Shown: positions 1-64,000 of the stretch, in pieces
Numbering within the stretch: position 1 is the stretch's first letter
How the letters are laid out: each line of letters starts with the position of its first letter
Notes under the pieces: model-generated
The model's database searches: none
Told to the model about the DNA's origin: nothing
What the model saw: only the letters and a program-made list of their open reading frames with translations
Made by a program: the position numbers and the translations under genes
From: Koleobacter methoxysyntrophicus
GTDB taxonomy: Bacteria; Bacillota; Thermosediminibacteria; Koleobacterales; Koleobacteraceae
DNA: 64,000 bases
Assembly: GCF_017301615.1 (NCBI RefSeq)
Contig: NZ_CP059066.1
Span: 1,144,001-1,208,000, forward strand
Reading direction: 5' to 3'

Positions 1-1
1 A

Positions 2-3000
2 ATTGCAGAAAGCGCCCTTACGGTAAGCAGCATTACCCCGAATTCCGGTTTGATAGAAGGGGGAACCTTTGTTACCATAAAGGGTGCAAACTTCATCATA
101 TGGCAGGATGTAGGCATAGACCCCGAGGACGGTAAAATGGTTTACAGGACTACAAACGTTACCATAGGCGGTAATGCCCTTACCGGCATAAATAGGGAAA
201 GCAGCCAAAAGATAACGGGATACACGCCGGGAGGGACGGCCGGGCCGCAGGATGTTATAGTCAAAATAGTGCATGTTAAAGATGACGGCATGGGAGGCTA
301 TGAAGAGGTATTTATTGAAGAATCTGTAAAACTTGTCGGAGGATTCACATATAAGCTGCCCCAGAGCCAGCCGGTGATAACCGGTGTAACCCCGGGAGAG
401 GGCCCGACCTCCGGAGGGACGGATATTATCATAACAGGAGAAGATTTTGTAAGCGGAGCCGAAGTGTATATAGGGGATTACAACAACAGCAAAAACAAAG
501 CCCTTTATATAAATGTAATAAGCCCCCAAGAAATACGGGCAACAACCCCGTCAACGACACAGCTGGGGTCCCGGGACGTATATGTTATTAATCCTGATGG
601 GGGCAGGGCCGTTCTTGAAGATGGCTTCGTTTATCGGGGCAACATCCTGATCATCACCAGCATTACCCCTAACAGCGGAACGGTTCTGGGGAATACTTAT
701 GCCACCATAAAGGGTGCCAATTTCATAGAGGGCACAAAGGTAAATATCGGAACAGAAGCCGCTTCGGGAGTAACAGTGGCCGATCCTGAGACCATTACCC
801 TGTATACACCGGCCAATACCCCCGGGCCTAAGGATGTGGTAGTATATAATTCCTTTGGGGAAGCCAGATTAAAGAGTGCGTTTATATACTATATAAAACA
901 GAGCCAGCCCGTTATTACCGCCTTATCCAGGACAGAAGGCACAGCCGCCGGAGGGGAAGAGATAAGGATATACGGCTTTGATTTCAGAAGCGGTGCTTCC
1001 GTTACCTTTGCCGGTACGGCGGCAACGGATGTTTTCGTTATGAGCCCTAACGAAATCAGAGTAACTACACCCCCGGGTGTGCCGGGATGGGTAGATATTA
1101 CCGTAACGAACAGTGATGGAGGTTCTGATGTTTTAGAAAACGGTTTTTTATATATAAGCAATCCCATCATCACCGAGGTTTTCCCGAATCAAGGGTCCGT
1201 GCAGAAGGAAGTACCCGTAACCATTACAGGCAGCAATTTTGATGATGGCGCAAAGGTATATATCGATGGCGAAGAGGTGCCGTATATAAAGGTGGTTAAC
1301 GAAAGCATCATAAAAATCCATACACCGGTACGGGTAGATCCCGGATATGTCGATGTGGTGGTTGAAAACCCTGATGGCGGTAAAAAGACCTTATATAACG
1401 GCTTCAGGTACAGGACACCCAACACTGCCCCAAATATCAACAGCATAATTCCCGATCAGGGACCCGTTGACGGAGGGACGGTAATAACCATAAAAGGAAG
1501 CGATTTTCAGGATGATGCTATAGTTATAATCGGTGATTATCAGGCCTTGGATGTGCAAGTAATAGACCCTTATACCATTTCGGCAAAGACCCCGCCGGGG
1601 TCAGAAGGGCCGAAGGATGTATATGTAATCAACCTGGCCGATACCGGTCAGGCAGTGTTTCCAGAAGGGTTTGAATACAAGATACCGACGAGTAAGCCCA
1701 CGATATCCAGTATAGAGCCTACAGAGGGGACGGTGTACGGTGGAACGGACGTTATTATAAAGGGGACGGACTTTAGAGCCGGTGCGATCGTTATTATAGG
1801 AGGGAACGAAGCCGTAGATGTTGAAATAGTAAGCCCCATAAAGATAAGGGCTAAAACCCCGCCCGGTTCCCACGGTAAAAAAGATGTAACGGTAATGAAT
1901 ACCGATGCAGGGTCCGCTACTCTGGAGGATGGTTTCGAATACAAAGCCCCCGCAACCATGCCTGAAATACATGATGTTACCCCTACCCAGGGGACTATCT
2001 ACGGGGGTACCCTTATTACCATAACAGGGATCGATTTTGTTGAAGGTGCGAGGGTTACCATCGGCGGAGAACCTTCCCAGAATGTGTTGGTCGTAAATTC
2101 CGAAACAATTAAGGCATATACCCCGCCCCACAGCCCGGGAGACAAGGAAGTAGCCGTTACCAATCCCGACACCGGCCTTGCCCGCTGGGACGGAGTGTTC
2201 ACATATATTGTCCCTGACAGCTTCCCTGCAATAGAAGAGATAACCCCCGATAAAGGTACAACCAGCGGCGGGACGTATATAACCATAAAAGGCCAGGACT
2301 TCAGGAAGGATTTAAAGGTCCTTATTGACGGTGTTGAAGCCGAAGTCAAAAAGATTGAGGACGATAACGGACAGGAGGTAGACGGTGTGACGGTAGTAAG
2401 CGGTACACGGATAGTTGCAGTAACACCGCCCGGATCTCCCGGCAAAAAAGATGTTATCGTTGAAAACCCCGATACCGGCCTTGCAGTAAAAGAAGATGGA
2501 TTTGAATATGTTTTAACTACATCGGAAATAACCATTTCCAACATAAATCCAAATAAAGGGACTATTTACGGGGGCACTCCTGTAACGGTAACGGGTACCG
2601 GTTTTGAAGCAGGAGCAAAGGTATTTATCGGCGGGGCAGAAACTACCGAGACGATGGTTATCGACAGCCAGACTATCAAGGCACGAACGGCCCCCAATAC
2701 CCCCGGTATCAAGAACGTGACGGTCCAGAACCCCGACGGAGCCAGTGCGACCATTGAAAACGCATTTGAATACAGGATACCAACGACATCCCCTAAAATA
2801 ACTATGCTTGATCCAAATAAAGGGCCGACACATGGAGGGATAGATGTTACCATTTTCGGTGAGAATTTCGAGCCCGGTGCAATAGTATATATAGGGCAAA
2901 ATCAGGCCGAAGTTACATCTGTGAACCCTACCCAGATAAGGATAATTCTCCCGGAAGGCACTGTCGGTCCAAAGGATGTAATAGTAATCAACCCGGATAC

Positions 3001-4210
3001 GGGCCTTGTCCATCTGGAGGAAGGTTTTACGTATCTGGATTTCCCGCAAATAACGGGCATTGAACCGAATGAGGGGCCGATGGAAGGAGGAACGGATGTA
3101 ACGATTACGGGAAACGGTTTTGTAGAAGGTGCTGTTGTTCTTATAGGCGGCAAATCAGCCTCAGAGGTTCAGGTCATCAGTTCAACAACAATAAAGGCCA
3201 AAACCCCTTCTGCCGACGAATCAGGGTACGTGGATGTTCAGGTGGTAAATCCCGATGGAGGCACAGGAACCCTGGAAGACGGGTTCTACTACAAGGCCCC
3301 CAGGACGGTTCCCGAAGCGCCTACGGGATTTAGAGCAACGGCTTATGATGCCACAACTATAAAGCTTACGTGGAACCCGTCGGAACATGCAAACTACTAT
3401 GAGATATTTGCCAGTTTCTCCAGCAAAGATGACAGTTATAAGTTCCTTGAGAAAACGGATAAGACCGTCTTCTATGTAACGGACTTAGAACCCGATGAGA
3501 AGTACTATTTTAAGGTCAGGGCGGTAAATGAACTGGGGAGTTCAGATTTTTCCTCCAGTGATTATGCGTATACAGATGAAGATAATAAAAGTAGAGATGA
3601 GAAGGTAGCTGATATTGTAACAGCATCTGAGGGGAACTCGCAAATATTTATAATAAACAGCAAATCCGGCCTAAAAAATTCCTGTGAACTTGAAATACAG
3701 GAAGATTTCCGCAGGATGACCAAAAAAACGGTAGTTGTAACATATAATGTGGTTTACGACCTATCAAAGGACCTCATAATAAAAACCAGCGACCTTCAGC
3801 TTCAGGTCCCGCGGAGCACCCTTAAGTCTAATCTCGGGAAAGTAGATGAAGATGAAGAAGACGCCTCCGGGATAAAGATAATTATAGAGAAGGCGGGGAA
3901 ACAGGAAACAGAAAAAATGCTGCGGCAGCTTCCCAGAGGACACAAAGCATTAACCGATATATTTAACATACAGATGGAAACCCAAATCGGTAAAAAGGTT
4001 ACTCAAAATCCGTATTTTTCAATGACCTTGACGATGCTGTATGATTATGCAACATACTTAAAATACAATAAGCAGAACATTACTCTGTATTACTATAATC
4101 CTTCAACCAACAGTTTTATTGAAGTTAGCAAAATTACAGGTTTGTACTGGTACGGAGGGTTTAACGTAAACATAACCCTACCAGGCTATTATTTGCTTGC
4201 TGTAAACTAA
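2..4210 (+). CDS. Giant IPT/TIG-repeat surface protein with FN3 domain (5' partial)
   Basis: The reading frame is open to the left edge: codons upstream of the first possible internal start (TTG at 50) already encode the start of an IPT repeat, so the gene begins outside the window. About 1,400 residues are visible. There are twelve tandem IPT/TIG (immunoglobulin-like, plexin, transcription factor) repeats of roughly 80-95 residues, each opening with a pattern like I..I.P..G...GGT.+.I.G.+F. A fibronectin type III domain follows (bases about 3300-3570), then a unique C-terminal module of about 200 residues with no recognised family. The role is inferred to be extracellular: a rigid rod presenting or binding polysaccharide or protein at the surface, probably linked to the S layer, since the next two genes carry SLH domains. 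No catalytic motif is visible. Confidence 0.85.
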   Translation: MAESALTVSSITPNSGLIEGGTFVTIKGANFIIWQDVGIDPEDGKMVYRTTNVTIGGNALTGINRESSQKITGYTPGGTAGPQDVIVKIVHVKDDGMGGYEEVFIEESVKLVGGFTYKLPQSQPVITGVTPGEGPTSGGTDIIITGEDFVSGAEVYIGDYNNSKNKALYINVISPQEIRATTPSTTQLGSRDVYVINPDGGRAVLEDGFVYRGNILIITSITPNSGTVLGNTYATIKGANFIEGTKVNIGTEAASGVTVADPETITLYTPANTPGPKDVVVYNSFGEARLKSAFIYYIKQSQPVITALSRTEGTAAGGEEIRIYGFDFRSGASVTFAGTAATDVFVMSPNEIRVTTPPGVPGWVDITVTNSDGGSDVLENGFLYISNPIITEVFPNQGSVQKEVPVTITGSNFDDGAKVYIDGEEVPYIKVVNESIIKIHTPVRVDPGYVDVVVENPDGGKKTLYNGFRYRTPNTAPNINSIIPDQGPVDGGTVITIKGSDFQDDAIVIIGDYQALDVQVIDPYTISAKTPPGSEGPKDVYVINLADTGQAVFPEGFEYKIPTSKPTISSIEPTEGTVYGGTDVIIKGTDFRAGAIVIIGGNEAVDVEIVSPIKIRAKTPPGSHGKKDVTVMNTDAGSATLEDGFEYKAPATMPEIHDVTPTQGTIYGGTLITITGIDFVEGARVTIGGEPSQNVLVVNSETIKAYTPPHSPGDKEVAVTNPDTGLARWDGVFTYIVPDSFPAIEEITPDKGTTSGGTYITIKGQDFRKDLKVLIDGVEAEVKKIEDDNGQEVDGVTVVSGTRIVAVTPPGSPGKKDVIVENPDTGLAVKEDGFEYVLTTSEITISNINPNKGTIYGGTPVTVTGTGFEAGAKVFIGGAETTETMVIDSQTIKARTAPNTPGIKNVTVQNPDGASATIENAFEYRIPTTSPKITMLDPNKGPTHGGIDVTIFGENFEPGAIVYIGQNQAEVTSVNPTQIRIILPEGTVGPKDVIVINPDTGLVHLEEGFTYLDFPQITGIEPNEGPMEGGTDVTITGNGFVEGAVVLIGGKSASEVQVISSTTIKAKTPSADESGYVDVQVVNPDGGTGTLEDGFYYKAPRTVPEAPTGFRATAYDATTIKLTWNPSEHANYYEIFASFSSKDDSYKFLEKTDKTVFYVTDLEPDEKYYFKVRAVNELGSSDFSSSDYAYTDEDNKSRDEKVADIVTASEGNSQIFIINSKSGLKNSCELEIQEDFRRMTKKTVVVTYNVVYDLSKDLIIKTSDLQLQVPRSTLKSNLGKVDEDEEDASGIKIIIEKAGKQETEKMLRQLPRGHKALTDIFNIQMETQIGKKVTQNPYFSMTLTMLYDYATYLKYNKQNITLYYYNPSTNSFIEVSKITGLYWYGGFNVNITLPGYYLLAVN

Positions 4211-4216
4211 AAACCG

Positions 4217-4252
4217 AGCCCCAAGCCTTCAGCCCTTTGAAAGCTTGGGGCT
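4217..4252 (+). terminator. Hairpin terminator after IPT-repeat gene
   Basis: A perfect 10-bp stem (AGCCCCAAGC at 4217-4226 with its complement at 4243-4252) lies seven bases after the stop codon. The following stretch is pyrimidine-rich rather than a clean T run, so termination strength is uncertain. Confidence 0.6.
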
Positions 4253-4294
4253 TCCTCTCCCAAAATCGGGTCTTAACGAAAGCAGATTTTTCCT

Positions 4295-4373
4295 GTATAA
4301 TGGTATTGCACTCATTTCGGCATATGGATTGATCTGCAAAGCCTAATATATTTTTTCGGTATGATGGTATTGC
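4295..4373 (+). repeat. Two direct repeats upstream of SLH gene
   Basis: A 15-base sequence (GTATAATGGTATTGC) at 4295-4309 recurs as GTATGATGGTATTGC at 4359-4373, 64 bp apart, in the intergenic region before the SLH gene at 4422. The TATAAT within the first copy could be a -10 element; the pair may mark tandem promoters or an operator. This is seen in sequence only, with no known family. Confidence 0.4.
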
Positions 4374-4421
4374 CTGGCATTATAAGCTTACCAAAAACCA
4401 AGCACCTCAGGAGGAAGGGAT

Positions 4422-7004
4422 ATGATAATTAAGCGAGCTCTAAAATCCCTCTTTATTACGGCTTTATCGATAACCTTTTTGTTGACTGTTTTTCAAATCA
4501 CCGATTCAAAAGCATATACAAGTGCCCGTTTATTGGGGCCGGAGTATGGGGAAACCCTTCTTAGCAATACTTCGTTTAACGATATTGCCGGCCACTGGGC
4601 TGCTATTTCTATTAAAAGGATGGCAGGTCAGAATATAATCAGGGGTTACAGCCCCCGGTCCTTTAGGCCCGATGTTTTAATACCCAGGGAACAGGCTATA
4701 GCTATTATAATCCGGGCTATGGGAAAAGAAGAAAGGGCTCAGAAAATAGCCCTTACGGAAGGTGAAAATTTACAGAAGGCTGAAGAAGGTGCTGCTGTTT
4801 ACTCATATTCGCCGTGGGCAATGGGTTATCTCTACCAGGCCCAGCTTGAGGGGATCATTACCGAAGATGACCTTAAAACGGTAAAATGGGAACAGCCCGC
4901 CCGGAGGCAGGAAGTTGCGTACTGGATTGCAAAAGCCCTTCACCTTCCGGAAATTTATGGGAGTGACCTTCAGAGGGTATTTAATTTCAATGACTGGCGG
5001 GAGATAGATTCTAAATATATATCATACATAGAGTCGGTATTGAAGGAAGGTATTATGGCGGGTACCACTTCAGGGAATTTTAACCCGATAGATGGCATAA
5101 CCAGAGGTGAAATAGCTGCTGTAATGGATCGAGCCAGGGATTATTTTTTAGAAGGCAGCGGAATCAAAAAGGAAATGGGTACTGTTATATCCACTGTAAC
5201 GGAAACGGAAGAAACAGGGCCGGGAACCACTACAAGGCACATATTTAGGGTCAGAACCTTTAACGGTGAACTCTATGACCTGATTTCAGAAGAAAGGATA
5301 ACAAACACATGGGAGAGGGAATCGAGAACCCTTGTGGTTATGCGAAACGGTGAATTAGGGGATGAATCTTTTTTACATCAAGACGATGATGTAATCTTTT
5401 ACATAGATAACGACAATAGGGTAACTTTTATAGAAGTAACCGGTTTCTATAGAGATATAGTCGAAGGAGAGATAAAGGAAATAGATAGAAATTCAGGAGA
5501 AATCGCCGTGAGGGACTACAATGGCAATACCTACAGGTACAAAATTTTACCGTGGGTAAGGCCCGTTATCGACCATCAGGAGGTGGATATTAAAGACCTG
5601 CTGGAAGGGCAGGAAATAACCGTTACAGTGGTTAACGGGACTGCAGTAGGGATTACCGGATTTTCAGGCCTTGAAGAAGGCTATATTCCCCCTAGAAGCC
5701 GGATTCGAAGAGGGAGAATAAGGGCTATCGATGACGACTCCGTAACAATAATAGATGCGGATGGGAATGAAAAGGAATACCAAATCGGGTATTATACCGA
5801 TATCGCCAGGGGCGGAAGCAAAATTGACGCCCGGGACCTCAGGGCCGGTGAAAGGGTTATGCTGTTTTTTGATGAAGTAAACACAGATGAAGTATCTCTG
5901 ATAACTGTGGGGGGATACCAGGGCAAGATAAAGGCGATATATAAAGGCAAACTGGCCGGAGCCGATGCGAGAAGAATGGAAATAGTCATGGATAATGTTA
6001 AGGAATATTACTTCGGAAACTGGTTGGATTATAAATCCCAGATAAAACTAAACCTTAACAGGCAGGCAGGTATTTTCTACAACAGCAGAGAAATAACCGT
6101 AGATGATTTGATGAAAATGCACAAAAACAGCTACATATATGCAGCGGTCCTCCCGGGTTACGGGATAGAAGAAGGGATTCAGGTCATAGTTAAAGATAAT
6201 GATGAAATAGCCGATAATGGCAGGATTTCTTCGGTCAGCTGGATACAGGGCAGTATTAAGGTGGGAAGAGAAACGATCTATACAAATGAAGGAAGCATTA
6301 TACTCAGAAACGGAAACCTGGTTGACATTATTGACATTGACAGCGATGATGACATTTTTTACCTGGCACTGCGTGAAAACAACGTGAATGAAGGGGTTAT
6401 AGTTAATACTATGGATTTCTATCCCGCTGATTACACCGTGTTTAAGGGAGATTTAAGTGAAATTGACAATTATGGGTTTATCATAGACAGTTACAGTGAA
6501 TATTCGGCCAACAGCTGGTCTTCCTTTAAATCTTACAAATACGAAAAGGAATTTTCGTTTTCCGATGATACCGTAGTCATAGATACCTCTAAAAATACCG
6601 ACAAAGAGGTACCCCTGAAGGATTTTAAATACTCCAGATATACCCACGAATATTATAATGATTTCCTTTATGTGGTTGCAAGAGATGATAAGGCCCTGGG
6701 CATAAGCATATGGCCTGATTCGATCCAGAATGAAATAACCAGCCTAGGAAGAATTGCCAGCAAAAATACGGGTGAGAGAAAGGTTACACTGAGCTACCTC
6801 AAAGACTGGAGCGACTTTAAGGAAAAGTGGAGCGAGAACTTATCTTCCCTGGATGTTTATCTCCAGGATGCCCTTATAATCAAAGACAACGAAGTAATAG
6901 AATTTGAAGACCTGGAAATCGGCGATACCCTTTACCTTATAAGGGATAATAATCAGGGAATTATTGTAATAGTACAGAACAGAACACTGGGGGGAACGAG
7001 GTGA
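4422..7004 (+). CDS. SLH-domain surface protein
   Basis: An 860-residue secreted protein. It has a basic N-terminus plus hydrophobic signal segment (residues about 1-32). Three SLH domains follow at about 52-101, 118-175 and 188-243; the first has the typical DI.GHWA start and the third the TRGE ending. SLH triplets bind pyruvylated secondary cell-wall polymer and anchor proteins in the S layer. The remaining 600 residues are beta-rich repeats with recurrent G.I..I......I.+...G patterns and no enzyme motif. The start is ATG 4422 with a good AGGAGGAAG site at 4409-4417. The stop codon overlaps the GTG start of the next SLH gene (GTGA), which implies translational coupling. Confidence 0.9.
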   Translation: MIIKRALKSLFITALSITFLLTVFQITDSKAYTSARLLGPEYGETLLSNTSFNDIAGHWAAISIKRMAGQNIIRGYSPRSFRPDVLIPREQAIAIIIRAMGKEERAQKIALTEGENLQKAEEGAAVYSYSPWAMGYLYQAQLEGIITEDDLKTVKWEQPARRQEVAYWIAKALHLPEIYGSDLQRVFNFNDWREIDSKYISYIESVLKEGIMAGTTSGNFNPIDGITRGEIAAVMDRARDYFLEGSGIKKEMGTVISTVTETEETGPGTTTRHIFRVRTFNGELYDLISEERITNTWERESRTLVVMRNGELGDESFLHQDDDVIFYIDNDNRVTFIEVTGFYRDIVEGEIKEIDRNSGEIAVRDYNGNTYRYKILPWVRPVIDHQEVDIKDLLEGQEITVTVVNGTAVGITGFSGLEEGYIPPRSRIRRGRIRAIDDDSVTIIDADGNEKEYQIGYYTDIARGGSKIDARDLRAGERVMLFFDEVNTDEVSLITVGGYQGKIKAIYKGKLAGADARRMEIVMDNVKEYYFGNWLDYKSQIKLNLNRQAGIFYNSREITVDDLMKMHKNSYIYAAVLPGYGIEEGIQVIVKDNDEIADNGRISSVSWIQGSIKVGRETIYTNEGSIILRNGNLVDIIDIDSDDDIFYLALRENNVNEGVIVNTMDFYPADYTVFKGDLSEIDNYGFIIDSYSEYSANSWSSFKSYKYEKEFSFSDDTVVIDTSKNTDKEVPLKDFKYSRYTHEYYNDFLYVVARDDKALGISIWPDSIQNEITSLGRIASKNTGERKVTLSYLKDWSDFKEKWSENLSSLDVYLQDALIIKDNEVIEFEDLEIGDTLYLIRDNNQGIIVIVQNRTLGGTR

Positions 7005-8536
7005 AGAAAACGGCTTTTGTAATTATCATTATTGTCTATCTGGTTTATTCGGTGTTTGCCACCGGGCCCGTCTTTGCTGAAAAAATAGATTTCTTTGCCC
7101 CTGGATTTGAGGGCGGTATCTCCAATGAAAAAGAATATATGGAGCTGCTTATTATATCGGGAGAGCCCATTATGTTAAAAGGGAGCTATACCATAAGCCC
7201 GGGGCGGTTAAAAGACAACATATTGACCACTAATTACACATATAAACTCCAAAACCCTAAACAAGATGCGGAACTTGATCGGAGGATTACAATTGAAACT
7301 ACTTTCAAGGAAGAAAAAGGGAAGAGCCAGATAATAGCTACGAGCAGGATAACGGGAGCCCGGGAAAACATCAGGGTGGGAAATTACCGGTACAAACTTG
7401 AAGATTACCAGTTCAGCCAGTCCACAATAGCCGATAACAATCCGGCTATTTCATACTACGCCGGAAGCTGGGACGCTAGGAAAACCTATTCCTTAAACAG
7501 GGATAGGGGCACGATAATAATTCATGCAATAGGGGAACTGGTAGGCCAGAACCATACCTGGGGCGGTGCCGAGACCCAGACAATCAAATATTTCATTGAA
7601 TTTGACGGTCAGGTAGAGGTGGCTGACAGACAGTGGGAGGAAGCAGAATGGACCGCTTCTTCGGAAGTTAATATATCGGTAAACAGGACAAAAGAACTGA
7701 CTTATGTTCCAAATGAGCCGGCATGGATAAGCTTCAGAGGAGGTTACCTTCAAACGAACCAGACGGAAAGCATATTACAGTATGAGTACAATGTTCCTAA
7801 GTTCAGTTCCAGCGGCTTACCCCTTACCAGAAGGAAGACAGGGGGCGGGACGGAAAAGCTATTAACGGTTCCGGTAAATGAACGCCTCCCGGTCCCGGAG
7901 ATTAAGGATATAGAAGGGCACTGGGCCCAGGGGGACATAGAAAGGCTGGCGAGTTTGAAGGTGCTGGAGCCGGAAGGGGTTTTTTTCGGCCCCAGGTTGA
8001 ATATGACTAGAGGCGAGTTTGCCCGGGCCATAGCCATTGCAACGGCCATGACCGAAGATGAAGAGGCACAAGAGGTTACTTCAACACTGCCGTGGATCCG
8101 AAACCAGGAGCAGACCCAGGAGGAGCAGCCTCTATTCAAAGATGTGCCTCCCGAACACAGAGATTTCAAATACATTCAGCTAGTGGGCAAAAAAGGGGTC
8201 ATGGCGGGGGTAGAACCTGCCAGATTCGGGCCTGACGGAAACCTGACAAGGGCACAAGCCCTGACAATTATCATACGGGCCTTAGGCCTTGAGGGTCTTG
8301 CCCCCAACCCGCCTTTTAATACAAATTTTACTGATGATGCCGATATCCCGGGATGGGCTAAACCCTCGGTGTACGTCGCCTCAGAAATCGGCCTTGTTAA
8401 CGGCGACAGCCTCGGCAGGGTTATGCCAAATCAGGTTATGACCAGGGCGGAGGCAGCAGCCTTTTTAAACCGGTTCATCACCTTTTTGCAGTATGACATA
8501 AAACGGGAATATATCGACAGGATCCTGAATTATTAA
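7001..8536 (+). CDS. SLH-domain surface protein, C-terminal SLH triplet
   Basis: A 511-residue protein with an N-terminal signal segment (residues about 1-26). A beta-rich middle region of about 270 residues resembles no family I recognise. Three SLH domains lie at the C-terminus (about 300-350, 378-428 and 440-490), again starting with DIEGHWA. The SLH block is at the opposite end from that of the upstream neighbour. The GTG start overlaps the upstream stop by 4 bp, so the two are probably made together. Likely anchored to the cell wall; a partner or scaffold role with the upstream SLH and IPT proteins is inferred from position. Confidence 0.9.
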   Translation: MKKTAFVIIIIVYLVYSVFATGPVFAEKIDFFAPGFEGGISNEKEYMELLIISGEPIMLKGSYTISPGRLKDNILTTNYTYKLQNPKQDAELDRRITIETTFKEEKGKSQIIATSRITGARENIRVGNYRYKLEDYQFSQSTIADNNPAISYYAGSWDARKTYSLNRDRGTIIIHAIGELVGQNHTWGGAETQTIKYFIEFDGQVEVADRQWEEAEWTASSEVNISVNRTKELTYVPNEPAWISFRGGYLQTNQTESILQYEYNVPKFSSSGLPLTRRKTGGGTEKLLTVPVNERLPVPEIKDIEGHWAQGDIERLASLKVLEPEGVFFGPRLNMTRGEFARAIAIATAMTEDEEAQEVTSTLPWIRNQEQTQEEQPLFKDVPPEHRDFKYIQLVGKKGVMAGVEPARFGPDGNLTRAQALTIIIRALGLEGLAPNPPFNTNFTDDADIPGWAKPSVYVASEIGLVNGDSLGRVMPNQVMTRAEAAAFLNRFITFLQYDIKREYIDRILNY

Positions 8537-8558
8537 CAGGATAAAATCCCCATAAGAT

Positions 8559-8596
8559 TAAAACACCCCGGACTTCCCGTGGGTGTTTTAATTTTA
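8559..8596. terminator. Bidirectional terminator
   Basis: A 10-bp stem (TAAAACACCC at 8559-8568 with its complement at 8581-8590) sits between convergent genes. It is T-rich on both sides, so it can end the SLH operon (+) and the DUF711 gene (-). Confidence 0.8.
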
Positions 8597-8598
8597 TT

Positions 8599-9963
8599 TT
8601 AATTATTCAGACTGTGGATTGGCGGCGGTATCTGACCTCCCCTTTTAACAAAAACACAGGAACTGAAAGGATTAAGCGGCATTACAGGTGCCCTGCCCAA
8701 AAGCCCGCCGAATTCTACCCAATCACCTTCCCTTTTTCCCGGAGCCGGAATAATCCTTACTGCTGTTGTCTTCTTATTTATAACCCCTATTGCCGCCTCA
8801 TCGGCAATGATTGCCGAGATGGTCTCCGCAGGGGTATCACCCGGTATTGCTATCATGTCAAGGCCTACAGAACAAACGCAGGTCATGGCCTCCAGTTTCT
8901 CCAGGGTCAGGGCTTTGGCTTTTACGGCATCGATCATCCCCGCATCTTCACTTACGGGGATAAATGCGCCGCTTAAGCCCCCTACATAGGATGTGGCCAT
9001 AGCGCCTCCCTTTTTTACGGCATCATTTAACAGGGCAAGGGCCGCCGTAGTCCCGTGTGCCCCGCATTTTTCCAGACCCATAGTTTCGAGGATATTTGCT
9101 ATACTGTCCCCTATAGCAGGTGTAGGAGCCAGGGAGAGGTCTATAATACCGAATCTGACCCCAAGGCGTTTAGAAGCCATCCGGCCTATTAATTCACCTG
9201 CTCTTGTAATCTTAAAAGCCGTGCGCTTGATGGTTTCCGAAAGCTCGCCGAAATCTGCATCCTTCCCCAGCTTTTTCAAAGCGGTATGTACAACCCCCGG
9301 CCCGCTAATACCAATGTTTACTACACACTCAGGTTCGCCTATACCGTGAAAAGCACCGGCCATAAAAGGGTTGTCCTCCGGGACATTGGCAAAAACCACT
9401 AATTTTGCACACCCTATACCATCCTGCTCTGCCGTCAGCCGGGCCGTTTCCTTAATAATATTCCCCATGGCCAGCACCGCATCCATATTGATCCCCGACT
9501 TCGTAGTAGCCACATTGACAGACGAACATACCCTTCGGGTAGAAGCCAGGGCTTCGGGGATTGAATTCAGCAGGTGGATATCACCCCGGGTAAAACCTTT
9601 ATGAACCATTGCAGAAAATCCCCCGATAAAATCCACCCCTATATCTTCGGCGCATTTATCCATAATCAGGGCTATTTTTACGTAATCTTTTACATTACAG
9701 CTCTCGGCAATAACGGAAATGGGAGTTACAGAAATACGCTTATTTATAATAGGTATTCCGTATTCCTTTTCCAGATCTCCCGCTACCTTTACAAGATTGC
9801 GGGCATATTCAGTAACCTTTTTGTAGATTTTTTCACATACCGTATCTATATCGGGATGACAGCAGTCCCTCAGACTTATTCCCATAGTTATAGTACGGAT
9901 ATCCAGATTTTCCGATTGGACCATCTGTATGGTTTCTAGAATCTCACCTATGCTGATTGTCAT
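8599..9963 (-). CDS. PFL-like protein, UPF0210/DUF711 family
   Basis: A 454-residue protein of the UPF0210 (DUF711) family, widespread in anaerobic Firmicutes and archaea and structurally related to pyruvate formate-lyase/ribonucleotide reductase barrels. The biochemical reaction is not established. The length is typical and the conserved blocks near the N-terminus ([10 protein letters not shown]) and middle (GISGPGVV) are intact. It lies 15 bp downstream of an ACT-domain gene. This gene pair is a recurrent arrangement and suggests that the ACT protein senses a small ligand for it. No frameshift or truncation seen. Confidence 0.88.
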
Positions 9964-9978
9964 TTCCGCACCCCTTCC

Positions 9979-10434
9979 CTATATCCTGTGCATAAACCTG
10001 AAAACATCTTCATCATGAGCATCGATTCTGACGCCGATTTCCTTACCCTTTTTATTGAGAACTTCCTTGAGGTCGTCAAAGCTGACCGTGCACTCTGAGG
10101 CATCAACAATCATGACCATTGCAAAGAGTCCCTGGAGGGATGTCTGGTTTATATCAAGGATATTTACATTGTGTTGAGCCAGGGCTCCGGAGACTCCTGC
10201 AATTATGCCGACTTTATCCTCCCCCAATACCGAAATTACAAGACGCTTTTCCTTTTTGCTTTTTTTAAATAAATTTGGAGATGGTGCTAGAACTTTATCC
10301 CCCAGTTTAATGGAGATTCCATTGGCATGGGCCCATGCCTTTGCTTCTCCCGTTATAACAGCACTTTCCGGCAGTGCGATTTCCTTTTGACCTGCATATT
10401 TCTTAATAGCATCAAGGGTTATAATCGTTTCCAT
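9979..10434 (-). CDS. ACT-domain protein (UPF0237-like) with N-terminal extension
   Basis: A 151-residue protein. Residues about 62-151 form an ACT domain of the UPF0237 family, with the GEDKVGIIAGVSGALAQHNV block and the conserved FRMHRI-like ending. ACT domains bind amino acids or similar small ligands. Usual UPF0237 members are about 90 residues, so the first 60 residues are extra; they contain an I.LPE.A.IT..A..WA...GI pattern resembling short N-terminal modules of EutT/EutQ-type proteins. The start codon is preceded by a strong GAGGAGG site. Cotranscribed with the DUF711 gene downstream. Confidence 0.85.
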   Translation of the reverse strand: METIITLDAIKKYAGQKEIALPESAVITGEAKAWAHANGISIKLGDKVLAPSPNLFKKSKKEKRLVISVLGEDKVGIIAGVSGALAQHNVNILDINQTSLQGLFAMVMIVDASECTVSFDDLKEVLNKKGKEIGVRIDAHDEDVFRFMHRI

Positions 10435-10583
10435 AAGTCCTCTTCCTCCTCAAATTTATCCTTAATTTAAATAATGTTATTTAATAGTTTACTATTAAAA
10501 CTAATAAACTGCAAGGGTGCCGAATCGGCCATTTTGCCGTTTTTATAAGAATCAATTGCATCAAATCAAAAATTATGAATTAT

Positions 10584-10613
10584 GTATAGATACTAAAAAA
10601 AGTGGCAATAATT
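10584..10613 (+). promoter_or_regulatory. Candidate sigma-F promoter for spoIIR
   Basis: GTATA at 10584-10588 and GGCAATAATT at 10604-10613, separated by 15 bp, fit the forespore sigma-F consensus (GYWTA, then GGNNANANT). They lie 36 bp before the spoIIR start. In Bacillus, spoIIR is transcribed by sigma-F, so the biology agrees. Confidence 0.5.
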
Positions 10614-10649
10614 TTAATATCATAATCAAATTTCCGAGGGGGAATTAGA

Positions 10650-11345
10650 TTGACAAAACCAATATTTAAATTTATTCTGCTGCCAGTCCTTGCCATTGTC
10701 CTAATAACAGTAATTGTAAACATTACCGGCTTTTCGGTGACAGGCAGAGAGAGTGAAGTGAATCAATGCTATCATGATAAATTGCTGAGGTTTCATGTAA
10801 TAGCCAATAGCGATCTACCGGAAGACCAGGAACTCAAAATTGAAGTAATGGAAGAGGTTTTAAAAGACCTTAAACCGGATCTGGAAAAACTGGATGATAT
10901 AGAAGAAACAAAGGAATTGCTGAAGAGCAAACTGGATCATATAGAACAGATCGCAGAACGTAGAATCAGAGAAAAGGGTATGCAGTATGATGTAAAAGCG
11001 CGCTTAGATACTTTCCTATTCCCCATAAAGACTTACGGATTAATAACCCTGCCCGCAGGTCAGTACCAGGCCCTCAGGGTAGAAATAGGGGAAGCTAAAG
11101 GTTCAAATTGGTGGTGTATCCTGTTCCCGCCCCTGTGTTTTGTAGATATAACCCAGGGTCTTACACCGGAAAAAACAGTTAAAGACCTTAAAAAGGTGCT
11201 GACAGAGGAAGAGATCCAACAGCTTAAGACTATTAACGAACCATCTCAGATACCGATAGAAATACGGTTTAAAATTGCGGAATGGTTTCAGGGTGTCGGA
11301 AACAAACTGGTATTAACCCTTGACAAGTTTGAAAGAAGACAATAA
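10650..11345 (+). CDS. spoIIR: Stage II sporulation protein R
   Basis: A 231-residue secreted signalling protein of sporulation. SpoIIR is made in the forespore and triggers the SpoIIGA protease to process pro-sigma-E in the mother cell. An N-terminal hydrophobic segment (about residues 6-28) is followed by the conserved family region, including the LRFHVIANSD block and the W.C.LFPPLC.V block. The start is TTG 10650 with a GAGGGGGAA site 6 bp upstream. A sigma-F-like promoter precedes it. It is monocistronic, ending in a strong terminator. Confidence 0.92.
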   Translation: MTKPIFKFILLPVLAIVLITVIVNITGFSVTGRESEVNQCYHDKLLRFHVIANSDLPEDQELKIEVMEEVLKDLKPDLEKLDDIEETKELLKSKLDHIEQIAERRIREKGMQYDVKARLDTFLFPIKTYGLITLPAGQYQALRVEIGEAKGSNWWCILFPPLCFVDITQGLTPEKTVKDLKKVLTEEEIQQLKTINEPSQIPIEIRFKIAEWFQGVGNKLVLTLDKFERRQ

Positions 11346-11358
11346 TGGCATCTTCCCT

Positions 11359-11388
11359 AAGGAGGTATTTACCAAATACCTCCTTTTT
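11359..11388 (+). terminator. Rho-independent terminator after spoIIR
   Basis: A perfect 12-bp stem (11359-11370 with 11374-11385), three-base loop, then TTTT. Confidence 0.9.
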
Positions 11389-11517
11389 CGGTCATGTAAC
11401 TTTTCACTATATCTATTATCTATGAACCTGCTTTAAATTATTTCCTGCTGTTTTACAATTAACTAATTGAAAACCATCGAACTGCCCTCTTAAAAATTGC
11501 CCTTAAATTTCATTTTG

Positions 11518-11547
11518 TTGTATCGTTTTGTAAGTTTATGCTATAAT
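11518..11547 (+). promoter_or_regulatory. Sigma-A type promoter for decarboxylase gene
   Basis: TTGTAT at 11518-11523 and TATAAT at 11542-11547 with an 18-bp spacer, about 75 bp before the gene. No operator or riboswitch was recognised in the rest of the 11346-11623 gap. Confidence 0.55.
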
Positions 11548-11623
11548 TTTTTTAAATATATATTGCATTTACCTTCGATTTATGATGTAATATATTTGTT
11601 GCTTATTGAAGGGAGGGCATAGT

Positions 11624-13162
11624 ATGAACATCTATGACCAAAACAGAACTCCTCTCTTTGATGCCCTGCGGAGATATGTGGAGGATGGAACCATATCCTT
11701 TCACGTTCCCGGGCATAAGGGCGGTAATGGCATCCCTGAATTAAGGGATTATATCGGTGAAAGGGTTTTATCCATCGATGTAAACGGTATGGAAGACCTG
11801 GATAATATATGCAATCCCATTAATGTAATCAAGGAATCTCAACAACTGGCTGCCAGGGCCTTTGGAGCAGATCAGGCATACTACCTGGTAAACGGGACTA
11901 CTTCAGGGGTCCAGGCTATGATAATGACTGTCTGCGGACCGGGGGATAAGATAATAATACCCAGGAATGCCCACAAATCTGCTATCGGAGGTCTAATCCT
12001 GAGCGGTGCCAGCCCCGTATATATACAGCCTGAAATCAATTACCATTCGGGGATGGCTATGGGCATTACCCCTGAAAGGGTCAAAAAGGCCTTTAATGAA
12101 CACCCTGATGCGAAGGGGATTCTGGTCCTGAATCCTACCTATTATGGGGTCTTCTCGGACCTGAAACAGATTGTAGAAATTGCCCATTCTCTGGGGAAAC
12201 CCGTTCTTGTGGATGAGGCCCACGGAGCTCCTTTAGGTTTTCACCCCGAACTGCCGTTATCAGCTATGGAGGCAGGGGCGGATATGAGTGCCGTAAGCAC
12301 CCACAAGCTGCTGGGTTCGATGACCCAGAGTTCCCTTCTGCTGGTTAAACAGGGTTTAATTGACCCCAAGAAGGTTAAAGGTGTGCTGAATTTAACCCAG
12401 ACGACCAGTGCATCTTATGTGCTGATGGTTTCAATTGAACTGGCCAGGAAGCAGATGGCGCTAAAAGGCAAAGAACTGCTCGATAAGGTTCTGGAGCTTT
12501 CCCGGTGGGCAAGGGAGGAACTGAATCAAGTGGACGGGCTGTACGTTTTCGGGGATGATATAAAAGGTCAACCCGGCTGCTATGATATAGATCCAACCAA
12601 GATTGCTATAAATGTCCGGAATTTAGGTATATCAGGATATGAAGCCGAAAGGCTCCTCAGGAAAAAATACAGGATTCAGACGGAGTTATCCGATCTCTTC
12701 AATACCCTGGCCCTTATCACCATAGGTGATACCAGGGAAAGGGTTGAGAGGTTGGTATATTCTATGAAAGAGATCGCCGACGAATGCAGGATAAAGAACG
12801 TCTTAAAATACAGCATGAATCTACCCGCTCCCCCTGAAATGCTGGTTTCGCCGAGGGAGGCATTTTACAGCGAAAAGAAATCTGTTCTCCTGGAGGAAGC
12901 AGAGGGGGAAATAAGTGCCGAGATGATCATGGCGTATCCCCCGGGAATACCATTAATATGTCCGGGTGAGAGGATAACGCGGGAGGTCATAGATTACGTA
13001 AAAATATTAAAAAAGGAACCCTGCCAGCTTCAGGGGACTGAAGACCCGGAAATCAACTACATTAAGGTCCTTTCACGTCACCTTGTACTGGTCCGTTCAG
13101 ATTCCGATACCGGTGATTGGGAAGGAATCAGAACAGCCCGGCCAGCGGCACCGTCCTTTTAA
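11624..13162 (+). CDS. speA: Orn/Lys/Arg decarboxylase family (SpeA/YaaO type)
   Basis: A PLP-dependent fold-type I decarboxylase of about 512 residues. It catalyses decarboxylation of arginine (possibly lysine or ornithine) for polyamine synthesis; the substrate cannot be settled from sequence. Visible signatures are the N-terminal FHVPGHKGG block, the VLVDEAHGAP block and the PLP lysine in STHKLLGSMTQSS. The start is ATG 11624, with GAAGGGAGGG at 11608-11617 at ideal spacing; an in-frame codon 18 bp upstream lies inside that site. The usual family ending is reached near EINYIKVLS. About 28 further residues read into sequence antisense to an EIIA remnant, so the native stop may have been lost in a deletion. 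Confidence 0.85.
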   Translation: MNIYDQNRTPLFDALRRYVEDGTISFHVPGHKGGNGIPELRDYIGERVLSIDVNGMEDLDNICNPINVIKESQQLAARAFGADQAYYLVNGTTSGVQAMIMTVCGPGDKIIIPRNAHKSAIGGLILSGASPVYIQPEINYHSGMAMGITPERVKKAFNEHPDAKGILVLNPTYYGVFSDLKQIVEIAHSLGKPVLVDEAHGAPLGFHPELPLSAMEAGADMSAVSTHKLLGSMTQSSLLLVKQGLIDPKKVKGVLNLTQTTSASYVLMVSIELARKQMALKGKELLDKVLELSRWAREELNQVDGLYVFGDDIKGQPGCYDIDPTKIAINVRNLGISGYEAERLLRKKYRIQTELSDLFNTLALITIGDTRERVERLVYSMKEIADECRIKNVLKYSMNLPAPPEMLVSPREAFYSEKKSVLLEEAEGEISAEMIMAYPPGIPLICPGERITREVIDYVKILKKEPCQLQGTEDPEINYIKVLSRHLVLVRSDSDTGDWEGIRTARPAAPSF

Positions 13163-13340
13163 CGGCCATCAGCTGCTGGCCTCTATCGACTATAGCCCCT
13201 TCCCGAACCAGAATTACTGGAATCTGCCCGTCGGGCAGAACAAGGGGAGTAAAAGATGATTTTGCTTCCCTTTTGATAAATTCCAGATCAATTTTAACGA
13301 GAGGGTCACCCTCTTTAATTTTTGCATCATTATGCTCAGC
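13128..13340 (-). pseudogene. PTS EIIA (glucose-type) C-terminal remnant
   Basis: In the minus strand, in a frame different from MurQ, about 65 codons read as the end of a glucose-family EIIA domain: [20 protein letters not shown] followed by a TPLVLPDG block, ending at TGA (13128-13130). The N-terminal two thirds, including the phosphorylated histidine, are absent and the frame is closed upstream. The fragment directly abuts the truncated murQ. A single deletion removing the end of murQ and the start of the EIIA gene explains both. Its last codons overlap the convergent decarboxylase tail. Confidence 0.7.
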
Positions 13341-14133
13341 TTTACGCTGTAGCCGGTCTCATCAAGAACGGCTTTTATTTTATTTTCATCCGCACCGGTT
13401 GCGAGTTTGACAATATTACAGGCCCTTTTCATCAGTTTTTTGTTGGTAGGATTAACATCGACCATCAGGTTTTTGTATACCTTACCCAGTTTGATCATGG
13501 CAGCTGTAGAAAGCATATTCAGGACCATCTTCTGGGCCGTTCCCGCCTTCATCCTGGTGGAGCCGGATATTACCTCGGGCCCTACAACAGGGCAGATGGA
13601 AACGGAAGCCAGAGAATTTAGCGGCGCATCGGGGTTGCACGTTATAGAAATCCTTTCAGCCCCTACTTCTGCGGCATACTCCAGCGCACCTATGACATAA
13701 GGGGTTCTTCCGCTGGCCGCTATTCCTACCACAACATCACAGGGTTTTAAATTCCGCAGCATGAGGTCCTTTCTGCCCAGATCCCCGTCATCTTCTGCTC
13801 CTTCGACGGCCTTAAAGACAGCTTTATTTCCCCCTGCTATAATCCCCTGAACGATATCGGGAGGTGTGCTGAAGGTCGGGGGGCATTCAGATGCATCAAG
13901 TATTCCGAGCCTGCCGCTGGTTCCCGCTCCGACGTAAAACAGCCTTCCTCCCCGGAGAGGGCCGAAAAGATAATGTCTACAGCCTTGGCTATATTGGCTA
14001 TTTCCTTTTCAACGGCTAAAGCCACTTTCTTGTCTTCATGGTTTATCTTTTTTATAATGTCAACCGTTGAAAGGGTATCGATATCTGATGTTTCGGGATT
14101 TATACCTTCTGTCACGAGCTCATTTCTATTCAA
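13325..14133 (-). pseudogene. murQ: N-acetylmuramic acid 6-phosphate etherase, frameshifted and 3'-truncated
   Basis: MurQ cleaves the lactyl ether of MurNAc-6-phosphate to GlcNAc-6-phosphate. The first 62 codons from TTG 14133 (8-bp overlap with mupG) match the family start. The frame is then lost at a run of four C (+ strand 13950-13953): one extra base restores [16 protein letters not shown] and all following conserved blocks, through [16 protein letters not shown] and [12 protein letters not shown]. Homology stops after about 270 residues (near VKLSIMM), roughly 30 short of the usual end, where EIIA-like sequence begins in another frame. As read, no functional enzyme is made. The indel could be a sequencing error; the 3' truncation is less likely to be. 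Confidence 0.85.
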
Positions 14134-14947
14134 TTATATCATCACCTTCCCTAAAACAAAATCTGGTGCCCGGCCCTATGTAATCCAGGAGAAAGTGCTC
14201 CCCTTCGGGTATATATCCTACCACATTAACCCTCTCATCGGGCGGCAGGTCTGCCAGGACAACCTGAAGCTCACCTGAGTACCTGCCGTATTTCGAATTG
14301 TCGATAGTAATACATCCCCGTTTTCTTTCCCTTAAAACCCCGGGTTTTATTTCTCTGCCCCCGGTGGCGTACTGGCGGGATTCGACAGATCTTAAACAAA
14401 AACATCCGGGGTCTAGCCTGTTGGTATGGGGCCTGCCAAATATAAGGGCCCTTTCTTCAGAGGTTACTTCAGAACAGACATTTACTGATAAAGTGATCTG
14501 CCCGTTCAGGGCTTCCGACATAAGGTGCAGTTCATGTTCCGATGCCTGTATATCCCCTACAATAACTCCATCGGTTCCCAGACATGTAAGCAGATGCTGG
14601 GCACCGATATGGGCAGGGAGGGCCACCAGCTCATCGCTGGAATAGCCAAAATCTGTCCTGATACAGTCGATCCCCATTTCCTTTAATTTCTTAAAATCTC
14701 CTTTTCGAATTCCCAACAAATCGAAGGCCCTCGGTGAAATATCGGCCATTACAAAAAAATTGAGTTCCCCAGCATATTTTAATATCTCCCTGAATTCCTC
14801 TAAGGCTTTTCCGTAATCAATTTCAGGTATATGCAGAGATGTAAATAAAACTTTAAAACCCAGGTCAGAGGCCTGTTTTATATACCCCCTGGTTTCGTCT
14901 ATATCGTTCATCCAGCCGGGATATACGGAAATACCCAGTTTTTTCAT
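14126..14947 (-). CDS. mupG: MupG-family (DUF871) 6-phospho-N-acetylmuramidase, internally deleted
   Basis: An open frame of 273 residues; family members are about 350-360. MupG proteins hydrolyse MurNAc-6-phosphate-GlcNAc in the cytoplasm. The N-terminal barrel half (to about residue 107, GYSSDE) and the C-terminal cyclophilin-like part ([25 protein letters not shown]) are clear. The central 85 or so residues, normally carrying the CHN.YP..DTGL and GLPT.E.HR blocks, are missing in frame, joining at [11 protein letters not shown]. Several barrel strands are lost, so the product is probably inactive. The gene lies between the EIIBC gene and the broken murQ. Confidence 0.8.
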
Positions 14948-15011
14948 AAGTTTTTCACCTCATTTCTAGGCTTTACCCCGTTTATACAGTGGAACAGGCC
15001 GCCTTATGCAT

Positions 15012-15075
15012 GAAGCCAGGGCATCCCTGCTTCAGATTAAGGTACTAAACCGGCAGAGGGATAACCCCTGCCGGT
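15012..15075 (-). other. Two hairpins between EIIBC and mupG
   Basis: Within the 160-bp gap, 15012-15033 (GAAGC.AGGG / CCCTGCTTC) and 15049-15075 (ACCGGCAG / CTGCCGGT) can each fold into a hairpin. Neither is followed by a long T run on the minus strand, so processing or partial attenuation within the operon is as likely as termination. Confidence 0.4.
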
Positions 15076-15107
15076 CAACCTTTTCGGATACGGCCTCTGC
15101 AAACAAG

Positions 15108-16487
15108 TTAACTGCCGAAAGTGAAACCGGTAGAGGTTGTTTTTGCACCATCAACATCTTCATCAACGGGGTCATCGAATCCTATTATCATGGTAGCAAT
15201 AAAGCCGGCTATGTAAGATACTACCACCCCCAGCAGGTAGAAGGGGATCTTTTCGGGCACTATGATAGCTGCCAGAGGGAGCCCGGAAAGCCCCATACTT
15301 GTAGAACCGACCTTCAAAACGGCCTGAACCGCTCCACCAAAAGCTGCCCCTATACATGCGCTCAAAAACGGTTTGCCCAGGGGCAGGGTAACACCAAAGA
15401 TCAGAGGTTCACCGATACCCATGATTCCTACGGGGAGACCGCTTAAGACGGTCTTCTTCAACCGGTTGTTTTTAGTTTTTACATAAACGGCGATAGCTGC
15501 TCCAACCTGACCTGCACCGGCCATTGCAAGGATGGGCAGAAGGGTATTAACTCCCGTTGATTGTAAGAGTTCAGCATGAATGGGGGTAAGACCGTGGTGG
15601 AGCCCCGTCATAACCAGAGGCAAGAAGGTTCCTGCCAGGATTGCTCCTACTATAAACCCGCCCCCTTCAATTATCCCCTTAACACCCATGCCTATAGCTT
15701 CGGATATTATTCCTCCGATAGGCTGTATTACGAAAAGTGTAGCAATACCGGCTATTAAAACGGTAAGGGTGGGAGTGAGGATTATGTCAAGTATTTCGGG
15801 AATCATCTTTCTTATCCTCTTTTCCAGCCATACGGTAAACACTACAGCCAGAAGGACTGCTATTATTCCTCCCCTGCCCGGTATCAGATTCTTGCCGGCG
15901 ATAGTAATCTTGGTAAGGTTGGGATGGGAAAGGATACCTGCCATTACACCGCCTAAAGCGGGGGACCCTCCAAATTCCCTGGCGGTGTTAATACCTACCA
16001 TTATGGAAAGATACATGAAAACTGCATTACCCAGTACTCCCAGGATATTACCCAGGTTTTCAGGCATAGCACCGAACTTAAGTAATATATTGTTGATTCC
16101 CATTATTAAGCCGCATCCTATTAACGCGGGAATGAGGGGTATAAAAATACCTGCTATCCTCCTGAGCATCATTTTAAAGGGAGTCCTGTTTTTGTCCTTT
16201 ATCTCTGACCTTAAATCCCTGGTTTCTCCTACCTTCACCCCTGTAAGTTCCTCCATCTGTGCTGCAAGTTTATTAACTATTCCCGGCCCTACTATAATCT
16301 GATACTGCCCTGAGGATTCCACAACCCCCATTACACCTTCCACCTTTTTCAATGACTCCACGTCTACCTTACCGGCATCTTTCGGGGTAACCCTCATTCT
16401 TGTCATGCAGTACTGCAGGTTGTTTATATTCTCCTTACCGCCCATAGTGTCGATTATTTCCCGGGCCATCTTTACAGGACTGCTCAC
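15108..16487 (-). CDS. PTS sugar permease EIIBC, glucose/N-acetylmuramate type
   Basis: A 459-residue fused EIIB-EIIC membrane permease. The EIIB domain (residues about 1-85) carries the phosphorylated cysteine in NLQYCMTRMRV. The EIIC domain has multiple membrane helices and the GIGEPLIFGV substrate-loop motif. There is no EIIA domain, as in MurP. With mupG and murQ downstream, the substrate is probably N-acetylmuramic acid or a MurNAc disaccharide (inference from context). This gene appears intact although everything after it in the operon is damaged; a separate EIIA would have to be supplied from elsewhere. It is preceded by a leader containing an intrinsic terminator. Confidence 0.85.
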   Translation of the reverse strand: MSSPVKMAREIIDTMGGKENINNLQYCMTRMRVTPKDAGKVDVESLKKVEGVMGVVESSGQYQIIVGPGIVNKLAAQMEELTGVKVGETRDLRSEIKDKNRTPFKMMLRRIAGIFIPLIPALIGCGLIMGINNILLKFGAMPENLGNILGVLGNAVFMYLSIMVGINTAREFGGSPALGGVMAGILSHPNLTKITIAGKNLIPGRGGIIAVLLAVVFTVWLEKRIRKMIPEILDIILTPTLTVLIAGIATLFVIQPIGGIISEAIGMGVKGIIEGGGFIVGAILAGTFLPLVMTGLHHGLTPIHAELLQSTGVNTLLPILAMAGAGQVGAAIAVYVKTKNNRLKKTVLSGLPVGIMGIGEPLIFGVTLPLGKPFLSACIGAAFGGAVQAVLKVGSTSMGLSGLPLAAIIVPEKIPFYLLGVVVSYIAGFIATMIIGFDDPVDEDVDGAKTTSTGFTFGS

Positions 16488-16585
16488 AATTTTCCGCCTC
16501 CTTTGATTTTAAGAATTTTTTGCTTATACACCCTTTCACTAAAGCTGATTTTAAATCCTAAAAGACCGCCCCCTTTCCAAATAAA

Positions 16586-16624
16586 AAAGAGCTGAAAAAG
16601 GCATTATGCCTTTTTTCAGCTCTT
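16586..16624 (-). terminator. Leader terminator (attenuator) before EIIBC
   Basis: A long stem (16587-16602 with 16609-16624) reads on the minus strand as a hairpin followed by a T-rich stretch (TTTTTTAT). It lies about 60-70 nt after the predicted transcription start and 100 nt before the EIIBC start. There is no minus-strand gene upstream for it to end, so it is best read as a transcription attenuator. Antitermination by a BglG/LicT-type protein is possible, but no RAT sequence was confidently recognised. Confidence 0.65.
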
Positions 16625-16693
16625 GCCTGTTTATTTAAAAAACAGTTACACGCCGAAAAATACAAACTATTTTATTAATTTTTCGCAATTTTA

Positions 16694-16722
16694 ATTTTAG
16701 CTGAAAAAGGGTCCGATGTCAA
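16694..16722 (-). promoter_or_regulatory. Sigma-A promoter for the PTS operon
   Basis: On the minus strand TTGACA (16722-16717), a 17-bp spacer, then TAAAAT (16699-16694): a near-ideal housekeeping promoter. The rest of the 16488-17001 gap, apart from the attenuator, shows nothing recognisable. Confidence 0.7.
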
Positions 16723-17001
16723 GGGACTTCTGGTAAACAAAAATTTCGAAGTTTTATTATGAAAATGCATGGGGGCTTTTTGACTAAATCGATTGTAAAA
16801 AGATTAAACATTATTTTGTGCAGAAACGGCTTTTAGAATAAATGCGAACTGCGTATTTGTGGTTTAGCTGTATATTACACAAGTAATGGATGTTTTTATT
16901 AAAAAATGGGCATTTTATATTCAAAATCAACATGATAAAATAAAAATTCTGTGGAATAATAATAATGTGCGTATTATAAAATTTTATAAGGAGGTATTTC
17001 T

Positions 17002-17190
17002 ATGGCCGCAAGACGTGGGGTCATGTCCGAGCAGCTGAAATATGAACTTGCTAAGGAGCTCGGAGTGGCCCATATCGTTGACAGGGAAGGATGGGGCGGA
17101 GTGCCTTCAAGACAGTGCGGAAACCTAGTAAGGTTGGCGATTGAGAAGGCGGAGCAGATGATGGCTCAAGAAAATAACCCCCAGCAATAA
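17002..17190 (+). CDS. Small acid-soluble spore protein, alpha/beta type
   Basis: A 62-residue protein of the alpha/beta-type SASP family, which coats and protects spore DNA. It contains the two family blocks: LKYELAKELGV (around the germination-protease cleavage region) and GGVPSRQCGNLVRLAIEKAE. It differs from typical members by a cysteine in the SRQ.G block. ATG start with a strong AAGGAGG site. The upstream region is AT-rich; no sigma-G promoter could be assigned with confidence. Confidence 0.9.
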   Translation: MAARRGVMSEQLKYELAKELGVAHIVDREGWGGVPSRQCGNLVRLAIEKAEQMMAQENNPQQ

Positions 17191-17232
17191 CTGCCATAGG
17201 AAATACCGAAACATTCACTTGAAATTACGCAC

Positions 17233-17272
17233 AAAACCGGGGGAATTCTTTCTCCCCGGTTTTAATTTTTTA
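17233..17272 (+). terminator. Terminator after SASP gene
   Basis: A 10-bp stem AAAACCGGGG (17233-17242) with its complement (17254-17263), then a T-rich tail. Confidence 0.85.
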
Positions 17273-17282
17273 AAAAAGGAAT

Positions 17283-17310
17283 TTGCCAAAATTCAGCGAA
17301 AAAATATAAT
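17283..17310 (+). promoter_or_regulatory. Promoter-like conserved block, copy 1
   Basis: TTGCCA (17283-17288), a 16-bp spacer containing GCGAAAA, and TATAAT (17305-17310). The whole 40-bp stretch, including the preceding AAAAAGGA and the spacer, resembles 19764-19802. Conservation of the spacer as well as the hexamers hints at a specific regulatory site. Confidence 0.45.
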
Positions 17311-17393
17311 AATGTAAAATTTCCTATAATAGAGAACAAAAACTGTATTATAAGGTTTAATCACCGGATATATCGGCCATGGGACATAATACA

Positions 17394-17422
17394 TGGAAAC
17401 ACATTAAATGTTGTGGTATAAT
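17394..17422 (+). promoter_or_regulatory. Sigma-A promoter of the ATPase gene
   Basis: TGGAAA (17394-17399), 17-bp spacer, TATAAT (17417-17422). The expected start point falls at the left edge of the palindromic operator at 17430. Confidence 0.55.
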
Positions 17423-17429
17423 TTAAATT

Positions 17430-17471
17430 AACTCTAGAGTTACTAACTTTAGAGTTAGTAACTCTAAAGTT
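17430..17471. promoter_or_regulatory. 42-bp palindrome made of three 12-mer palindromes (operator array)
   Basis: Three copies of AACTYTARAGTT at 17430-17441, 17445-17456 and 17460-17471, spaced exactly 15 bp apart, each itself palindromic. Together they form a near-perfect 42-bp palindrome with two mismatches between the halves. It lies between the -10 box and the ribosome site of the ATPase gene, where a bound repressor would block transcription; in RNA the copies could also pair with one another. The binding protein is unknown. Confidence 0.7.
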
Positions 17472-17486
17472 AATGAGGTGAATTTA

Positions 17487-18869
17487 ATGTTTATTGGCAG
17501 AAAATACGAACTTGGAACATTAAATAAACTTTACAACGAGAACAAATTTCATTTTATAGTTATGTATGGCAGAAGACGTGTAGGAAAAACTACATTATTA
17601 ACCGAGTTTTGCAAAGATAAACCATCAATATTTTTTGTTGCTGAAGAATACAACGATAAGATCGCTCTTGATTCTTTTTCAGATAGAATATTATCCTATT
17701 TTGGCCTTGGTGGATTGGTAAGCAGATTTGAATCATGGGAAAAAGCGTTTCTCTTTTTAGCAGAACAGGCAAAAGATAAGCGTTTAGTTGTAGTTATTGA
17801 CGAATTTCCTTATATAGTTAATTCAAATAAAAGAATTCCATCTCTTCTGCAAAATTTAATAGACCATCATTTAAAAGATACCAAACTTTTTTTGATTATT
17901 TGCGGTTCTTCTGTAAGTTTCATTGAGAAAGAAGTCTTAGGCTATAAAAGCCCTCTATACGGTAGAAGAACTGCTCAATTGATAGTCGAACCCTTTGATT
18001 TTTTTGAAAGTAGAGATTTTTTCCCAAACTATGATTTTGAAAATCAGGTTATTGCATATGGAGTTTTAGGTGGTATTCCTCAATATTTAAGTAATTTTGA
18101 CGATACAAAAGACATATATGAAAATATCAAAACGAAAATATTAGATAAAGCGTCTTATCTTTACGAAGAGCCCAAATTATTATTAAAACAAGAAGTCAGA
18201 GAACCTGCTCTGTATAATTCAATAATAGAAGCAATAGCAAGTGGCAGCAGTAAATTAAATGAAATATCTACAAAAGTTGGAGTTGATACTGATAAATGTT
18301 CAAAGTATATCTCTACACTAATAAATTTAAAAATACTCGAAAAGATTACTCCTGTTGGATTAAAAGAAAAAAGCAGAAAAAGTATTTACAAGATTAAAAA
18401 TAATTTCTTTAGATTCTGGTATAGGTTCATTTTTAATAACAAAGCCCTAATAGAGCAGGGATTGGTTGATGAAGTTATCGAAAAAAAGATTAAACCGTTT
18501 ATAAATAACTTTATAGGAACAGTATACGAAGAAATATGTATAGATTATCTTAAAATTTTAAATAAGAATAAAGCATTGCCTTTTATTTTTGAGAAAATAG
18601 GTAAATGGTGGGGGAATAATCCTTATAAGAAGTGTGAAGAGGAAATTGATATAATAGCACTTGACGAAGACAACATAATATTTGGGGAGTGCAAATGGCA
18701 AGACCGTAAAATAGATATGGCCGTTTTAAACGTTTTAATAGAAAAAAGTGCATTATTTAGCTATAGAAATAAGTATTATGTATTATTTTCAAAAAGGGGT
18801 TTTACAGATAATGTGATAAATTTTGCAGAGCACCATAGTAAGGTATTTTTAATTAAGGAATTTGAGTAA
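17487..18869 (+). CDS. AAA+ ATPase with C-terminal DUF234 domain
   Basis: A roughly 460-residue protein of the archaeal-type ATPase/DUF234 family. The P-loop GRRRVGKTT lies near residues 28-36, Walker B is LVVVIDEFPY, and a sensor-like ICGSS block follows. A winged-helix region comes next, and the C-terminal DUF234 domain has an E.DIIA...GECKW pattern typical of PD-(D/E)XK nuclease-like folds. Function is unknown; such genes are patchily distributed and often mobile. The start is ATG 17487, 6 bp after GAGGTG. The gene is clearly more AT-rich than its neighbours, suggesting horizontal acquisition, and its promoter is covered by a palindromic operator. Confidence 0.88.
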   Translation: MFIGRKYELGTLNKLYNENKFHFIVMYGRRRVGKTTLLTEFCKDKPSIFFVAEEYNDKIALDSFSDRILSYFGLGGLVSRFESWEKAFLFLAEQAKDKRLVVVIDEFPYIVNSNKRIPSLLQNLIDHHLKDTKLFLIICGSSVSFIEKEVLGYKSPLYGRRTAQLIVEPFDFFESRDFFPNYDFENQVIAYGVLGGIPQYLSNFDDTKDIYENIKTKILDKASYLYEEPKLLLKQEVREPALYNSIIEAIASGSSKLNEISTKVGVDTDKCSKYISTLINLKILEKITPVGLKEKSRKSIYKIKNNFFRFWYRFIFNNKALIEQGLVDEVIEKKIKPFINNFIGTVYEEICIDYLKILNKNKALPFIFEKIGKWWGNNPYKKCEEEIDIIALDEDNIIFGECKWQDRKIDMAVLNVLIEKSALFSYRNKYYVLFSKRGFTDNVINFAEHHSKVFLIKEFE

Positions 18870-18930
18870 CGCACTTGATAAGGTTCCGTTTAAGTAAATA
18901 GAGAACATCATAATCTGCCTGAATTTCCTT

Positions 18931-19650
18931 TCACCTTTTTTCTTCAAATTCGAGCTTATTATTACTGCAAACCTCGGTGTTAGAGGGTAATGGGATAAAC
19001 CTTTGCCAGTTCATTAAGGCGTAGATACATTCACGATACATCTGAAGACGATAACGGAAACCGGGGACAAAACCCAGTTTGCTCTCTTTAGTATGGTGGG
19101 TTATCCCTCTTAATATAGGCATGGCAATAGGAACACCTTGATGCTGAGCCACTCTGCTCAAAAATATTTCAACCCCAAACCTTGTCCAGGAAAGATTAGG
19201 CAGGGTTTCGACAAATTTTCCTGACAGACCCCTTTGGCCGTTAAGTATTGCAAAAAATCGTTGGGCCAAATCAACGCTGAGTTTGCCGCCTTTTTGAAAC
19301 ATTCCAATTGTCATACCTATTTTCGGGTCGATTCTTAGGGGTTCAAGCAAGGCGTCCATATGTTCATGTCTTAGATTTATAAGGTCAGCATCAAGGAAAA
19401 GCCAGTAGGAGGCATGTTTTACATAATCTATCGCTGTCTGCAGTGCTGCACCCTTACCGCGATTTTGAGTATGTTGCAGTAATTCTACAGGGTATTGCTG
19501 AGCGCACTTTGCTGTATCATCATTTGAACCATCATCAATAACGATGATTCTCTTTTCTCTTTTATAGCTGCAGACTACATCTAAAACACTGCCGATCCTC
19601 GGCCCCTCATTATAAGCAGGTATTAGTATCACAAGTTCTTCATTTGCCAT
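18931..19650 (-). CDS. Family 2 glycosyltransferase
   Basis: A 239-residue GT-A fold transferase. The nucleotide-sugar binding start (ILIPAYNEGPRIGSVL), the VIDDGSNDDT block and the DXD-type metal site in LFLDADLI are present. No membrane segment is evident, so it is a cytosolic or peripheral enzyme, similar to dolichyl-phosphate or glucosyl-phosphoglycerate type transferases. Acceptor and donor are not predictable. It stands alone on the minus strand. Confidence 0.82.
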   Translation of the reverse strand: MANEELVILIPAYNEGPRIGSVLDVVCSYKREKRIIVIDDGSNDDTAKCAQQYPVELLQHTQNRGKGAALQTAIDYVKHASYWLFLDADLINLRHEHMDALLEPLRIDPKIGMTIGMFQKGGKLSVDLAQRFFAILNGQRGLSGKFVETLPNLSWTRFGVEIFLSRVAQHQGVPIAMPILRGITHHTKESKLGFVPGFRYRLQMYRECIYALMNWQRFIPLPSNTEVCSNNKLEFEEKR

Positions 19651-19774
19651 TTATTAACCACTTCCTCACAAAAGAAGAAAAAATTATAAAGAAAAAATTA
19701 TTACCAATAACAATTATAGTTAACCCCTGTTAGAACTGTCAACAGAAAAAAGAACATTAACTTTAAAAAGGAGT

Positions 19775-19802
19775 TTGCCAGAATCCGGCGAAAATATATA
19801 AT
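19775..19802 (+). promoter_or_regulatory. Promoter-like conserved block, copy 2
   Basis: TTGCCA (19775-19780), 16-bp spacer with GGCGAAAA, TATAAT (19797-19802), about 75 bp before the MBL hydrolase. It matches the block at 17273-17310 over about 40 bp. Confidence 0.5.
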
Positions 19803-19876
19803 TAAGCAAATTTAAATAAATAATAAAGATCAACAATTGCATTATTAACAAGATTTTGTCACCGGAGGTATCAACC

Positions 19877-20770
19877 ATGGCTTTAGAACTGAAGCAAATC
19901 CGCGGGAATACATATTACCTTAAAGGTTCCGTCAATTCAGGGGTTTACATAATCGACGATAATAAGTGTATTCTGATCGATACAGGCCTTGATGAAACCA
20001 TAGGGAGACAGATATTAAGGGCTCTCGAAGGGGCGAATCTAATACCGACAGCAATAATAAACACCCATTCCCATGCAGACCACTTCGGAGCAAATGCAGT
20101 TGTAAAACAAAGGAGCGGTGCCAGGGTCTATGCAACACCTTTTGAAAAGGCGGTTATCGAGAATCCGTATCTTGAACCCTTCTATTTATTTTCTGCAGCA
20201 CCGTTTCGCGAACTGGAAAATAAATTCCTTATGGGCATCCCGTGCAGGGTTGACAGTGCAATAGAATTCCCCGACCTTGAGTTTGATGATTTCCCTGTGA
20301 AAATAATCCCTTTAAAGGGCCATTCTCCCCAGCAGATAGGAGTAGCTACACCCGATAATGTGCTGTTTGCTGCCGATTCCTATTTTTCACCGGAGATAAT
20401 AGATAAATATAAGTTGCCCTATTTTTCAGATATAACCAACACACTCAAGACCCTTGAAAGCTTAAAGACCTCTGAATATGCATATTATCTCCCGTGCCAC
20501 GGAGAGGTGACCACAGCCCCGCAAAAGGCCATTGACAAAAACATATCCGCTATTCAGGATACCCGGGAACTCATCCTGGAAATGCTCAATACGCCTATGA
20601 CCAGGGAGGAAATTATGGCAGTGGTTGTTGAAAGGTATAATATAAAACTAAGTTCCACTCAATATGTCTTAACACTTTCTGCCGTATCAGCCTATCTGTC
20701 CCATTTAAAAAATGAAAACCTTTTAAAAATAGAGTATAATAAAGGTGGGCTTTACTGGAAGAAAAAATAA
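19877..20770 (+). CDS. MBL-fold metallo-hydrolase
   Basis: A 297-residue metallo-beta-lactamase-fold protein with the metal motif [12 protein letters not shown] (H64-H69 region), a later [10 protein letters not shown] histidine and the DSYFS block. A C-terminal winged-helix-like tail of about 70 residues is typical of the glyoxalase-II/Rv-type branch. The substrate is unknown. The start is ATG 19877 with GGAGGT 7 bp upstream; an earlier in-frame TTG lacks a ribosome site. It is followed after 44 bp by ridA, so the two are probably cotranscribed. Confidence 0.85.
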
Positions 20771-20814
20771 CCGCGTTGAGCGGGATAAAAAATCAAAAAA
20801 GAGGAGGAAAAATT

Positions 20815-21195
20815 ATGAAAAAGCAGGCTATTTCAACTAAAAAAGCCCCCGCAGCTGTAGGGCCGTATTCCCAGGCTATAAAAGCGGGAGGTTTCCTGTT
20901 CGTTTCAGGTCAGATTCCGATAAACCCTGAAACAGGGGAGCTGGTAACGGGTGACATAAAAGTCCAGACCCACCAGGTTCTCAAAAATGTCAAAGCAATC
21001 CTTGAAGAAGCAGGGCTGACAATGGATGATGTGGTAAAGGCTACGGTATTTATTTCAGATATGGACCAATTTGCTGCAGTAAATGAGGTTTATGCCAAGT
21101 ATTTCGGCGATGTTCCCCCTGCCCGGGCATGTGTGGAAGTGGCAAGGATACCCAAGGATGTCGGGGTAGAAGTGGAGGTAATAGCTATCTGTTAG
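20815..21195 (+). CDS. ridA: RidA-family enamine/imine deaminase
   Basis: A 126-residue RidA (YjgF/YER057c/UK114) protein, which hydrolyses reactive 2-aminoacrylate-type enamines made by PLP enzymes. Family blocks [18 protein letters not shown], and the C-terminal PPARACVEV with the catalytic arginine are present. The start is ATG 20815 behind GAGGAGGAAA. Length is typical. Confidence 0.93.
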
Positions 21196-21289
21196 ACATT
21201 ATGAAGTTTTTTAGAAACGGAGCGTTTGAAAATAAACAAAAGAAGTAAAAATTTTTGTATAATTCGTTTTTGGGTTTATAAGACTTATG

Positions 21290-21320
21290 ATAGACCGGTT
21301 AAAAACAGCCGGTCTATTTG
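21290..21320 (+). terminator. Terminator after ridA
   Basis: A 9-bp stem ATAGACCGG (21290-21298) / CCGGTCTAT (21309-21317) followed by TTGT. Confidence 0.65.
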
Positions 21321-21382
21321 TATCTAAAAAATGATTCTCCTGTAAAAACCTATTTTATTGTCTTTGTACTACCTATATATAG

Positions 21383-21874
21383 GTGTCGAATATATTTTTA
21401 AAATATTTTTCATTTCTCTACGGAGAAAGGGCACCTTTTAAAAATCCCTTTGCCAGCGGCGGTTTCTTTGGATTATCGGCTTATCATACAAAGTTCCATA
21501 TTTTAAGGGCATCTTATGAAGGCATCGCCCTTTCACTGCTCGACTGTTACAATTATCTTCCCCAAATCTATAGTAAGGTTTATATTTCAGGGGGAGGGTC
21601 GGAAAGCAATATCTTATGCCAGATGGTTGCTGATTGCCTCGGGAAGCCTGTAATTCGCCCGCTTTCAAAGGAACTGGGTATAGACGGGATAGTTAAAACC
21701 CTTAAGGTAGGCCTCGGTTATATAAAAGAATTTTCTTCTATACACGATGACAGTCAAACCGTATTTATGCCCGATCGAATTTGCAATCAAAAATATAAAC
21801 AGCTTTATAAACTATTCATCGAGATTCAGAAAAAAATGGAAGGATTCTGGGAAAACAGGCTGAAAATAGTTTAA
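21383..21874 (+). pseudogene. FGGY carbohydrate kinase, C-terminal fragment
   Basis: 163 codons match only the last third of FGGY kinases (xylulokinase/fuculokinase type): GERAPF..P.A.G.FFGLS, RA.YEGIA, then the ISGGGSESNILCQMVAD block. The N-terminal ATPase half (about 300 residues) is absent, and nothing upstream resembles it. The glycine-rich stretch is followed by a degraded helix region. The GTG at 21383 has no good ribosome site. Interpreted as a 5'-truncated remnant of a sugar kinase that once preceded the aldolase gene. Confidence 0.7.
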
Positions 21875-21927
21875 AATTAATAATGAAACAGCTGATCAAT
21901 CTAAATTTTTACCAAGGGGGACTTTTT

Positions 21928-22572
21928 ATGGATGTAAAGGAAATAAGAAAGGCAGTATGTGAGGCAGGATTAAGAATGTGCAGCACAGGTCTTGTTGCAG
22001 GCACCTGGGGTAATATAAGTGCCAGAGTAGACCAAACCCATATGCTAATAACGCCGAGCGGTATGGATTATAAAACCCTTAAACCAGAAGATATTGTTCT
22101 GGTCAACATCCATGACCTGAAATACGAAGGCACTCTAAAACCTTCCCTTGAAACACCACTGCATGCTGCGATATACAGGGAAAGGCCCGGCATAAATGCG
22201 GTAATTCACACCCATTCCACAAATGCGTGTACCGTTGCTGCAGCCCATAAAGAAATACCGCCGATTCTCGACGATATGGTCCAGATTATAGGAGGTTCTC
22301 TCAGGGTAGCCAGCTATGCCTTACCCGGGACCGATGAACTGGTAGAATACGCGATTGAAAAACTGGAAGGGAGGAATGCGGTAATTTTAGCAAACCACGG
22401 GCCTGTCTGCCTTGGACGCAGTATAGAAGAGGCTTTTGTTACGTGCCAGGTGGTTGAAAAGGCAGCAAGGGTATTTATCGATGCACAGCTGCTGGGCGGC
22501 GCAGTACGGTTAAAAGATGAAGATGTAGCTTTTATGCATAAGTTCTTTTTAGAAAAGTACGGCCAAAAATAA
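21928..22572 (+). CDS. Class II aldolase/adducin family protein (L-fuculose-phosphate aldolase-like)
   Basis: A 214-residue class II aldolase of the fuculose-1-phosphate/ribulose-5-phosphate epimerase family, using zinc for retro-aldol cleavage to DHAP. Zinc ligands are in IHTHSTNA and ANHGPV; the phosphate-binding GTWGNIS, TPSGMDY and the acidic LETPLH block are present. The start is ATG 21928 with AAGGGGG just upstream. The kinase fragment before it and the truncated dehydrogenase after it suggest a once larger sugar-acid or deoxy-sugar pathway. Confidence 0.88.
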   Translation: MDVKEIRKAVCEAGLRMCSTGLVAGTWGNISARVDQTHMLITPSGMDYKTLKPEDIVLVNIHDLKYEGTLKPSLETPLHAAIYRERPGINAVIHTHSTNACTVAAAHKEIPPILDDMVQIIGGSLRVASYALPGTDELVEYAIEKLEGRNAVILANHGPVCLGRSIEEAFVTCQVVEKAARVFIDAQLLGGAVRLKDEDVAFMHKFFLEKYGQK

Positions 22573-22584
22573 GGAGGAGAAGTT

Positions 22585-22683
22585 ATGGCAGCATATAGAA
22601 CTATTGTAACGGCCCAGATTGAACACAGCTACCTTGAACAGTTAAAAGAGTACAGTGAAGTGATTGTAGCGGGGAAGATGTAA
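22585..22683 (+). pseudogene. Truncated 2-hydroxyacid dehydrogenase start (32 codons)
   Basis: A 32-codon frame begins at ATG 22585 behind a very strong AAGGAGGAG site, 12 bp after the aldolase. The sequence (IVTAQIEHSYLEQLKEYSEV then AG) resembles the N-terminal beta strand and helix of D-2-hydroxyacid dehydrogenases, then stops at TAA 22681. No dehydrogenase remainder follows in any frame I could read. It could instead be a genuine small peptide gene. Confidence 0.45.
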
Positions 22684-22880
22684 TACGATGGATTAAAAAT
22701 CAGCAACCCGTTAACGTATTTTCTTAACAATCGGCAGTTTATTCCAAAGACCGGTGAAATCTAAAAATTTTCCCTTCTCCAATATTTTTGCTGATAAACA
22801 CATAATCAGTAACAAAAACCCCGTGAAATGAATAACATAATTTATATGTTATATAGCAGTTTTGTAGAAGGGTGATTCAG

Positions 22881-24155
22881 ATGAAACTTCCTGAATATGG
22901 CCTAGGAGAAAGGGACCTGAGAAAAACAAAACCCTTAATGCGGGGTACCGATGTAAGGAAACTTCAGCAGTACCTGAAGGCACTGGGCTTTTTAAAGGGA
23001 AGGGTTGACGGAATCTTCGGTGATGAGACCGAAAAGGCCCTGAAAGAGTTCCAAAGGGTAAATAACCTGAAACCGACAGGGATGTGGATAAGAAGAGGGG
23101 GAAGTTATGACCCTACAATTGACGAGATAAAGGGTCTTTTTGCCGATAGGTATATTGACTGGCAGGTATATCAGAAAAATCCCCAGCACACTGGATTTAC
23201 CTCCTTTAAAATAAGCCTTCCCTTAAAGGAAATCCGAAAAATTAAAATACCCGGGGATGTGAAAATCATAGCTTTCAATAACAGGATACTGGCATGGACG
23301 CCCGAAGGGTTGTACTGTATTCAATCAAATTCCGGCAGGCTCAGCTGGAAAAAGGAAATCAAGGGAATTAGCCATTATCCCTGTGCCGATAATAATTCTG
23401 TTTTTGTGCCCCTTGAAAACGAGTTGACAGCCTTAAATATAAAAAAAGGCAGCCGGCTCTGGAGTTTTACATCTGATGAGGAACTGACCTTTTCGCCGCT
23501 TCCCTTTGATGGGAAGATAATAATAGGGACCAAGGGTGAAATAACCGCCTTGGATCAGCTTTCGGGGAGAAAGCTTTGGTCATATACAGGACCTGATGTA
23601 TTCTATTCTCAGCCAGCGGCTGCCGATGGCTTAATAGCAGCAGGGGGATACAACAGGATGGTGTACGGTATTAGCGCAGATACGGGGCAGGTAATTTGGA
23701 AAATAAAATGCCATGATATAATTAAGGACCCTCCGGTAATTGAAAAAAACAGGGTATATATTACTGCGGGCGAAAGGAGATTCTACTCTATCAACAGGGA
23801 AACGGGTGAATTCGAATGGAAGGCAATAATGGGGCGGGGGGATTATTTCAGTCCCGCAGTATGGAACGAAAAACTGTTTTATTCCTCAAGGGACGGCACA
23901 CTCTGCAGCCTTGATGGTGAGAAGGGGACTGTTCGTTGGGTATGCAGCCTGTCTGCCCCTGTAACCGCTCCCCCGATAATCACTAAAGACAATATGCTTG
24001 TGGGCACTGAAGACGGCCTCAAGGCCATTGACCTGACCGAGGGGAAGGTCCAATGGGAAGGGCTTCAGGGAAATAAAATTAACAGCATCGGCGCCTTTAA
24101 ATACAGCATTATAGCCTCGATATCGGGTTATATTTTCATCCTTTCGGGAATATAA
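22881..24155 (+). CDS. Peptidoglycan-binding domain fused to PQQ-type beta-propeller
   Basis: A 424-residue protein. Residues about 14-65 form a PG_binding_1 domain (LMRGTDVRKLQQYLKALGF...DGIFGDETEKALKEFQ). Most of the remainder is a PQQ/WD-like propeller with recurring I...G...W tryptophan-docking repeats, resembling BamB-like folds. No signal peptide is visible at the chosen start (ATG 22881; GAAGGGTGA upstream), so how it meets peptidoglycan is unclear; it may act in the spore or be released. Function unknown. murI follows 69 bp later. Confidence 0.8.
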   Translation: MKLPEYGLGERDLRKTKPLMRGTDVRKLQQYLKALGFLKGRVDGIFGDETEKALKEFQRVNNLKPTGMWIRRGGSYDPTIDEIKGLFADRYIDWQVYQKNPQHTGFTSFKISLPLKEIRKIKIPGDVKIIAFNNRILAWTPEGLYCIQSNSGRLSWKKEIKGISHYPCADNNSVFVPLENELTALNIKKGSRLWSFTSDEELTFSPLPFDGKIIIGTKGEITALDQLSGRKLWSYTGPDVFYSQPAAADGLIAAGGYNRMVYGISADTGQVIWKIKCHDIIKDPPVIEKNRVYITAGERRFYSINRETGEFEWKAIMGRGDYFSPAVWNEKLFYSSRDGTLCSLDGEKGTVRWVCSLSAPVTAPPIITKDNMLVGTEDGLKAIDLTEGKVQWEGLQGNKINSIGAFKYSIIASISGYIFILSGI

Positions 24156-24224
24156 TTTACAATTAGAGAATTAAGTGTTAAAATAGTTGCATATGACAGA
24201 TTCATCATAAGGAGGAATCGGTTT

Positions 24225-25034
24225 TTGGGCGGAAATAATAAACCAATAGGTGTTTTTGATTCCGGAGTAGGAGGGCTTACCGTTGTTAAGGAACTGTTCC
24301 GGTACCTCCCCGCTGAAGAAATAGTGTATTTCGGTGATACTGCCAGGGTTCCGTACGGCACGAAATCCAGGGGAACCGTTACCCGTTTTGCCTTTGAAAG
24401 CACCGGGTTTCTGATGGACATCGGAATCAAGATGCTGGTTATTGCGTGCAACACGGTGAGTGCTTCAAGCCTCAAGGAGATAAAAGCCAATTTCGATATA
24501 CCGGTCCAGGGTGTGATACACCCGGGAGCAGGGGCAGCGGTAAAGGCAACGAAAAATAAAAAAATAGGGGTTATAGGGACCGAAAGGACCATATCCAGCG
24601 GTGCTTACGTAGAGGCCATAAGAGCACTAGACGAAAGTATTGAGATATATTCAAAAGCCTGTCCCCTTTTCGTCCCCCTGGTAGAAGAGGGGTGGCTTGA
24701 TACAGAGGTTACCTACCTTACAGCCATAGAATACCTCGAGCCTCTGAAACGTGAGGGCATAGATACGTTAGTCCTGGCATGTACCCATTATCCCCTCCTA
24801 AAGGGTACGATACGGCATATCATGGGGAAAAACATAACCCTCATAGACTCGGCCATGGAAACGGCAAAAGCCGTTAAGGAAACCCTAAAATCCTTGGGCC
24901 TGGAGAGAAAAACAGATTCACCGCCTTCGCACAGGTTTTATGTGAGCGATAATCCGGAAAAATTCGTTAGGGTAGGAGAGAGATTTTTGAATAAAAAAAT
25001 AAATTCAATAGAAAAGATTGATATTGAAGGGTAA
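24225..25034 (+). CDS. murI: Glutamate racemase
   Basis: A 269-residue cofactor-independent racemase making D-glutamate for peptidoglycan. The two catalytic cysteines are in ACNTVSA (C75) and ACTHYPLL (C186), with the DSGVGGLTV and YFGDTARVPYG blocks. The start is TTG 24225 with AAGGAGGAA about 9 bp upstream. The length is normal and it appears intact. Confidence 0.95.
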   Translation: MGGNNKPIGVFDSGVGGLTVVKELFRYLPAEEIVYFGDTARVPYGTKSRGTVTRFAFESTGFLMDIGIKMLVIACNTVSASSLKEIKANFDIPVQGVIHPGAGAAVKATKNKKIGVIGTERTISSGAYVEAIRALDESIEIYSKACPLFVPLVEEGWLDTEVTYLTAIEYLEPLKREGIDTLVLACTHYPLLKGTIRHIMGKNITLIDSAMETAKAVKETLKSLGLERKTDSPPSHRFYVSDNPEKFVRVGERFLNKKINSIEKIDIEG

Positions 25035-25295
25035 ATAGAATTGGTAAACCAAAGCGTTTGGCCACAGCTTTTACATAGTTCTTGTATATAAGCAGCCGAA
25101 CGTTAGATCACTCGATGACCTCCAGGGTCACATATGCCTGTTCTTATCAGCAAAGATTGAGAAGAATTATTAGTTTAAAATGTAACGTGTCAATAAAAAA
25201 TTAAAAAGTGGTAACTATTTTAGCAGGAAAAATTCATTTTTAGGAGAATGATATCATATATAGTGGTACATAATAATATACATCGGGGGAAAATC

Positions 25296-25562
25296 GTGGG
25301 GAATTATCAGAAACTTTATCGTAAAATTAAGAATAATCCGAAAGATGTAAAATTTAATGATCTGGAAAAATTGATGACCAAAGTCGGAGGCTTTACTTCA
25401 TTACCTGGAAAAGGTGATCACTATTCATTTGTACACCCGGACTTAGATTACCCGATTGTAGTGGATACGAGAGGAAAAAGAAAACCTCTAAAGCAGTATA
25501 TCGTAAAAAAGTGTCTTCGAGTTTTTGAAGAGTTGAATCCGCATTTTGGAAAGGAGGATTGA
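25296..25562 (+). CDS. hicA: HicA-like toxin (mRNA interferase family)
   Basis: About 88 residues of the HicA/YcfA double-stranded-RNA-binding-like fold. The conserved glycine-histidine site is in GKGDHYSFVHPD and the basic end is RKPLKQYIVKKCL. HicA toxins cleave mRNA when not bound by HicB. The GTG start at 25296 has GGGGGA 5 bp upstream; an in-frame ATG 48 bp earlier is possible but lacks a ribosome site. hicB follows after 3 bp, and the three-gene set is AT-rich relative to its surroundings. Confidence 0.75.
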   Translation: MGNYQKLYRKIKNNPKDVKFNDLEKLMTKVGGFTSLPGKGDHYSFVHPDLDYPIVVDTRGKRKPLKQYIVKKCLRVFEELNPHFGKED

Positions 25563-25565
25563 TCT

Positions 25566-26081
25566 ATGAGTAAAAATCTGAAATATGGCATAAAAATATC
25601 TTTGTTATCAGAAGAAGATGGGGGAGGATACTTAGTAGAAGTCCCTGATCTGCCAGGTTGTATTACTGATGGTGATACTGTTGAAGAGGCAATATCTAAA
25701 GCTAAGGAAGCAATTGAGACATGGATTGAAACAGCTAAAAAAATGGGAAAGCCAATTCCTGAGCCAAGTTCTTACATAAATGAAAATGACTATAGTGGCA
25801 AATTAACTGTTCGAATGCCTAAGATTCTTCACAAAGAATTAGCTGAGGTTGCAGAGGAACAAGGGGTAAGCCTCAATCAGTTAATTATATATTATTTGTC
25901 AAAAAGTGTTGGGAAAGAGATGGCGGTAACTGCAAGCACTGAAACATTTATGATGAGAGAAGAAAAGTTTATTATTCATAAAACAGTTGCTGATGATAAT
26001 AATTTATGGCAGAAGATAAATGATAGACCAGAATTATTAGCTGAGAGGTTAAAAAATAGTAGGGGGTTAAAAAATCTGTGA
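25566..26081 (+). CDS. hicB: HicB-family antitoxin with extended C-terminus
   Basis: A 171-residue antitoxin. The N-terminal HicB partial RNase-H fold contains GGYLVEVPDLPGCITDGDT and AKEAIETWIE. A ribbon-helix-helix DNA-binding segment follows (KLTVRMPKILHKELAE, then GVSLNQLI). Typical HicB proteins end soon after this; here about 50 extra residues follow. A downstream SecB-like gene starts inside the stop codon. The extension could be a chaperone-addiction segment, as in HigA of the M. tuberculosis system; this is inference. Confidence 0.82.
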   Translation: MSKNLKYGIKISLLSEEDGGGYLVEVPDLPGCITDGDTVEEAISKAKEAIETWIETAKKMGKPIPEPSSYINENDYSGKLTVRMPKILHKELAEVAEEQGVSLNQLIIYYLSKSVGKEMAVTASTETFMMREEKFIIHKTVADDNNLWQKINDRPELLAERLKNSRGLKNL

Positions 26082-26506
26082 GTAAGCACAGGGAAAAACG
26101 AAATGAAACTATTTTAAATAAATTAAGAGTAATAAATATTCGATTAGAAAAACTCGAAGGAGAAACTGTTGAATTTAATTCTTCTGAATTTGAACAAAAC
26201 AAGATTGAGTTAAAAACCAAGTGGGATTATAACATAAGAAAAAAGGAGAAAGATATTTTAATTCTAACTGCGAATTTTAATACTTACTTTGTGCCTGAGA
26301 TACTGTTTAAACTTGAGTTAGAATATTCAATTTCCTACAAGCTCAAGGGAGATGTAAGCTTGGAAGAAATTAAATCTGAAATAGAGGAAATATTACGCCC
26401 TTGCGGCGAACTTAATACTATGATAGTTGCTCAATTGACTGATAAAATGGCCGGTTCACCTTTAATTGTACCTCCAATAATTAGAATAAAAGATGAAGAA
26501 GATTGA
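26078..26506 (+). CDS. SecB-like chaperone (putative TAC component)
   Basis: A 142-residue protein with the layout of SecB: an amphipathic start (LRVINIRLEKLEGE), alternating beta strands, then a C-terminal helix and loop (LNTMIVAQLTDKMAGSPL followed by VPP) resembling the SecB LFPYAR...PPL.L.P ending. The GTG start lies in the hicB stop (GTGA), so translation is coupled. SecB homologues linked to toxin-antitoxin pairs stabilise an otherwise unstable antitoxin. Assignment rests on pattern only; it could be an unrelated small protein of the same length. Confidence 0.55.
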   Translation: MSKHREKRNETILNKLRVINIRLEKLEGETVEFNSSEFEQNKIELKTKWDYNIRKKEKDILILTANFNTYFVPEILFKLELEYSISYKLKGDVSLEEIKSEIEEILRPCGELNTMIVAQLTDKMAGSPLIVPPIIRIKDEED

Positions 26507-26701
26507 AAGCCAAAATTTTGTTCGAATAAAGCCCGAATTTAATTGGGAATTATGCTACTATGCATATAGCAAAGTCATTTCCTGCCAGTTAATACATAAA
26601 TATTCAAGCAAATTTCTGGCTATTTCAAACTCCCGTTACCTTACAATAATTCTATAGCTGGCTGCAGTTCTGCTGTGCGACAAACGCGACAAACTTTCTT
26701 A

Positions 26702-26730
26702 TTGACACATCTCTTTTAAACTGATATGAT
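26702..26730 (+). promoter_or_regulatory. Sigma-A promoter of the pyr operon
   Basis: TTGACA (26702-26707), 17-bp spacer, TATGAT (26725-26730). The 26507-26700 stretch before it holds no recognisable feature. Confidence 0.8.
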
Positions 26731-26740
26731 ATAAAAAATG

Positions 26741-26841
26741 AATAAATCCTTTAAACTGGTCCTGTGAGGCTGGTAAGGAACGGTATAATAGGGGAATATG
26801 TGCAACCTTCCTGCTGTACGTCTGACAGCAGGAAGGTTTTT
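26741..26841 (+). promoter_or_regulatory. PyrR-type pyrimidine attenuator
   Basis: The leader contains GGTCCTGTGAGGCT at 26759-26772, matching the PyrR-binding loop consensus (ARUCCNGNGAGGYU). An intrinsic terminator follows: a 14-bp stem (26804-26817 with 26825-26838) ending in a T run at 26837-26841. In Bacillus, UMP-bound PyrR stabilises the first hairpin and lets the terminator form, shutting the operon off when pyrimidines are plentiful. No pyrR gene is present in this window. Confidence 0.8.
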
Positions 26842-26849
26842 GGCGTACA

Positions 26850-26970
26850 GGCTGAACTTCTCCGAAAAAAGCGCCGCAAGATGAGGCGCTGAGCCGGAGG
26901 GATGCGACTCCCCCCACTACCTTACTGTGAAAGAACCTGAATACAGGGCCGGGTAGTGCGGGGGATTTTT
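26850..26970 (+). ncRNA. Second structured leader element ending in a terminator-like hairpin
   Basis: Between the PyrR attenuator and pyrB lies a GC-rich block with a CTCCG...CGGAG outer pairing around a GCGCC...GGCGC hairpin. A larger hairpin follows, pairing CCCCC and CACTACC (from 26911) with GGTAGTG and GGGGG (26952-26964) and ending in TTTTT. It looks like a second regulated attenuator or riboswitch-like RNA; I could not match it to a known class. Nothing is recognised in 26971-27086 except the pyrB ribosome site. Confidence 0.5.
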
Positions 26971-27086
26971 AATTGCAGGGCTGTCGGGGCATAATATGAA
27001 AAACGAATTTCAACGTAATGCCCTTAGGAACCTGAGTCGTGTTAGAGGGGAAACAAATTTTTAATTAAGGGAAGGGAGAGATAAGG

Positions 27087-28025
27087 ATGTTAAAATCCAA
27101 GGATATCCTCGGCCTTGAGGAAATGGATGTTGGGGATATCGAGCTGATCCTTGAAACCGCCGAGTCGTTTAAGGAAATCCTCAGAAGGGACATAAAAAAG
27201 GTCCCTACCCTCAGGGGTAAATCGGTGGTAAACCTTTTTTACGAGCCCAGCACCAGGACCAGGAGCTCCTTTGAGCTGGCAGGAAAGTACCTGAGTGCCG
27301 ATGTGATCAATTTCTCTAAAGCCACCAGCAGCGTTGCCAAAGGGGAGACACTGAAAGACACGGCAAAGACCATTGAAATGATGGGGGTACAGGTTGTGGT
27401 TATACGCCATCCCGTTCCCGGTGCACCCCACATGCTGGCCCGGTATCTGGATGCCGGTGTCGTAAATGCAGGGGATGGTGCCCATGAACATCCTACCCAG
27501 GCCCTGCTGGACCTTTATACGATAAAGGAAAAGAAGGGCAGGATTAGGGGGTTGAAGGTGGCCATAATCGGTGATATCCTCCACAGCCGTGTTGCCCGTT
27601 CAAATATCTGGGGGCTTAAGAAAATGGGTGCCGAAGTTGTGGTTGCCGGGCCGAGGACGTTGCTGCCCCCATTTATAGAAGAGCTCGGGGTAAGAGCCTA
27701 CACCAGGGTGGAGGATGCTATTGAGGGCGCCGATGTGGTAAATGTCCTGAGGATCCAGATGGAAAGACAGAAGAAGGGGCTGTTTCCTTCTCCCAGGGAA
27801 TACGCCATTATCTTCGGGGTAAATGCTGAAAGGCTGAAGCTGGCAAAAAAAGACGTGCTTTTAATGCACCCGGGGCCTATGAACAGGGGTATAGAAATCA
27901 GCTCGGACATTGCCGATGGAGAATCATCTGTAATAAATGAACAGGTAACAAACGGTGTAGCCGTAAGGATGGCTATTCTGTACCTTTTGAACGGAGGGGG
28001 GAAGTTCGGTGAAAAGGATAATTAA
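27087..28025 (+). CDS. pyrB: Aspartate carbamoyltransferase, catalytic chain
   Basis: 312 residues; joins carbamoyl phosphate and aspartate in the second step of UMP synthesis. The carbamoyl-phosphate site [12 protein letters not shown] (near residue 52) and the [11 protein letters not shown] block are intact. No regulatory pyrI chain is present. ATG 27087 follows GAAGGGAGAG. It overlaps pyrC by 17 bp, first in an eight-gene operon. Confidence 0.96.
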
Positions 28026-29295
28026 AGGGGGAAGGGTAGTAGATCCTTCTCAAAACATCGACGGCATCTTTGATATATTGATAGATGACGGTCTAATAAA
28101 GGCAGTAGACAGGAATCTGAGCATCGACGGTGCGGAAATAATTGAGGCAAAGGGGATGATTGTAACCCCCGGTTTGATCGACATACACGTTCACCTGAGG
28201 GAGCCCGGTTATGAGGCCAAGGAGGATATAGAATCCGGTTCAATGGCTGCAGCAGCCGGAGGCTTCACCTCAGTGGCCTGTATGCCCAATACCAACCCGG
28301 TAGTTGACAACAAGTCGGTGGTGGAGTTTATCAAAGAGAAAGCGAAAAGGGTCGGAATCGTAAATGTCTACCCCATAGGGGCCATTTCAAAGGGGCTGAA
28401 GGGGGAAGAACTGTCGGAAATAGGGGATATGAAGGGATCGGGGATAGTAGGGATATCCGATGACGGAAAACCCGTAATGGCTTCAGGGCTTATGAGAAGG
28501 GCTATGGAGTACGCCGGCATGTTCGATCTCCCCGTAATATCTCACTGCGAAGACCTTGACATGTCAGGGGACGGAGTAATAAATGAAGGGCTTGTATCAA
28601 CAATTCTGGGGCTGAAGGGTATTTCAAAAGCGGCAGAGGAGATTATGGTAGCCAGGGACATCCGCCTTGCGGAGCTGACAGGGGGCCGTCTCCATATAGC
28701 CCATGTCAGCACAAAAGGCTCGGTAGAACTTATAAGACAGGCTAAAAGGAGGGGTATAAAGGTTACTGCAGAAGCAACCCCCCATCACTTTACCCTTACG
28801 GATGAAGCGGTCAGGACCTTTGATACCAATACAAAGGTTAATCCGCCCCTGAGAAGCAGTGAAGACGTAGAAGCCGTAAGGGAAGGCTTAAAGGACGGCA
28901 CCATAGACGTAATAGCTACGGACCATGCCCCCCACACCCTGGAGGACAAAGATGTGGAATATGATTACGCATCTTTCGGGATATCGGGGCTGGAAACCTC
29001 AGTGCCTCTAGTGATAACTAACCTTGTCCATACCGGGATATTAACCCTGTCCCAGGCCGTAGAAAAGATGGCCGTTAATCCCGCCCAGGTCATTAATATC
29101 CCTAAGGGAACGCTAAGGCCCGGCAGTGATGCGGATTTAACCATAATAGACATCGACAGGACCGTAGTTATAGATACCGCCAAATTCAAATCAAAGGGCA
29201 AAAATTCCCCCTTTAACGGCCTTGAGCTGAAAGGGGCTGTAATGATGACCCTAAAGGGTGGAAATATCGTATACAATAGAAATAAGGTCATATAA
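28009..29295 (+). CDS. pyrC: Dihydroorotase
   Basis: 428 residues, class I dihydroorotase, closing carbamoyl aspartate to dihydroorotate. Zinc-binding [10 protein letters not shown] near residue 60, the SHCED and IAHVST histidine sites and the catalytic DHAPHT aspartate are all present. The GTG start at 28009 lies inside pyrB with a GGAGGGGGGA site at the normal distance. Length and motifs indicate a working enzyme. Confidence 0.96.
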
Positions 29296-29412
29296 CGGAA
29301 ATGGCATCCCTCCGCCTGCCGTTTGTGCCGGGGGGAACAATGCAGTGCTTGCAGAATAAAGGCAATAAAGGTACGGGAAACAATAAAAGATGTAGGAGGA
29401 GGATTGCAGCTG

Positions 29413-30501
29413 ATGAAAGCAGTACTCGCCCTTGAAGATGGGACTTATATAGAAGGTAAGGCCTTTGGTGCTGAAGGTCAGAGGGAAGGAGAAGTGGTAT
29501 TTAATACAAGTATGACCGGATACCAGGAAATAATGACCGACCCTTCCTATGCCGGCCAGATAGTAGTGATGACATATCCCCTTATAGGAAACTACGGCTT
29601 TAACAGGGAAGATGCAGAATCAACGGGCCCTAAAATCAGGGGCCTGATTATAAAGGAATTGTGCGCCGCTCCCAGCAGCTGGAGGTCAGAAGGCAGCCTT
29701 GAGGAATACATGAAGGAATATGACATTATAGGGATTCAGGGTGTGGATACCAGAGCACTGACCAGGAAGATCAGGGAAAAGGGTACCCTGAAGGGAATAA
29801 TATCAACCGGGGAACAAAATCCCGAAACCCTTGTAAAAAAAGCTAAAGAGATAGATGAAATATCCGATATGGACCTGGTTGGGGAAGTTACCTGCCTCAG
29901 ACCTTACTTTTACGGCGGTTCAGGGTTAAACCTTGCGGTAATTGATATGGGGGTAAAGGAGAGCATATTAAGAAGCCTTGCGGGGTTGGGCTTACGGGTT
30001 ACCGTGTTCCCGGCCCATACCTCCCCGAAAGAGATTTTATCCCTTGAGCCGGAAGGAATCCTCATATCCAACGGCCCGGGGGACCCCAAAAAGGCCGATT
30101 ATGCCGTAAAAACCGCTAAAGAATTAATGGAATGCCGGATTCCGATTATGGGGATCTGTCTGGGCCATCAAATCCTGGCCCTTGCCGTAGGAGGAGACAC
30201 ATATAAGCTGAAATTCGGCCACAGGGGAGGCAATCACCCCGTAAAAGATGTGGAGACGGGAAGGGTATATATAACCTCCCAGAACCACGGCTTTGCAGTA
30301 AGAGAGGACTCACTGCCGGACAGCGTATATGTAAGCCATATAAACCTGAATGACGGCACTGTAGAGGGAATGCGCCATAAGGAACTGCCTGTTATGTCCG
30401 TGCAGTACCACCCGGAAGCTTCCCCGGGGCCTACGGATTCCATGTATCTCTTCAACCAGTTTAAAGAAATGATGGGGAGGAGGAAACATAAATGCCTGTA
30501 G
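29413..30501 (+). CDS. carA: Carbamoyl-phosphate synthase small (glutaminase) subunit
   Basis: 362 residues; hydrolyses glutamine and channels ammonia to CarB. The class I amidotransferase nucleophile is in [13 protein letters not shown], with the histidine-glutamate pair in YHPEASPGP. The start is ATG 29413, 9 bp after GGAGGAGGA; earlier in-frame codons lack such a site. The 117-bp gap after pyrC includes a 20-bp fragment (29303-29322) similar to the dispersed repeat family. carB overlaps by 10 bp. Confidence 0.95.
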
Positions 30502-33500
30502 ACAGCTCACTTAAAAAGGTAATGGTTATAGGTTCGGGCCCGATTGTAATCGGCCAGGCGGCAGAATTCGATTATGCAGGGACCCAGGCGTGCATAGCCC
30601 TGAAAGAGGAAGGCATACGGGTAGTCCTGGTAAACAGCAATCCGGCTACCATTATGACAGACAAACATATGGCCGATAGGGTCTATATGGAACCCCTCAC
30701 CGTTCAGTTTATAGAGAGGATTATCAAGAAAGAAAAGCCTGACGGCCTCCTTCCCACCCTCGGCGGCCAGATAGGGCTGAATATGGCGGTAGAGCTGGCC
30801 GAAGGCGGTATCCTGGAAAGAGAAGGGGTAAGGCTTTTGGGAACCCCCGTAGAAGCTATAAAAAAAGCGGAGGACAGGGAGCTGTTTAAAAAAATGCTCC
30901 AGGAGATAGGAGAGCCCGTACCCGAGAGCACCATTGTAAAGTCAATAACAGAAGCCGAAGAATTCGCCTCACAGATAGGTTTTCCCCTGATAGTCCGCCC
31001 GGCATATACCTTAGGGGGAACCGGCGGCGGCATTGCCAGGAATATGGACGAACTGAAGGAAATAACCCGGCACGGCCTGAGGTACAGCAGGATCAACCAG
31101 GCCCTTATTGAAAGGGATGTTTCGGGATGGAAGGAAATCGAATTCGAGGTCATGCGTGACGGCAATGATACCTGTATAGCGGTATGCAGTATGGAGAACG
31201 TGGACCCTGTAGGGGTACACACGGGAGACAGCATTGTGGTTGCGCCCAGCCAGACCCTTACAAATAAAGAGTATCACCTTCTGAGAAGCGCATCCCTGAA
31301 AATAATCAGGGCGCTGGGTATTGAAGGAGGCTGCAACATCCAGTTTGCCATGGACACCAAAAGCATGAACTACTACGTTATTGAAGTAAACCCCAGGGTA
31401 AGCCGTTCCAGTGCCCTGGCGTCCAAGGCAACGGGTTACCCCATTGCCAGAATAGCCGCCAAAATCGCCGTCGGCCTTAATCTGGATGAAATCAAGAATC
31501 CCATAACGGGGCTTACCTATGCAGCCTTTGAACCTGCCGTCGATTATGTTGTGCTGAAGATACCGCGCTGGCCCTTCGACAAATTCTCCCTAGCTGACAG
31601 GAGGCTGGGAACCCAGATGAAAGCTACCGGCGAGGTAATGGCTATCGACAGGACCTTTGAAGGAGCCCTGATGAAGGCCGTCAGGTCCCTGGAAATGAAC
31701 CGTTTGAGCCTGATTCTGGATGAGTGTCAAAACCTATCCGACAGCAGGTTGATTGAAAGCATTAAAAGGGCTGATGATGAACGGATATTCTATGTAGCCG
31801 AAGCCCTGTTCAGGGGTATGGATGTGAGCTTAATACATGAAATAACATCTATAGACCCCTTTTTCCTGCATAAGATTAAGAATCTGGCTGAAATGGAAAG
31901 AGAACTGAGAAGGGTTTCACGGGATAGCCTGACCCCCGAAATCCTGAAAAAGGCTAAAGGGATGAACTTCCCGGATGAACATATAGCAAAGATTACCGGC
32001 ATACCTGAAGGTGAAATAAGGGATATGAGGGAAAAATGGGGAATCAGACCCGTATATAAAATGGTGGATACCTGTGCGGGTGAATTCCCGGCCGTTACCC
32101 CGTATTATTATTCGTGCTGGGAAGATGAAGATGAAACAGCACATTCCGGCAGTAGGAAGGTATTGATTCTCGGTTCGGGCCCCATTAGAATCGGCCAGGG
32201 AATAGAATTCGATTACTGTTCAGTTCACTCGGTATGGGCTTTAAAGGACATGGGTATTGAATCGGTAATAATAAACAACAATCCCGAAACGGTGAGCACC
32301 GATTTCAGCACCTCCGACAGGCTCTACTTTGAGCCCCTTACCGCTGAAGATGTACTGAATGTGATTCAAAAGGAAAAACCCGAAGGGGTTATAACCCAGT
32401 TCGGGGGCCAGACGGCCGTAAATCTGGCAGGCCCGCTGAAAGAGGCAGGTGTAAATATCCTGGGAACCCCCGTCGAATATATCGACATGGCCGAGGACAG
32501 GGAGAAGTTCGACAGGCTCCTGGCCCAGCTGGGAATCCCAAAACCGCCGGGGGGTTCTGCCACATCCCCTGACCGGGCCCTGGAGATAGCGGAAGAAATC
32601 GGTTTCCCTCTGCTGGTGAGACCATCCTATGTTCTGGGCGGCAGGGCTATGGAAATAGTTTATTCAAAAGAAGAGCTGGCAGAGTATGTCAAGAACGCCG
32701 TGAAGGTTTCACCTAAATATCCCGTACTCATAGATAAATACCTTCAGGGTAAGGAAGTTGAGGTAGATGCCATCTCCGACGGCAGGGAGGTCATGATACC
32801 GGGGGTCATGGAGCATATCGAAAGGGCCGGAGTGCACTCGGGAGACAGCACTGCCGTTTATCCCGCCAGGAGCCTCAGCCGCTTTATAATAGAAGAAATA
32901 GTTGAATACACCGAAAAATTAGCAAAAGCCCTGAGGGTAGTTGGTCTCATCAACCTCCAGTTTGTAGTCCATCAGGATAGGGTGTACATCCTGGAGGTAA
33001 ACCCCCGTTCCAGCCGGACCGTTCCCTTCCTTAGCAAGGTTACGGGGATACCGATGGTTGATATCGCCACAAAGGCCATTATGGGTGTATCGCTGAGGGA
33101 GCAGGGGTATGCGGGCGGTCTGTACCCCGAACCGGGAAGCTGCCCGAGAAACCCTTCGGGTGACGGTAAACCCGACATATATGACGGTAAAGGCTTCTAT
33201 GCAGTAAAAGCACCGGTATTCTCCTTTGCCAAACTCCTGGATGTTGAGACCTCTCTGGGGCCTGAGATGAAATCTACGGGGGAAGTAATAGGCATGGATA
33301 TGGAATATCCCAAGGCCCTCTATAAGGCATTTACGGCTGCAGGCATGGAAATCCCCTCAGAAGGCGGCCTCCTGGCTACTATTGCCGACAAGGACAAACA
33401 GGAAGCCCTTCCCATTATCAGAGGCTTCTGGGAACTGGGCTTTACCGTATATGCTACAAAGGGGACTGCCGCGGCCTTAAAAGAAGCGGGTATTGATGTC

Positions 33501-33734
33501 ATAGAGGTCAAAAAGGTTCGAGAAGGGAGCCCCAACCTCCTGGACCTAATAAAACAGGACAGGATAAATTTCGTGGTAAATACCCTCACCAGGGGGAAAA
33601 TGCCCGAGAGGGACGGCTTTAAGATCCGAAGGGCTGCCGCAGAGAGTGCCGTCCCGTGTTTGACATCACTGGATACTGCGGCCGCGATGCTGGAGGTCTT
33701 AAAGAGCATTTCCTTCAGGTTAATGCCGCTGTAA
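30492..33734 (+). CDS. carB: Carbamoyl-phosphate synthase large subunit
   Basis: 1,080 residues with the two duplicated ATP-grasp halves. Each half opens with a nucleotide-binding GSGPI.IGQ..EFDY block (residues about 14 and 560). The C-terminal MGS-like allosteric domain lies at about 940-1060. Makes carbamoyl phosphate from bicarbonate, ammonia and two ATP. The start overlaps carA by 10 bp with GGAGGAGG upstream. Intact, at normal length. Confidence 0.97.
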
Positions 33735-33761
33735 AAAAGAACCGTGAAAGGGTGGACGAAT

Positions 33762-34559
33762 ATGATAATTGATGATAACGCCCGGGTCATTACAAACAAA
33801 ATGATAATACCGGCCCACTACGTCATGGAAATCCATTCTCCTGATATAGCCCTAAAGGCCCTTCCCGGCCAGTTTCTCCACATAAAGGTCACAAATAACA
33901 CATCTCCCCTCCTGAGGCGCCCTATCAGCATCCATATGAGGGATAGGGAGAAAGGCAGCATATCCATCCTCTACAGGGTTGTCGGAACAGGGACACAGCT
34001 CCTCTCCCACTATAAACCGGGAGACAGGATAAACATCATAGGCCCGCTGGGTAACTGTTTCCCGCTGGCCGCGGAATTCAAACGGATAGCCGTGGTGGGA
34101 GGGGGAATCGGAACGGCTCCCCTCCTCTTTTTAGCCCTAGAAGCCGTTAATTCCGGGAGAGATGTGCTGTATATAGAAGGGGCCCGGTGCAGAGATGCCC
34201 TCCTTCTGTCAGAACACCTTGGAAATTCAGGGTGCAGGGTAATGGTGGCAACCGATGACGGGAGCCTTGGATACCGCGGTTTTCCAACAGAACTTCTAAA
34301 AAGCCGTCTGGAAAGGGAATCCTTCGATGCTGTTTATGCCTGCGGGCCCAAACCGATGTTAAAGGGGATAAAGAAGCTGAGCCTTGAATACAGGACTCCG
34401 GCTTTTATCTCTCTGGAAGAAAGGATGGGCTGCGGTATAGGGGCATGTCTTTCATGCGTGTGTAAAGTGATTGCTGACGGAGGCAGGGGTGCTGAATACA
34501 GAAAGGTGTGCACCGACGGCCCCGTATTTCCGGCAGAGGCGGTGATGTTCGATGAGTGA
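33762..34559 (+). CDS. pyrK: Dihydroorotate dehydrogenase electron-transfer subunit
   Basis: 265 residues, FAD and 2Fe-2S subunit that lets type 1B dihydroorotate dehydrogenase pass electrons to NAD+. The FAD site LLRRPISIH, the NAD-site [12 protein letters not shown] and the iron-sulfur cysteines in [13 protein letters not shown] are visible. ATG 33762 sits 6 bp after GAAAGGGTGGA and is preferred over the GTG at 33744. Overlaps pyrD by 8 bp, consistent with a PyrK-PyrD heterotetramer. Confidence 0.95.
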
Positions 34560-35496
34560 TATTATTTTCGAAGTGAGGATTAAAGGTCCGGACCCGAAGA
34601 GGGAACTGATAATGAAAAACCCCGTAATGACGGCTTCCGGCACCTTCGGATTCGGCCGTGAATACAGCCGGCTGTATGACCTGAACCGCCTGGGAGCCAT
34701 TACCGTAAAGGGCATAACCATAGAGCCCCGCCGGGGGAATCCTCCTCCCAGGTTAATAGAGACCCCTTCGGGCATTTTAAACTCAATAGGCCTCCAGAAC
34801 CCCGGCCTGGAAGGTTTTATCGGGGATGAACTCCCCTATCTGCGAAGGCTTTCTACCCCGGTCATCGTGAACATATCGGGAAACACCATTGAGGAGTACG
34901 CCTTTTTAGCTTCAGAACTTGACCGGGTAGAAGGGGTATCTGCCCTGGAGGTCAATGTCTCGTGCCCTAATGTTAAGGAAGGCTGTATGGCCTTCGGAAT
35001 AAAGAAGGATTCCCTTTTTAGTGTGGTTTCCGCCGTCCGAAAGAGCACAACATTACCCGTAATAGTCAAATTATCCCCCAATGTCCGGGATATAGCCGAA
35101 ATGGCAGAAACGGCAGAAAATGCCGGGGCGGATGCCGTATCCCTTGTGAATACCTTTCTGGGAATGGCCATAGATATTGACAGGAAAAAACCGCTCCTTG
35201 CCAATACATTCGGCGGTCTTTCCGGCCCGGCAATAAAGCCCATTGCCCTCAGAATGGTATGGGAGGTCTATGAACGGGTCGATATACCGGTTATAGGCAT
35301 GGGCGGGATAATGAACTGGAAGGATGCTGTAGAATTCATCCTGGCGGGGGCTGCTTCGGTAGCCGTAGGCACGGCCAATTTTGTAAACCCGACGGCACCT
35401 TTAGAAATAATTGATGGGATAGAGAATTACATGATACGGGAAGGTATAAATGACATCCGGGAATTAATAGGGCTCGGCCACAGGTTACCGGCATGA
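34552..35496 (+). CDS. pyrD: Dihydroorotate dehydrogenase, type 1B catalytic subunit
   Basis: 314 residues, FMN barrel oxidising dihydroorotate to orotate. The catalytic cysteine of class 1 enzymes lies in [13 protein letters not shown]; the FMN-binding GMGGI and substrate-binding NSIGLQNPG blocks are present. The start is ATG 34552 within pyrK. Pairing with PyrK defines the NAD-dependent 1B type expected in an anaerobe. Confidence 0.96.
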
Positions 35497-35603
35497 TGTG
35501 AGTACACAACTTCGGATCATCTCATAGCAAGACAAAAATTTATAGTTTCCCTGAAAACTGGTAAACACCCTTGGAAGAAGCCCAAAAAGGAGGAGATAAA
35601 AAA

Positions 35604-36323
35604 ATGGACAGCGAGCGGTTGATAGTAGCCTTAGATGTCCCCACATTCAAGGAAGCAGAAAATCTGGTAGATATGTTAAAGCCCCTGGGAGTAACCTTTA
35701 AGGTGGGACTGGAGCTCTTTTTCAGCGAGGGCCCGCGGGTGGTAGAAATGATACACAGCAGGGGCGGGAAGGTATTCCTTGACTGCAAGTTCCATGATAT
35801 TCCCAATACGGTGGCAGGGGCCGCCCGTGCTGCGTCAAGGATGGGTGTATTTATGTTCAATATCCATGTTTCCGGCGGAATTGAAATGATGAAAGCCGGG
35901 CTGGAAGCGGCCAGGGAAGAAGCCTTAAAAACGGGTACGGCGGTTCCAAAAATCCTGGGGGTGACGGTCCTGACCAGCATAAACCAGGGCATTTTAAAAG
36001 ACGAGATAGGGATAAAAGAAAACCTGGAACAGAAGGTCCTCGATTGGGCAGGCCTGGCCCGGCTCGCCGGTCTCGACGGTGTTATTGCTTCACCAAAAGA
36101 AATACGGTCAATAAGGGAGCAGTTCGGCCCCGATTTCCTCATTGTGACCCCCGGGGTCAGGCCGCGGTTTGCTTCATCAGACGACCAGAAGAGGGTCATG
36201 ACCCCGGAGGAAGCGGTTTTGCGCGGGGCAGATTATATCGTGGTGGGAAGGCCCATAACCAGGGCTGAAGACCCGGTAAAGGCAGCGGTAGAAGTAATTA
36301 AGGAAATGCAGGGAGGTGTATAG
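35604..36323 (+). CDS. pyrF: Orotidine 5'-phosphate decarboxylase
   Basis: 239 residues, barrel enzyme making UMP from OMP. The catalytic D.K..DI site appears as FLDCKFHDIPNTV, and the phosphate-binding GVRP block and the C-terminal VGRPI block are present. The start is ATG 35604 behind AAAGGAGGAGA; the in-frame codon 33 bp upstream has no site. A 107-bp gap separates it from pyrD with nothing notable. Confidence 0.95.
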   Translation: MDSERLIVALDVPTFKEAENLVDMLKPLGVTFKVGLELFFSEGPRVVEMIHSRGGKVFLDCKFHDIPNTVAGAARAASRMGVFMFNIHVSGGIEMMKAGLEAAREEALKTGTAVPKILGVTVLTSINQGILKDEIGIKENLEQKVLDWAGLARLAGLDGVIASPKEIRSIREQFGPDFLIVTPGVRPRFASSDDQKRVMTPEEAVLRGADYIVVGRPITRAEDPVKAAVEVIKEMQGGV

Positions 36324-36326
36324 CAG

Positions 36327-36899
36327 ATGGATAGCCGTGAGGTAATGGAAATATTCAAAAGAACGGGGGCATATCTGGAAGGCCATTTCCTGTTCACCTC
36401 GGGAAGACACGGCAGCAACTACATGCAGTGTGCCAAGGTCCTCCAGTACCCCGAATACACCATTGAGTTCGGCCGCGAAATCGTCGATTATTTCAGAGAC
36501 AGGGGCGTTGATACAGTGATAGGCCCCGCTATGGGAGGGGTCGTAATAGCCTACGAAGTTGCAAGACAGTTAGGAGCAAAGGCCCTCTTTGCCGAAAGGG
36601 AAAAAGGCGTAATGACCCTCAGGAGAGAATTGAAGATAAACCCGGGGGAGAAGGTGCTGGTTGTAGAAGATGTAATAACGACCGGCGGGTCCGTTAGAGA
36701 AGTAATAGATATTGTTGAAAAGAGCAGAGGTGAACTGGTTGGAGTCGGGGTTATAGTGGACAGGACGGGGGGGAAAATAGACTTCGGGGTTCCTCTAAAG
36801 GCAGTCCTTTCCATAGAACTTATATCCTATCCCCCTGAAGAATGCCCTATATGCAGGACAAATATTCCGCTGGTTAAACCTGGGAGCAGGAATCTGTAA
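36327..36899 (+). CDS. pyrE: Orotate phosphoribosyltransferase
   Basis: 190 residues; transfers phosphoribose from PRPP to orotate. The PRPP-binding VLVVEDVITTGGS motif and the FTSGRHGSNYM block are intact. A C-terminal CPIC pair is typical of the thermophile/clostridial branch. It starts 3 bp after pyrF and ends the operon. Confidence 0.95.
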   Translation: MDSREVMEIFKRTGAYLEGHFLFTSGRHGSNYMQCAKVLQYPEYTIEFGREIVDYFRDRGVDTVIGPAMGGVVIAYEVARQLGAKALFAEREKGVMTLRRELKINPGEKVLVVEDVITTGGSVREVIDIVEKSRGELVGVGVIVDRTGGKIDFGVPLKAVLSIELISYPPEECPICRTNIPLVKPGSRNL

Positions 36900-36998
36900 A
36901 TATTCCTGGGAAGATTCCAGAACTTTTTTAAGCCGGTTTCCGATCCGGGCCATCTAAATTGTAACCCGAAACCTCTTCCGAGACATATTATATAACAT

Positions 36999-37075
36999 GA
37001 CTATATACTTTACTCAGGATACGGAGCCAAGTTGAGTAAATGGCAGACACATAAGCGACTGTTAATTTGGCTCCC
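36999..37075. repeat. MITE-like dispersed repeat, copy A
   Basis: Contains the shared left-end block ATACTTTACTCAGGATACGG and the shared internal block GCGACTGTTA. An internal perfect inverted repeat GGAGCCAA (37023-37030) / TTGGCTCC (37067-37074) gives a long hairpin. It is flanked further out by an inverted pair CCTCTTCCGA / TCGGAAGAGG (about 36972-36981 and 37086-37095). Confidence 0.6.
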
Positions 37076-37105
37076 TAAATACCTTTCGGAAGAGGGTGGT
37101 GTTAA

Positions 37106-37453
37106 GTGGTAAACTGGCTGAAATTCCTCACCAATATCATAACCAGTGAAGCCTTTTTGGAACCGGCCATCATGGCTATTTTAGGTTACGGAATCCGCCT
37201 TTACGGGAAAAACAGGAAATACCGTATCATCCTGGATATAACCGTTGATATAGTAGACTACATAGAAGAACACTATAAGGAATGGGGCATCAGGGGCAGC
37301 GAGAAAATGGATAAATTCCTGGAGCTGTTTACCGAAGAATTTAAAAAGCAAATAGGGAGAAAACCCGGAAAAGAAGAACTGGAGACGGCCAGGATAAGGG
37401 CAGAGGCCCAGGTCCAGAGGGCCAGAAGGCTGTCGAATAACAAAAATAAATAA
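37106..37453 (+). CDS. Small membrane-anchored protein, phage-holin-like
   Basis: A 115-residue protein. One hydrophobic segment lies near residues 14-32, followed by a charged helical region (residues about 45-105) rich in E, K and R. The layout resembles LLH-type phage holins, but no lysin or other phage gene is next to it, so the assignment is weak. The GTG start at 37106 has AGAGGGTGG just upstream. It sits between the pyr operon and mobile-element remnants and may itself be a remnant. Confidence 0.45.
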   Translation: MVNWLKFLTNIITSEAFLEPAIMAILGYGIRLYGKNRKYRIILDITVDIVDYIEEHYKEWGIRGSEKMDKFLELFTEEFKKQIGRKPGKEELETARIRAEAQVQRARRLSNNKNK

Positions 37454-37606
37454 CAGTGCAGAAGGGCCAGAGTTGAAGCATGAAATTAAGATGCTCCCCA
37501 AACAACAGCTAGAGTAGTATAGGGGAAAAAATTTTTCGCAAAAAGGGACTGAACTTCCAGAACCGGAAATGATGTGATATTCCTTGGAAAGGAAGGGATA
37601 CATATC

Positions 37607-38140
37607 ATGAATAGAACAATAAGAGTATTTTCCGGAAGGAAGTTCAGCTCTAAAGATATTGAACTTATTCGATGGATAAGAAAGACATATCCGAAGCTAT
37701 CAAGGAAGGAATTGGCAGGCACGATATGCGAGTTATTAGGCTGGCTGACACCGGCAGGGAGAGCGAAGATTCAGCAATGCCTGGCCTTTTTAGAAAAATT
37801 AGAGGGTGAAGGTATTATAGAACTGCCGCCATTGGACAAGCAGAAACAAAGGAGATGTGCTGTAAAGATACCCGAATTAAAAGTAAGCACAGAAGAAATT
37901 CGGGGAGAAGCCCGAGATTTTGAGCCCATCCATTTGGAGATTGCCAGGCCTGGGGAGGAACTGAAGCGCTGGCGGGCCTATGTGAATCAGTATCATATGT
38001 TAGGAGACAAGTGGGTATTTGGCTCCCGGCTCCAATATTTTATAAAATCCAGAGAAAAAGAGCTGGGATGCCTTCAATTTTCAGCCTCGGCCTGGGCGCT
38101 TACGTTATGCCTGGTTATCATCACGAGAAATCAACCATAA
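37607..38140 (+). pseudogene. DUF4338 protein, C-terminally truncated
   Basis: About 165 codons match the N-terminal part of DUF4338 proteins (transposon-associated, related to DruA): LSRKELAGTICELLGW, LEGEGIIELPPL, then YHMLGDKWVFGSRLQY and CLQFSASAWAL. Homology ends abruptly near 38090, where transposase-like sequence starts in another frame; full members are about 300 residues. ATG 37607 follows GGAAGGGA. A dead fragment within a mobile-element cluster. Confidence 0.6.
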
Positions 38141-38473
38141 GAACGTATTTTTCAGATGCACCAAACCAGGCAGGTACAGGTGGAAGATTGAAAACAACAT
38201 ACTCATTGAAAAGCATCAGGGGTATGAATATGAACACTGTTTTTCATACTCATGGAATGCAATGAAAGGCTTCCATTATCTGATGAAGATAGGCCGTTTT
38301 TTAAATGTACTGGCACTAAAAGCGAATTACTTGCTGACAAAGTTAAAGAACTTGGGATACGGGGTTTTATCAGATATCTAACACTTGTATGTAAAGGTTC
38401 TGTGCTAGATAAGAATCGGATTAAAAAAGCGAGAGAAAAGAAATTTATGTGGAAATTGGAGTTTGTAGCATAA
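38090..38473 (+). pseudogene. Transposase C-terminal remnant, frameshifted
   Basis: Starting at the DUF4338 breakpoint, one frame reads RYRWKIENNILIEKHQGYEY, then a YSWNAMKGFHYLM block, then a stop at 38379-38381. The continuation (LADKVKELGIRGFIRYL) lies in another frame to 38473. These are the last blocks of a DDE transposase family common in clostridia. It has no start, no catalytic core and one frameshift, so it is non-functional. Confidence 0.6.
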
Positions 38474-38857
38474 AAAAATATAGTTGAAAAAATACAAAAG
38501 TTCTTTCCAGGTCGGTAGCGCGGCTTTTTTGGCATGCCTGTATTTATATTGTGCTACTGAATTCAGGAGATATTTTATACTTCATTTGATAATGGATGTG
38601 AACTAAAGCTGGAATTTCTACCTCCATAGTCTAAAAAATGAACTATATGGGGTGAAATTCCTAAAAAAATATTTTCGTGCTTCAGCTCTGCAAAAGAGCC
38701 TTAAGACTTGCTAATAAAAGGAGTTAAGGATATAATTTTTATATATATTGATACAGGGAGGGTTGCAACAGTTAAATAAAATTTATAAAAGTCTATAAAA
38801 CCTTCTTGATTATTTATCAATTTTTTATATTATTAATTAAATCAAGGAGGTGTTAAA
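38474..38857. other. AT-rich gap before IS607-type element
   Basis: 384 bp without a gene. It probably contains the left end of the IS607-type element, but no inverted repeats mark such ends and I could not define it. The last 20 bp hold the strong AAGGAGG site of tnpA. Nothing else was recognised. Confidence 0.4.
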
Positions 38858-39479
38858 ATGAAATTTTATAGTATAGGAGAATTCGCAAAATTAATAGGAA
38901 AAACAGAGCAAACATTAAGAAATTGGGATAAAAAAGGTATATTAAAACCCCATCATGTAACACGGGCAGGACATAGATATTATTCTCAAGAACAACTTAA
39001 TCATTTTCTTGGGCTAAAAGGAGAAATAGTGCCTAATAGAAAAGTTATAGGATATTGTAGAGTAAGTTCTAACAAACAAAAAGATGACTTAGAAAGGCAA
39101 ATAGAAAATATTGGAACCTATATGATAGCCAAAGGTTACCAGTTTAAAATAATAACAGATATAGGAAGTGGAATTAATTATAACAATAAAGGATTAAACA
39201 AACTAATTGATAAGATAACTAATTCAGAAGTAGATAAGGTAGTGATTTTATACAAAGATAGATTGGTTAGATTTGGATATAAATTAATCGAAAATTTATG
39301 CAAAAAATATGGAACAACAATTGAAATAATAGATAACACAGAAAAAAACAGAAGAACAAGAATTAGTTGAAGATTTAGTACAAATAATAACAGTTTTTAG
39401 TCATAAGCTGCAAGACAAAAGAGCCAATAAAGCCAAGAAAATGATTAAGGAGTTGGTAGAAGATGATAAAAGCTTATAA
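38858..39479 (+). pseudogene. tnpA: IS607-family serine recombinase TnpA, frameshifted near the end
   Basis: A MerR-like helix-turn-helix (residues about 1-50, IGEFAKLIGKTEQTLRNW) precedes a serine-recombinase catalytic domain with YCRVSSNKQKDDLERQ (catalytic serine) and KDRLVRFGY. After residue 160 the frame ends early at 39370. Removing one A from the A7 run at 39342-39348 restores the usual tail (TEEQELVEDLVQIITVFSHK) to a stop at 39477-39479. Either a recent inactivating slip or expression by slippage at the A run. It overlaps tnpB by 17 bp, the normal IS607 layout. Confidence 0.82.
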
Positions 39480-40602
39480 AATAATGCTTCTACCTAACAA
39501 CAAACAAAAAACAAAACTGTTTCAAAGTGCAGGGGTAGCCAGATGGGCGTATAACTGGACTATAGCAAGACAAGAAGAAAACCACAAAAATGGTGGTAAG
39601 TTTATAAATGATAGAGAATTAAGAAAAGAAATAACACAGCTAAAGAAAACAGAAGAATATAAATGGCTAAACAAAGTATCAGCGCAAATACCAAAACAAG
39701 CAATAAAAGATGCCTGTTTAGCATATAAAAGATTTTTTGAAGGGCTTGCTAACAAACCAAAATTTAAAAGCAAAAAACGAAATAAACCTTCCTTTTATCA
39801 AAGAAAAGATAAATTAAAACACAAAGAAGGGAAAGTTGTATTAGAAAAAATAGGTTGGGTAAAAGCAGCAGAACCTTTGCCCGAAGGGAAATACATAAAT
39901 CCAAGAGTTAAATTTGATGGGCTTAATTGGTGGTTGACAGTAGGAATTGAATTTGAACCGGAACAAAATAATATTCCACATTCAGAAGGTATAGGAATAG
40001 ATTTAGGAGTAAAAGATTTAGCGGTAGTTAGCACAGGAGATAAGTTTAAAAATATAAATAAATCTAACAAAGTCAAGAAATTAGAAAAAAGACTAAAAAG
40101 ACTGCAAAGACAAGTATCAAGGAAATATGAAACAAATAAAATTCAAACAGAAGGAGGTGAATATCGTTACAGGAAAACAAATAATATCAAAAGGTTAGAA
40201 ACCCTTGTTCTAAAAACACGAAGAAGGCTTAAAAACATAAGACACAACCATCTCCATCAAATAACATCTACTTTGGTGAAAGCCAAGCCAGAGTATGTAG
40301 TTATGGAAAATTTAAACTCCAGTGGAATGATGAAAAACAAAAAACTGTCAAAAGCTATTCAAGAACAATTATTCCACGAATTCAAAAGACAGATGGAGTA
40401 TAAGTGTGAGTGGAACAACATAAGATTTATACTTGCAGATAGATTTTACCCATCGAGCAAAGTCTGCAGTAATTGTGGTTGCATTAAAGATAACCTAAAA
40501 CTAACAGACAGAACTTTCAAATGCTTAGAGTGTGGATTTGAGATAGATAGGGATTTGAATGCAAGTATAAATCTAAAAAACTATGGTAAATCAATAGCAT
40601 AG
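39463..40602 (+). CDS. tnpB: TnpB RNA-guided nuclease of IS607-type element
   Basis: 379 residues, complete TnpB (OrfB/Cas12 ancestor). RuvC residues are present: D180 in GIDLGVKDLA, E282 in VVMENLNSSG, and D364 in EIDRDLNASIN. The zinc-ribbon cysteines are in CSNCG (335, 338) and CLECG (354, 357). The N-terminal helical domain and KR-rich linker (residues about 205-265) are intact. TnpB cuts DNA guided by an RNA from the element right end, favouring element retention. The gene is AT-rich, foreign to its surroundings, and appears functional although tnpA is frameshifted. Confidence 0.92.
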   Translation: MIKAYKIMLLPNNKQKTKLFQSAGVARWAYNWTIARQEENHKNGGKFINDRELRKEITQLKKTEEYKWLNKVSAQIPKQAIKDACLAYKRFFEGLANKPKFKSKKRNKPSFYQRKDKLKHKEGKVVLEKIGWVKAAEPLPEGKYINPRVKFDGLNWWLTVGIEFEPEQNNIPHSEGIGIDLGVKDLAVVSTGDKFKNINKSNKVKKLEKRLKRLQRQVSRKYETNKIQTEGGEYRYRKTNNIKRLETLVLKTRRRLKNIRHNHLHQITSTLVKAKPEYVVMENLNSSGMMKNKKLSKAIQEQLFHEFKRQMEYKCEWNNIRFILADRFYPSSKVCSNCGCIKDNLKLTDRTFKCLECGFEIDRDLNASINLKNYGKSIA

Positions 40603-40725
40603 CACTGAAAAGCAGCTATTGATGTGTACCCAGACGTTGCTGGGGAATTCAAGCCTTCGGAGTGTCAAGAAAACACGAGTAGGGTTATCCGAAAGTGGAC
40701 ACGATGAACAAGGAAGGGAACATAA
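40585..40725 (+). ncRNA. Probable omega RNA and right end of the IS607-type element
   Basis: Downstream of and overlapping the tnpB end is a conserved-looking structured stretch: AAGCCTTCGG, GTGTC...GACAC enclosing smaller hairpins, and a CCGAAAGTGG loop. This is the usual place and size of the TnpB guide RNA scaffold. The exact right boundary, and thus the guide, cannot be fixed without an empty-site comparison. Confidence 0.45.
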
Positions 40726-40778
40726 AGGTTTTGTAAGCTGTTAATAACCTTTTGTAAGCTTCCTGTAACGGAAAAACC

Positions 40779-42464
40779 ATGACAGATATTCTTGCCGGCA
40801 TTCAGAATGATATAAAAACTGTTATTGACAGCGCAATAACAAAGGCCCGGGAACGTGGGGAACTAAATGTAAATGAAATACCGGACTATATAATAGAAGT
40901 CCCTAGGGAGAAAGCCCATGGAGACTTTGCCACAAATGCAGCAATGCTCCTGCCCCGACAGGCTAAACTGCCGCCCGGGAAAATTGCAGAAATCATAATC
41001 GCCAATATGGACCTTACCGGTACATATGTGGAACGGGTAGAAGCTGCCGGGCCCGGGTTTATTAATTTCTATCTAAATAACGAATGGCTCACCGATGTAA
41101 TTGCGGTAATCGAAAAAGAGGGAAATGCCTACGGCAGGTGTGATGAAGGTAAAGGCGAAAAAATAAATGTGGAATTCGTCAGCGCAAATCCCACAGGTCC
41201 AATGCACATGGGCAATGCCCGCGGGGCTGCCCTCGGAGATTCCCTGGCAAACCTCCTGGAAGCAGTGGGATATGATGTAACCAGAGAATTCTATATAAAT
41301 GATGCGGGAAATCAGATTGAGAACTTCGGCAGGTCGCTTGAAGCGAGATACTTACAGCTTTTAGGGAAGGACGCTGAAGTCCCTGAAAACGGATACCACG
41401 GAGAAGATATAATAGAGCACATGAGGGAACTGATAGAATCTGAAGGGGACAAATATTTGAATGTAGGTGAAGAAGAGCGGAGGGCCTATTTTATAAAATA
41501 TGCCCTTGAAAAAAATCTAGCCAGGATGAAGAAGGATTTAGAGAACTTCGGAGTGAAATTCGATATATGGTTCTCAGAGCAGAAGCTCTATGAAGAAGGC
41601 CATGTGGAAGAAACCATAAAGATGCTGAAAGAAAAAGGCCTGACCTATGAAAAGGATGGGGCCCTGTGGTTTAAAGCATCCCTTTTCGGAGCAGAAAAGG
41701 ACGAGGTTCTCATAAGGAACAACGGGGTCCCCACTTATTTTGCCGCCGATATAGCCTACCACAGGAACAAATTTGAAAGGGGATTCGTAAAAGCCATCGA
41801 TATATGGGGTGCCGACCACCACGGCCACGTTCCGAGAATGAAGGGCTCTATGGAAGCCCTCGGATATGACCCTGACAGGCTTCACATAATTATAATGCAG
41901 CTGGTCCGCCTTTACAGAAACGGTGAAATCGCAAGGATGTCCAAGAGAACGGGGAGGGCGGTAACCCTGGCAGACCTGGTTGACGAGGTAGGGAAGGATG
42001 CCGCACGCTTTTTCTTCAATATGAGGGGGGCCGATACCCACCTGGATTTTGACCTCGATCTGGCGGTATCCCAATCATCGGACAACCCGGTATTTTACGT
42101 GCAGTACGCCCATGCAAGGATCAGCAGCATTCTCCGGCAGGTCAGGGAAAACGGCATTCAGGTCCCGGAGATAAAGGAAGCCCATCTCAACCTGCTGGGA
42201 GAAGAATCAGAACTGGCCATCCTGAGGAAGCTGGCAGATTTCCCGGCAGAGGTCCTGAACAGCGCAAGAAAATACGAACCGCACCACCTCACCAGATATG
42301 CCCTCGAACTGGCGTCCCTGTTCCACACCTTCTACAATTCCTGCAGGGTTATCGGTGAGGACGAGGATTTGATGGGAGCAAGGCTTCTGTTAATAAAAGC
42401 GGTAAGACAGGTATTGAAAAATACCCTAACCCTCCTGGGGATTACAGCACCGGAACGCATGTAA
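40779..42464 (+). CDS. argS: Arginyl-tRNA synthetase
   Basis: 561 residues, class I synthetase charging tRNA-Arg. The HIGH-type motif is in ANPTGPMHMGNARG, the KMSKS-type in RMSKRTGRA, and a DALR anticodon-binding domain lies at the C-terminus (about 440-561). ATG 40779 has only a weak site (AACGGA), perhaps because the IS607 element landed close upstream and altered the leader. No T-box was recognised. Confidence 0.95.
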   Translation: MTDILAGIQNDIKTVIDSAITKARERGELNVNEIPDYIIEVPREKAHGDFATNAAMLLPRQAKLPPGKIAEIIIANMDLTGTYVERVEAAGPGFINFYLNNEWLTDVIAVIEKEGNAYGRCDEGKGEKINVEFVSANPTGPMHMGNARGAALGDSLANLLEAVGYDVTREFYINDAGNQIENFGRSLEARYLQLLGKDAEVPENGYHGEDIIEHMRELIESEGDKYLNVGEEERRAYFIKYALEKNLARMKKDLENFGVKFDIWFSEQKLYEEGHVEETIKMLKEKGLTYEKDGALWFKASLFGAEKDEVLIRNNGVPTYFAADIAYHRNKFERGFVKAIDIWGADHHGHVPRMKGSMEALGYDPDRLHIIIMQLVRLYRNGEIARMSKRTGRAVTLADLVDEVGKDAARFFFNMRGADTHLDFDLDLAVSQSSDNPVFYVQYAHARISSILRQVRENGIQVPEIKEAHLNLLGEESELAILRKLADFPAEVLNSARKYEPHHLTRYALELASLFHTFYNSCRVIGEDEDLMGARLLLIKAVRQVLKNTLTLLGITAPERM

Positions 42465-42808
42465 TCCTCCCGCATCCATGTTCAGCTTACTCTTAATCCC
42501 GCTTTCCGCATTAATAATTCCCCGACACGCATATGACTCCTAACTCCCCGGCATATATCTCCCCGCCTAATATATTACTCCTGTTGTATGAGGCGGGGAT
42601 TTTTTGTATAATTTAATCAGATGCCTGATTTTCGGCATAAGTGCTCGATGTTTTGCATATCTGCGGTACAACTTTTAAAGGTAGAGCGGTCATTCTGAAT
42701 TAAATTTACTTGTTCCACTTGCATAGCGATTCACAGAGCAGCAACAGTGAGATACAAAATAGGTAATTGGGAAAAATCTTAAACAGCTGACATTAAGGAG
42801 GGGGAGAT
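42465..42808. other. Intergenic region with terminator after argS
   Basis: Contains the argS terminator (stem 42560-42568 with 42591-42599, then TTTTTT) and a 200-bp stretch before the activator gene in which only an AAGGAGGGGGA ribosome site (42794-42804) is clear. TTTGTATAATTTAATC near 42603 may hold a -10 box. Confidence 0.5.
42559..42606 (+). terminator. Terminator after argS
   Basis: A 9-bp GC-rich stem TCCCCGCCT / AGGCGGGGA with a 22-base loop and a T6 tail. Confidence 0.85.
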
Positions 42809-44245
42809 GTGAAAGAATTTCACGATATAGAGGGCCTGAGTGAGAATCTGAAAGCCATCATTTCCTGTATAGATGAGGGGATACACGTGGTAAATACGGA
42901 AGGTGTAACCGTTTACTACAATGAAAAGGCGGCCGAACTTGACGGGTTATCCGTTGATGAAGTTCTGGGTAGAAATATCCTGGAAGTGTTCCCCTCCCTG
43001 TCCGAGGAAACCAGTACCCTTATAAAAGTGCTCCGAACGGGAGAACCGATCCTGGGCAAAGTGCAGACCTTCACCAATTACAAGGGTTCAAAGATAACAA
43101 CCCTTAATTCGACAATTCCTTTAAAAAAACAAAACGGAAATATAATAGGGGCTCTGGAAGTATCAAAGGATATCACCAGGGTAAAGGAGCTTTCCGAAAA
43201 GATCCTTGACCTCCAGAAGGAACTTTACACCACAAAGGGGGCCCGGCCCCAAAGAGGGATAGAAACAGGCCGCTTTACGGTTGATGATATAATCGGCGAA
43301 CACCCAAAGATGCAGGAATTGAAGGATATAGTTCTCAAGGCTGCCAGGACATCATCATCAGTTCTCGTTTACGGTTCAACGGGGACCGGAAAGGAGCTGG
43401 TTGTGCAGGCCATACACTCTGCCAGCGCGAGACGGCATATGCCATTCATTGCCCAGAACTGTGCCGCCCTGCCTGCTAATCTCCTGGAAGGGATCCTCTT
43501 TGGAACGGTGAAGGGGAGCTTTACCGATGCCAAAGACAGGCCGGGCCTGTTTCATCTGGCAGACGGGGGGACCCTCTTTCTGGATGAAGTAAATTCAATG
43601 CCACCGGAGCTCCAGGCCAAGCTCCTAAGGGTAATAGAAGAGGGGCTGGTAAGAAGGATAGGTGATGTATACAGCGAAAAGGTCGATGTCAGGGTTATGG
43701 CTGCTTTGAATACAAATCCCTGGGATGCGGTTAAAAACGGTTCCCTGCGGCAGGACCTGTTTTACCGTTTAAATGTTGTAACCATAAGGGTACCCGATTT
43801 AAGGGAACATATAGAGGATATACCCTTACTGGTAAATCATTTTATCAGGAAATATAACATTGAACTGGATATGCAGATAAAAGGAATGTCCCCAAGGGCT
43901 GTAGAAATCCTAAAAAAATATATGTGGCCCGGCAATGTAAGGGAACTTGAAAATGCCGTTGAAAGTGCGATGAACATAATGGAGGGGGATATCATCTATC
44001 CGCGCCATCTCCCCATCCACATAAGGTCTGGAGCGGCAGCCGGAAGGAATAAGGCCGGAGAGAAGGGTATACTGCCCTTAAGAAGAATCCTGGAAGAAAG
44101 GGAACGGGAGGTCATAATGGAAGCCCTTGGTGTGACAGGATACAATATATCCCAAACAGCAGGGCTTCTGAAGATCCCGAGGCAGACCCTCCAATACCGA
44201 ATAAAAAAGTTAAGGATTCCACTGCCGAAAAATGGGCAGAAATGA
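42809..44245 (+). CDS. PAS-domain sigma-54 activator, Fis-type (RocR-like)
   Basis: 478 residues: N-terminal PAS sensor (about 10-125), AAA+ domain (about 155-385) with Walker A GSTGTGKELV and Walker B GGTLFLDEVN, and a C-terminal Fis helix-turn-helix (NISQTAGLLKIPRQTLQYRI). The sigma-54 contact loop reads GSFTDA rather than the commonest GAFTGA. No receiver domain, so it senses a ligand through PAS. GTG 42809 lies just after AAGGAGGGGGA. It directly precedes kamA and a sigma-54 promoter, so it is the likely activator of lysine breakdown. Confidence 0.9.
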   Translation: MKEFHDIEGLSENLKAIISCIDEGIHVVNTEGVTVYYNEKAAELDGLSVDEVLGRNILEVFPSLSEETSTLIKVLRTGEPILGKVQTFTNYKGSKITTLNSTIPLKKQNGNIIGALEVSKDITRVKELSEKILDLQKELYTTKGARPQRGIETGRFTVDDIIGEHPKMQELKDIVLKAARTSSSVLVYGSTGTGKELVVQAIHSASARRHMPFIAQNCAALPANLLEGILFGTVKGSFTDAKDRPGLFHLADGGTLFLDEVNSMPPELQAKLLRVIEEGLVRRIGDVYSEKVDVRVMAALNTNPWDAVKNGSLRQDLFYRLNVVTIRVPDLREHIEDIPLLVNHFIRKYNIELDMQIKGMSPRAVEILKKYMWPGNVRELENAVESAMNIMEGDIIYPRHLPIHIRSGAAAGRNKAGEKGILPLRRILEEREREVIMEALGVTGYNISQTAGLLKIPRQTLQYRIKKLRIPLPKNGQK

Positions 44246-44279
44246 AATCTGAATTGTCGTAATTTAAGGATTTCAGGCA

Positions 44280-44295
44280 TGGTACACTTTTTGCA
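44280..44295 (+). promoter_or_regulatory. Sigma-54 promoter of kamA
   Basis: TGGTACACTTTTTGCA matches the -24/-12 consensus (TGGCACRNNNNTTGCW) with a single change in the GG-side hexamer. It lies 78 bp before kamA and directly after the sigma-54 activator gene. Confidence 0.75.
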
Positions 44296-44372
44296 TAAAA
44301 TATAAAAAAATATAATATATTTTAGCCCGAATCATTTGGGGGAACAGTATAAACATAACCGGAGGTGTCAAA

Positions 44373-45623
44373 ATGAGAGATTACAGAGAAATACCCTTGT
44401 GGAAGGATGTAAGCCCTGAAGAATGGCAGGATTGGAGGTGGCAGGTTAAAAACAGGATAACCGATGTCGATACCTTAAAACAGGTTATAAACCTTACCCC
44501 TGAGGAGGAGGAAGGGATAAGGGAATGTCTGAAGACCCTCAGAATGGCCATTACCCCGTATTATGCAACCCTGATGGACCCCGATGACCCTTCATGCCCT
44601 GTCAGGAAGCAGGCGGTGCCTACCTCACTGGAGCTCCACAGGTCAGAATCCGATATGCTTGATCCGCTGCATGAGGACACCGATTCCCCGGTAAAAGGCC
44701 TGACCCACAGGTATCCGGATCGGGTGCTGTTTCTGGTAACGGACCAGTGTTCCATGTACTGCCGCCACTGCACCAGGAGGCGTATGGCCGGGGTAACGGA
44801 TAAGCCCATGCCCCGGGAGCAAATAGATGAGGCCATCAGGTATATAAGAGAGACACCAGTAGTGCGGGATGTGCTTATTTCGGGAGGAGACGGTCTTTTA
44901 ATTCCCGATGAAAGCCTTGATTATATTATGGGGAAGCTGAGGGAGATCCCGCATGTCGAAATTATAAGGATAGGGTCTAGAACCCCTGTAGTCCTGCCCC
45001 AGAGGATAACACCGGAATTATGCAAGATATTGAAGAAATACCATCCCGTCTGGCTGAATACCCATTTCAATCATCCCAAGGAGATAACTGAAGATTCGAA
45101 AAGAGCCTGCAGCATGCTGGCAGATGCCGGAGTGCCCCTGGGAAATCAGTCTGTACTTTTAAAAGGTATTAATGACTGCCCCTATATAATGAAGAAACTG
45201 GTTCAAAACCTGGTTAAAATCAGGGTTAGACCGTATTACATTTATCAGTGCGACCTCTCTTTCGGCATAGAACACTTCAGGACCGCTGTAGGCAAAGGGA
45301 TAGAAATAATTGAACACCTCAGGGGCCATACTTCGGGATTTGCCGTTCCTACCTTTGTAGTAGATGCCCCAGGAGGGGGAGGCAAGATCCCCGTTATGCC
45401 CCAGTATCTGATTTCCCAGTCCGACAGGAAGGTTGTCCTTAGAAACTACGAAGGTGTAATAACCACCTATACAGAACCCGAGGACAACAAGAGCAAATGC
45501 CAGCAGTGCGGCCTCTGTGATGATGAATACGATATAGGCCTTGCACCCCTCTTTAAAGACAAAAAGATAAGCCTTGAGCCGGTGGGATTAAAAAGGGCCC
45601 AGAGGAGAAAACACGGAGAATAG
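44373..45623 (+). CDS. kamA: Lysine 2,3-aminomutase
   Basis: 416 residues, radical SAM/PLP enzyme converting L-lysine to L-beta-lysine, first step of lysine fermentation or of osmolyte synthesis. The SAM cluster is in [12 protein letters not shown] (C126, C130, C133), the PLP lysine follows the APGGGGKIP loop, and C-terminal zinc cysteines are in CQQCGLC. The two aspartates that bind the lysine side chain (in QCDLSFG and VVDAPGG) are kept, arguing against a glutamate mutase. No other lysine-fermentation gene (kamD/E, kce, kal) or ablB lies beside it. Confidence 0.92.
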
Positions 45624-45641
45624 CCGGAAAATCTTAATAAC

Positions 45642-45687
45642 GCAAACCCCGGGATATAAGTCTATATACCGGGGTTTGCTGTTTTTG
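45642..45687 (+). terminator. Terminator after kamA
   Basis: An 11-bp stem GCAAACCCCGG (45642-45652) / complement (45669-45679), then TGTTTTTG. Confidence 0.85.
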
Positions 45688-45814
45688 ATCGTGCTTTCCG
45701 TTCCTGCAGCTCAGCATGTGTTGTTTTTTTGTTTAGCGGACTTTAAAAATATTTTTTACAGTTGTATAATTATTGGAGGAGGAATTTTGCTAACTTTCAA
45801 GAATTATATATAAA

Positions 45815-45935
45815 CTGACTATATACTTTAGCTGACTATATACTTTGCTCAGGAAGCGGCCGAAAAGACAGATCCCCAGCGCTTGTTTAGGCTGGACCAA
45901 ATTTCAGAGTGAGCGGAGCAAACGGCAGGCGAGGG
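45815..45935. repeat. MITE-like dispersed repeat, copy B
   Basis: Begins with a tandem pair of GACTATATACTTT (45817 and 45834), then GCTCAGGA, and ends with CAGAGTGAGCGGAGCAAACG and GGCAGGCGAGGGG. The AGAGTGAGCGGAGCA block is shared with copy C and, inverted, with copy D. Just upstream (about 45775) a strong GGAGGAGG site is followed by only eight codons, as though the insertion interrupted an older gene start. Confidence 0.65.
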
Positions 45936-46019
45936 GATGAAGAAGCATAACATGGAAAAGACTGATAGTAGAATATATAGAGCTTGGGTTTTAATTTTTT
46001 AAATTAGGAGGTTTGCTAA

Positions 46020-46658
46020 ATGAAGATCAAGTGGTACGGTCATTCGTGTTTTGTCTTTACAGCTTCAGACGGCACCAGGCTGGTAACCGACCCCTTTGAC
46101 GGCAGTATAGGATATAAGATTCCCAGAGTAGAAGCTGATATAATACTGGTAAGCCATGATCACTATGACCACAATTATATTGAAGCCATAAGCGGAAATC
46201 CCGTTATCGTAAATACCCCAGGTTCCCACAATGTAAGAGGGGTTCATATCAACGGCGTCAGCACCTTTCATGATGATATGAAAGGAGGTAAACGGGGCAG
46301 CAATATAATCTTCGTCTTTAAAATGGATGGTTTAAACGTCTGCCATTTGGGGGATTTAGGCCATATCCTGCTGAGGGAACATGTAGAAAAGATAGGCCCG
46401 GTGGATATCCTGCATATCCCCGTTGGAGGGACATTTACCATTGATGCTGCCGCCGCCCAGGAAGTGGTAAGCCAGCTTAAACCAAGGGTTATAATCCCGA
46501 TGCACTTTAAAACTCAGGATGTTTCACTGCCCATTGCTCCGGTGGATGATTTCATAGAACGAATGGGAGGAGGGGAAGAACTGAATTCCTGCTTTGTGGA
46601 GATAACGCCGGAAACACTGCCGGTTGACCAGAAGATAATTGTTCTGAAATACAAGTAA
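46020..46658 (+). CDS. MBL-fold metal-dependent hydrolase, UlaG/YtkL type
   Basis: 212 residues, metallo-beta-lactamase fold of the UPF0173 branch. The metal-binding motif is SHDHYDHN, with later ligands in CHLGDLGH and PMHFKT. The substrate is unknown. It starts at ATG 46020 after TAGGAGGTTT. It stands alone, converging on spmB. Confidence 0.88.
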   Translation: MKIKWYGHSCFVFTASDGTRLVTDPFDGSIGYKIPRVEADIILVSHDHYDHNYIEAISGNPVIVNTPGSHNVRGVHINGVSTFHDDMKGGKRGSNIIFVFKMDGLNVCHLGDLGHILLREHVEKIGPVDILHIPVGGTFTIDAAAAQEVVSQLKPRVIIPMHFKTQDVSLPIAPVDDFIERMGGGEELNSCFVEITPETLPVDQKIIVLKYK

Positions 46659-46705
46659 TAAAATCCGAGTTTACCACCGCGGCAATAACTGCATGATAAC
46701 TGTAA

Positions 46706-47245
46706 CTACAATCCATACATCCTGTTAACGATATAGACGGAACCCAGTAAACCGGCCAAATCCGCCATCAACCCTACGGGGATGGCGTATTTTGTTTTTT
46801 TTATGCCTACCGAAGCGAAATATACGGCCAGGATATAGAAGGTGGTATCGGTGCTCCCCACTACACAGGATACCAGCCTCCCCATTTTAGAATCGGGTCC
46901 ATAAGTATCGAAGATTTCCATAGCCATTCCGAGGGCAGCAGGCCCTGAAAGGGAACGGGTTACAGATACCAGCAGAATTTCGGGTGGAATATTGAAAATG
47001 ATAAGAACGGGCTTTGCAGCCGTTAATAATAGGCGGACGGCTCCCGATTCCCTGAATATGCCGACAGCTACATAAATAGCGATCAGGTACGGAACTATCT
47101 TTACCGCAATTTTCAAACCTTCCTGGGCACCTTCTATAAAAGCATCGAAAATGGCTACCCCTTTAAACCACCCGTAGAGGATTATAAAGAAAATAATCCC
47201 GGGGACAGCCCATTTTGACGCGATGGAAATTAGAGAAAAAGCCAC
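46706..47245 (-). CDS. spmB: Spore maturation protein B
   Basis: 179 residues, four to five membrane helices, nucleoside-recognition (Gate) domain family. SpmA and SpmB are needed for full spore-core dehydration in Bacillus and Clostridium. The G+STDTTFY block and VTRSLSGPAALGM block are characteristic. Third gene of a minus-strand operon with spmA and an L,D-transpeptidase. Confidence 0.92.
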   Translation of the reverse strand: MAFSLISIASKWAVPGIIFFIILYGWFKGVAIFDAFIEGAQEGLKIAVKIVPYLIAIYVAVGIFRESGAVRLLLTAAKPVLIIFNIPPEILLVSVTRSLSGPAALGMAMEIFDTYGPDSKMGRLVSCVVGSTDTTFYILAVYFASVGIKKTKYAIPVGLMADLAGLLGSVYIVNRMYGL

Positions 47246-47290
47246 ACTGCTGCCTCCCTTGCTAAACTACTCTAAGCCGATGCTGTTTTA

Positions 47291-47881
47291 TCAACTTCTA
47301 TGCATTATCCTGTAACAGGTTCTAAAAAACAAATCGGCAATTACTGCCGTTGCGGTGGAACACATAGTTGCGAAAAGGATCATTCCGATGACCTCCGTGG
47401 GGTTTCGGGAACCGTTAGCAGCCCTGAGGCCGATGATAGTTGTTGGAACCAGGGTTATGCTGGAGGTGTTTATGGCCAGGAAGGTGCACATGGCTTCGGT
47501 AGCCGTTTCGGGGTCTCTGTTGAGCTTCTGCATCTCCGCCATAGCCTTTAATCCGAAGGGTGTGGCAGCACTCCCGAAACCCAGTAGATTTGCACTCATG
47601 TTCATCAGCATAGCTCCCATTGCCGGATGGCCTGCCGGGATAGAAGGAAAAAGGAATTTTACGAATGGATATATGACCCTGCTGATGAATTCGATCAATC
47701 CCGATTTTTCTGCAATTCGCGCAATTCCCAGCCACAGGCTTATTATGCCTGCAATGGCGAAGATCCTTTCAATAGCTCCTGTGGCGGAATTGATTGCCGT
47801 CTGCGTAACGGCATCTATATTACCGTGAAAGGCAGAATATGCTATGCCCGTGAGGATTAAAAGGGAAAAGATTACATTCAT
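47291..47881 (-). CDS. spmA: Spore maturation protein A
   Basis: 196 residues, multi-pass membrane protein of the same Gate family as SpmB. The MNMSANLLGFGSAATPFGLK block and INTSSITLVPTTII block identify SpmA. 45 bp separate it from spmB. Probably expressed in the mother cell during sporulation, by analogy. Confidence 0.92.
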   Translation of the reverse strand: MNVIFSLLILTGIAYSAFHGNIDAVTQTAINSATGAIERIFAIAGIISLWLGIARIAEKSGLIEFISRVIYPFVKFLFPSIPAGHPAMGAMLMNMSANLLGFGSAATPFGLKAMAEMQKLNRDPETATEAMCTFLAINTSSITLVPTTIIGLRAANGSRNPTEVIGMILFATMCSTATAVIADLFFRTCYRIMHRS

Positions 47882-47928
47882 CTCTGACGCCCCCTCTGCC
47901 GATAAATATAACCCTCGTAGGTGAGTTG

Positions 47929-48732
47929 CTAATCATGGATTATTACTATTGAACCGTACGGTACATTATTGTAAAACCAGCGGGCATCTTCATCCCTGAG
48001 CCTTATACATCCGTGGCTTGCAGGAATTCCCAACTTCTCATGCTCCTCCTCTATAATATTTCCGTCCCTGTCCCTGGGGACGGAATGGAACAGGTACTGG
48101 TCCTGAAACCTGACCCAGTACAGTGCACCTTCTCCAAACCTCTCCGAAAAAAAGCCTTCCCCCCTGTCTTTTACATAAAAGGTGCCAAGAGGTGTCTCTG
48201 TTTCACTGCCGGGCTTTCCCCCGGAGGCCAGCATCAATTTTACGGGCCTTTTACCCCTGTAAACCGTTACCAGATTGATATCCCTCAGGTCTACCTCAAC
48301 CCAGATTTTATTACCGGCATCCATGGTTGTAAAGGAAAACTCAATCTCATCCTTCCTGTTTTCCGTTGTAATCCATGCCTTGACACTGTATTTGGTCCCC
48401 GGGGTAAAAACACGTCTGGGTTTAAAAACGGCGGTATTACCTTCAACCCTCGTATCGCCCCACATCCCCGAAACCATTATCGATGCCTGTTTTATTTCTT
48501 CACCGGCTTTAATTATTACTTCCCTGTAAAGAGGGACCTCTTTAGAACCGTTAGCGGGTATTGTTTCCACAACAATACCCGGGGCCAGCACCATTAGCGC
48601 TCCCCGGTAAAATACCAGGATGAAGATCAGACCAAACGAAAGCCTGAGCAGAATATTAGGGATATTCAGAGGGATATTTAACGGTTTGAATTTAGCCGGT
48701 TTAGAGGCTTTCAACCCCTTTTTCCTGATCAT
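47929..48732 (-). CDS. L,D-transpeptidase with Ig-like domain, membrane anchored
   Basis: 267 residues. One transmembrane segment (about residues 27-50), a bacterial Ig-like (Big_5) domain (about 55-130), and a YkuD catalytic domain at the C-terminus with HSVP and the SHGCIRLRDEDA cysteine motif. YkuD enzymes make 3-3 cross-links in peptidoglycan, here plausibly spore cortex or wall given the spmA/spmB neighbours. ATG 48732 follows GGGAGGAGG. The start region is duplicated 65 bp upstream, creating a short decoy frame. Confidence 0.88.
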   Translation of the reverse strand: MIRKKGLKASKPAKFKPLNIPLNIPNILLRLSFGLIFILVFYRGALMVLAPGIVVETIPANGSKEVPLYREVIIKAGEEIKQASIMVSGMWGDTRVEGNTAVFKPRRVFTPGTKYSVKAWITTENRKDEIEFSFTTMDAGNKIWVEVDLRDINLVTVYRGKRPVKLMLASGGKPGSETETPLGTFYVKDRGEGFFSERFGEGALYWVRFQDQYLFHSVPRDRDGNIIEEEHEKLGIPASHGCIRLRDEDARWFYNNVPYGSIVIIHD

Positions 48733-48813
48733 TTAAAAGCCTCCTCCCTCGTCAACTAAAACGATTACCTTCTTCTCAACAGGCTTTTCCTGATCATTTA
48801 AAAGTCTCCTCCC
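48720..48813 (-). repeat. Duplicated ribosome site and start codon before L,D-transpeptidase, with 10-codon upstream frame
   Basis: A 29-bp sequence at 48720-48748, spanning the ribosome site and first codons of the transpeptidase gene, recurs with one mismatch at 48785-48813. The upstream copy starts a short frame (48797 down to 48765, minus strand: MIRKSLLRRR, stop). It could be a leader peptide affecting translation of the gene, or simply a tandem-duplication scar. Confidence 0.6.
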
Positions 48814-48816
48814 GCA

Positions 48817-48961
48817 TACTTTGCTCAGGATACGGCAAATCCAGTTGAATTAATGGCGAATCCGGAGCGACTGTTATTTGGCCCGCAAGCCTGTGATGGC
48901 GGAGAGCCAAATTCCAGAGTGAGCGGAGCATGGATGCCATTTAATTCTTCCTGAGCTAAAG
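48817..48961. repeat. MITE-like dispersed repeat, copy C
   Basis: About 145 bp bounded by inverted ends CTTTGCTCAGGA and TCCTGAGCTAAAG. It shares GCTCAGGATACGG and GCGACTGTTA with copy A and CAGAGTGAGCGGAGCA with copy B. Internally, ATTTGGC and GCCAAAT form a hairpin. It separates the transpeptidase operon from ctpA. Confidence 0.7.
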
Positions 48962-49012
48962 GGAAAGTTATATTTATTTATATTAAAGAAAAAAATGTAA
49001 TAGAACCCATCC

Positions 49013-49041
49013 TTGATAACAGGGTTAAAAAAGGATAAAAT
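49013..49041 (+). promoter_or_regulatory. Sigma-A promoter of ctpA
   Basis: TTGATA (49013-49018), 17-bp spacer, TAAAAT (49036-49041), about 32 bp before the ctpA start. Confidence 0.65.
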
Positions 49042-49073
49042 TATACTAAGATACAAAATTGAGGAGGGTTATT

Positions 49074-50534
49074 ATGTTAAAAATGGGGAAATGGACAAGG
49101 TACTGGACGGCCGCACTGCTCCTTGCATTTATACTGGTATCTGTGCTGGCAATACACGGGAACCCGGCCGCCGTTTATGCACAGGAAGAAGAACAGGAAA
49201 CGGAAAAATCCCCGGAGGAAATCGCAAGGGAAAAGAAAATACAGCTGATCATAAAGGTGCTGGAGTACATAGAGCAGAATTATGTTAAGGAAGTGACCCT
49301 TGATGACCTTGTGAGAGGCGCCGTAAAAGGAATGATAGAATCCCTTGGGGACCCCTACTCCAACTACTTTGACCAGCAGGAGTACAGTGAATTTCAGGTA
49401 GAGACTACCGGGACCTTTGGGGGAATAGGGATAATCATAACCATGAAAAACAACTATGTAACCGTAATGACCACCCTTGAAAACAGCCCGGCGTTAAAGG
49501 CAGGCCTTAAGGCAGGCGACAGGATAATACAGGTGGATGGGAAAGATGTATCCGGTTATTCCCTGAGTGAGGTAGCTTCAATGATTAGGGGGCCTGAGGG
49601 AACCCAGGTCAGCCTCGGTGTTTTAAGGGAAGGGGAACGGGGAACCCTCAACTTCGTTATAACCAGAGACGTAATCCACATAAATCCCATTGAAGCCGAT
49701 ATAATTGAAGAAGGTATCGGATACATTAAGATTACGAAATTTAATGAAAACACTGCCGATAATCTTAATAAGACCCTTGAAGGGTTTGCAGAAAAAGGGG
49801 TAAAGGGAATAATCCTGGATTTAAGAAATAATCCGGGAGGCCTCCTGGAACAGGCTATTAAGGTGGCGGAAAAATTTGTTCCCGAAGGCCCTATAGTTAA
49901 GGTGGTGAACAGGGAGGGGGAAATAACTACCCTTAGCTCAACATCAAATCCTACCCCATATCCCCTTGTGGTTCTCGTAAATGAAGGAAGTGCAAGCGCT
50001 TCGGAAATAGTGGCGGGGGCCATTCAGGACAGGGGGATGGGCGTGTTGGTAGGAACACGAACCTTTGGAAAGGCAACGGTCCAGACTACGGCAAATCTCG
50101 GTTCCCTCGGCGGCTTTAAGATGACGACGGCTACCTATGTAACCCCCAATGGCAGGGATATTAACAGGGAAGGGATAACCCCCGATGTGGTCGTAGAACT
50201 CCCCAATCCCGGTCAGCACCGGCAGGAATTTGCCCCTTTAGGGGAAAAACGCCACCTCTACAAAGGTGTAATAGGCCTGGATGTCTACGGAATCCAGCAG
50301 CGCCTCCGCTACCTGGGTTTTGACCCGGGGGAGCCGGACGGGATATACGGTCAGCAAACGGCAAGGGCCGTGGCCAACTTCCAGCAGTATGCGGGGCTGG
50401 CGATAAAGGGCACGGTGGATAATGCCACTTATGAAGCCATAGAAAAATTCGTGGAAGAAAAGATAAACGGGGAGATTTTAAAGGACACACAGCTTGAAAA
50501 GGCTTTAGAAATTTTAAAAGGGAAGCTGAATTAA
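49074..50534 (+). CDS. ctpA: C-terminal processing peptidase (S41) with PDZ and PG-binding domain
   Basis: 486 residues. Signal/anchor segment (about 8-32), PDZ domain (about 115-195), S41 protease core with catalytic serine in GSASASEIV and lysine in GTRTFGKATVQT. A C-terminal PG_binding_1 domain (about 400-460, DVYGIQQRLRYLGF) tethers it to the wall. Family members trim exported proteins, and the CtpB branch activates the SpoIVF complex in sporulation. ATG 49074 follows GAGGAGGGT, preferred to the codon at 49059. Confidence 0.92.
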   Translation: MLKMGKWTRYWTAALLLAFILVSVLAIHGNPAAVYAQEEEQETEKSPEEIAREKKIQLIIKVLEYIEQNYVKEVTLDDLVRGAVKGMIESLGDPYSNYFDQQEYSEFQVETTGTFGGIGIIITMKNNYVTVMTTLENSPALKAGLKAGDRIIQVDGKDVSGYSLSEVASMIRGPEGTQVSLGVLREGERGTLNFVITRDVIHINPIEADIIEEGIGYIKITKFNENTADNLNKTLEGFAEKGVKGIILDLRNNPGGLLEQAIKVAEKFVPEGPIVKVVNREGEITTLSSTSNPTPYPLVVLVNEGSASASEIVAGAIQDRGMGVLVGTRTFGKATVQTTANLGSLGGFKMTTATYVTPNGRDINREGITPDVVVELPNPGQHRQEFAPLGEKRHLYKGVIGLDVYGIQQRLRYLGFDPGEPDGIYGQQTARAVANFQQYAGLAIKGTVDNATYEAIEKFVEEKINGEILKDTQLEKALEILKGKLN

Positions 50535-51155
50535 GGGTTTAAAGAGAGCCTGGTTCTAGATTCTATACAGCAGAGGACCGTCCAGAGCTGACGCATGAAA
50601 AATGCTTAAAATCCTTTATCTTTCACGATTTCATACAGAAAATAGCGGGAAAAGTTTTTACATTACTATTCCTGCAAACCTTGATGGTTCTGTGTTTCAA
50701 AATTAATGCTTCATCACTGAAGACCGTCTTTAAACATTGATCCTTATTATTTAAAGAGGAGCCTGATTCTAGATTTATATTAGGCTTTTTTTTTTAAAAT
50801 TTTTTTATAACCGGCAGGATTTTTTAGTTTGATGTCGAATTTTAAATATTAAAAAAAGTATCCAGGATACCAATTTTAAACCGGCAAATATTTTTTATCT
50901 TATATTTCGCACCCTGAATAGATATGCAAAAGAATTTTATATTTATGCAGCAAATATTATTATAATTTCCATTTATAAAATATACTGCCTAGCTGGTATT
51001 GTTATCTTCAGCATTAAATGCAGGCAATCTGCATAACAATCTGCATAACTATGTATTTTGCCTGAATAATTATCCAGGATGCGGAACATGGTTTTTATGA
51101 TAGATTACGCATTCAATTATATAACCGTTATAATTCCTTTTGCGAGGTGACAGGA
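50535..51155. other. 600-bp intergenic region with a direct repeat
   Basis: A 31-bp sequence at 50537-50567 (GAGCCTGGTTCTAGATT core) recurs at 50749-50779 with three differences, 212 bp apart. The second copy merges into a short hairpin (AGCCT/AGGCT, 50760-50786) with a nine-T tail, a likely terminator for ctpA. From 50800 to 51145 the DNA is very AT-rich with no recognisable gene or operator. Confidence 0.5.
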
Positions 51156-51839
51156 TTGAAAGGTACACTCGAATCCTTTAGTGTTTCACATCTAAAACCC
51201 ATTAGGGACATGATATATGAATCTATCCGAAAAGCCATTTTCGAAGGGGAGTTAAAAGCCGGTGACCGGCTGGTGGAAAAAGAACTGGCGGAAAAATTGA
51301 GGGTAAGCAGAACCCCTATCAGGGAAGCCCTGAGGAAGCTGGAAATGGAAGGCCTTATTAAACACGTGCCCCGTAAAGGGGTTGTGGTAAAGGGGTTTAC
51401 CCCTGATGACATTATAGAGATATATTCTATACGACAGGTGCTTGAAGCACTGGCCATCACCTATACGGTAAAAAACATTACGGAAAGGGAACTGGAACAG
51501 CTGAAGGAACTGATAGAAAAGATGGAGATACTAACGGAAGAGGATAACACAGATGATTTATTTAAAACCTCTCAAGAATTCAACGATATCCTAATCAAAT
51601 CCTGTAGGATGCCGAGACTCATTAAACTAATCAGCACTTACCAGGAATACCTTGAGCGCTTCAGAGTGGTGACCATGGGCAGGAAGGAGAGGAAACTTGC
51701 TGCATTGATGGATCACCGAGAAATCCTCCAGGCGGTAATTGACAGGGATGCGCCCAGAGCAGAACAACTGGTAAAGAAACACCTGCAGGGTGCCCTCGAA
51801 GCATACCTAAAGACCTTTAATATCAGGGAAGGAAAATAA
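51156..51839 (+). CDS. GntR-family regulator, FadR/FCD subfamily
   Basis: About 227 residues: winged helix-turn-helix at the N-terminus (LAEKLRVSRTPIREALRKLE) and an all-helical FCD ligand-binding domain. FCD regulators typically bind carboxylic acids. The TTG at 51156 has GAGGTGAC at good spacing; a GTG at 51147 is the alternative. It precedes the DUF1446-DUF4387-TctCBA operon and probably controls it, perhaps through the tandem repeats at 51906-51944. Confidence 0.88.
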   Translation: MKGTLESFSVSHLKPIRDMIYESIRKAIFEGELKAGDRLVEKELAEKLRVSRTPIREALRKLEMEGLIKHVPRKGVVVKGFTPDDIIEIYSIRQVLEALAITYTVKNITERELEQLKELIEKMEILTEEDNTDDLFKTSQEFNDILIKSCRMPRLIKLISTYQEYLERFRVVTMGRKERKLAALMDHREILQAVIDRDAPRAEQLVKKHLQGALEAYLKTFNIREGK

Positions 51840-51905
51840 TTATACCAAACCCATTCATCCCATCAATAAATTAACGAGCATTCCGGCGGATTTTCATAAA
51901 TTTAC

Positions 51906-51944
51906 TATAAGTTTGATTTATACAATATAAGTTTGATTTATACA
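51906..51944 (+). promoter_or_regulatory. Tandem 19-bp operator-like repeats
   Basis: TATAAGTTTGATTTATACA occurs twice without mismatch (51906-51924, 51926-51944), a 20-bp period, about two helical turns. It sits in the promoter region of the DUF1446 operon just after the GntR gene. Likely operator for that regulator (inference). Confidence 0.6.
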
Positions 51945-52145
51945 TTATGGGTATAAAATGGATAGTGGTTAACATTTTTAGAGAGAGCATAAATATACCC
52001 TGTTTTGGCATCCAGTATACATTTTTGAATATTGCGAATAATGCTTATCTTAATATCTATCGAAGGGGGGAAATGGTTATAATTTAATCCAATAATAATT
52101 CGAATATAAAATAGTATTGGAAAATAACACAAAGGAGATGGGAAT

Positions 52146-53510
52146 ATGTCAAAGGATGAAATAAGGATTTTAACGCCTACAGCAATGCTGGGGTACGGCT
52201 TCCCCGTCAAATGGTTTAAAAAGGGGTTGGAAATGAATCCTGATATAATAGCCGTTGATTCCGGTTCAACGGACAGCGGTCCCCATAAACTCGGCCTGGG
52301 GGCTATGACTTGTTCCAGAGATGCGTATTACAAGGATATTTCCCTCCTGCTTGAAGCATGTTACGAAAAAAAGGTACCCGTGTTTATAAGTTCGGCCGGT
52401 GGTGATGGTTCTGATTCCCATGTAGATGTTTTCGTGGATATAGTCAGGAGCATTGCCAGGGAAAAGGGATACCGCTTTAATCTGGCTGCCATTTACAGCG
52501 AGATGAAAAAGGATTACGTGCTGGAAAAGCTTAAAAGGGGCAAAATAAGCCCGTGCGGTCCTGTAGAACCGCTGACCGAAAGTGAAGTAAAAGAGGCTAC
52601 TTCAATAGTAGCCCAAATGGGAGCAGAGCCATATCTTAAGGCACTGAAAGAAAGCGATAAACTGGATATCATCATATCGGGCAGGTCCTATGACCCGGTG
52701 CCGATTGCTGTCTTGGGTCTGAAGGAGGGTTTTGATCCGGGTCTCTGCTGGCATATGGGCAAGATTATGGAATGCGGGGCTTTATGTGCAGAGCCCGCGG
52801 GGAAGGCTATCTTTGGAATATTGAAGAGAGATCATTTTATCCTTGAACCTCTTAACCCTGCTGAACGGTGCACCGTTTATTCCGTTGCAGCCCATACCCT
52901 GTACGAAAAAACCCATCCTTATCTTTTGCCCGGTCCCGGCGGGACTACGGATCTTTCGGAAACCAGATTTGAACAGCTGGATGATAGAAGGGTTAAGATT
53001 TACGGCAGCAAATTCATTCCGGCAGAAAAATATACAGTAAAACTCGAAGGAGCCAAAAAGGTAGGCTATAGGTCCATTTTTATAGCCGGTGTGAGGGATC
53101 CTATAGAAATAGAGCATATCGATGAAATTATCGATAGGGTTAAAAAGGATGTAGAAGATTATTTCAGCCATATACCAAAGGAAAGCTATCAGATGATATT
53201 CCATTTATATGGCAAAAACGGTGTGATGGGTAATTATGAGCCTGAGGGGGATATAAAACCCCTGGAGCTCTGTGTTATCCTGGAGGTAGCAGCTGCTACC
53301 CAGGAGATGGCTACTGCTATATGCTCCCGGGCCAGGACCGAAATGCTCCACAGCCCTTATGAAGGCAGGATTGCAACCGCAGGGAATATTGCCCTTCCCT
53401 TTACACCGCTGGAAATACCCCTGGGGGCCGTATGCAGGTTTAACGTATATCACCTGATGGAAATAGATGATCCAACAGAACCCTTTACCATCAAGTTTAT
53501 GGAGGTGTAG
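52146..53510 (+). CDS. AtuA-family (DUF1446) protein
   Basis: 454 residues, DUF1446 family named for AtuA of acyclic terpene use; the reaction is not established for most members. Characteristic blocks are AVDSGSTDSGPHKLG near the N-terminus, SAGGDGSDSH and ISGRSYDPVP. ATG 52146 follows AAAGGAGAT. A DUF4387 gene follows in 3 bp and transporter genes follow that; this pairing suggests catabolism of an imported organic acid, the identity of which cannot be told from sequence. Confidence 0.87.
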   Translation: MSKDEIRILTPTAMLGYGFPVKWFKKGLEMNPDIIAVDSGSTDSGPHKLGLGAMTCSRDAYYKDISLLLEACYEKKVPVFISSAGGDGSDSHVDVFVDIVRSIAREKGYRFNLAAIYSEMKKDYVLEKLKRGKISPCGPVEPLTESEVKEATSIVAQMGAEPYLKALKESDKLDIIISGRSYDPVPIAVLGLKEGFDPGLCWHMGKIMECGALCAEPAGKAIFGILKRDHFILEPLNPAERCTVYSVAAHTLYEKTHPYLLPGPGGTTDLSETRFEQLDDRRVKIYGSKFIPAEKYTVKLEGAKKVGYRSIFIAGVRDPIEIEHIDEIIDRVKKDVEDYFSHIPKESYQMIFHLYGKNGVMGNYEPEGDIKPLELCVILEVAAATQEMATAICSRARTEMLHSPYEGRIATAGNIALPFTPLEIPLGAVCRFNVYHLMEIDDPTEPFTIKFMEV

Positions 53511-53513
53511 GTC

Positions 53514-53840
53514 ATGGCTAAAATGGTGCCCTTAAAGGATATAGCAAAGGTTATCAGAAGCAAGAATGCAGGGCCCTTTGAAATGACCCTCGATATTATC
53601 TTCAAAAACAAAGAGGATTACGAAAAAGTGAAGGCATCGGGTGTCATAACAAAGGAGCTTATCGCCGGGTTATATAATCTGCCTGCAGAAAAGGTCCTGG
53701 CCTTCGTATATTTCGATGCTGCCAATGCAATAAAGGCTACCCTACCCAGGCAGAGGCCCCAGGGCAGCATCGGCGAAACCGATATGCACGCCGCCCAGCA
53801 GCATGTTCCGCTTATGAACATAATGGTTCCATGGGAGTAG
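53514..53840 (+). CDS. DUF4387 protein
   Basis: 108 residues, DUF4387 family, regularly found next to or fused with AtuA/DUF1446 proteins. Conserved blocks are LKDIAKVIRSKNAGPFEMTLDI and ETDMHAAQQH. Probably the second subunit of the same enzyme. Function unknown. Confidence 0.87.
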   Translation: MAKMVPLKDIAKVIRSKNAGPFEMTLDIIFKNKEDYEKVKASGVITKELIAGLYNLPAEKVLAFVYFDAANAIKATLPRQRPQGSIGETDMHAAQQHVPLMNIMVPWE

Positions 53841-53929
53841 AAAATACGGATATGAGGGGGGATTCTAAGGGATAAAACGGATTAAACGTAAAAAAATTCT
53901 TAAAATATTACAAAATGGAGGGAATTAAA

Positions 53930-54961
53930 ATGAAAAATTTACAAAGGAAACAGATCATTGCGTTGTGTTTAGCCTTTATGCTGGCTGCAACCTTTGTTCT
54001 GGGCGGCTGTTCAAAAAAGGAAAGTGCTCCTGCAGACCAAAAAGCAGAATATCCAACAAAACCTTTTGAATTCGTAGCTCCCGGAGGGCCCGGAGGTGGT
54101 TGGGATACAACTATTAGGATGGCAGCAAAGGTATTGGGTGAAAAGGAGATCATTGAACAGCCCATGCCGGTTATAAATAAACCCGGTGGGGGCGGCGGTG
54201 TAGGGCTCGCCTATATGCAGGAAAAGAAAGGGAGTCCCTATCATGTAGTTGTTTATTCTCCACCGCTTCTTTTGATAAACCTGACTGGGCAAACCCAGTT
54301 GAGTTATAAAAACCTTACTCCTCTTGCAATGCTGATAAATGATTTCGGTGCATTTGCGGTTCCAAAGGATTCTCCGTACAGAACAATAAATGATGTAATG
54401 GAAGCCTTGAAGAAGGACCCCAAGAGCGTAAAGATCGGGGGCGCATCTTCACCGGGTAGTATGGACCACATCCAGTTCCTCCAGGCTGCAAAGGCGGCAG
54501 GGGTCAAAGGTATCAAAGACATCCAGTATATCTCCTTCCAGGGCGGAGAGAGCCTGGCAGCTTTAATGGGCGGCCATATCGATCTGCTCACATCGGGTAT
54601 GGCTGAGACCGTAGGCCCTATGCTCAGCGGCGACATAAGGGTCCTTGCTATAACAGCTCCTGAGAGAGTAAAAGAGGGCCCCATGGCCAGTGTGCCCACA
54701 TTGAAAGAACAGGGCATCGATACCGCATTCATAAACTGGAGGGGGCTTTTCGGACCTCCTGAAATGCCCGATTATGCCGTTAAATATCTGACCGAGGCCC
54801 TGTCAAAGATGGTTCAGACACTGGAATGGAAGGAAATCTGCCAGAAGAACGGATGGACCGAAGCCTATATGGGCCCTGAAGAGTTCGGTAAATTCCTGGA
54901 AAAAACCAATGAAGAGTATAAAGCTTTACTCCAGGAAATAGGTCTTTATAAAGGCCAGTAA
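53930..54961 (+). CDS. tctC: Tripartite tricarboxylate transporter, substrate-binding lipoprotein
   Basis: 343 residues, TctC/Bug family solute receptor. Lipoprotein signal with lipobox LGGC (cysteine near residue 25). The Bug-family loop reads FVAPGGPGGGWD and the later block is KPGGGGGVG. It delivers carboxylates to the TctAB membrane pair. ATG 53930 after GGAGGGA. The ligand is unknown; DUF1446/DUF4387 upstream probably metabolise it. Confidence 0.92.
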   Translation: MKNLQRKQIIALCLAFMLAATFVLGGCSKKESAPADQKAEYPTKPFEFVAPGGPGGGWDTTIRMAAKVLGEKEIIEQPMPVINKPGGGGGVGLAYMQEKKGSPYHVVVYSPPLLLINLTGQTQLSYKNLTPLAMLINDFGAFAVPKDSPYRTINDVMEALKKDPKSVKIGGASSPGSMDHIQFLQAAKAAGVKGIKDIQYISFQGGESLAALMGGHIDLLTSGMAETVGPMLSGDIRVLAITAPERVKEGPMASVPTLKEQGIDTAFINWRGLFGPPEMPDYAVKYLTEALSKMVQTLEWKEICQKNGWTEAYMGPEEFGKFLEKTNEEYKALLQEIGLYKGQ

Positions 54962-55042
54962 TGGAACAGCGGAAAAGATGAGTGACCTATCCGTGGGGCG
55001 GCTAACCCGTTCCACGGATTAAATTAAGACTGGGGTGATGGT

Positions 55043-55492
55043 ATGAGCTCTAACATGATTGTAGGGATTGCAGGTATTCTGGTAGGGGTTGTTTATTCCA
55101 TTCAAGCCCTTCAGCTTCCCAAGGCTACCATAGGGAATCCCTGGGCTCCCATATATTTCCCTGCAGCCCTCGGAATACTAATGACTGCCATAGGCATAGT
55201 TATTGTGGCTGTAGAATTATCAAAAGGAAGGGCAGCTGATAAGGGAAAGGGAAAAGACAGGGGAGACAGAGGTTATGTAAAATTGATATTGGGGACTATC
55301 ATTATCTGTATCTTCTATGCACTGATCTTTGATAGGATCGGTTTTATAGTTTCTACTCTCCTGTTCCTGGGAGGTATATTATTCCTGATCAATGGGTTAA
55401 GAGCATGGAAGATGAACACAGCCATTACAGCTGCCTTTACCTTCGGGATATGGTATATATTTGAAAAGATATTGATGATCAGCTTACCGTAA
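55043..55492 (+). CDS. tctB: Tripartite tricarboxylate transporter, small membrane subunit
   Basis: 149 residues, four predicted membrane helices, TctB family. It is 81 bp after tctC and 15 bp before tctA. A basic, lysine-rich cytoplasmic loop (residues about 64-80) separates helices two and three. Identified by position and hydrophobicity more than by sequence, as TctB is poorly conserved. Confidence 0.85.
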   Translation: MSSNMIVGIAGILVGVVYSIQALQLPKATIGNPWAPIYFPAALGILMTAIGIVIVAVELSKGRAADKGKGKDRGDRGYVKLILGTIIICIFYALIFDRIGFIVSTLLFLGGILFLINGLRAWKMNTAITAAFTFGIWYIFEKILMISLP

Positions 55493-55507
55493 AAAGAGGT
55501 GATAGTA

Positions 55508-57019
55508 TTGGAAGCTATTCAGAACTTAATCCAGGGCTTTTCTGTAGCGGCAAGTCCATTAAACATCATATGGATGATATCAGGTGCCTTTTTAGGGACG
55601 GTGCTGGGTATGCTGCCGGGTATAGGTCCTTCAACGGGAGTAGCTTTGCTTTTGCCCCTGACCTTTGCCATGAAGCCCGAAACTGCATTGATTACCATGT
55701 GTGCTATATATTACGGGGCTATGTTCGGAGGTTCCAGGAGCTCTATTCTGTTAAATGTGCCCGGTGACGGGGCTGCTGTAGCATCCTGTTTTGATGGGTA
55801 TCCTATGGCCAGAAACGGACAGGCGGAAACGGCCCTGGCTATTTCCGCTATAGCATCCTTTATAGGTGGGCTGATATCCACCATAATTTTTGTTTTCCTG
55901 GCCCTGCCGGTGGCCAGATTCGCCCTGAAATTCGGGCCACCCGAGTACTTTGCGCTGATGGTTTTTGCTTTAGCGGCAACGGCATCCATTTCAAAGGAAG
56001 CCCTTTTAAAGGGTCTTTTATCTCTGCTCCTAGGATTGATGATAACTACCGTTGGCATCGATCTGCAGTCAGGGGTTCATAGATTTACCTTTGGTGTGAT
56101 GGAACTGCAGACGGGAATAGATTTTGTAGTCGTAATAATAGGGATTTACGGGATAGGTGAAGTTTTTAAGAATTTTGAAACCATAGGTTCAGCAGGGGCA
56201 AGGGCCATCCAGAGCAAATTCAAGAGGATATGGATCACAATGGAGCAGTGGAAGAGAAGCATTGTTCCTATATTGAGGCAGACCCCTGTCGGGTTTTTAA
56301 TCGGTGTATTACCCGGTGCCGGCGGTACCATTGCAGCCATGATGGCTTACAACAACGAAAAACAGCTTTCAAAAGAACCCGAGCGTTTCGGGAAGGGAGC
56401 CATAGAAGGCCTGGCAGCCCCTGAAGCCGCCAACAATGCTGCCTCCGTAGGGGCGCTGATACCCATGATGACCCTCGGGGTTCCAGGATCAGGAACTACC
56501 GCTATCATGCTGGGGGCTTTGATGATCCTGGGTCTGCAGCCCGGCCCACTATTGTTCCAGCAGCACCCTGAAGTTGCCTGGGGTGTTATCGCAAGCATGT
56601 TTTTGGGCAATATAGTCTGTGCAATTATCAACCTGCCCCTGGCAGGGCTGCTGGTTAGGGTTTTATCAGTTCCTCCCAGGATACTGTACCCCCTGATAGT
56701 AGCTCTGGCCTTTATGGGGGTCTATACGATAAATTTCAGTGTGGTTGATTTTTACCTGCTGGTCATATTCGGGATTATCGGCTACTTTATGAAAAAATAC
56801 AAGGTTCCTACGGCACCGTTAATACTGGCTGTAGTTGTAGGGTCTTCCATGGAGCAGTCTTTCAGACAGTCCCTCATGCTGTCCGACGGCAGTTTGAAAA
56901 TATTCTTTAGGTCTGGAATTTCCGTTGTCCTTTTGATACTGGCTGCTGTATCAATTATTTATCCCTTTTTGTCAGACTGGATTAAGAAAAAAAGACAAAG
57001 GATTTCTTCCGGTATCTAA
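55508..57019 (+). CDS. tctA: Tripartite tricarboxylate transporter, large permease subunit
   Basis: 503 residues, about 12 membrane helices, TctA family. Signature blocks are GMLPGIGPSTGVALLLP and the repeated GVLPGAGGTIAAM, plus PEAANNAASVGALIPM. The TTG at 55508 has AGAGGTGAT at good spacing; a GTG at 55499 overlaps that site. Drives solute uptake with a cation gradient. Ends in a terminator. Confidence 0.92.
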   Translation: MEAIQNLIQGFSVAASPLNIIWMISGAFLGTVLGMLPGIGPSTGVALLLPLTFAMKPETALITMCAIYYGAMFGGSRSSILLNVPGDGAAVASCFDGYPMARNGQAETALAISAIASFIGGLISTIIFVFLALPVARFALKFGPPEYFALMVFALAATASISKEALLKGLLSLLLGLMITTVGIDLQSGVHRFTFGVMELQTGIDFVVVIIGIYGIGEVFKNFETIGSAGARAIQSKFKRIWITMEQWKRSIVPILRQTPVGFLIGVLPGAGGTIAAMMAYNNEKQLSKEPERFGKGAIEGLAAPEAANNAASVGALIPMMTLGVPGSGTTAIMLGALMILGLQPGPLLFQQHPEVAWGVIASMFLGNIVCAIINLPLAGLLVRVLSVPPRILYPLIVALAFMGVYTINFSVVDFYLLVIFGIIGYFMKKYKVPTAPLILAVVVGSSMEQSFRQSLMLSDGSLKIFFRSGISVVLLILAAVSIIYPFLSDWIKKKRQRISSGI

Positions 57020-57053
57020 CCGGTTAAGCTGCTATATAATGCTGTAAAGAATT

Positions 57054-57102
57054 AATAGGGCAGACTGCAGAAGGTTCTGCGGTGCTGTCCTATTAGATTT
57101 TT
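57054..57102 (+). terminator. Terminator after tctA
   Basis: A 10-bp stem (57054-57063 with 57085-57094, one G-T pair) with an inner hairpin, then ATTTTTATAT. Confidence 0.75.
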
Positions 57103-57157
57103 ATATATTCATGTTTATCATTTTTATCCCCCTTGACTTTGAATTTGAGTTTGATAA

Positions 57158-58855
<1,698 letters not shown>

Positions 58856-59007
58856 AAAGGACAGCCATATATATAAAAAAATGCAGATGTGGAAGGACTT
58901 TTTGAATTTTTGTATAAATTAAATAATAATATTATACCGTTAACCCTGAATAGCGGTATTGTTTTTCTCATGTCAGGCTTTTGTGTTATGAAGGGAGGGG
59001 CCGCTAA

Positions 59008-59535
59008 ATGGAAGGGAATCTTCTGAACGAAATATTAAACGAGATGAAGGATATGAAATCAGAAATAAAGGGTATAAAGTCAGAGATAAATGATATGAAG
59101 TCGGAAATGAAGTCGGTGAAATCGGAAGTTAATGACATGAAATCAGAAGTTAATGGCATGAAAACGGAAATTAATGGCATGAAATCAGAAATTAATAATA
59201 TGAAGTCGGAAATGAAGACCATGGAGTCGGAAATAAACGGTGTGAGGTCGGAAATGAAGACCATGGGGTCGGAAATAAGCGGTATGAAGTCGGAAATGGA
59301 GTCTGTGAAGTCAGAATTAAAAGGCATAAAAGCTACCCTTGGCGAACACACCCGGCTGCTGCGGGCATTAGAGGAGCGCACAGCCGTTACAAATGCTTCT
59401 GCTGCACGAATGGAAGAAGATATAAGCTACATAAAAGGTGATATAGTTAGCATAAAGAATTCCATCGATTATCTAAAATACAGGCAGACAGAGCACGACG
59501 AAGCCATATTTCTTCTAAAAAAGTCTGCAAAATAA
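59008..59535 (+). CDS. Heptad-repeat coiled-coil protein
   Basis: 175 residues. Residues about 14-110 are near-perfect seven-residue repeats of the form MKSEINx/MKSEMKx (thirteen or more units), forming a long coiled coil. A distinct charged C-terminal segment (about 111-175) is still helical. No signal peptide or membrane segment. ATG 59008 follows GAAGGGAGGGG. The DNA repeats in 21-bp units, a substrate for length change by slippage. Function unknown. Confidence 0.75.
   Translation: MEGNLLNEILNEMKDMKSEIKGIKSEINDMKSEMKSVKSEVNDMKSEVNGMKTEINGMKSEINNMKSEMKTMESEINGVRSEMKTMGSEISGMKSEMESVKSELKGIKATLGEHTRLLRALEERTAVTNASAARMEEDISYIKGDIVSIKNSIDYLKYRQTEHDEAIFLLKKSAK
59050..59330 (+). repeat. 21-bp tandem repeats encoding the heptads
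   Basis: About thirteen 21-bp units of the form ATGAAGTCGGAAATGAAG plus three bases, diverged mostly at third positions, within the coiled-coil gene. Confidence 0.75.
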
Positions 59536-59601
59536 TTTGAGGCCGCTGCGTTACTCTGATTTCGAGGCAGGAGCTTCTCTAGAAAAAGTCAGTGAAATAG
59601 T

Positions 59602-59646
59602 ATAAAACGGCGTTCCGGTTAATTAGGGATGCCGTTTTATTTTTTA
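59602..59646 (+). terminator. Terminator after coiled-coil gene
   Basis: A 10-bp stem ATAAAACGGC (59602-59611) / GCCGTTTTAT (59631-59640), then a T run. Confidence 0.85.
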
Positions 59647-59813
59647 CAGCTTCAGTTTCATGATTTCATTTGCTTTGATTGAACCCCTTTTTTTACAGCT
59701 GCCCATTTAATTATAAAAATAGTAAAGAAAGCCTTAATATCCCAGATGCTTTTTTTAGCGATATGCAGGAATACCCTTTGTTATATAGAATAAATATTAA
59801 GTATTATGACCTA

Positions 59814-59948
59814 AATACTTTACTTTAGGAAACGTTACGTTTGGTTAATAAACTATATGGCTATTCCTTTAGCTCAGGGGGAATTAAATAAATCCCTCCG
59901 CTTGCCGTTCGTATCGCTCTCAGCTCCGCTCACTAAACTAAAGTAAGC
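59814..59948. repeat. MITE-like dispersed repeat, copy D
   Basis: Left end ACTTTACTTTAGGAAACG, inner CCTTTAGCTCAGG, right end CTAAACTAAAGTAAG forming terminal inverted repeats (CTTACTTTAG/CTAAAGTAAG). The AGCTCCGCTCACT and CCCTCCGCTTGCCGTT blocks are the inverted counterparts of copy B. The rest of the 59536-59813 gap, after the terminator, shows nothing recognisable. Confidence 0.6.
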
Positions 59949-59972
59949 ATGGAAAAGGAGGAAATTTACAAT

Positions 59973-61061
59973 TTGAATATAAAAGAAATCAAACCTGAAG
60001 AAAGGGAACTTTTCAATAACTTTATGGCAAACGGGCCTAAAGGCCATATCCTTCAGTCGTATGAATGGGGAGAAGTAAAAGAAACAACAGGATGGGAACC
60101 CATAAGGCTGCTGGTTGAAGATGAAGGCCGCATTAAAGCGGGGATTTCCGTCCTTAAAAGACCGCTGCCTCTGCCCGGAAAGTCCATCTACTATGCACCT
60201 CGGGGTCCGGTCGCCGATTTTTCGGACCATAAAACCCTTGATTTTCTCCTGGGGGAAATAAGGAAAAGGGCTCTGCGGGATAATGCCCTTTTTTTAAAAA
60301 TTGACCCCGATATACCTGCAGAGAACAAGGGCGCGGCAGTAAATTACCTTGAAAGCCGCGGTTTTGTGTCATCCGATAAAGGCTTAAACTTTGAAGGGGT
60401 CCAGCCCAAATTCGTCTTCCGCCTTTCCCTTGACAGACCCATTGATGAAATCTTTCAGAATATGCAAAGCAAAACCCGCTACAATATCCGCCTTGCCGAA
60501 AGGAAGGGCGTAACCGTGAAGGAAGACTGCACAAAGCAGGACCTGGAGGAATTTTATAAAATCCTTCTTGTTACATGTGAAAGGGACGGCTTCATGGTAA
60601 GGTCCTATGACTATTTTGAGGCGATGTGGGAAAAATTGGTCAAAAGAGGTTATGCCAGACTGTTTATGGCCCATTACCGGGGTAAGGCTATTGCCGGCAC
60701 CCTGGCCTTCATATTCGGAGATAAAGCATGGTATGTGTATGGGGCCTCCAGCAATGAATACAGAAACGTGATGCCGAACTATGCCCTCCAGTGGCGGATG
60801 ATAGAGTGGGCGAAAGAGAACGGATGCACAATATATGATTTCAGAGGCGTCTCAGGGGACTTAAACCCTAAAAATCCCCTTTACGGCCTTTACAGGTTCA
60901 AGAAGGGATTCGGGGGGGAGTTTACGGAATTTATAGGGGAATACGACCTCCCGTTCTCAAAACCCCTGTATTTCCTGTGGGAAAAGGGTATTCCCCTTTA
61001 CAGGGAGGCCCGCAGGAAGATAATCAATTTGACAAGGAAGTTTAATAAATGCCTGACTTAA
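59973..61061 (+). CDS. FemAB-family peptidoglycan bridge-forming aminoacyltransferase
   Basis: About 362 residues with two GNAT-like folds, FemA/FemX family: transfers amino acids from tRNA to the lipid II stem peptide. Family blocks are ILQSYEWGEVKE near the start, the MQSKTRYNIRLAERKGV block and NYALQWRMIEWAKENG/YDFRGVSGD near the end. The TTG at 59973 has AAAGGAGGA about 10 bp upstream; an ATG at 59949 lies before that site. No helical arm insertion, so it is the short FemX-like form. Confidence 0.87.
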   Translation: MNIKEIKPEERELFNNFMANGPKGHILQSYEWGEVKETTGWEPIRLLVEDEGRIKAGISVLKRPLPLPGKSIYYAPRGPVADFSDHKTLDFLLGEIRKRALRDNALFLKIDPDIPAENKGAAVNYLESRGFVSSDKGLNFEGVQPKFVFRLSLDRPIDEIFQNMQSKTRYNIRLAERKGVTVKEDCTKQDLEEFYKILLVTCERDGFMVRSYDYFEAMWEKLVKRGYARLFMAHYRGKAIAGTLAFIFGDKAWYVYGASSNEYRNVMPNYALQWRMIEWAKENGCTIYDFRGVSGDLNPKNPLYGLYRFKKGFGGEFTEFIGEYDLPFSKPLYFLWEKGIPLYREARRKIINLTRKFNKCLT

Positions 61062-61103
61062 ACAAAAACCAAACAAAAAGCAAACTTTGCGGAGGTGAAG
61101 TAA

Positions 61104-63494
61104 ATGACAAAGTACCCGAGAGAAATCCCTGCAGACGAACTTAAACAGGTCTGCCCCCCGGAACTCTTCAACTTCAAGACTACAGAAGAAATTCAACCTC
61201 TTCAGGGCATTATCGGCCAGGAGAGGGCGGTAAAGGCAATGGAATTCGGGCTGAATATTAACAACAAGGGCTATAACATCTACATTGCAGGCCAGTCGGG
61301 AACTGGAAAGACCACCTATGCCAGGACAATAGTTTCAAAGAAAGCAAAGGAAGGGAAAATCCCCGATGACTGGTGCTATATCTACAATTTCCACCAGCCT
61401 GAAAAACCGCTGGCCCTTCGCCTTCCTGCCGGAAAAGGGACCGCATTTGTTAAGGATATGGAGAATCTCATCGATGAACTCAGAGAGGATATTCCCAAGG
61501 CTTTCGACAGTGAGGAGTACGAGAAACAAAAGGTCAGTGTTATGGAAAGGTACCAGGAGGAAAGCAACAAATTAATTGAGGAACTGGAAGAGAGGGCACT
61601 TGAGGAAGGGTTTATGCTGAAAAGGACGGGCAAGGGGATAATAACCGTACCGCTTATAGACGGCAAACCGCTCGAGCCCGGTGAATACGACAACCTTCCC
61701 GAGGAAACCAAGAAAAAAATAAATGAAAAAACCAGGATTATCCAGAGCTGGATGGACGAGGTCATGAGGAAGATAAAGGCCCTGGAGCAGCAGGCCAGGG
61801 GAGAACTGGCGGATATCGAAAAGAAGCTGGGTCTTGCCGCCGTTAAACCCAGTATAGACCACCTTAAGGATAAATACAGGGATTTTCCCGAGGCAGTTGC
61901 ATATTTGGAAGAGGTCCAGAAGGATATAATCAAGCACATAAGTGCCTTTATAGGCAAGGATGACAAAAATTCCCCGTTTCCATTCCCGCTGCCGGTTAAA
62001 GATGACAGCTTTTTTGTCAGGTACAAAATTAACCTCTTCGTAAATAACAGGGATACGGAAGGGGCACCGGTGGTATGGGAAACAAACCCGACGTATTACA
62101 ACCTCTTCGGCAAGATAGAAGGAAGGAGCCAGTTCGGTGCTGTTACCACCGACTTTACCATGATAAGGAGCGGTTCTATCCACAGGGCCAACGGCGGGTA
62201 CCTGATCCTCCAGGCCGAGGACGTCCTGAAGGACCCCTTTGCCTGGGACGCCCTGAAAAGGACCCTTGAAAACCAGGAGGCGGTCGTAGAAAACATAGGG
62301 GAGCAGTACAGGACCATGCCTACGGTGACGCTCAAGCCCCAGCCTATTCCCATAAACGTGAAGGTTATACTGATCGGGAGCCCCTGGGTCTATCAGCTGC
62401 TTTACAACCTGGACAGGGATTTCAGGGAACTCTTCAAAATCAAGGCCCAGTTCGACACTACAATGGAAAGGAACGAAGAGAACATAAAGAAATATACGGC
62501 CTTTATCAGCGCCGTATGCACCAGGGAGGGGCTCCTGCACTTCGAAGCAGGGGCGGTAAGCCGGGTTATTGAGCACAGCTGCCGTATGGCCGAAGAGAAG
62601 GGGAAGCTGTCAACCCGTTTCAATGAAATCGTTGAGGTCCTGTATGAGGCCAGTGCATGGGCCCGGGCCGACGGAAGCAGATACGTAACGGCAGACCATG
62701 TAGAGAAGGCAATTGTGGAAAAGGTTGCAAGGTCCAATCTTGTTGAAGAAAAGGTCCGCGAAATGATCGAAAGGGGGCATATCCTTGTTGACACCGAAGG
62801 CTCTGTAGTGGGCCAGGTCAACGGCCTTTCGGTATACCACCTTGGGGATTACGCCTTCGGCCAGCCTTCCAGGATAACGGCCCGCACCTTCCTTGGAGAA
62901 AAGGGTGTTATCAATATTGAGAGGGAGGTCGAGTTAAGCGGCAGCATCCACGATAAAGGGGTACTCATCCTTTCAGGCTTTTTAGGCGGGCAGTACGCTT
63001 CCGATAAGCCTCTAACCCTTTCTGCAAGCCTGTGCTTTGAACAGAATTACGGGGGTGTTGACGGAGACAGCGCTACATGTGCAGAACTCATTGCCCTTCT
63101 TTCCAGCATTTCCGGGATTCCCGTAAAACAAAACCTGGCAATCACCGGTTCCCTGAACCAGAGGGGAGAGGTTCAGCCCATCGGAGGGGTAAACCACAAG
63201 ATAGAAGGTTTCTTTAAGGTCTGCAGGGCAAAAGGGCTTACAGGAGACCAGGGCGTGGTGATACCCCATCAGAATGTGGAAAACCTGATGCTTTCAGGGG
63301 AGGTAATAGAAGCCGTCCGGGACGGCAAGTTCCACATATATACGGCGAAAACCATAGATGACTGCATTGAGCTCATGACAGGTGTCAGTGCGGAAGAATT
63401 CCACAAAAAGGTAAATGAAAGCCTGGAGGGATTTGCACGCATGGCAGAAGAATTTTCGTCTATCGGCAGAGGTGAAAAAGGAGACAAAAACTAA
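61104..63494 (+). CDS. ATP-dependent protease, Lon family (AAA_32/LonB-like)
   Basis: 796 residues. P-loop in GQSGTGKTT (about 64-72), a coiled helical insertion (about 140-270), second AAA segment, and C-terminal Lon protease domain with the Ser-Lys dyad: serine in GDSATCAEL (about 656), lysine in VNHKIEGFF (about 698). It lacks the classical Lon N-domain and belongs to the family of putative ATP-dependent proteases common in Firmicutes and thermophiles. Substrates unknown. ATG 61104 follows GGAGGTGAA. Confidence 0.9.
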   Translation: MTKYPREIPADELKQVCPPELFNFKTTEEIQPLQGIIGQERAVKAMEFGLNINNKGYNIYIAGQSGTGKTTYARTIVSKKAKEGKIPDDWCYIYNFHQPEKPLALRLPAGKGTAFVKDMENLIDELREDIPKAFDSEEYEKQKVSVMERYQEESNKLIEELEERALEEGFMLKRTGKGIITVPLIDGKPLEPGEYDNLPEETKKKINEKTRIIQSWMDEVMRKIKALEQQARGELADIEKKLGLAAVKPSIDHLKDKYRDFPEAVAYLEEVQKDIIKHISAFIGKDDKNSPFPFPLPVKDDSFFVRYKINLFVNNRDTEGAPVVWETNPTYYNLFGKIEGRSQFGAVTTDFTMIRSGSIHRANGGYLILQAEDVLKDPFAWDALKRTLENQEAVVENIGEQYRTMPTVTLKPQPIPINVKVILIGSPWVYQLLYNLDRDFRELFKIKAQFDTTMERNEENIKKYTAFISAVCTREGLLHFEAGAVSRVIEHSCRMAEEKGKLSTRFNEIVEVLYEASAWARADGSRYVTADHVEKAIVEKVARSNLVEEKVREMIERGHILVDTEGSVVGQVNGLSVYHLGDYAFGQPSRITARTFLGEKGVINIEREVELSGSIHDKGVLILSGFLGGQYASDKPLTLSASLCFEQNYGGVDGDSATCAELIALLSSISGIPVKQNLAITGSLNQRGEVQPIGGVNHKIEGFFKVCRAKGLTGDQGVVIPHQNVENLMLSGEVIEAVRDGKFHIYTAKTIDDCIELMTGVSAEEFHKKVNESLEGFARMAEEFSSIGRGEKGDKN

Positions 63495-63495
63495 A

Positions 63496-63523
63496 GAAGG
63501 GGAATAGAATACTATTCCCCTTC
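63496..63523. terminator. Convergent terminator hairpin
   Basis: A perfect 12-bp stem GAAGGGGAATAG (63496-63507) / complement (63512-63523) with a 4-base loop. It overlaps the stop of the minus-strand gene; a T-rich tail exists on the minus strand only. Confidence 0.7.
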
Positions 63524-64000
63524 ATCTTCATCCCCGGGTATAACCACGGGGTCAAGGATTTCAATTTCCCGGGCTTCAATTTCATCGTCTTCATTGACGG
63601 TTCCGACCGCTATTATTTCCATATTTTCATCAATCAGTGAAGGGTCAGCAATTCTGTCTCCTGCCAAAACTACCGTATCTCCGCCCAAATTTACCTTTAC
63701 GCTGTACTCTTCTTCCATAGGGTAGTGGGGCCTGAGCTTCAAATAGCCAAAACCGCCGCTGACAGACAGCACCTTCCCGGGAGCCCTCCTTATCAGAGGC
63801 TTCTGTTTACTGTCCCCGACCCTTATATACACAATTTCCCCTGATTTATCCGTTAAAAAACCGATGTCGTCGGCTTCTGCTATCTCTTCAAAGTCCATTC
63901 TGCCCTTTTCATTGAAAACCCTTACCTGCTTCTTAACCCTGAAGCTCTTCATTCTTCCGTTTGCCAGCATTACATGGAGGGCCTTCCTGTCCTGCGTTTT
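63512..64000 (-). CDS. Uncharacterised protein, C-terminal part (5' partial)
   Basis: The frame continues without stop through the right edge, so the ATG at 63970 is probably internal and the gene starts outside the window. About 160 residues visible: alternating beta strands with G.V.....G patterns similar in style to the non-SLH part of surface proteins near 5-7 kb, and an acidic C-terminus (GDEDEGE). No family or catalytic motif recognised. Confidence 0.55.
   Translation of the reverse strand, partial: KTQDRKALHVMLANGRMKSFRVKKQVRVFNEKGRMDFEEIAEADDIGFLTDKSGEIVYIRVGDSKQKPLIRRAPGKVLSVSGGFGYLKLRPHYPMEEEYSVKVNLGGDTVVLAGDRIADPSLIDENMEIIAVGTVNEDDEIEAREIEILDPVVIPGDEDEGE

Follow-up and report, generated by a model that had tools for sequence, protein, structure and literature searches.

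A probable HicAB-type toxin-antitoxin-chaperone module with a divergent SecB-like chaperone in Koleobacter methoxysyntrophicus

The stretch of DNA analyzed here (the window) comprises 64,000 nt of the Koleobacter methoxysyntrophicus contig NZ_CP059066.1, positions 1,144,001-1,208,000, and all coordinates below are those of the window. Three genes on the same strand, each with a ribosome-binding site, form a tight cassette with murI to its left and the pyr operon, which is under PyrR control, to its right; they code for a HicA-family protein, a HicB-family protein and a protein with a predicted SecB fold. The module and its immediate neighbors are as follows:

24225..25034, + strand: murI (glutamate racemase), left neighbor outside the module, assigned from its open reading frame and from synteny with relatives
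25296..25562, + strand: hicA, toxin, 88 aa, GTG start with a good ribosome-binding site (PF07927, E = 8e-5)
25566..26081, + strand: hicB, antitoxin, 171 aa, with an N-terminal HicB-like domain, a ribbon-helix-helix segment and a 55-residue tail
25914..26078, + strand: codons of HicB residues 117-171, the tail, a candidate chaperone-addiction (ChAD) region judged by the length and Trp content of tails at different loci
26078..26506, + strand: SecB-like chaperone gene, 142 aa, GTG start, based on an AlphaFold2 model, a Foldseek search of the PDB and profile links
26744..26843, + strand: PyrR-binding leader/attenuator of the pyr operon, right neighbor outside the module (RF00515, 52.9 bits, slightly below the 54-bit cut-off; E = 1e-5)

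The GTG start of hicA lies just 3′ of a CGGGGG motif, and an alternative in-frame ATG at 25248 would extend the protein to 104 aa. AAGGAGG precedes the ATG start of hicB, and AGGGGG is found a few bases 5′ of the GTG start of the third gene. The coordinates of the open reading frames agree with an earlier, sequence-only reading of this DNA, which had placed hicA and hicB 3 bp apart and the start of the third gene inside the hicB stop: GTGA is common to both genes, a 4-base overlap. The AT-rich island described in that reading is likewise apparent, as the 2 kb of the module have 34-36% GC vs. 43-50% in the adjoining kilobases.

In two genomes of the same order (G002 and G003), murI adjoins pyrB with no module in between, and thus the cassette either represents an insertion or was lost from these two genomes. 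The PyrR-binding leader is kept 5′ of pyrB in G001, G002 and G003, and pyrB of the window starts at 27087. A gapped inverted repeat matching at 27 of 33 positions flanks the module (25167-25199 on the - strand and 26695-26726 on the + strand); it outscored all 500 shuffles and has just two occurrences genome-wide. Its interpretation as the termini of a mobile element is not claimed here, since the right arm corresponds to the pyr promoter and the repeat was picked post hoc. An ungapped inverted repeat around the module scored no better than shuffles, and a terminator-like site in the region was at chance level only.

The match of the window HicA to PF07927 (23.1 bits) falls under the curated cut-off of 27 bits. 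Its counterparts at two other loci (L007 and L009) exceed this cut-off. Neither G40 nor H42, the catalytic-type His, varies among six relatives, of which two score above the cut-off. The window HicB matches PF15919 (HicB_lk_antitox, 3e-17), PF05534 (ribbon-helix-helix HicB, 7e-13) and PF21748 (7e-9), and its best matches in the PDB are HicB structures. The domain match stops near residue 111-115, and the protein ends in LKNL. By these matches, with HicA of the window itself under the cut-off, the pair falls into one of the type II toxin-antitoxin families (HigBA, MqsRA or HicAB) from which toxin-antitoxin-chaperone (TAC) systems are built.

The third protein has no match among the Pfam, NCBIfam, PHROG or PADLOC models, nor any by sequence in the PDB. 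An AlphaFold2 model was built from a three-sequence alignment that contained the window protein and those of two viral-collection contigs (L046 and L067); a single-sequence fold was dropped as too poor (pLDDT 44), its order of strands and helices being already similar. The retained model (pLDDT 74, pTM 0.67, with the last 17 residues poor) has a b-b-b-b-a-a topology (E13-28, E44-56, E60-72, E77-89, H95-105 and H107-125), i.e., the four antiparallel strands followed by helices of the SecB fold. When compared by Foldseek with 350,542 PDB chains, its top match is 5mtw, Rv1957 bound to a ChAD peptide (E 9.5e-4, prob 1.00), followed by many SecB chains; acyl-CoA thioesterase folds are also among the matches, at lower TM-scores. 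Two of the top three matches in a viral library are annotated as SecB. The suggestion that the third protein is SecB-like, which had been made from its C-terminal end, is hence borne out by the predicted fold, with Rv1957 and canonical SecBs ranking on top.

A first whole-genome search yielded eight relatives of this protein, and the profile built from these was then run on 399 Bacillota genomes, where it found 28 loci in 27 genomes. Pfam SecB (PF02556) matches four of the 28 members (1e-7 to 1e-11), two of which are of the CmdTAC type (PD-T4-9_A and _C); neither the window protein nor any HicAB-linked chaperone reaches the PF02556 gathering score. When 19 relatives were scanned against NCBIfam, PHROGs and PADLOC, nothing was found except isolated weak matches of single members (PHROGs and PADLOC). 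Pattern searches for the chaperone in genome contigs returned no confirmed match, and tblastn searches in plasmids and phages returned none. The top PDB sequence match of the 28-member profile is SecB of H. influenzae (E 0.0032). Profile comparisons lead to canonical SecB over a bridge with E values of about 1e-11 on each leg: the strict family, from which Pfam-positive members were removed, aligns by hhalign with those members, a set of CmdC-like and related proteins, at E 3e-11, and this set aligns with canonical SecB at E 4e-11. The strict family compared directly with canonical SecB gives a weak score (E 0.014, prob 3%), so that the sequence link is transitive, and the case for homology depends on intermediates together with a moderately confident fold model. 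Taken with the 4-base overlap, the predicted fold and the profile bridge indicate that the toxin and antitoxin genes share their operon with a gene for a SecB-homologous chaperone, as in TAC systems.

HicA and HicB open reading frames lie directly 5′ of the chaperone gene and on the same strand at 15 of the 28 profile loci, the window included, and further hicA-hicB-chaperone triples were found at L012 and on the viral-collection contigs L046 and L067. The arrangement goes beyond chance, as numerous other genera of Bacillota have it too. At one locus (L033), a member of the chaperone family accompanies an MqsA antitoxin (PF15731, 5e-14) that follows a likely MqsR, and two loci are CmdTAC-like; MqsA and CmdTAC-type toxins are both established partners in TACs. 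Three loci (L039, L041 and L045) have an unclassified partner, and the remaining profile loci are apparently solitary or have no assigned partner. Pfam SecB is present in 24 of the same 399 genomes, and five of its loci overlap the 28 profile loci, none of them HicAB-linked. A search for Pfam SecB in the window genome found none.

The sequence-only reading had noted that HicB carries about 50 residues beyond its ribbon-helix-helix segment and had drawn a parallel with the antitoxin extension of M. tuberculosis HigBA-SecB; the extension is present and, across loci, tied to the chaperone gene. The window HicB has a 55-residue tail after residue 116. Among HicBs of the ribbon-helix-helix type, tails measure 45-78 residues when a chaperone gene is adjacent (n = 14) and have a median length of 9 residues when it is not (n = 33; Mann-Whitney p 9e-7, a value that is optimistic because the loci are phylogenetically related). 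HicB therefore shows the variable antitoxin C-terminal extension, absent from two-component relatives, that is typical of TAC systems. Three related HicBs (L106, L111 and L120) have Ser/Ala-rich tails of 49 residues without an adjacent chaperone gene, and on account of these counterexamples the idea that every tailed HicB must have a chaperone gene beside it was discarded. Two of the three genomes behind them (G397 and G146) encode a Pfam SecB elsewhere, which makes chaperone dependence in trans conceivable in these cases. The other exceptions are a tail of 33 residues (L064) and a masked sequence (L122).

Tails cannot be aligned across loci, and ChAD sequences have likewise been described as not alignable (PMC5105189). 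Trp occurs in 16 of 17 tails, usually once, compared with about eight expected at a background of 1.1%, an enrichment that is suggestive only, because the background is assumed and the sequences are related. The window tail has a single Trp, Trp148 (codon 26007-26009), in the context NNLWQKIND. In M. tuberculosis HigA1, the key contacts are Trp108, Arg110 and Tyr114 (PMC6377645).

Given the gene order, the domain identities, the predicted SecB fold, the recurrence across genera and the association between tail and chaperone gene, the three genes very probably constitute a HicAB-type TAC module. By analogy with the TACs studied so far, HicA would be an RNA-cleaving toxin that stops growth, and HicB would bind HicA and probably repress the operon via its ribbon-helix-helix domain. 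The 55-residue tail would act as a chaperone-addiction sequence which, when unbound, blocks the folding of HicB or leaves it open to proteolysis. The SecB-like protein, co-translated with HicB, would bind this tail, probably around the single Trp, allowing HicB to fold and to neutralize HicA; should the chaperone become limiting or busy with another client, HicB would be lost and HicA freed.

The sequence-only reading had regarded a HicAB version of such a system as a less studied form. On novelty this needs revision, as a HicAB-type TAC was shown experimentally in 2016 (PMC5105189). In the M. methanica system the chaperone is required, and the HicB C-terminus is a transferable addiction sequence (PMC5105189). 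The kind of system is thus already known, and what is new is an additional example on a divergent chaperone branch that Pfam SecB misses. Mmet-TAC of Methylomonas methanica MC09 (Bordes et al., 2016; PMC5105189), whose need for the chaperone was shown in E. coli (PMC5105189), resembles the window module in combining HicA, a C-terminally extended HicB and a SecB-like chaperone. However, Mmet-TAC is gammaproteobacterial, whereas the window module belongs to Bacillota and its chaperone falls outside Pfam SecB. The Mmet-TAC chaperone is 53% identical to a Vibrio TAC chaperone and is described as SecB-homologous; its comparison with that of the window is by description only. HigBA1-SecB of M. tuberculosis (Rv1955-Rv1957) has the same toxin-antitoxin-chaperone order and an antitoxin extension with a key Trp, and 5mtw is the best fold match of the window chaperone, with about 11% identity between the chaperones over the fold alignment. 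On the other hand, its toxin and antitoxin are HigBA and those of the window HicAB. CmdTAC (PD-T4-9) is also a three-gene operon with a chaperone of a related family encoded last, but its toxin is an mRNA ADP-ribosyltransferase and its small antitoxin, CmdA, ends in LAA, unlike the window HicB with its LKNL end. Two-component hicAB systems have the same toxin and antitoxin domains, while their typical ribbon-helix-helix HicB ends about 9 residues past the domain and no chaperone gene accompanies them.

Alternatively, the window might harbor a plain two-component HicAB beside an independent SecB-like chaperone with a role in protein export or in folding at large, in which case both the operon layout and the tail would be incidental. 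The nearest relatives of the chaperone are indeed solitary genes with neighbors conserved in two genera, this genome encodes no Pfam SecB, and overexpressed TAC chaperones of Methylomonas, Vibrio and Geobacter can substitute for E. coli SecB (PMC5105189). An independent chaperone nevertheless appears improbable here in view of the repeated hicA-hicB-chaperone adjacency in many genera, the 4-base overlap between hicB and the third gene, the longer HicB tails found beside chaperone genes, and the absence of the whole cassette from the site in the two same-order genomes. It is far less probable still that the third gene codes for a small alpha/beta protein unrelated to SecB and similar to it only at the PP-containing end: the missing direct family match and the weak direct profile score would fit such a protein, but Rv1957 and SecB come first among the 350,542 chains and both legs of the profile bridge reach E ~1e-11.

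A HicAB-type TAC could also serve mainly in phage defense, along the lines of CmdTAC: a phage protein would titrate the chaperone, leading to degradation of HicB and to an infection aborted by HicA. In competition for the CmdTAC chaperone, the T4 capsid protein prevails over the antitoxin (PMC11618068), and the family of the window chaperone includes loci that match the PD-T4-9/CmdTAC toxin and chaperone models. Phage defense as the main function seems rather unlikely, if less so than an independent chaperone; it is a proposal about the trigger and does not conflict with a HicAB-type TAC.

An earlier survey counted SecB through PF02556 (PMC4257090), and since this model recognizes none of the HicAB-linked chaperones, these would form an overlooked branch. 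HicAB has been regarded as the rarer TAC partner (PMC5105189); in the chaperone family described here, which is present in about 7% of the sampled Bacillota genomes and is for the most part undetected by the Pfam SecB model, it is the commonest partner. As the window genome is without Pfam SecB, such modules would offer clean hosts in which to study the chaperone dependence of antitoxins and the release of toxins.

The distance matrices of HicA, HicB and chaperone are correlated (r 0.62-0.73, Mantel p 2e-4, likewise optimistic given the relatedness of the loci), which is consistent with transfer of the three genes as a unit, common species history also contributing. The nearest relatives of the window chaperone are solitary genes of two genera, at 36-38% identity and with a common neighborhood, and chaperoning HicB is therefore not the only job that the window chaperone might have. 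With moderate tree support, the window chaperone may have been recruited from, or released to, a solitary role. We give slightly less than even credence to a broader scenario, in which a TAC-chaperone branch is widespread in Bacillota and missed by Pfam-SecB surveys, and in which the window chaperone derives from a solitary Gram-positive SecB-like protein recruited by a HicAB pair whose antitoxin was already tailed. If true, tailed and tail-less HicBs, along with solitary and addicted chaperones, would provide natural pairs for studying the origin of addiction.

Several loci outside the HicAB-linked group deserve mention. A solitary SecB-like gene is found beside a glutamine-amidotransferase-like gene in two genera (L018 and L019; L010 and L011), with 63% mutual identity. 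Two loci in Bacillota (L042 and L044) are CmdTAC-like, with a weak match to the PD-T4-9_A toxin and a strong match to the PD-T4-9_C chaperone; their small middle protein ends in VA or VAA, like the LAA end reported for CmdA. At three further loci (L039, L041 and L045), a protein ending in SYAA is followed by a SecB-like protein and then by a protein of ~230-260 aa. The SYAA-ending protein, tested in L039, matches PF03787 (RAMP superfamily) at 8e-6, and this three-gene set is possibly another TAC-like module.
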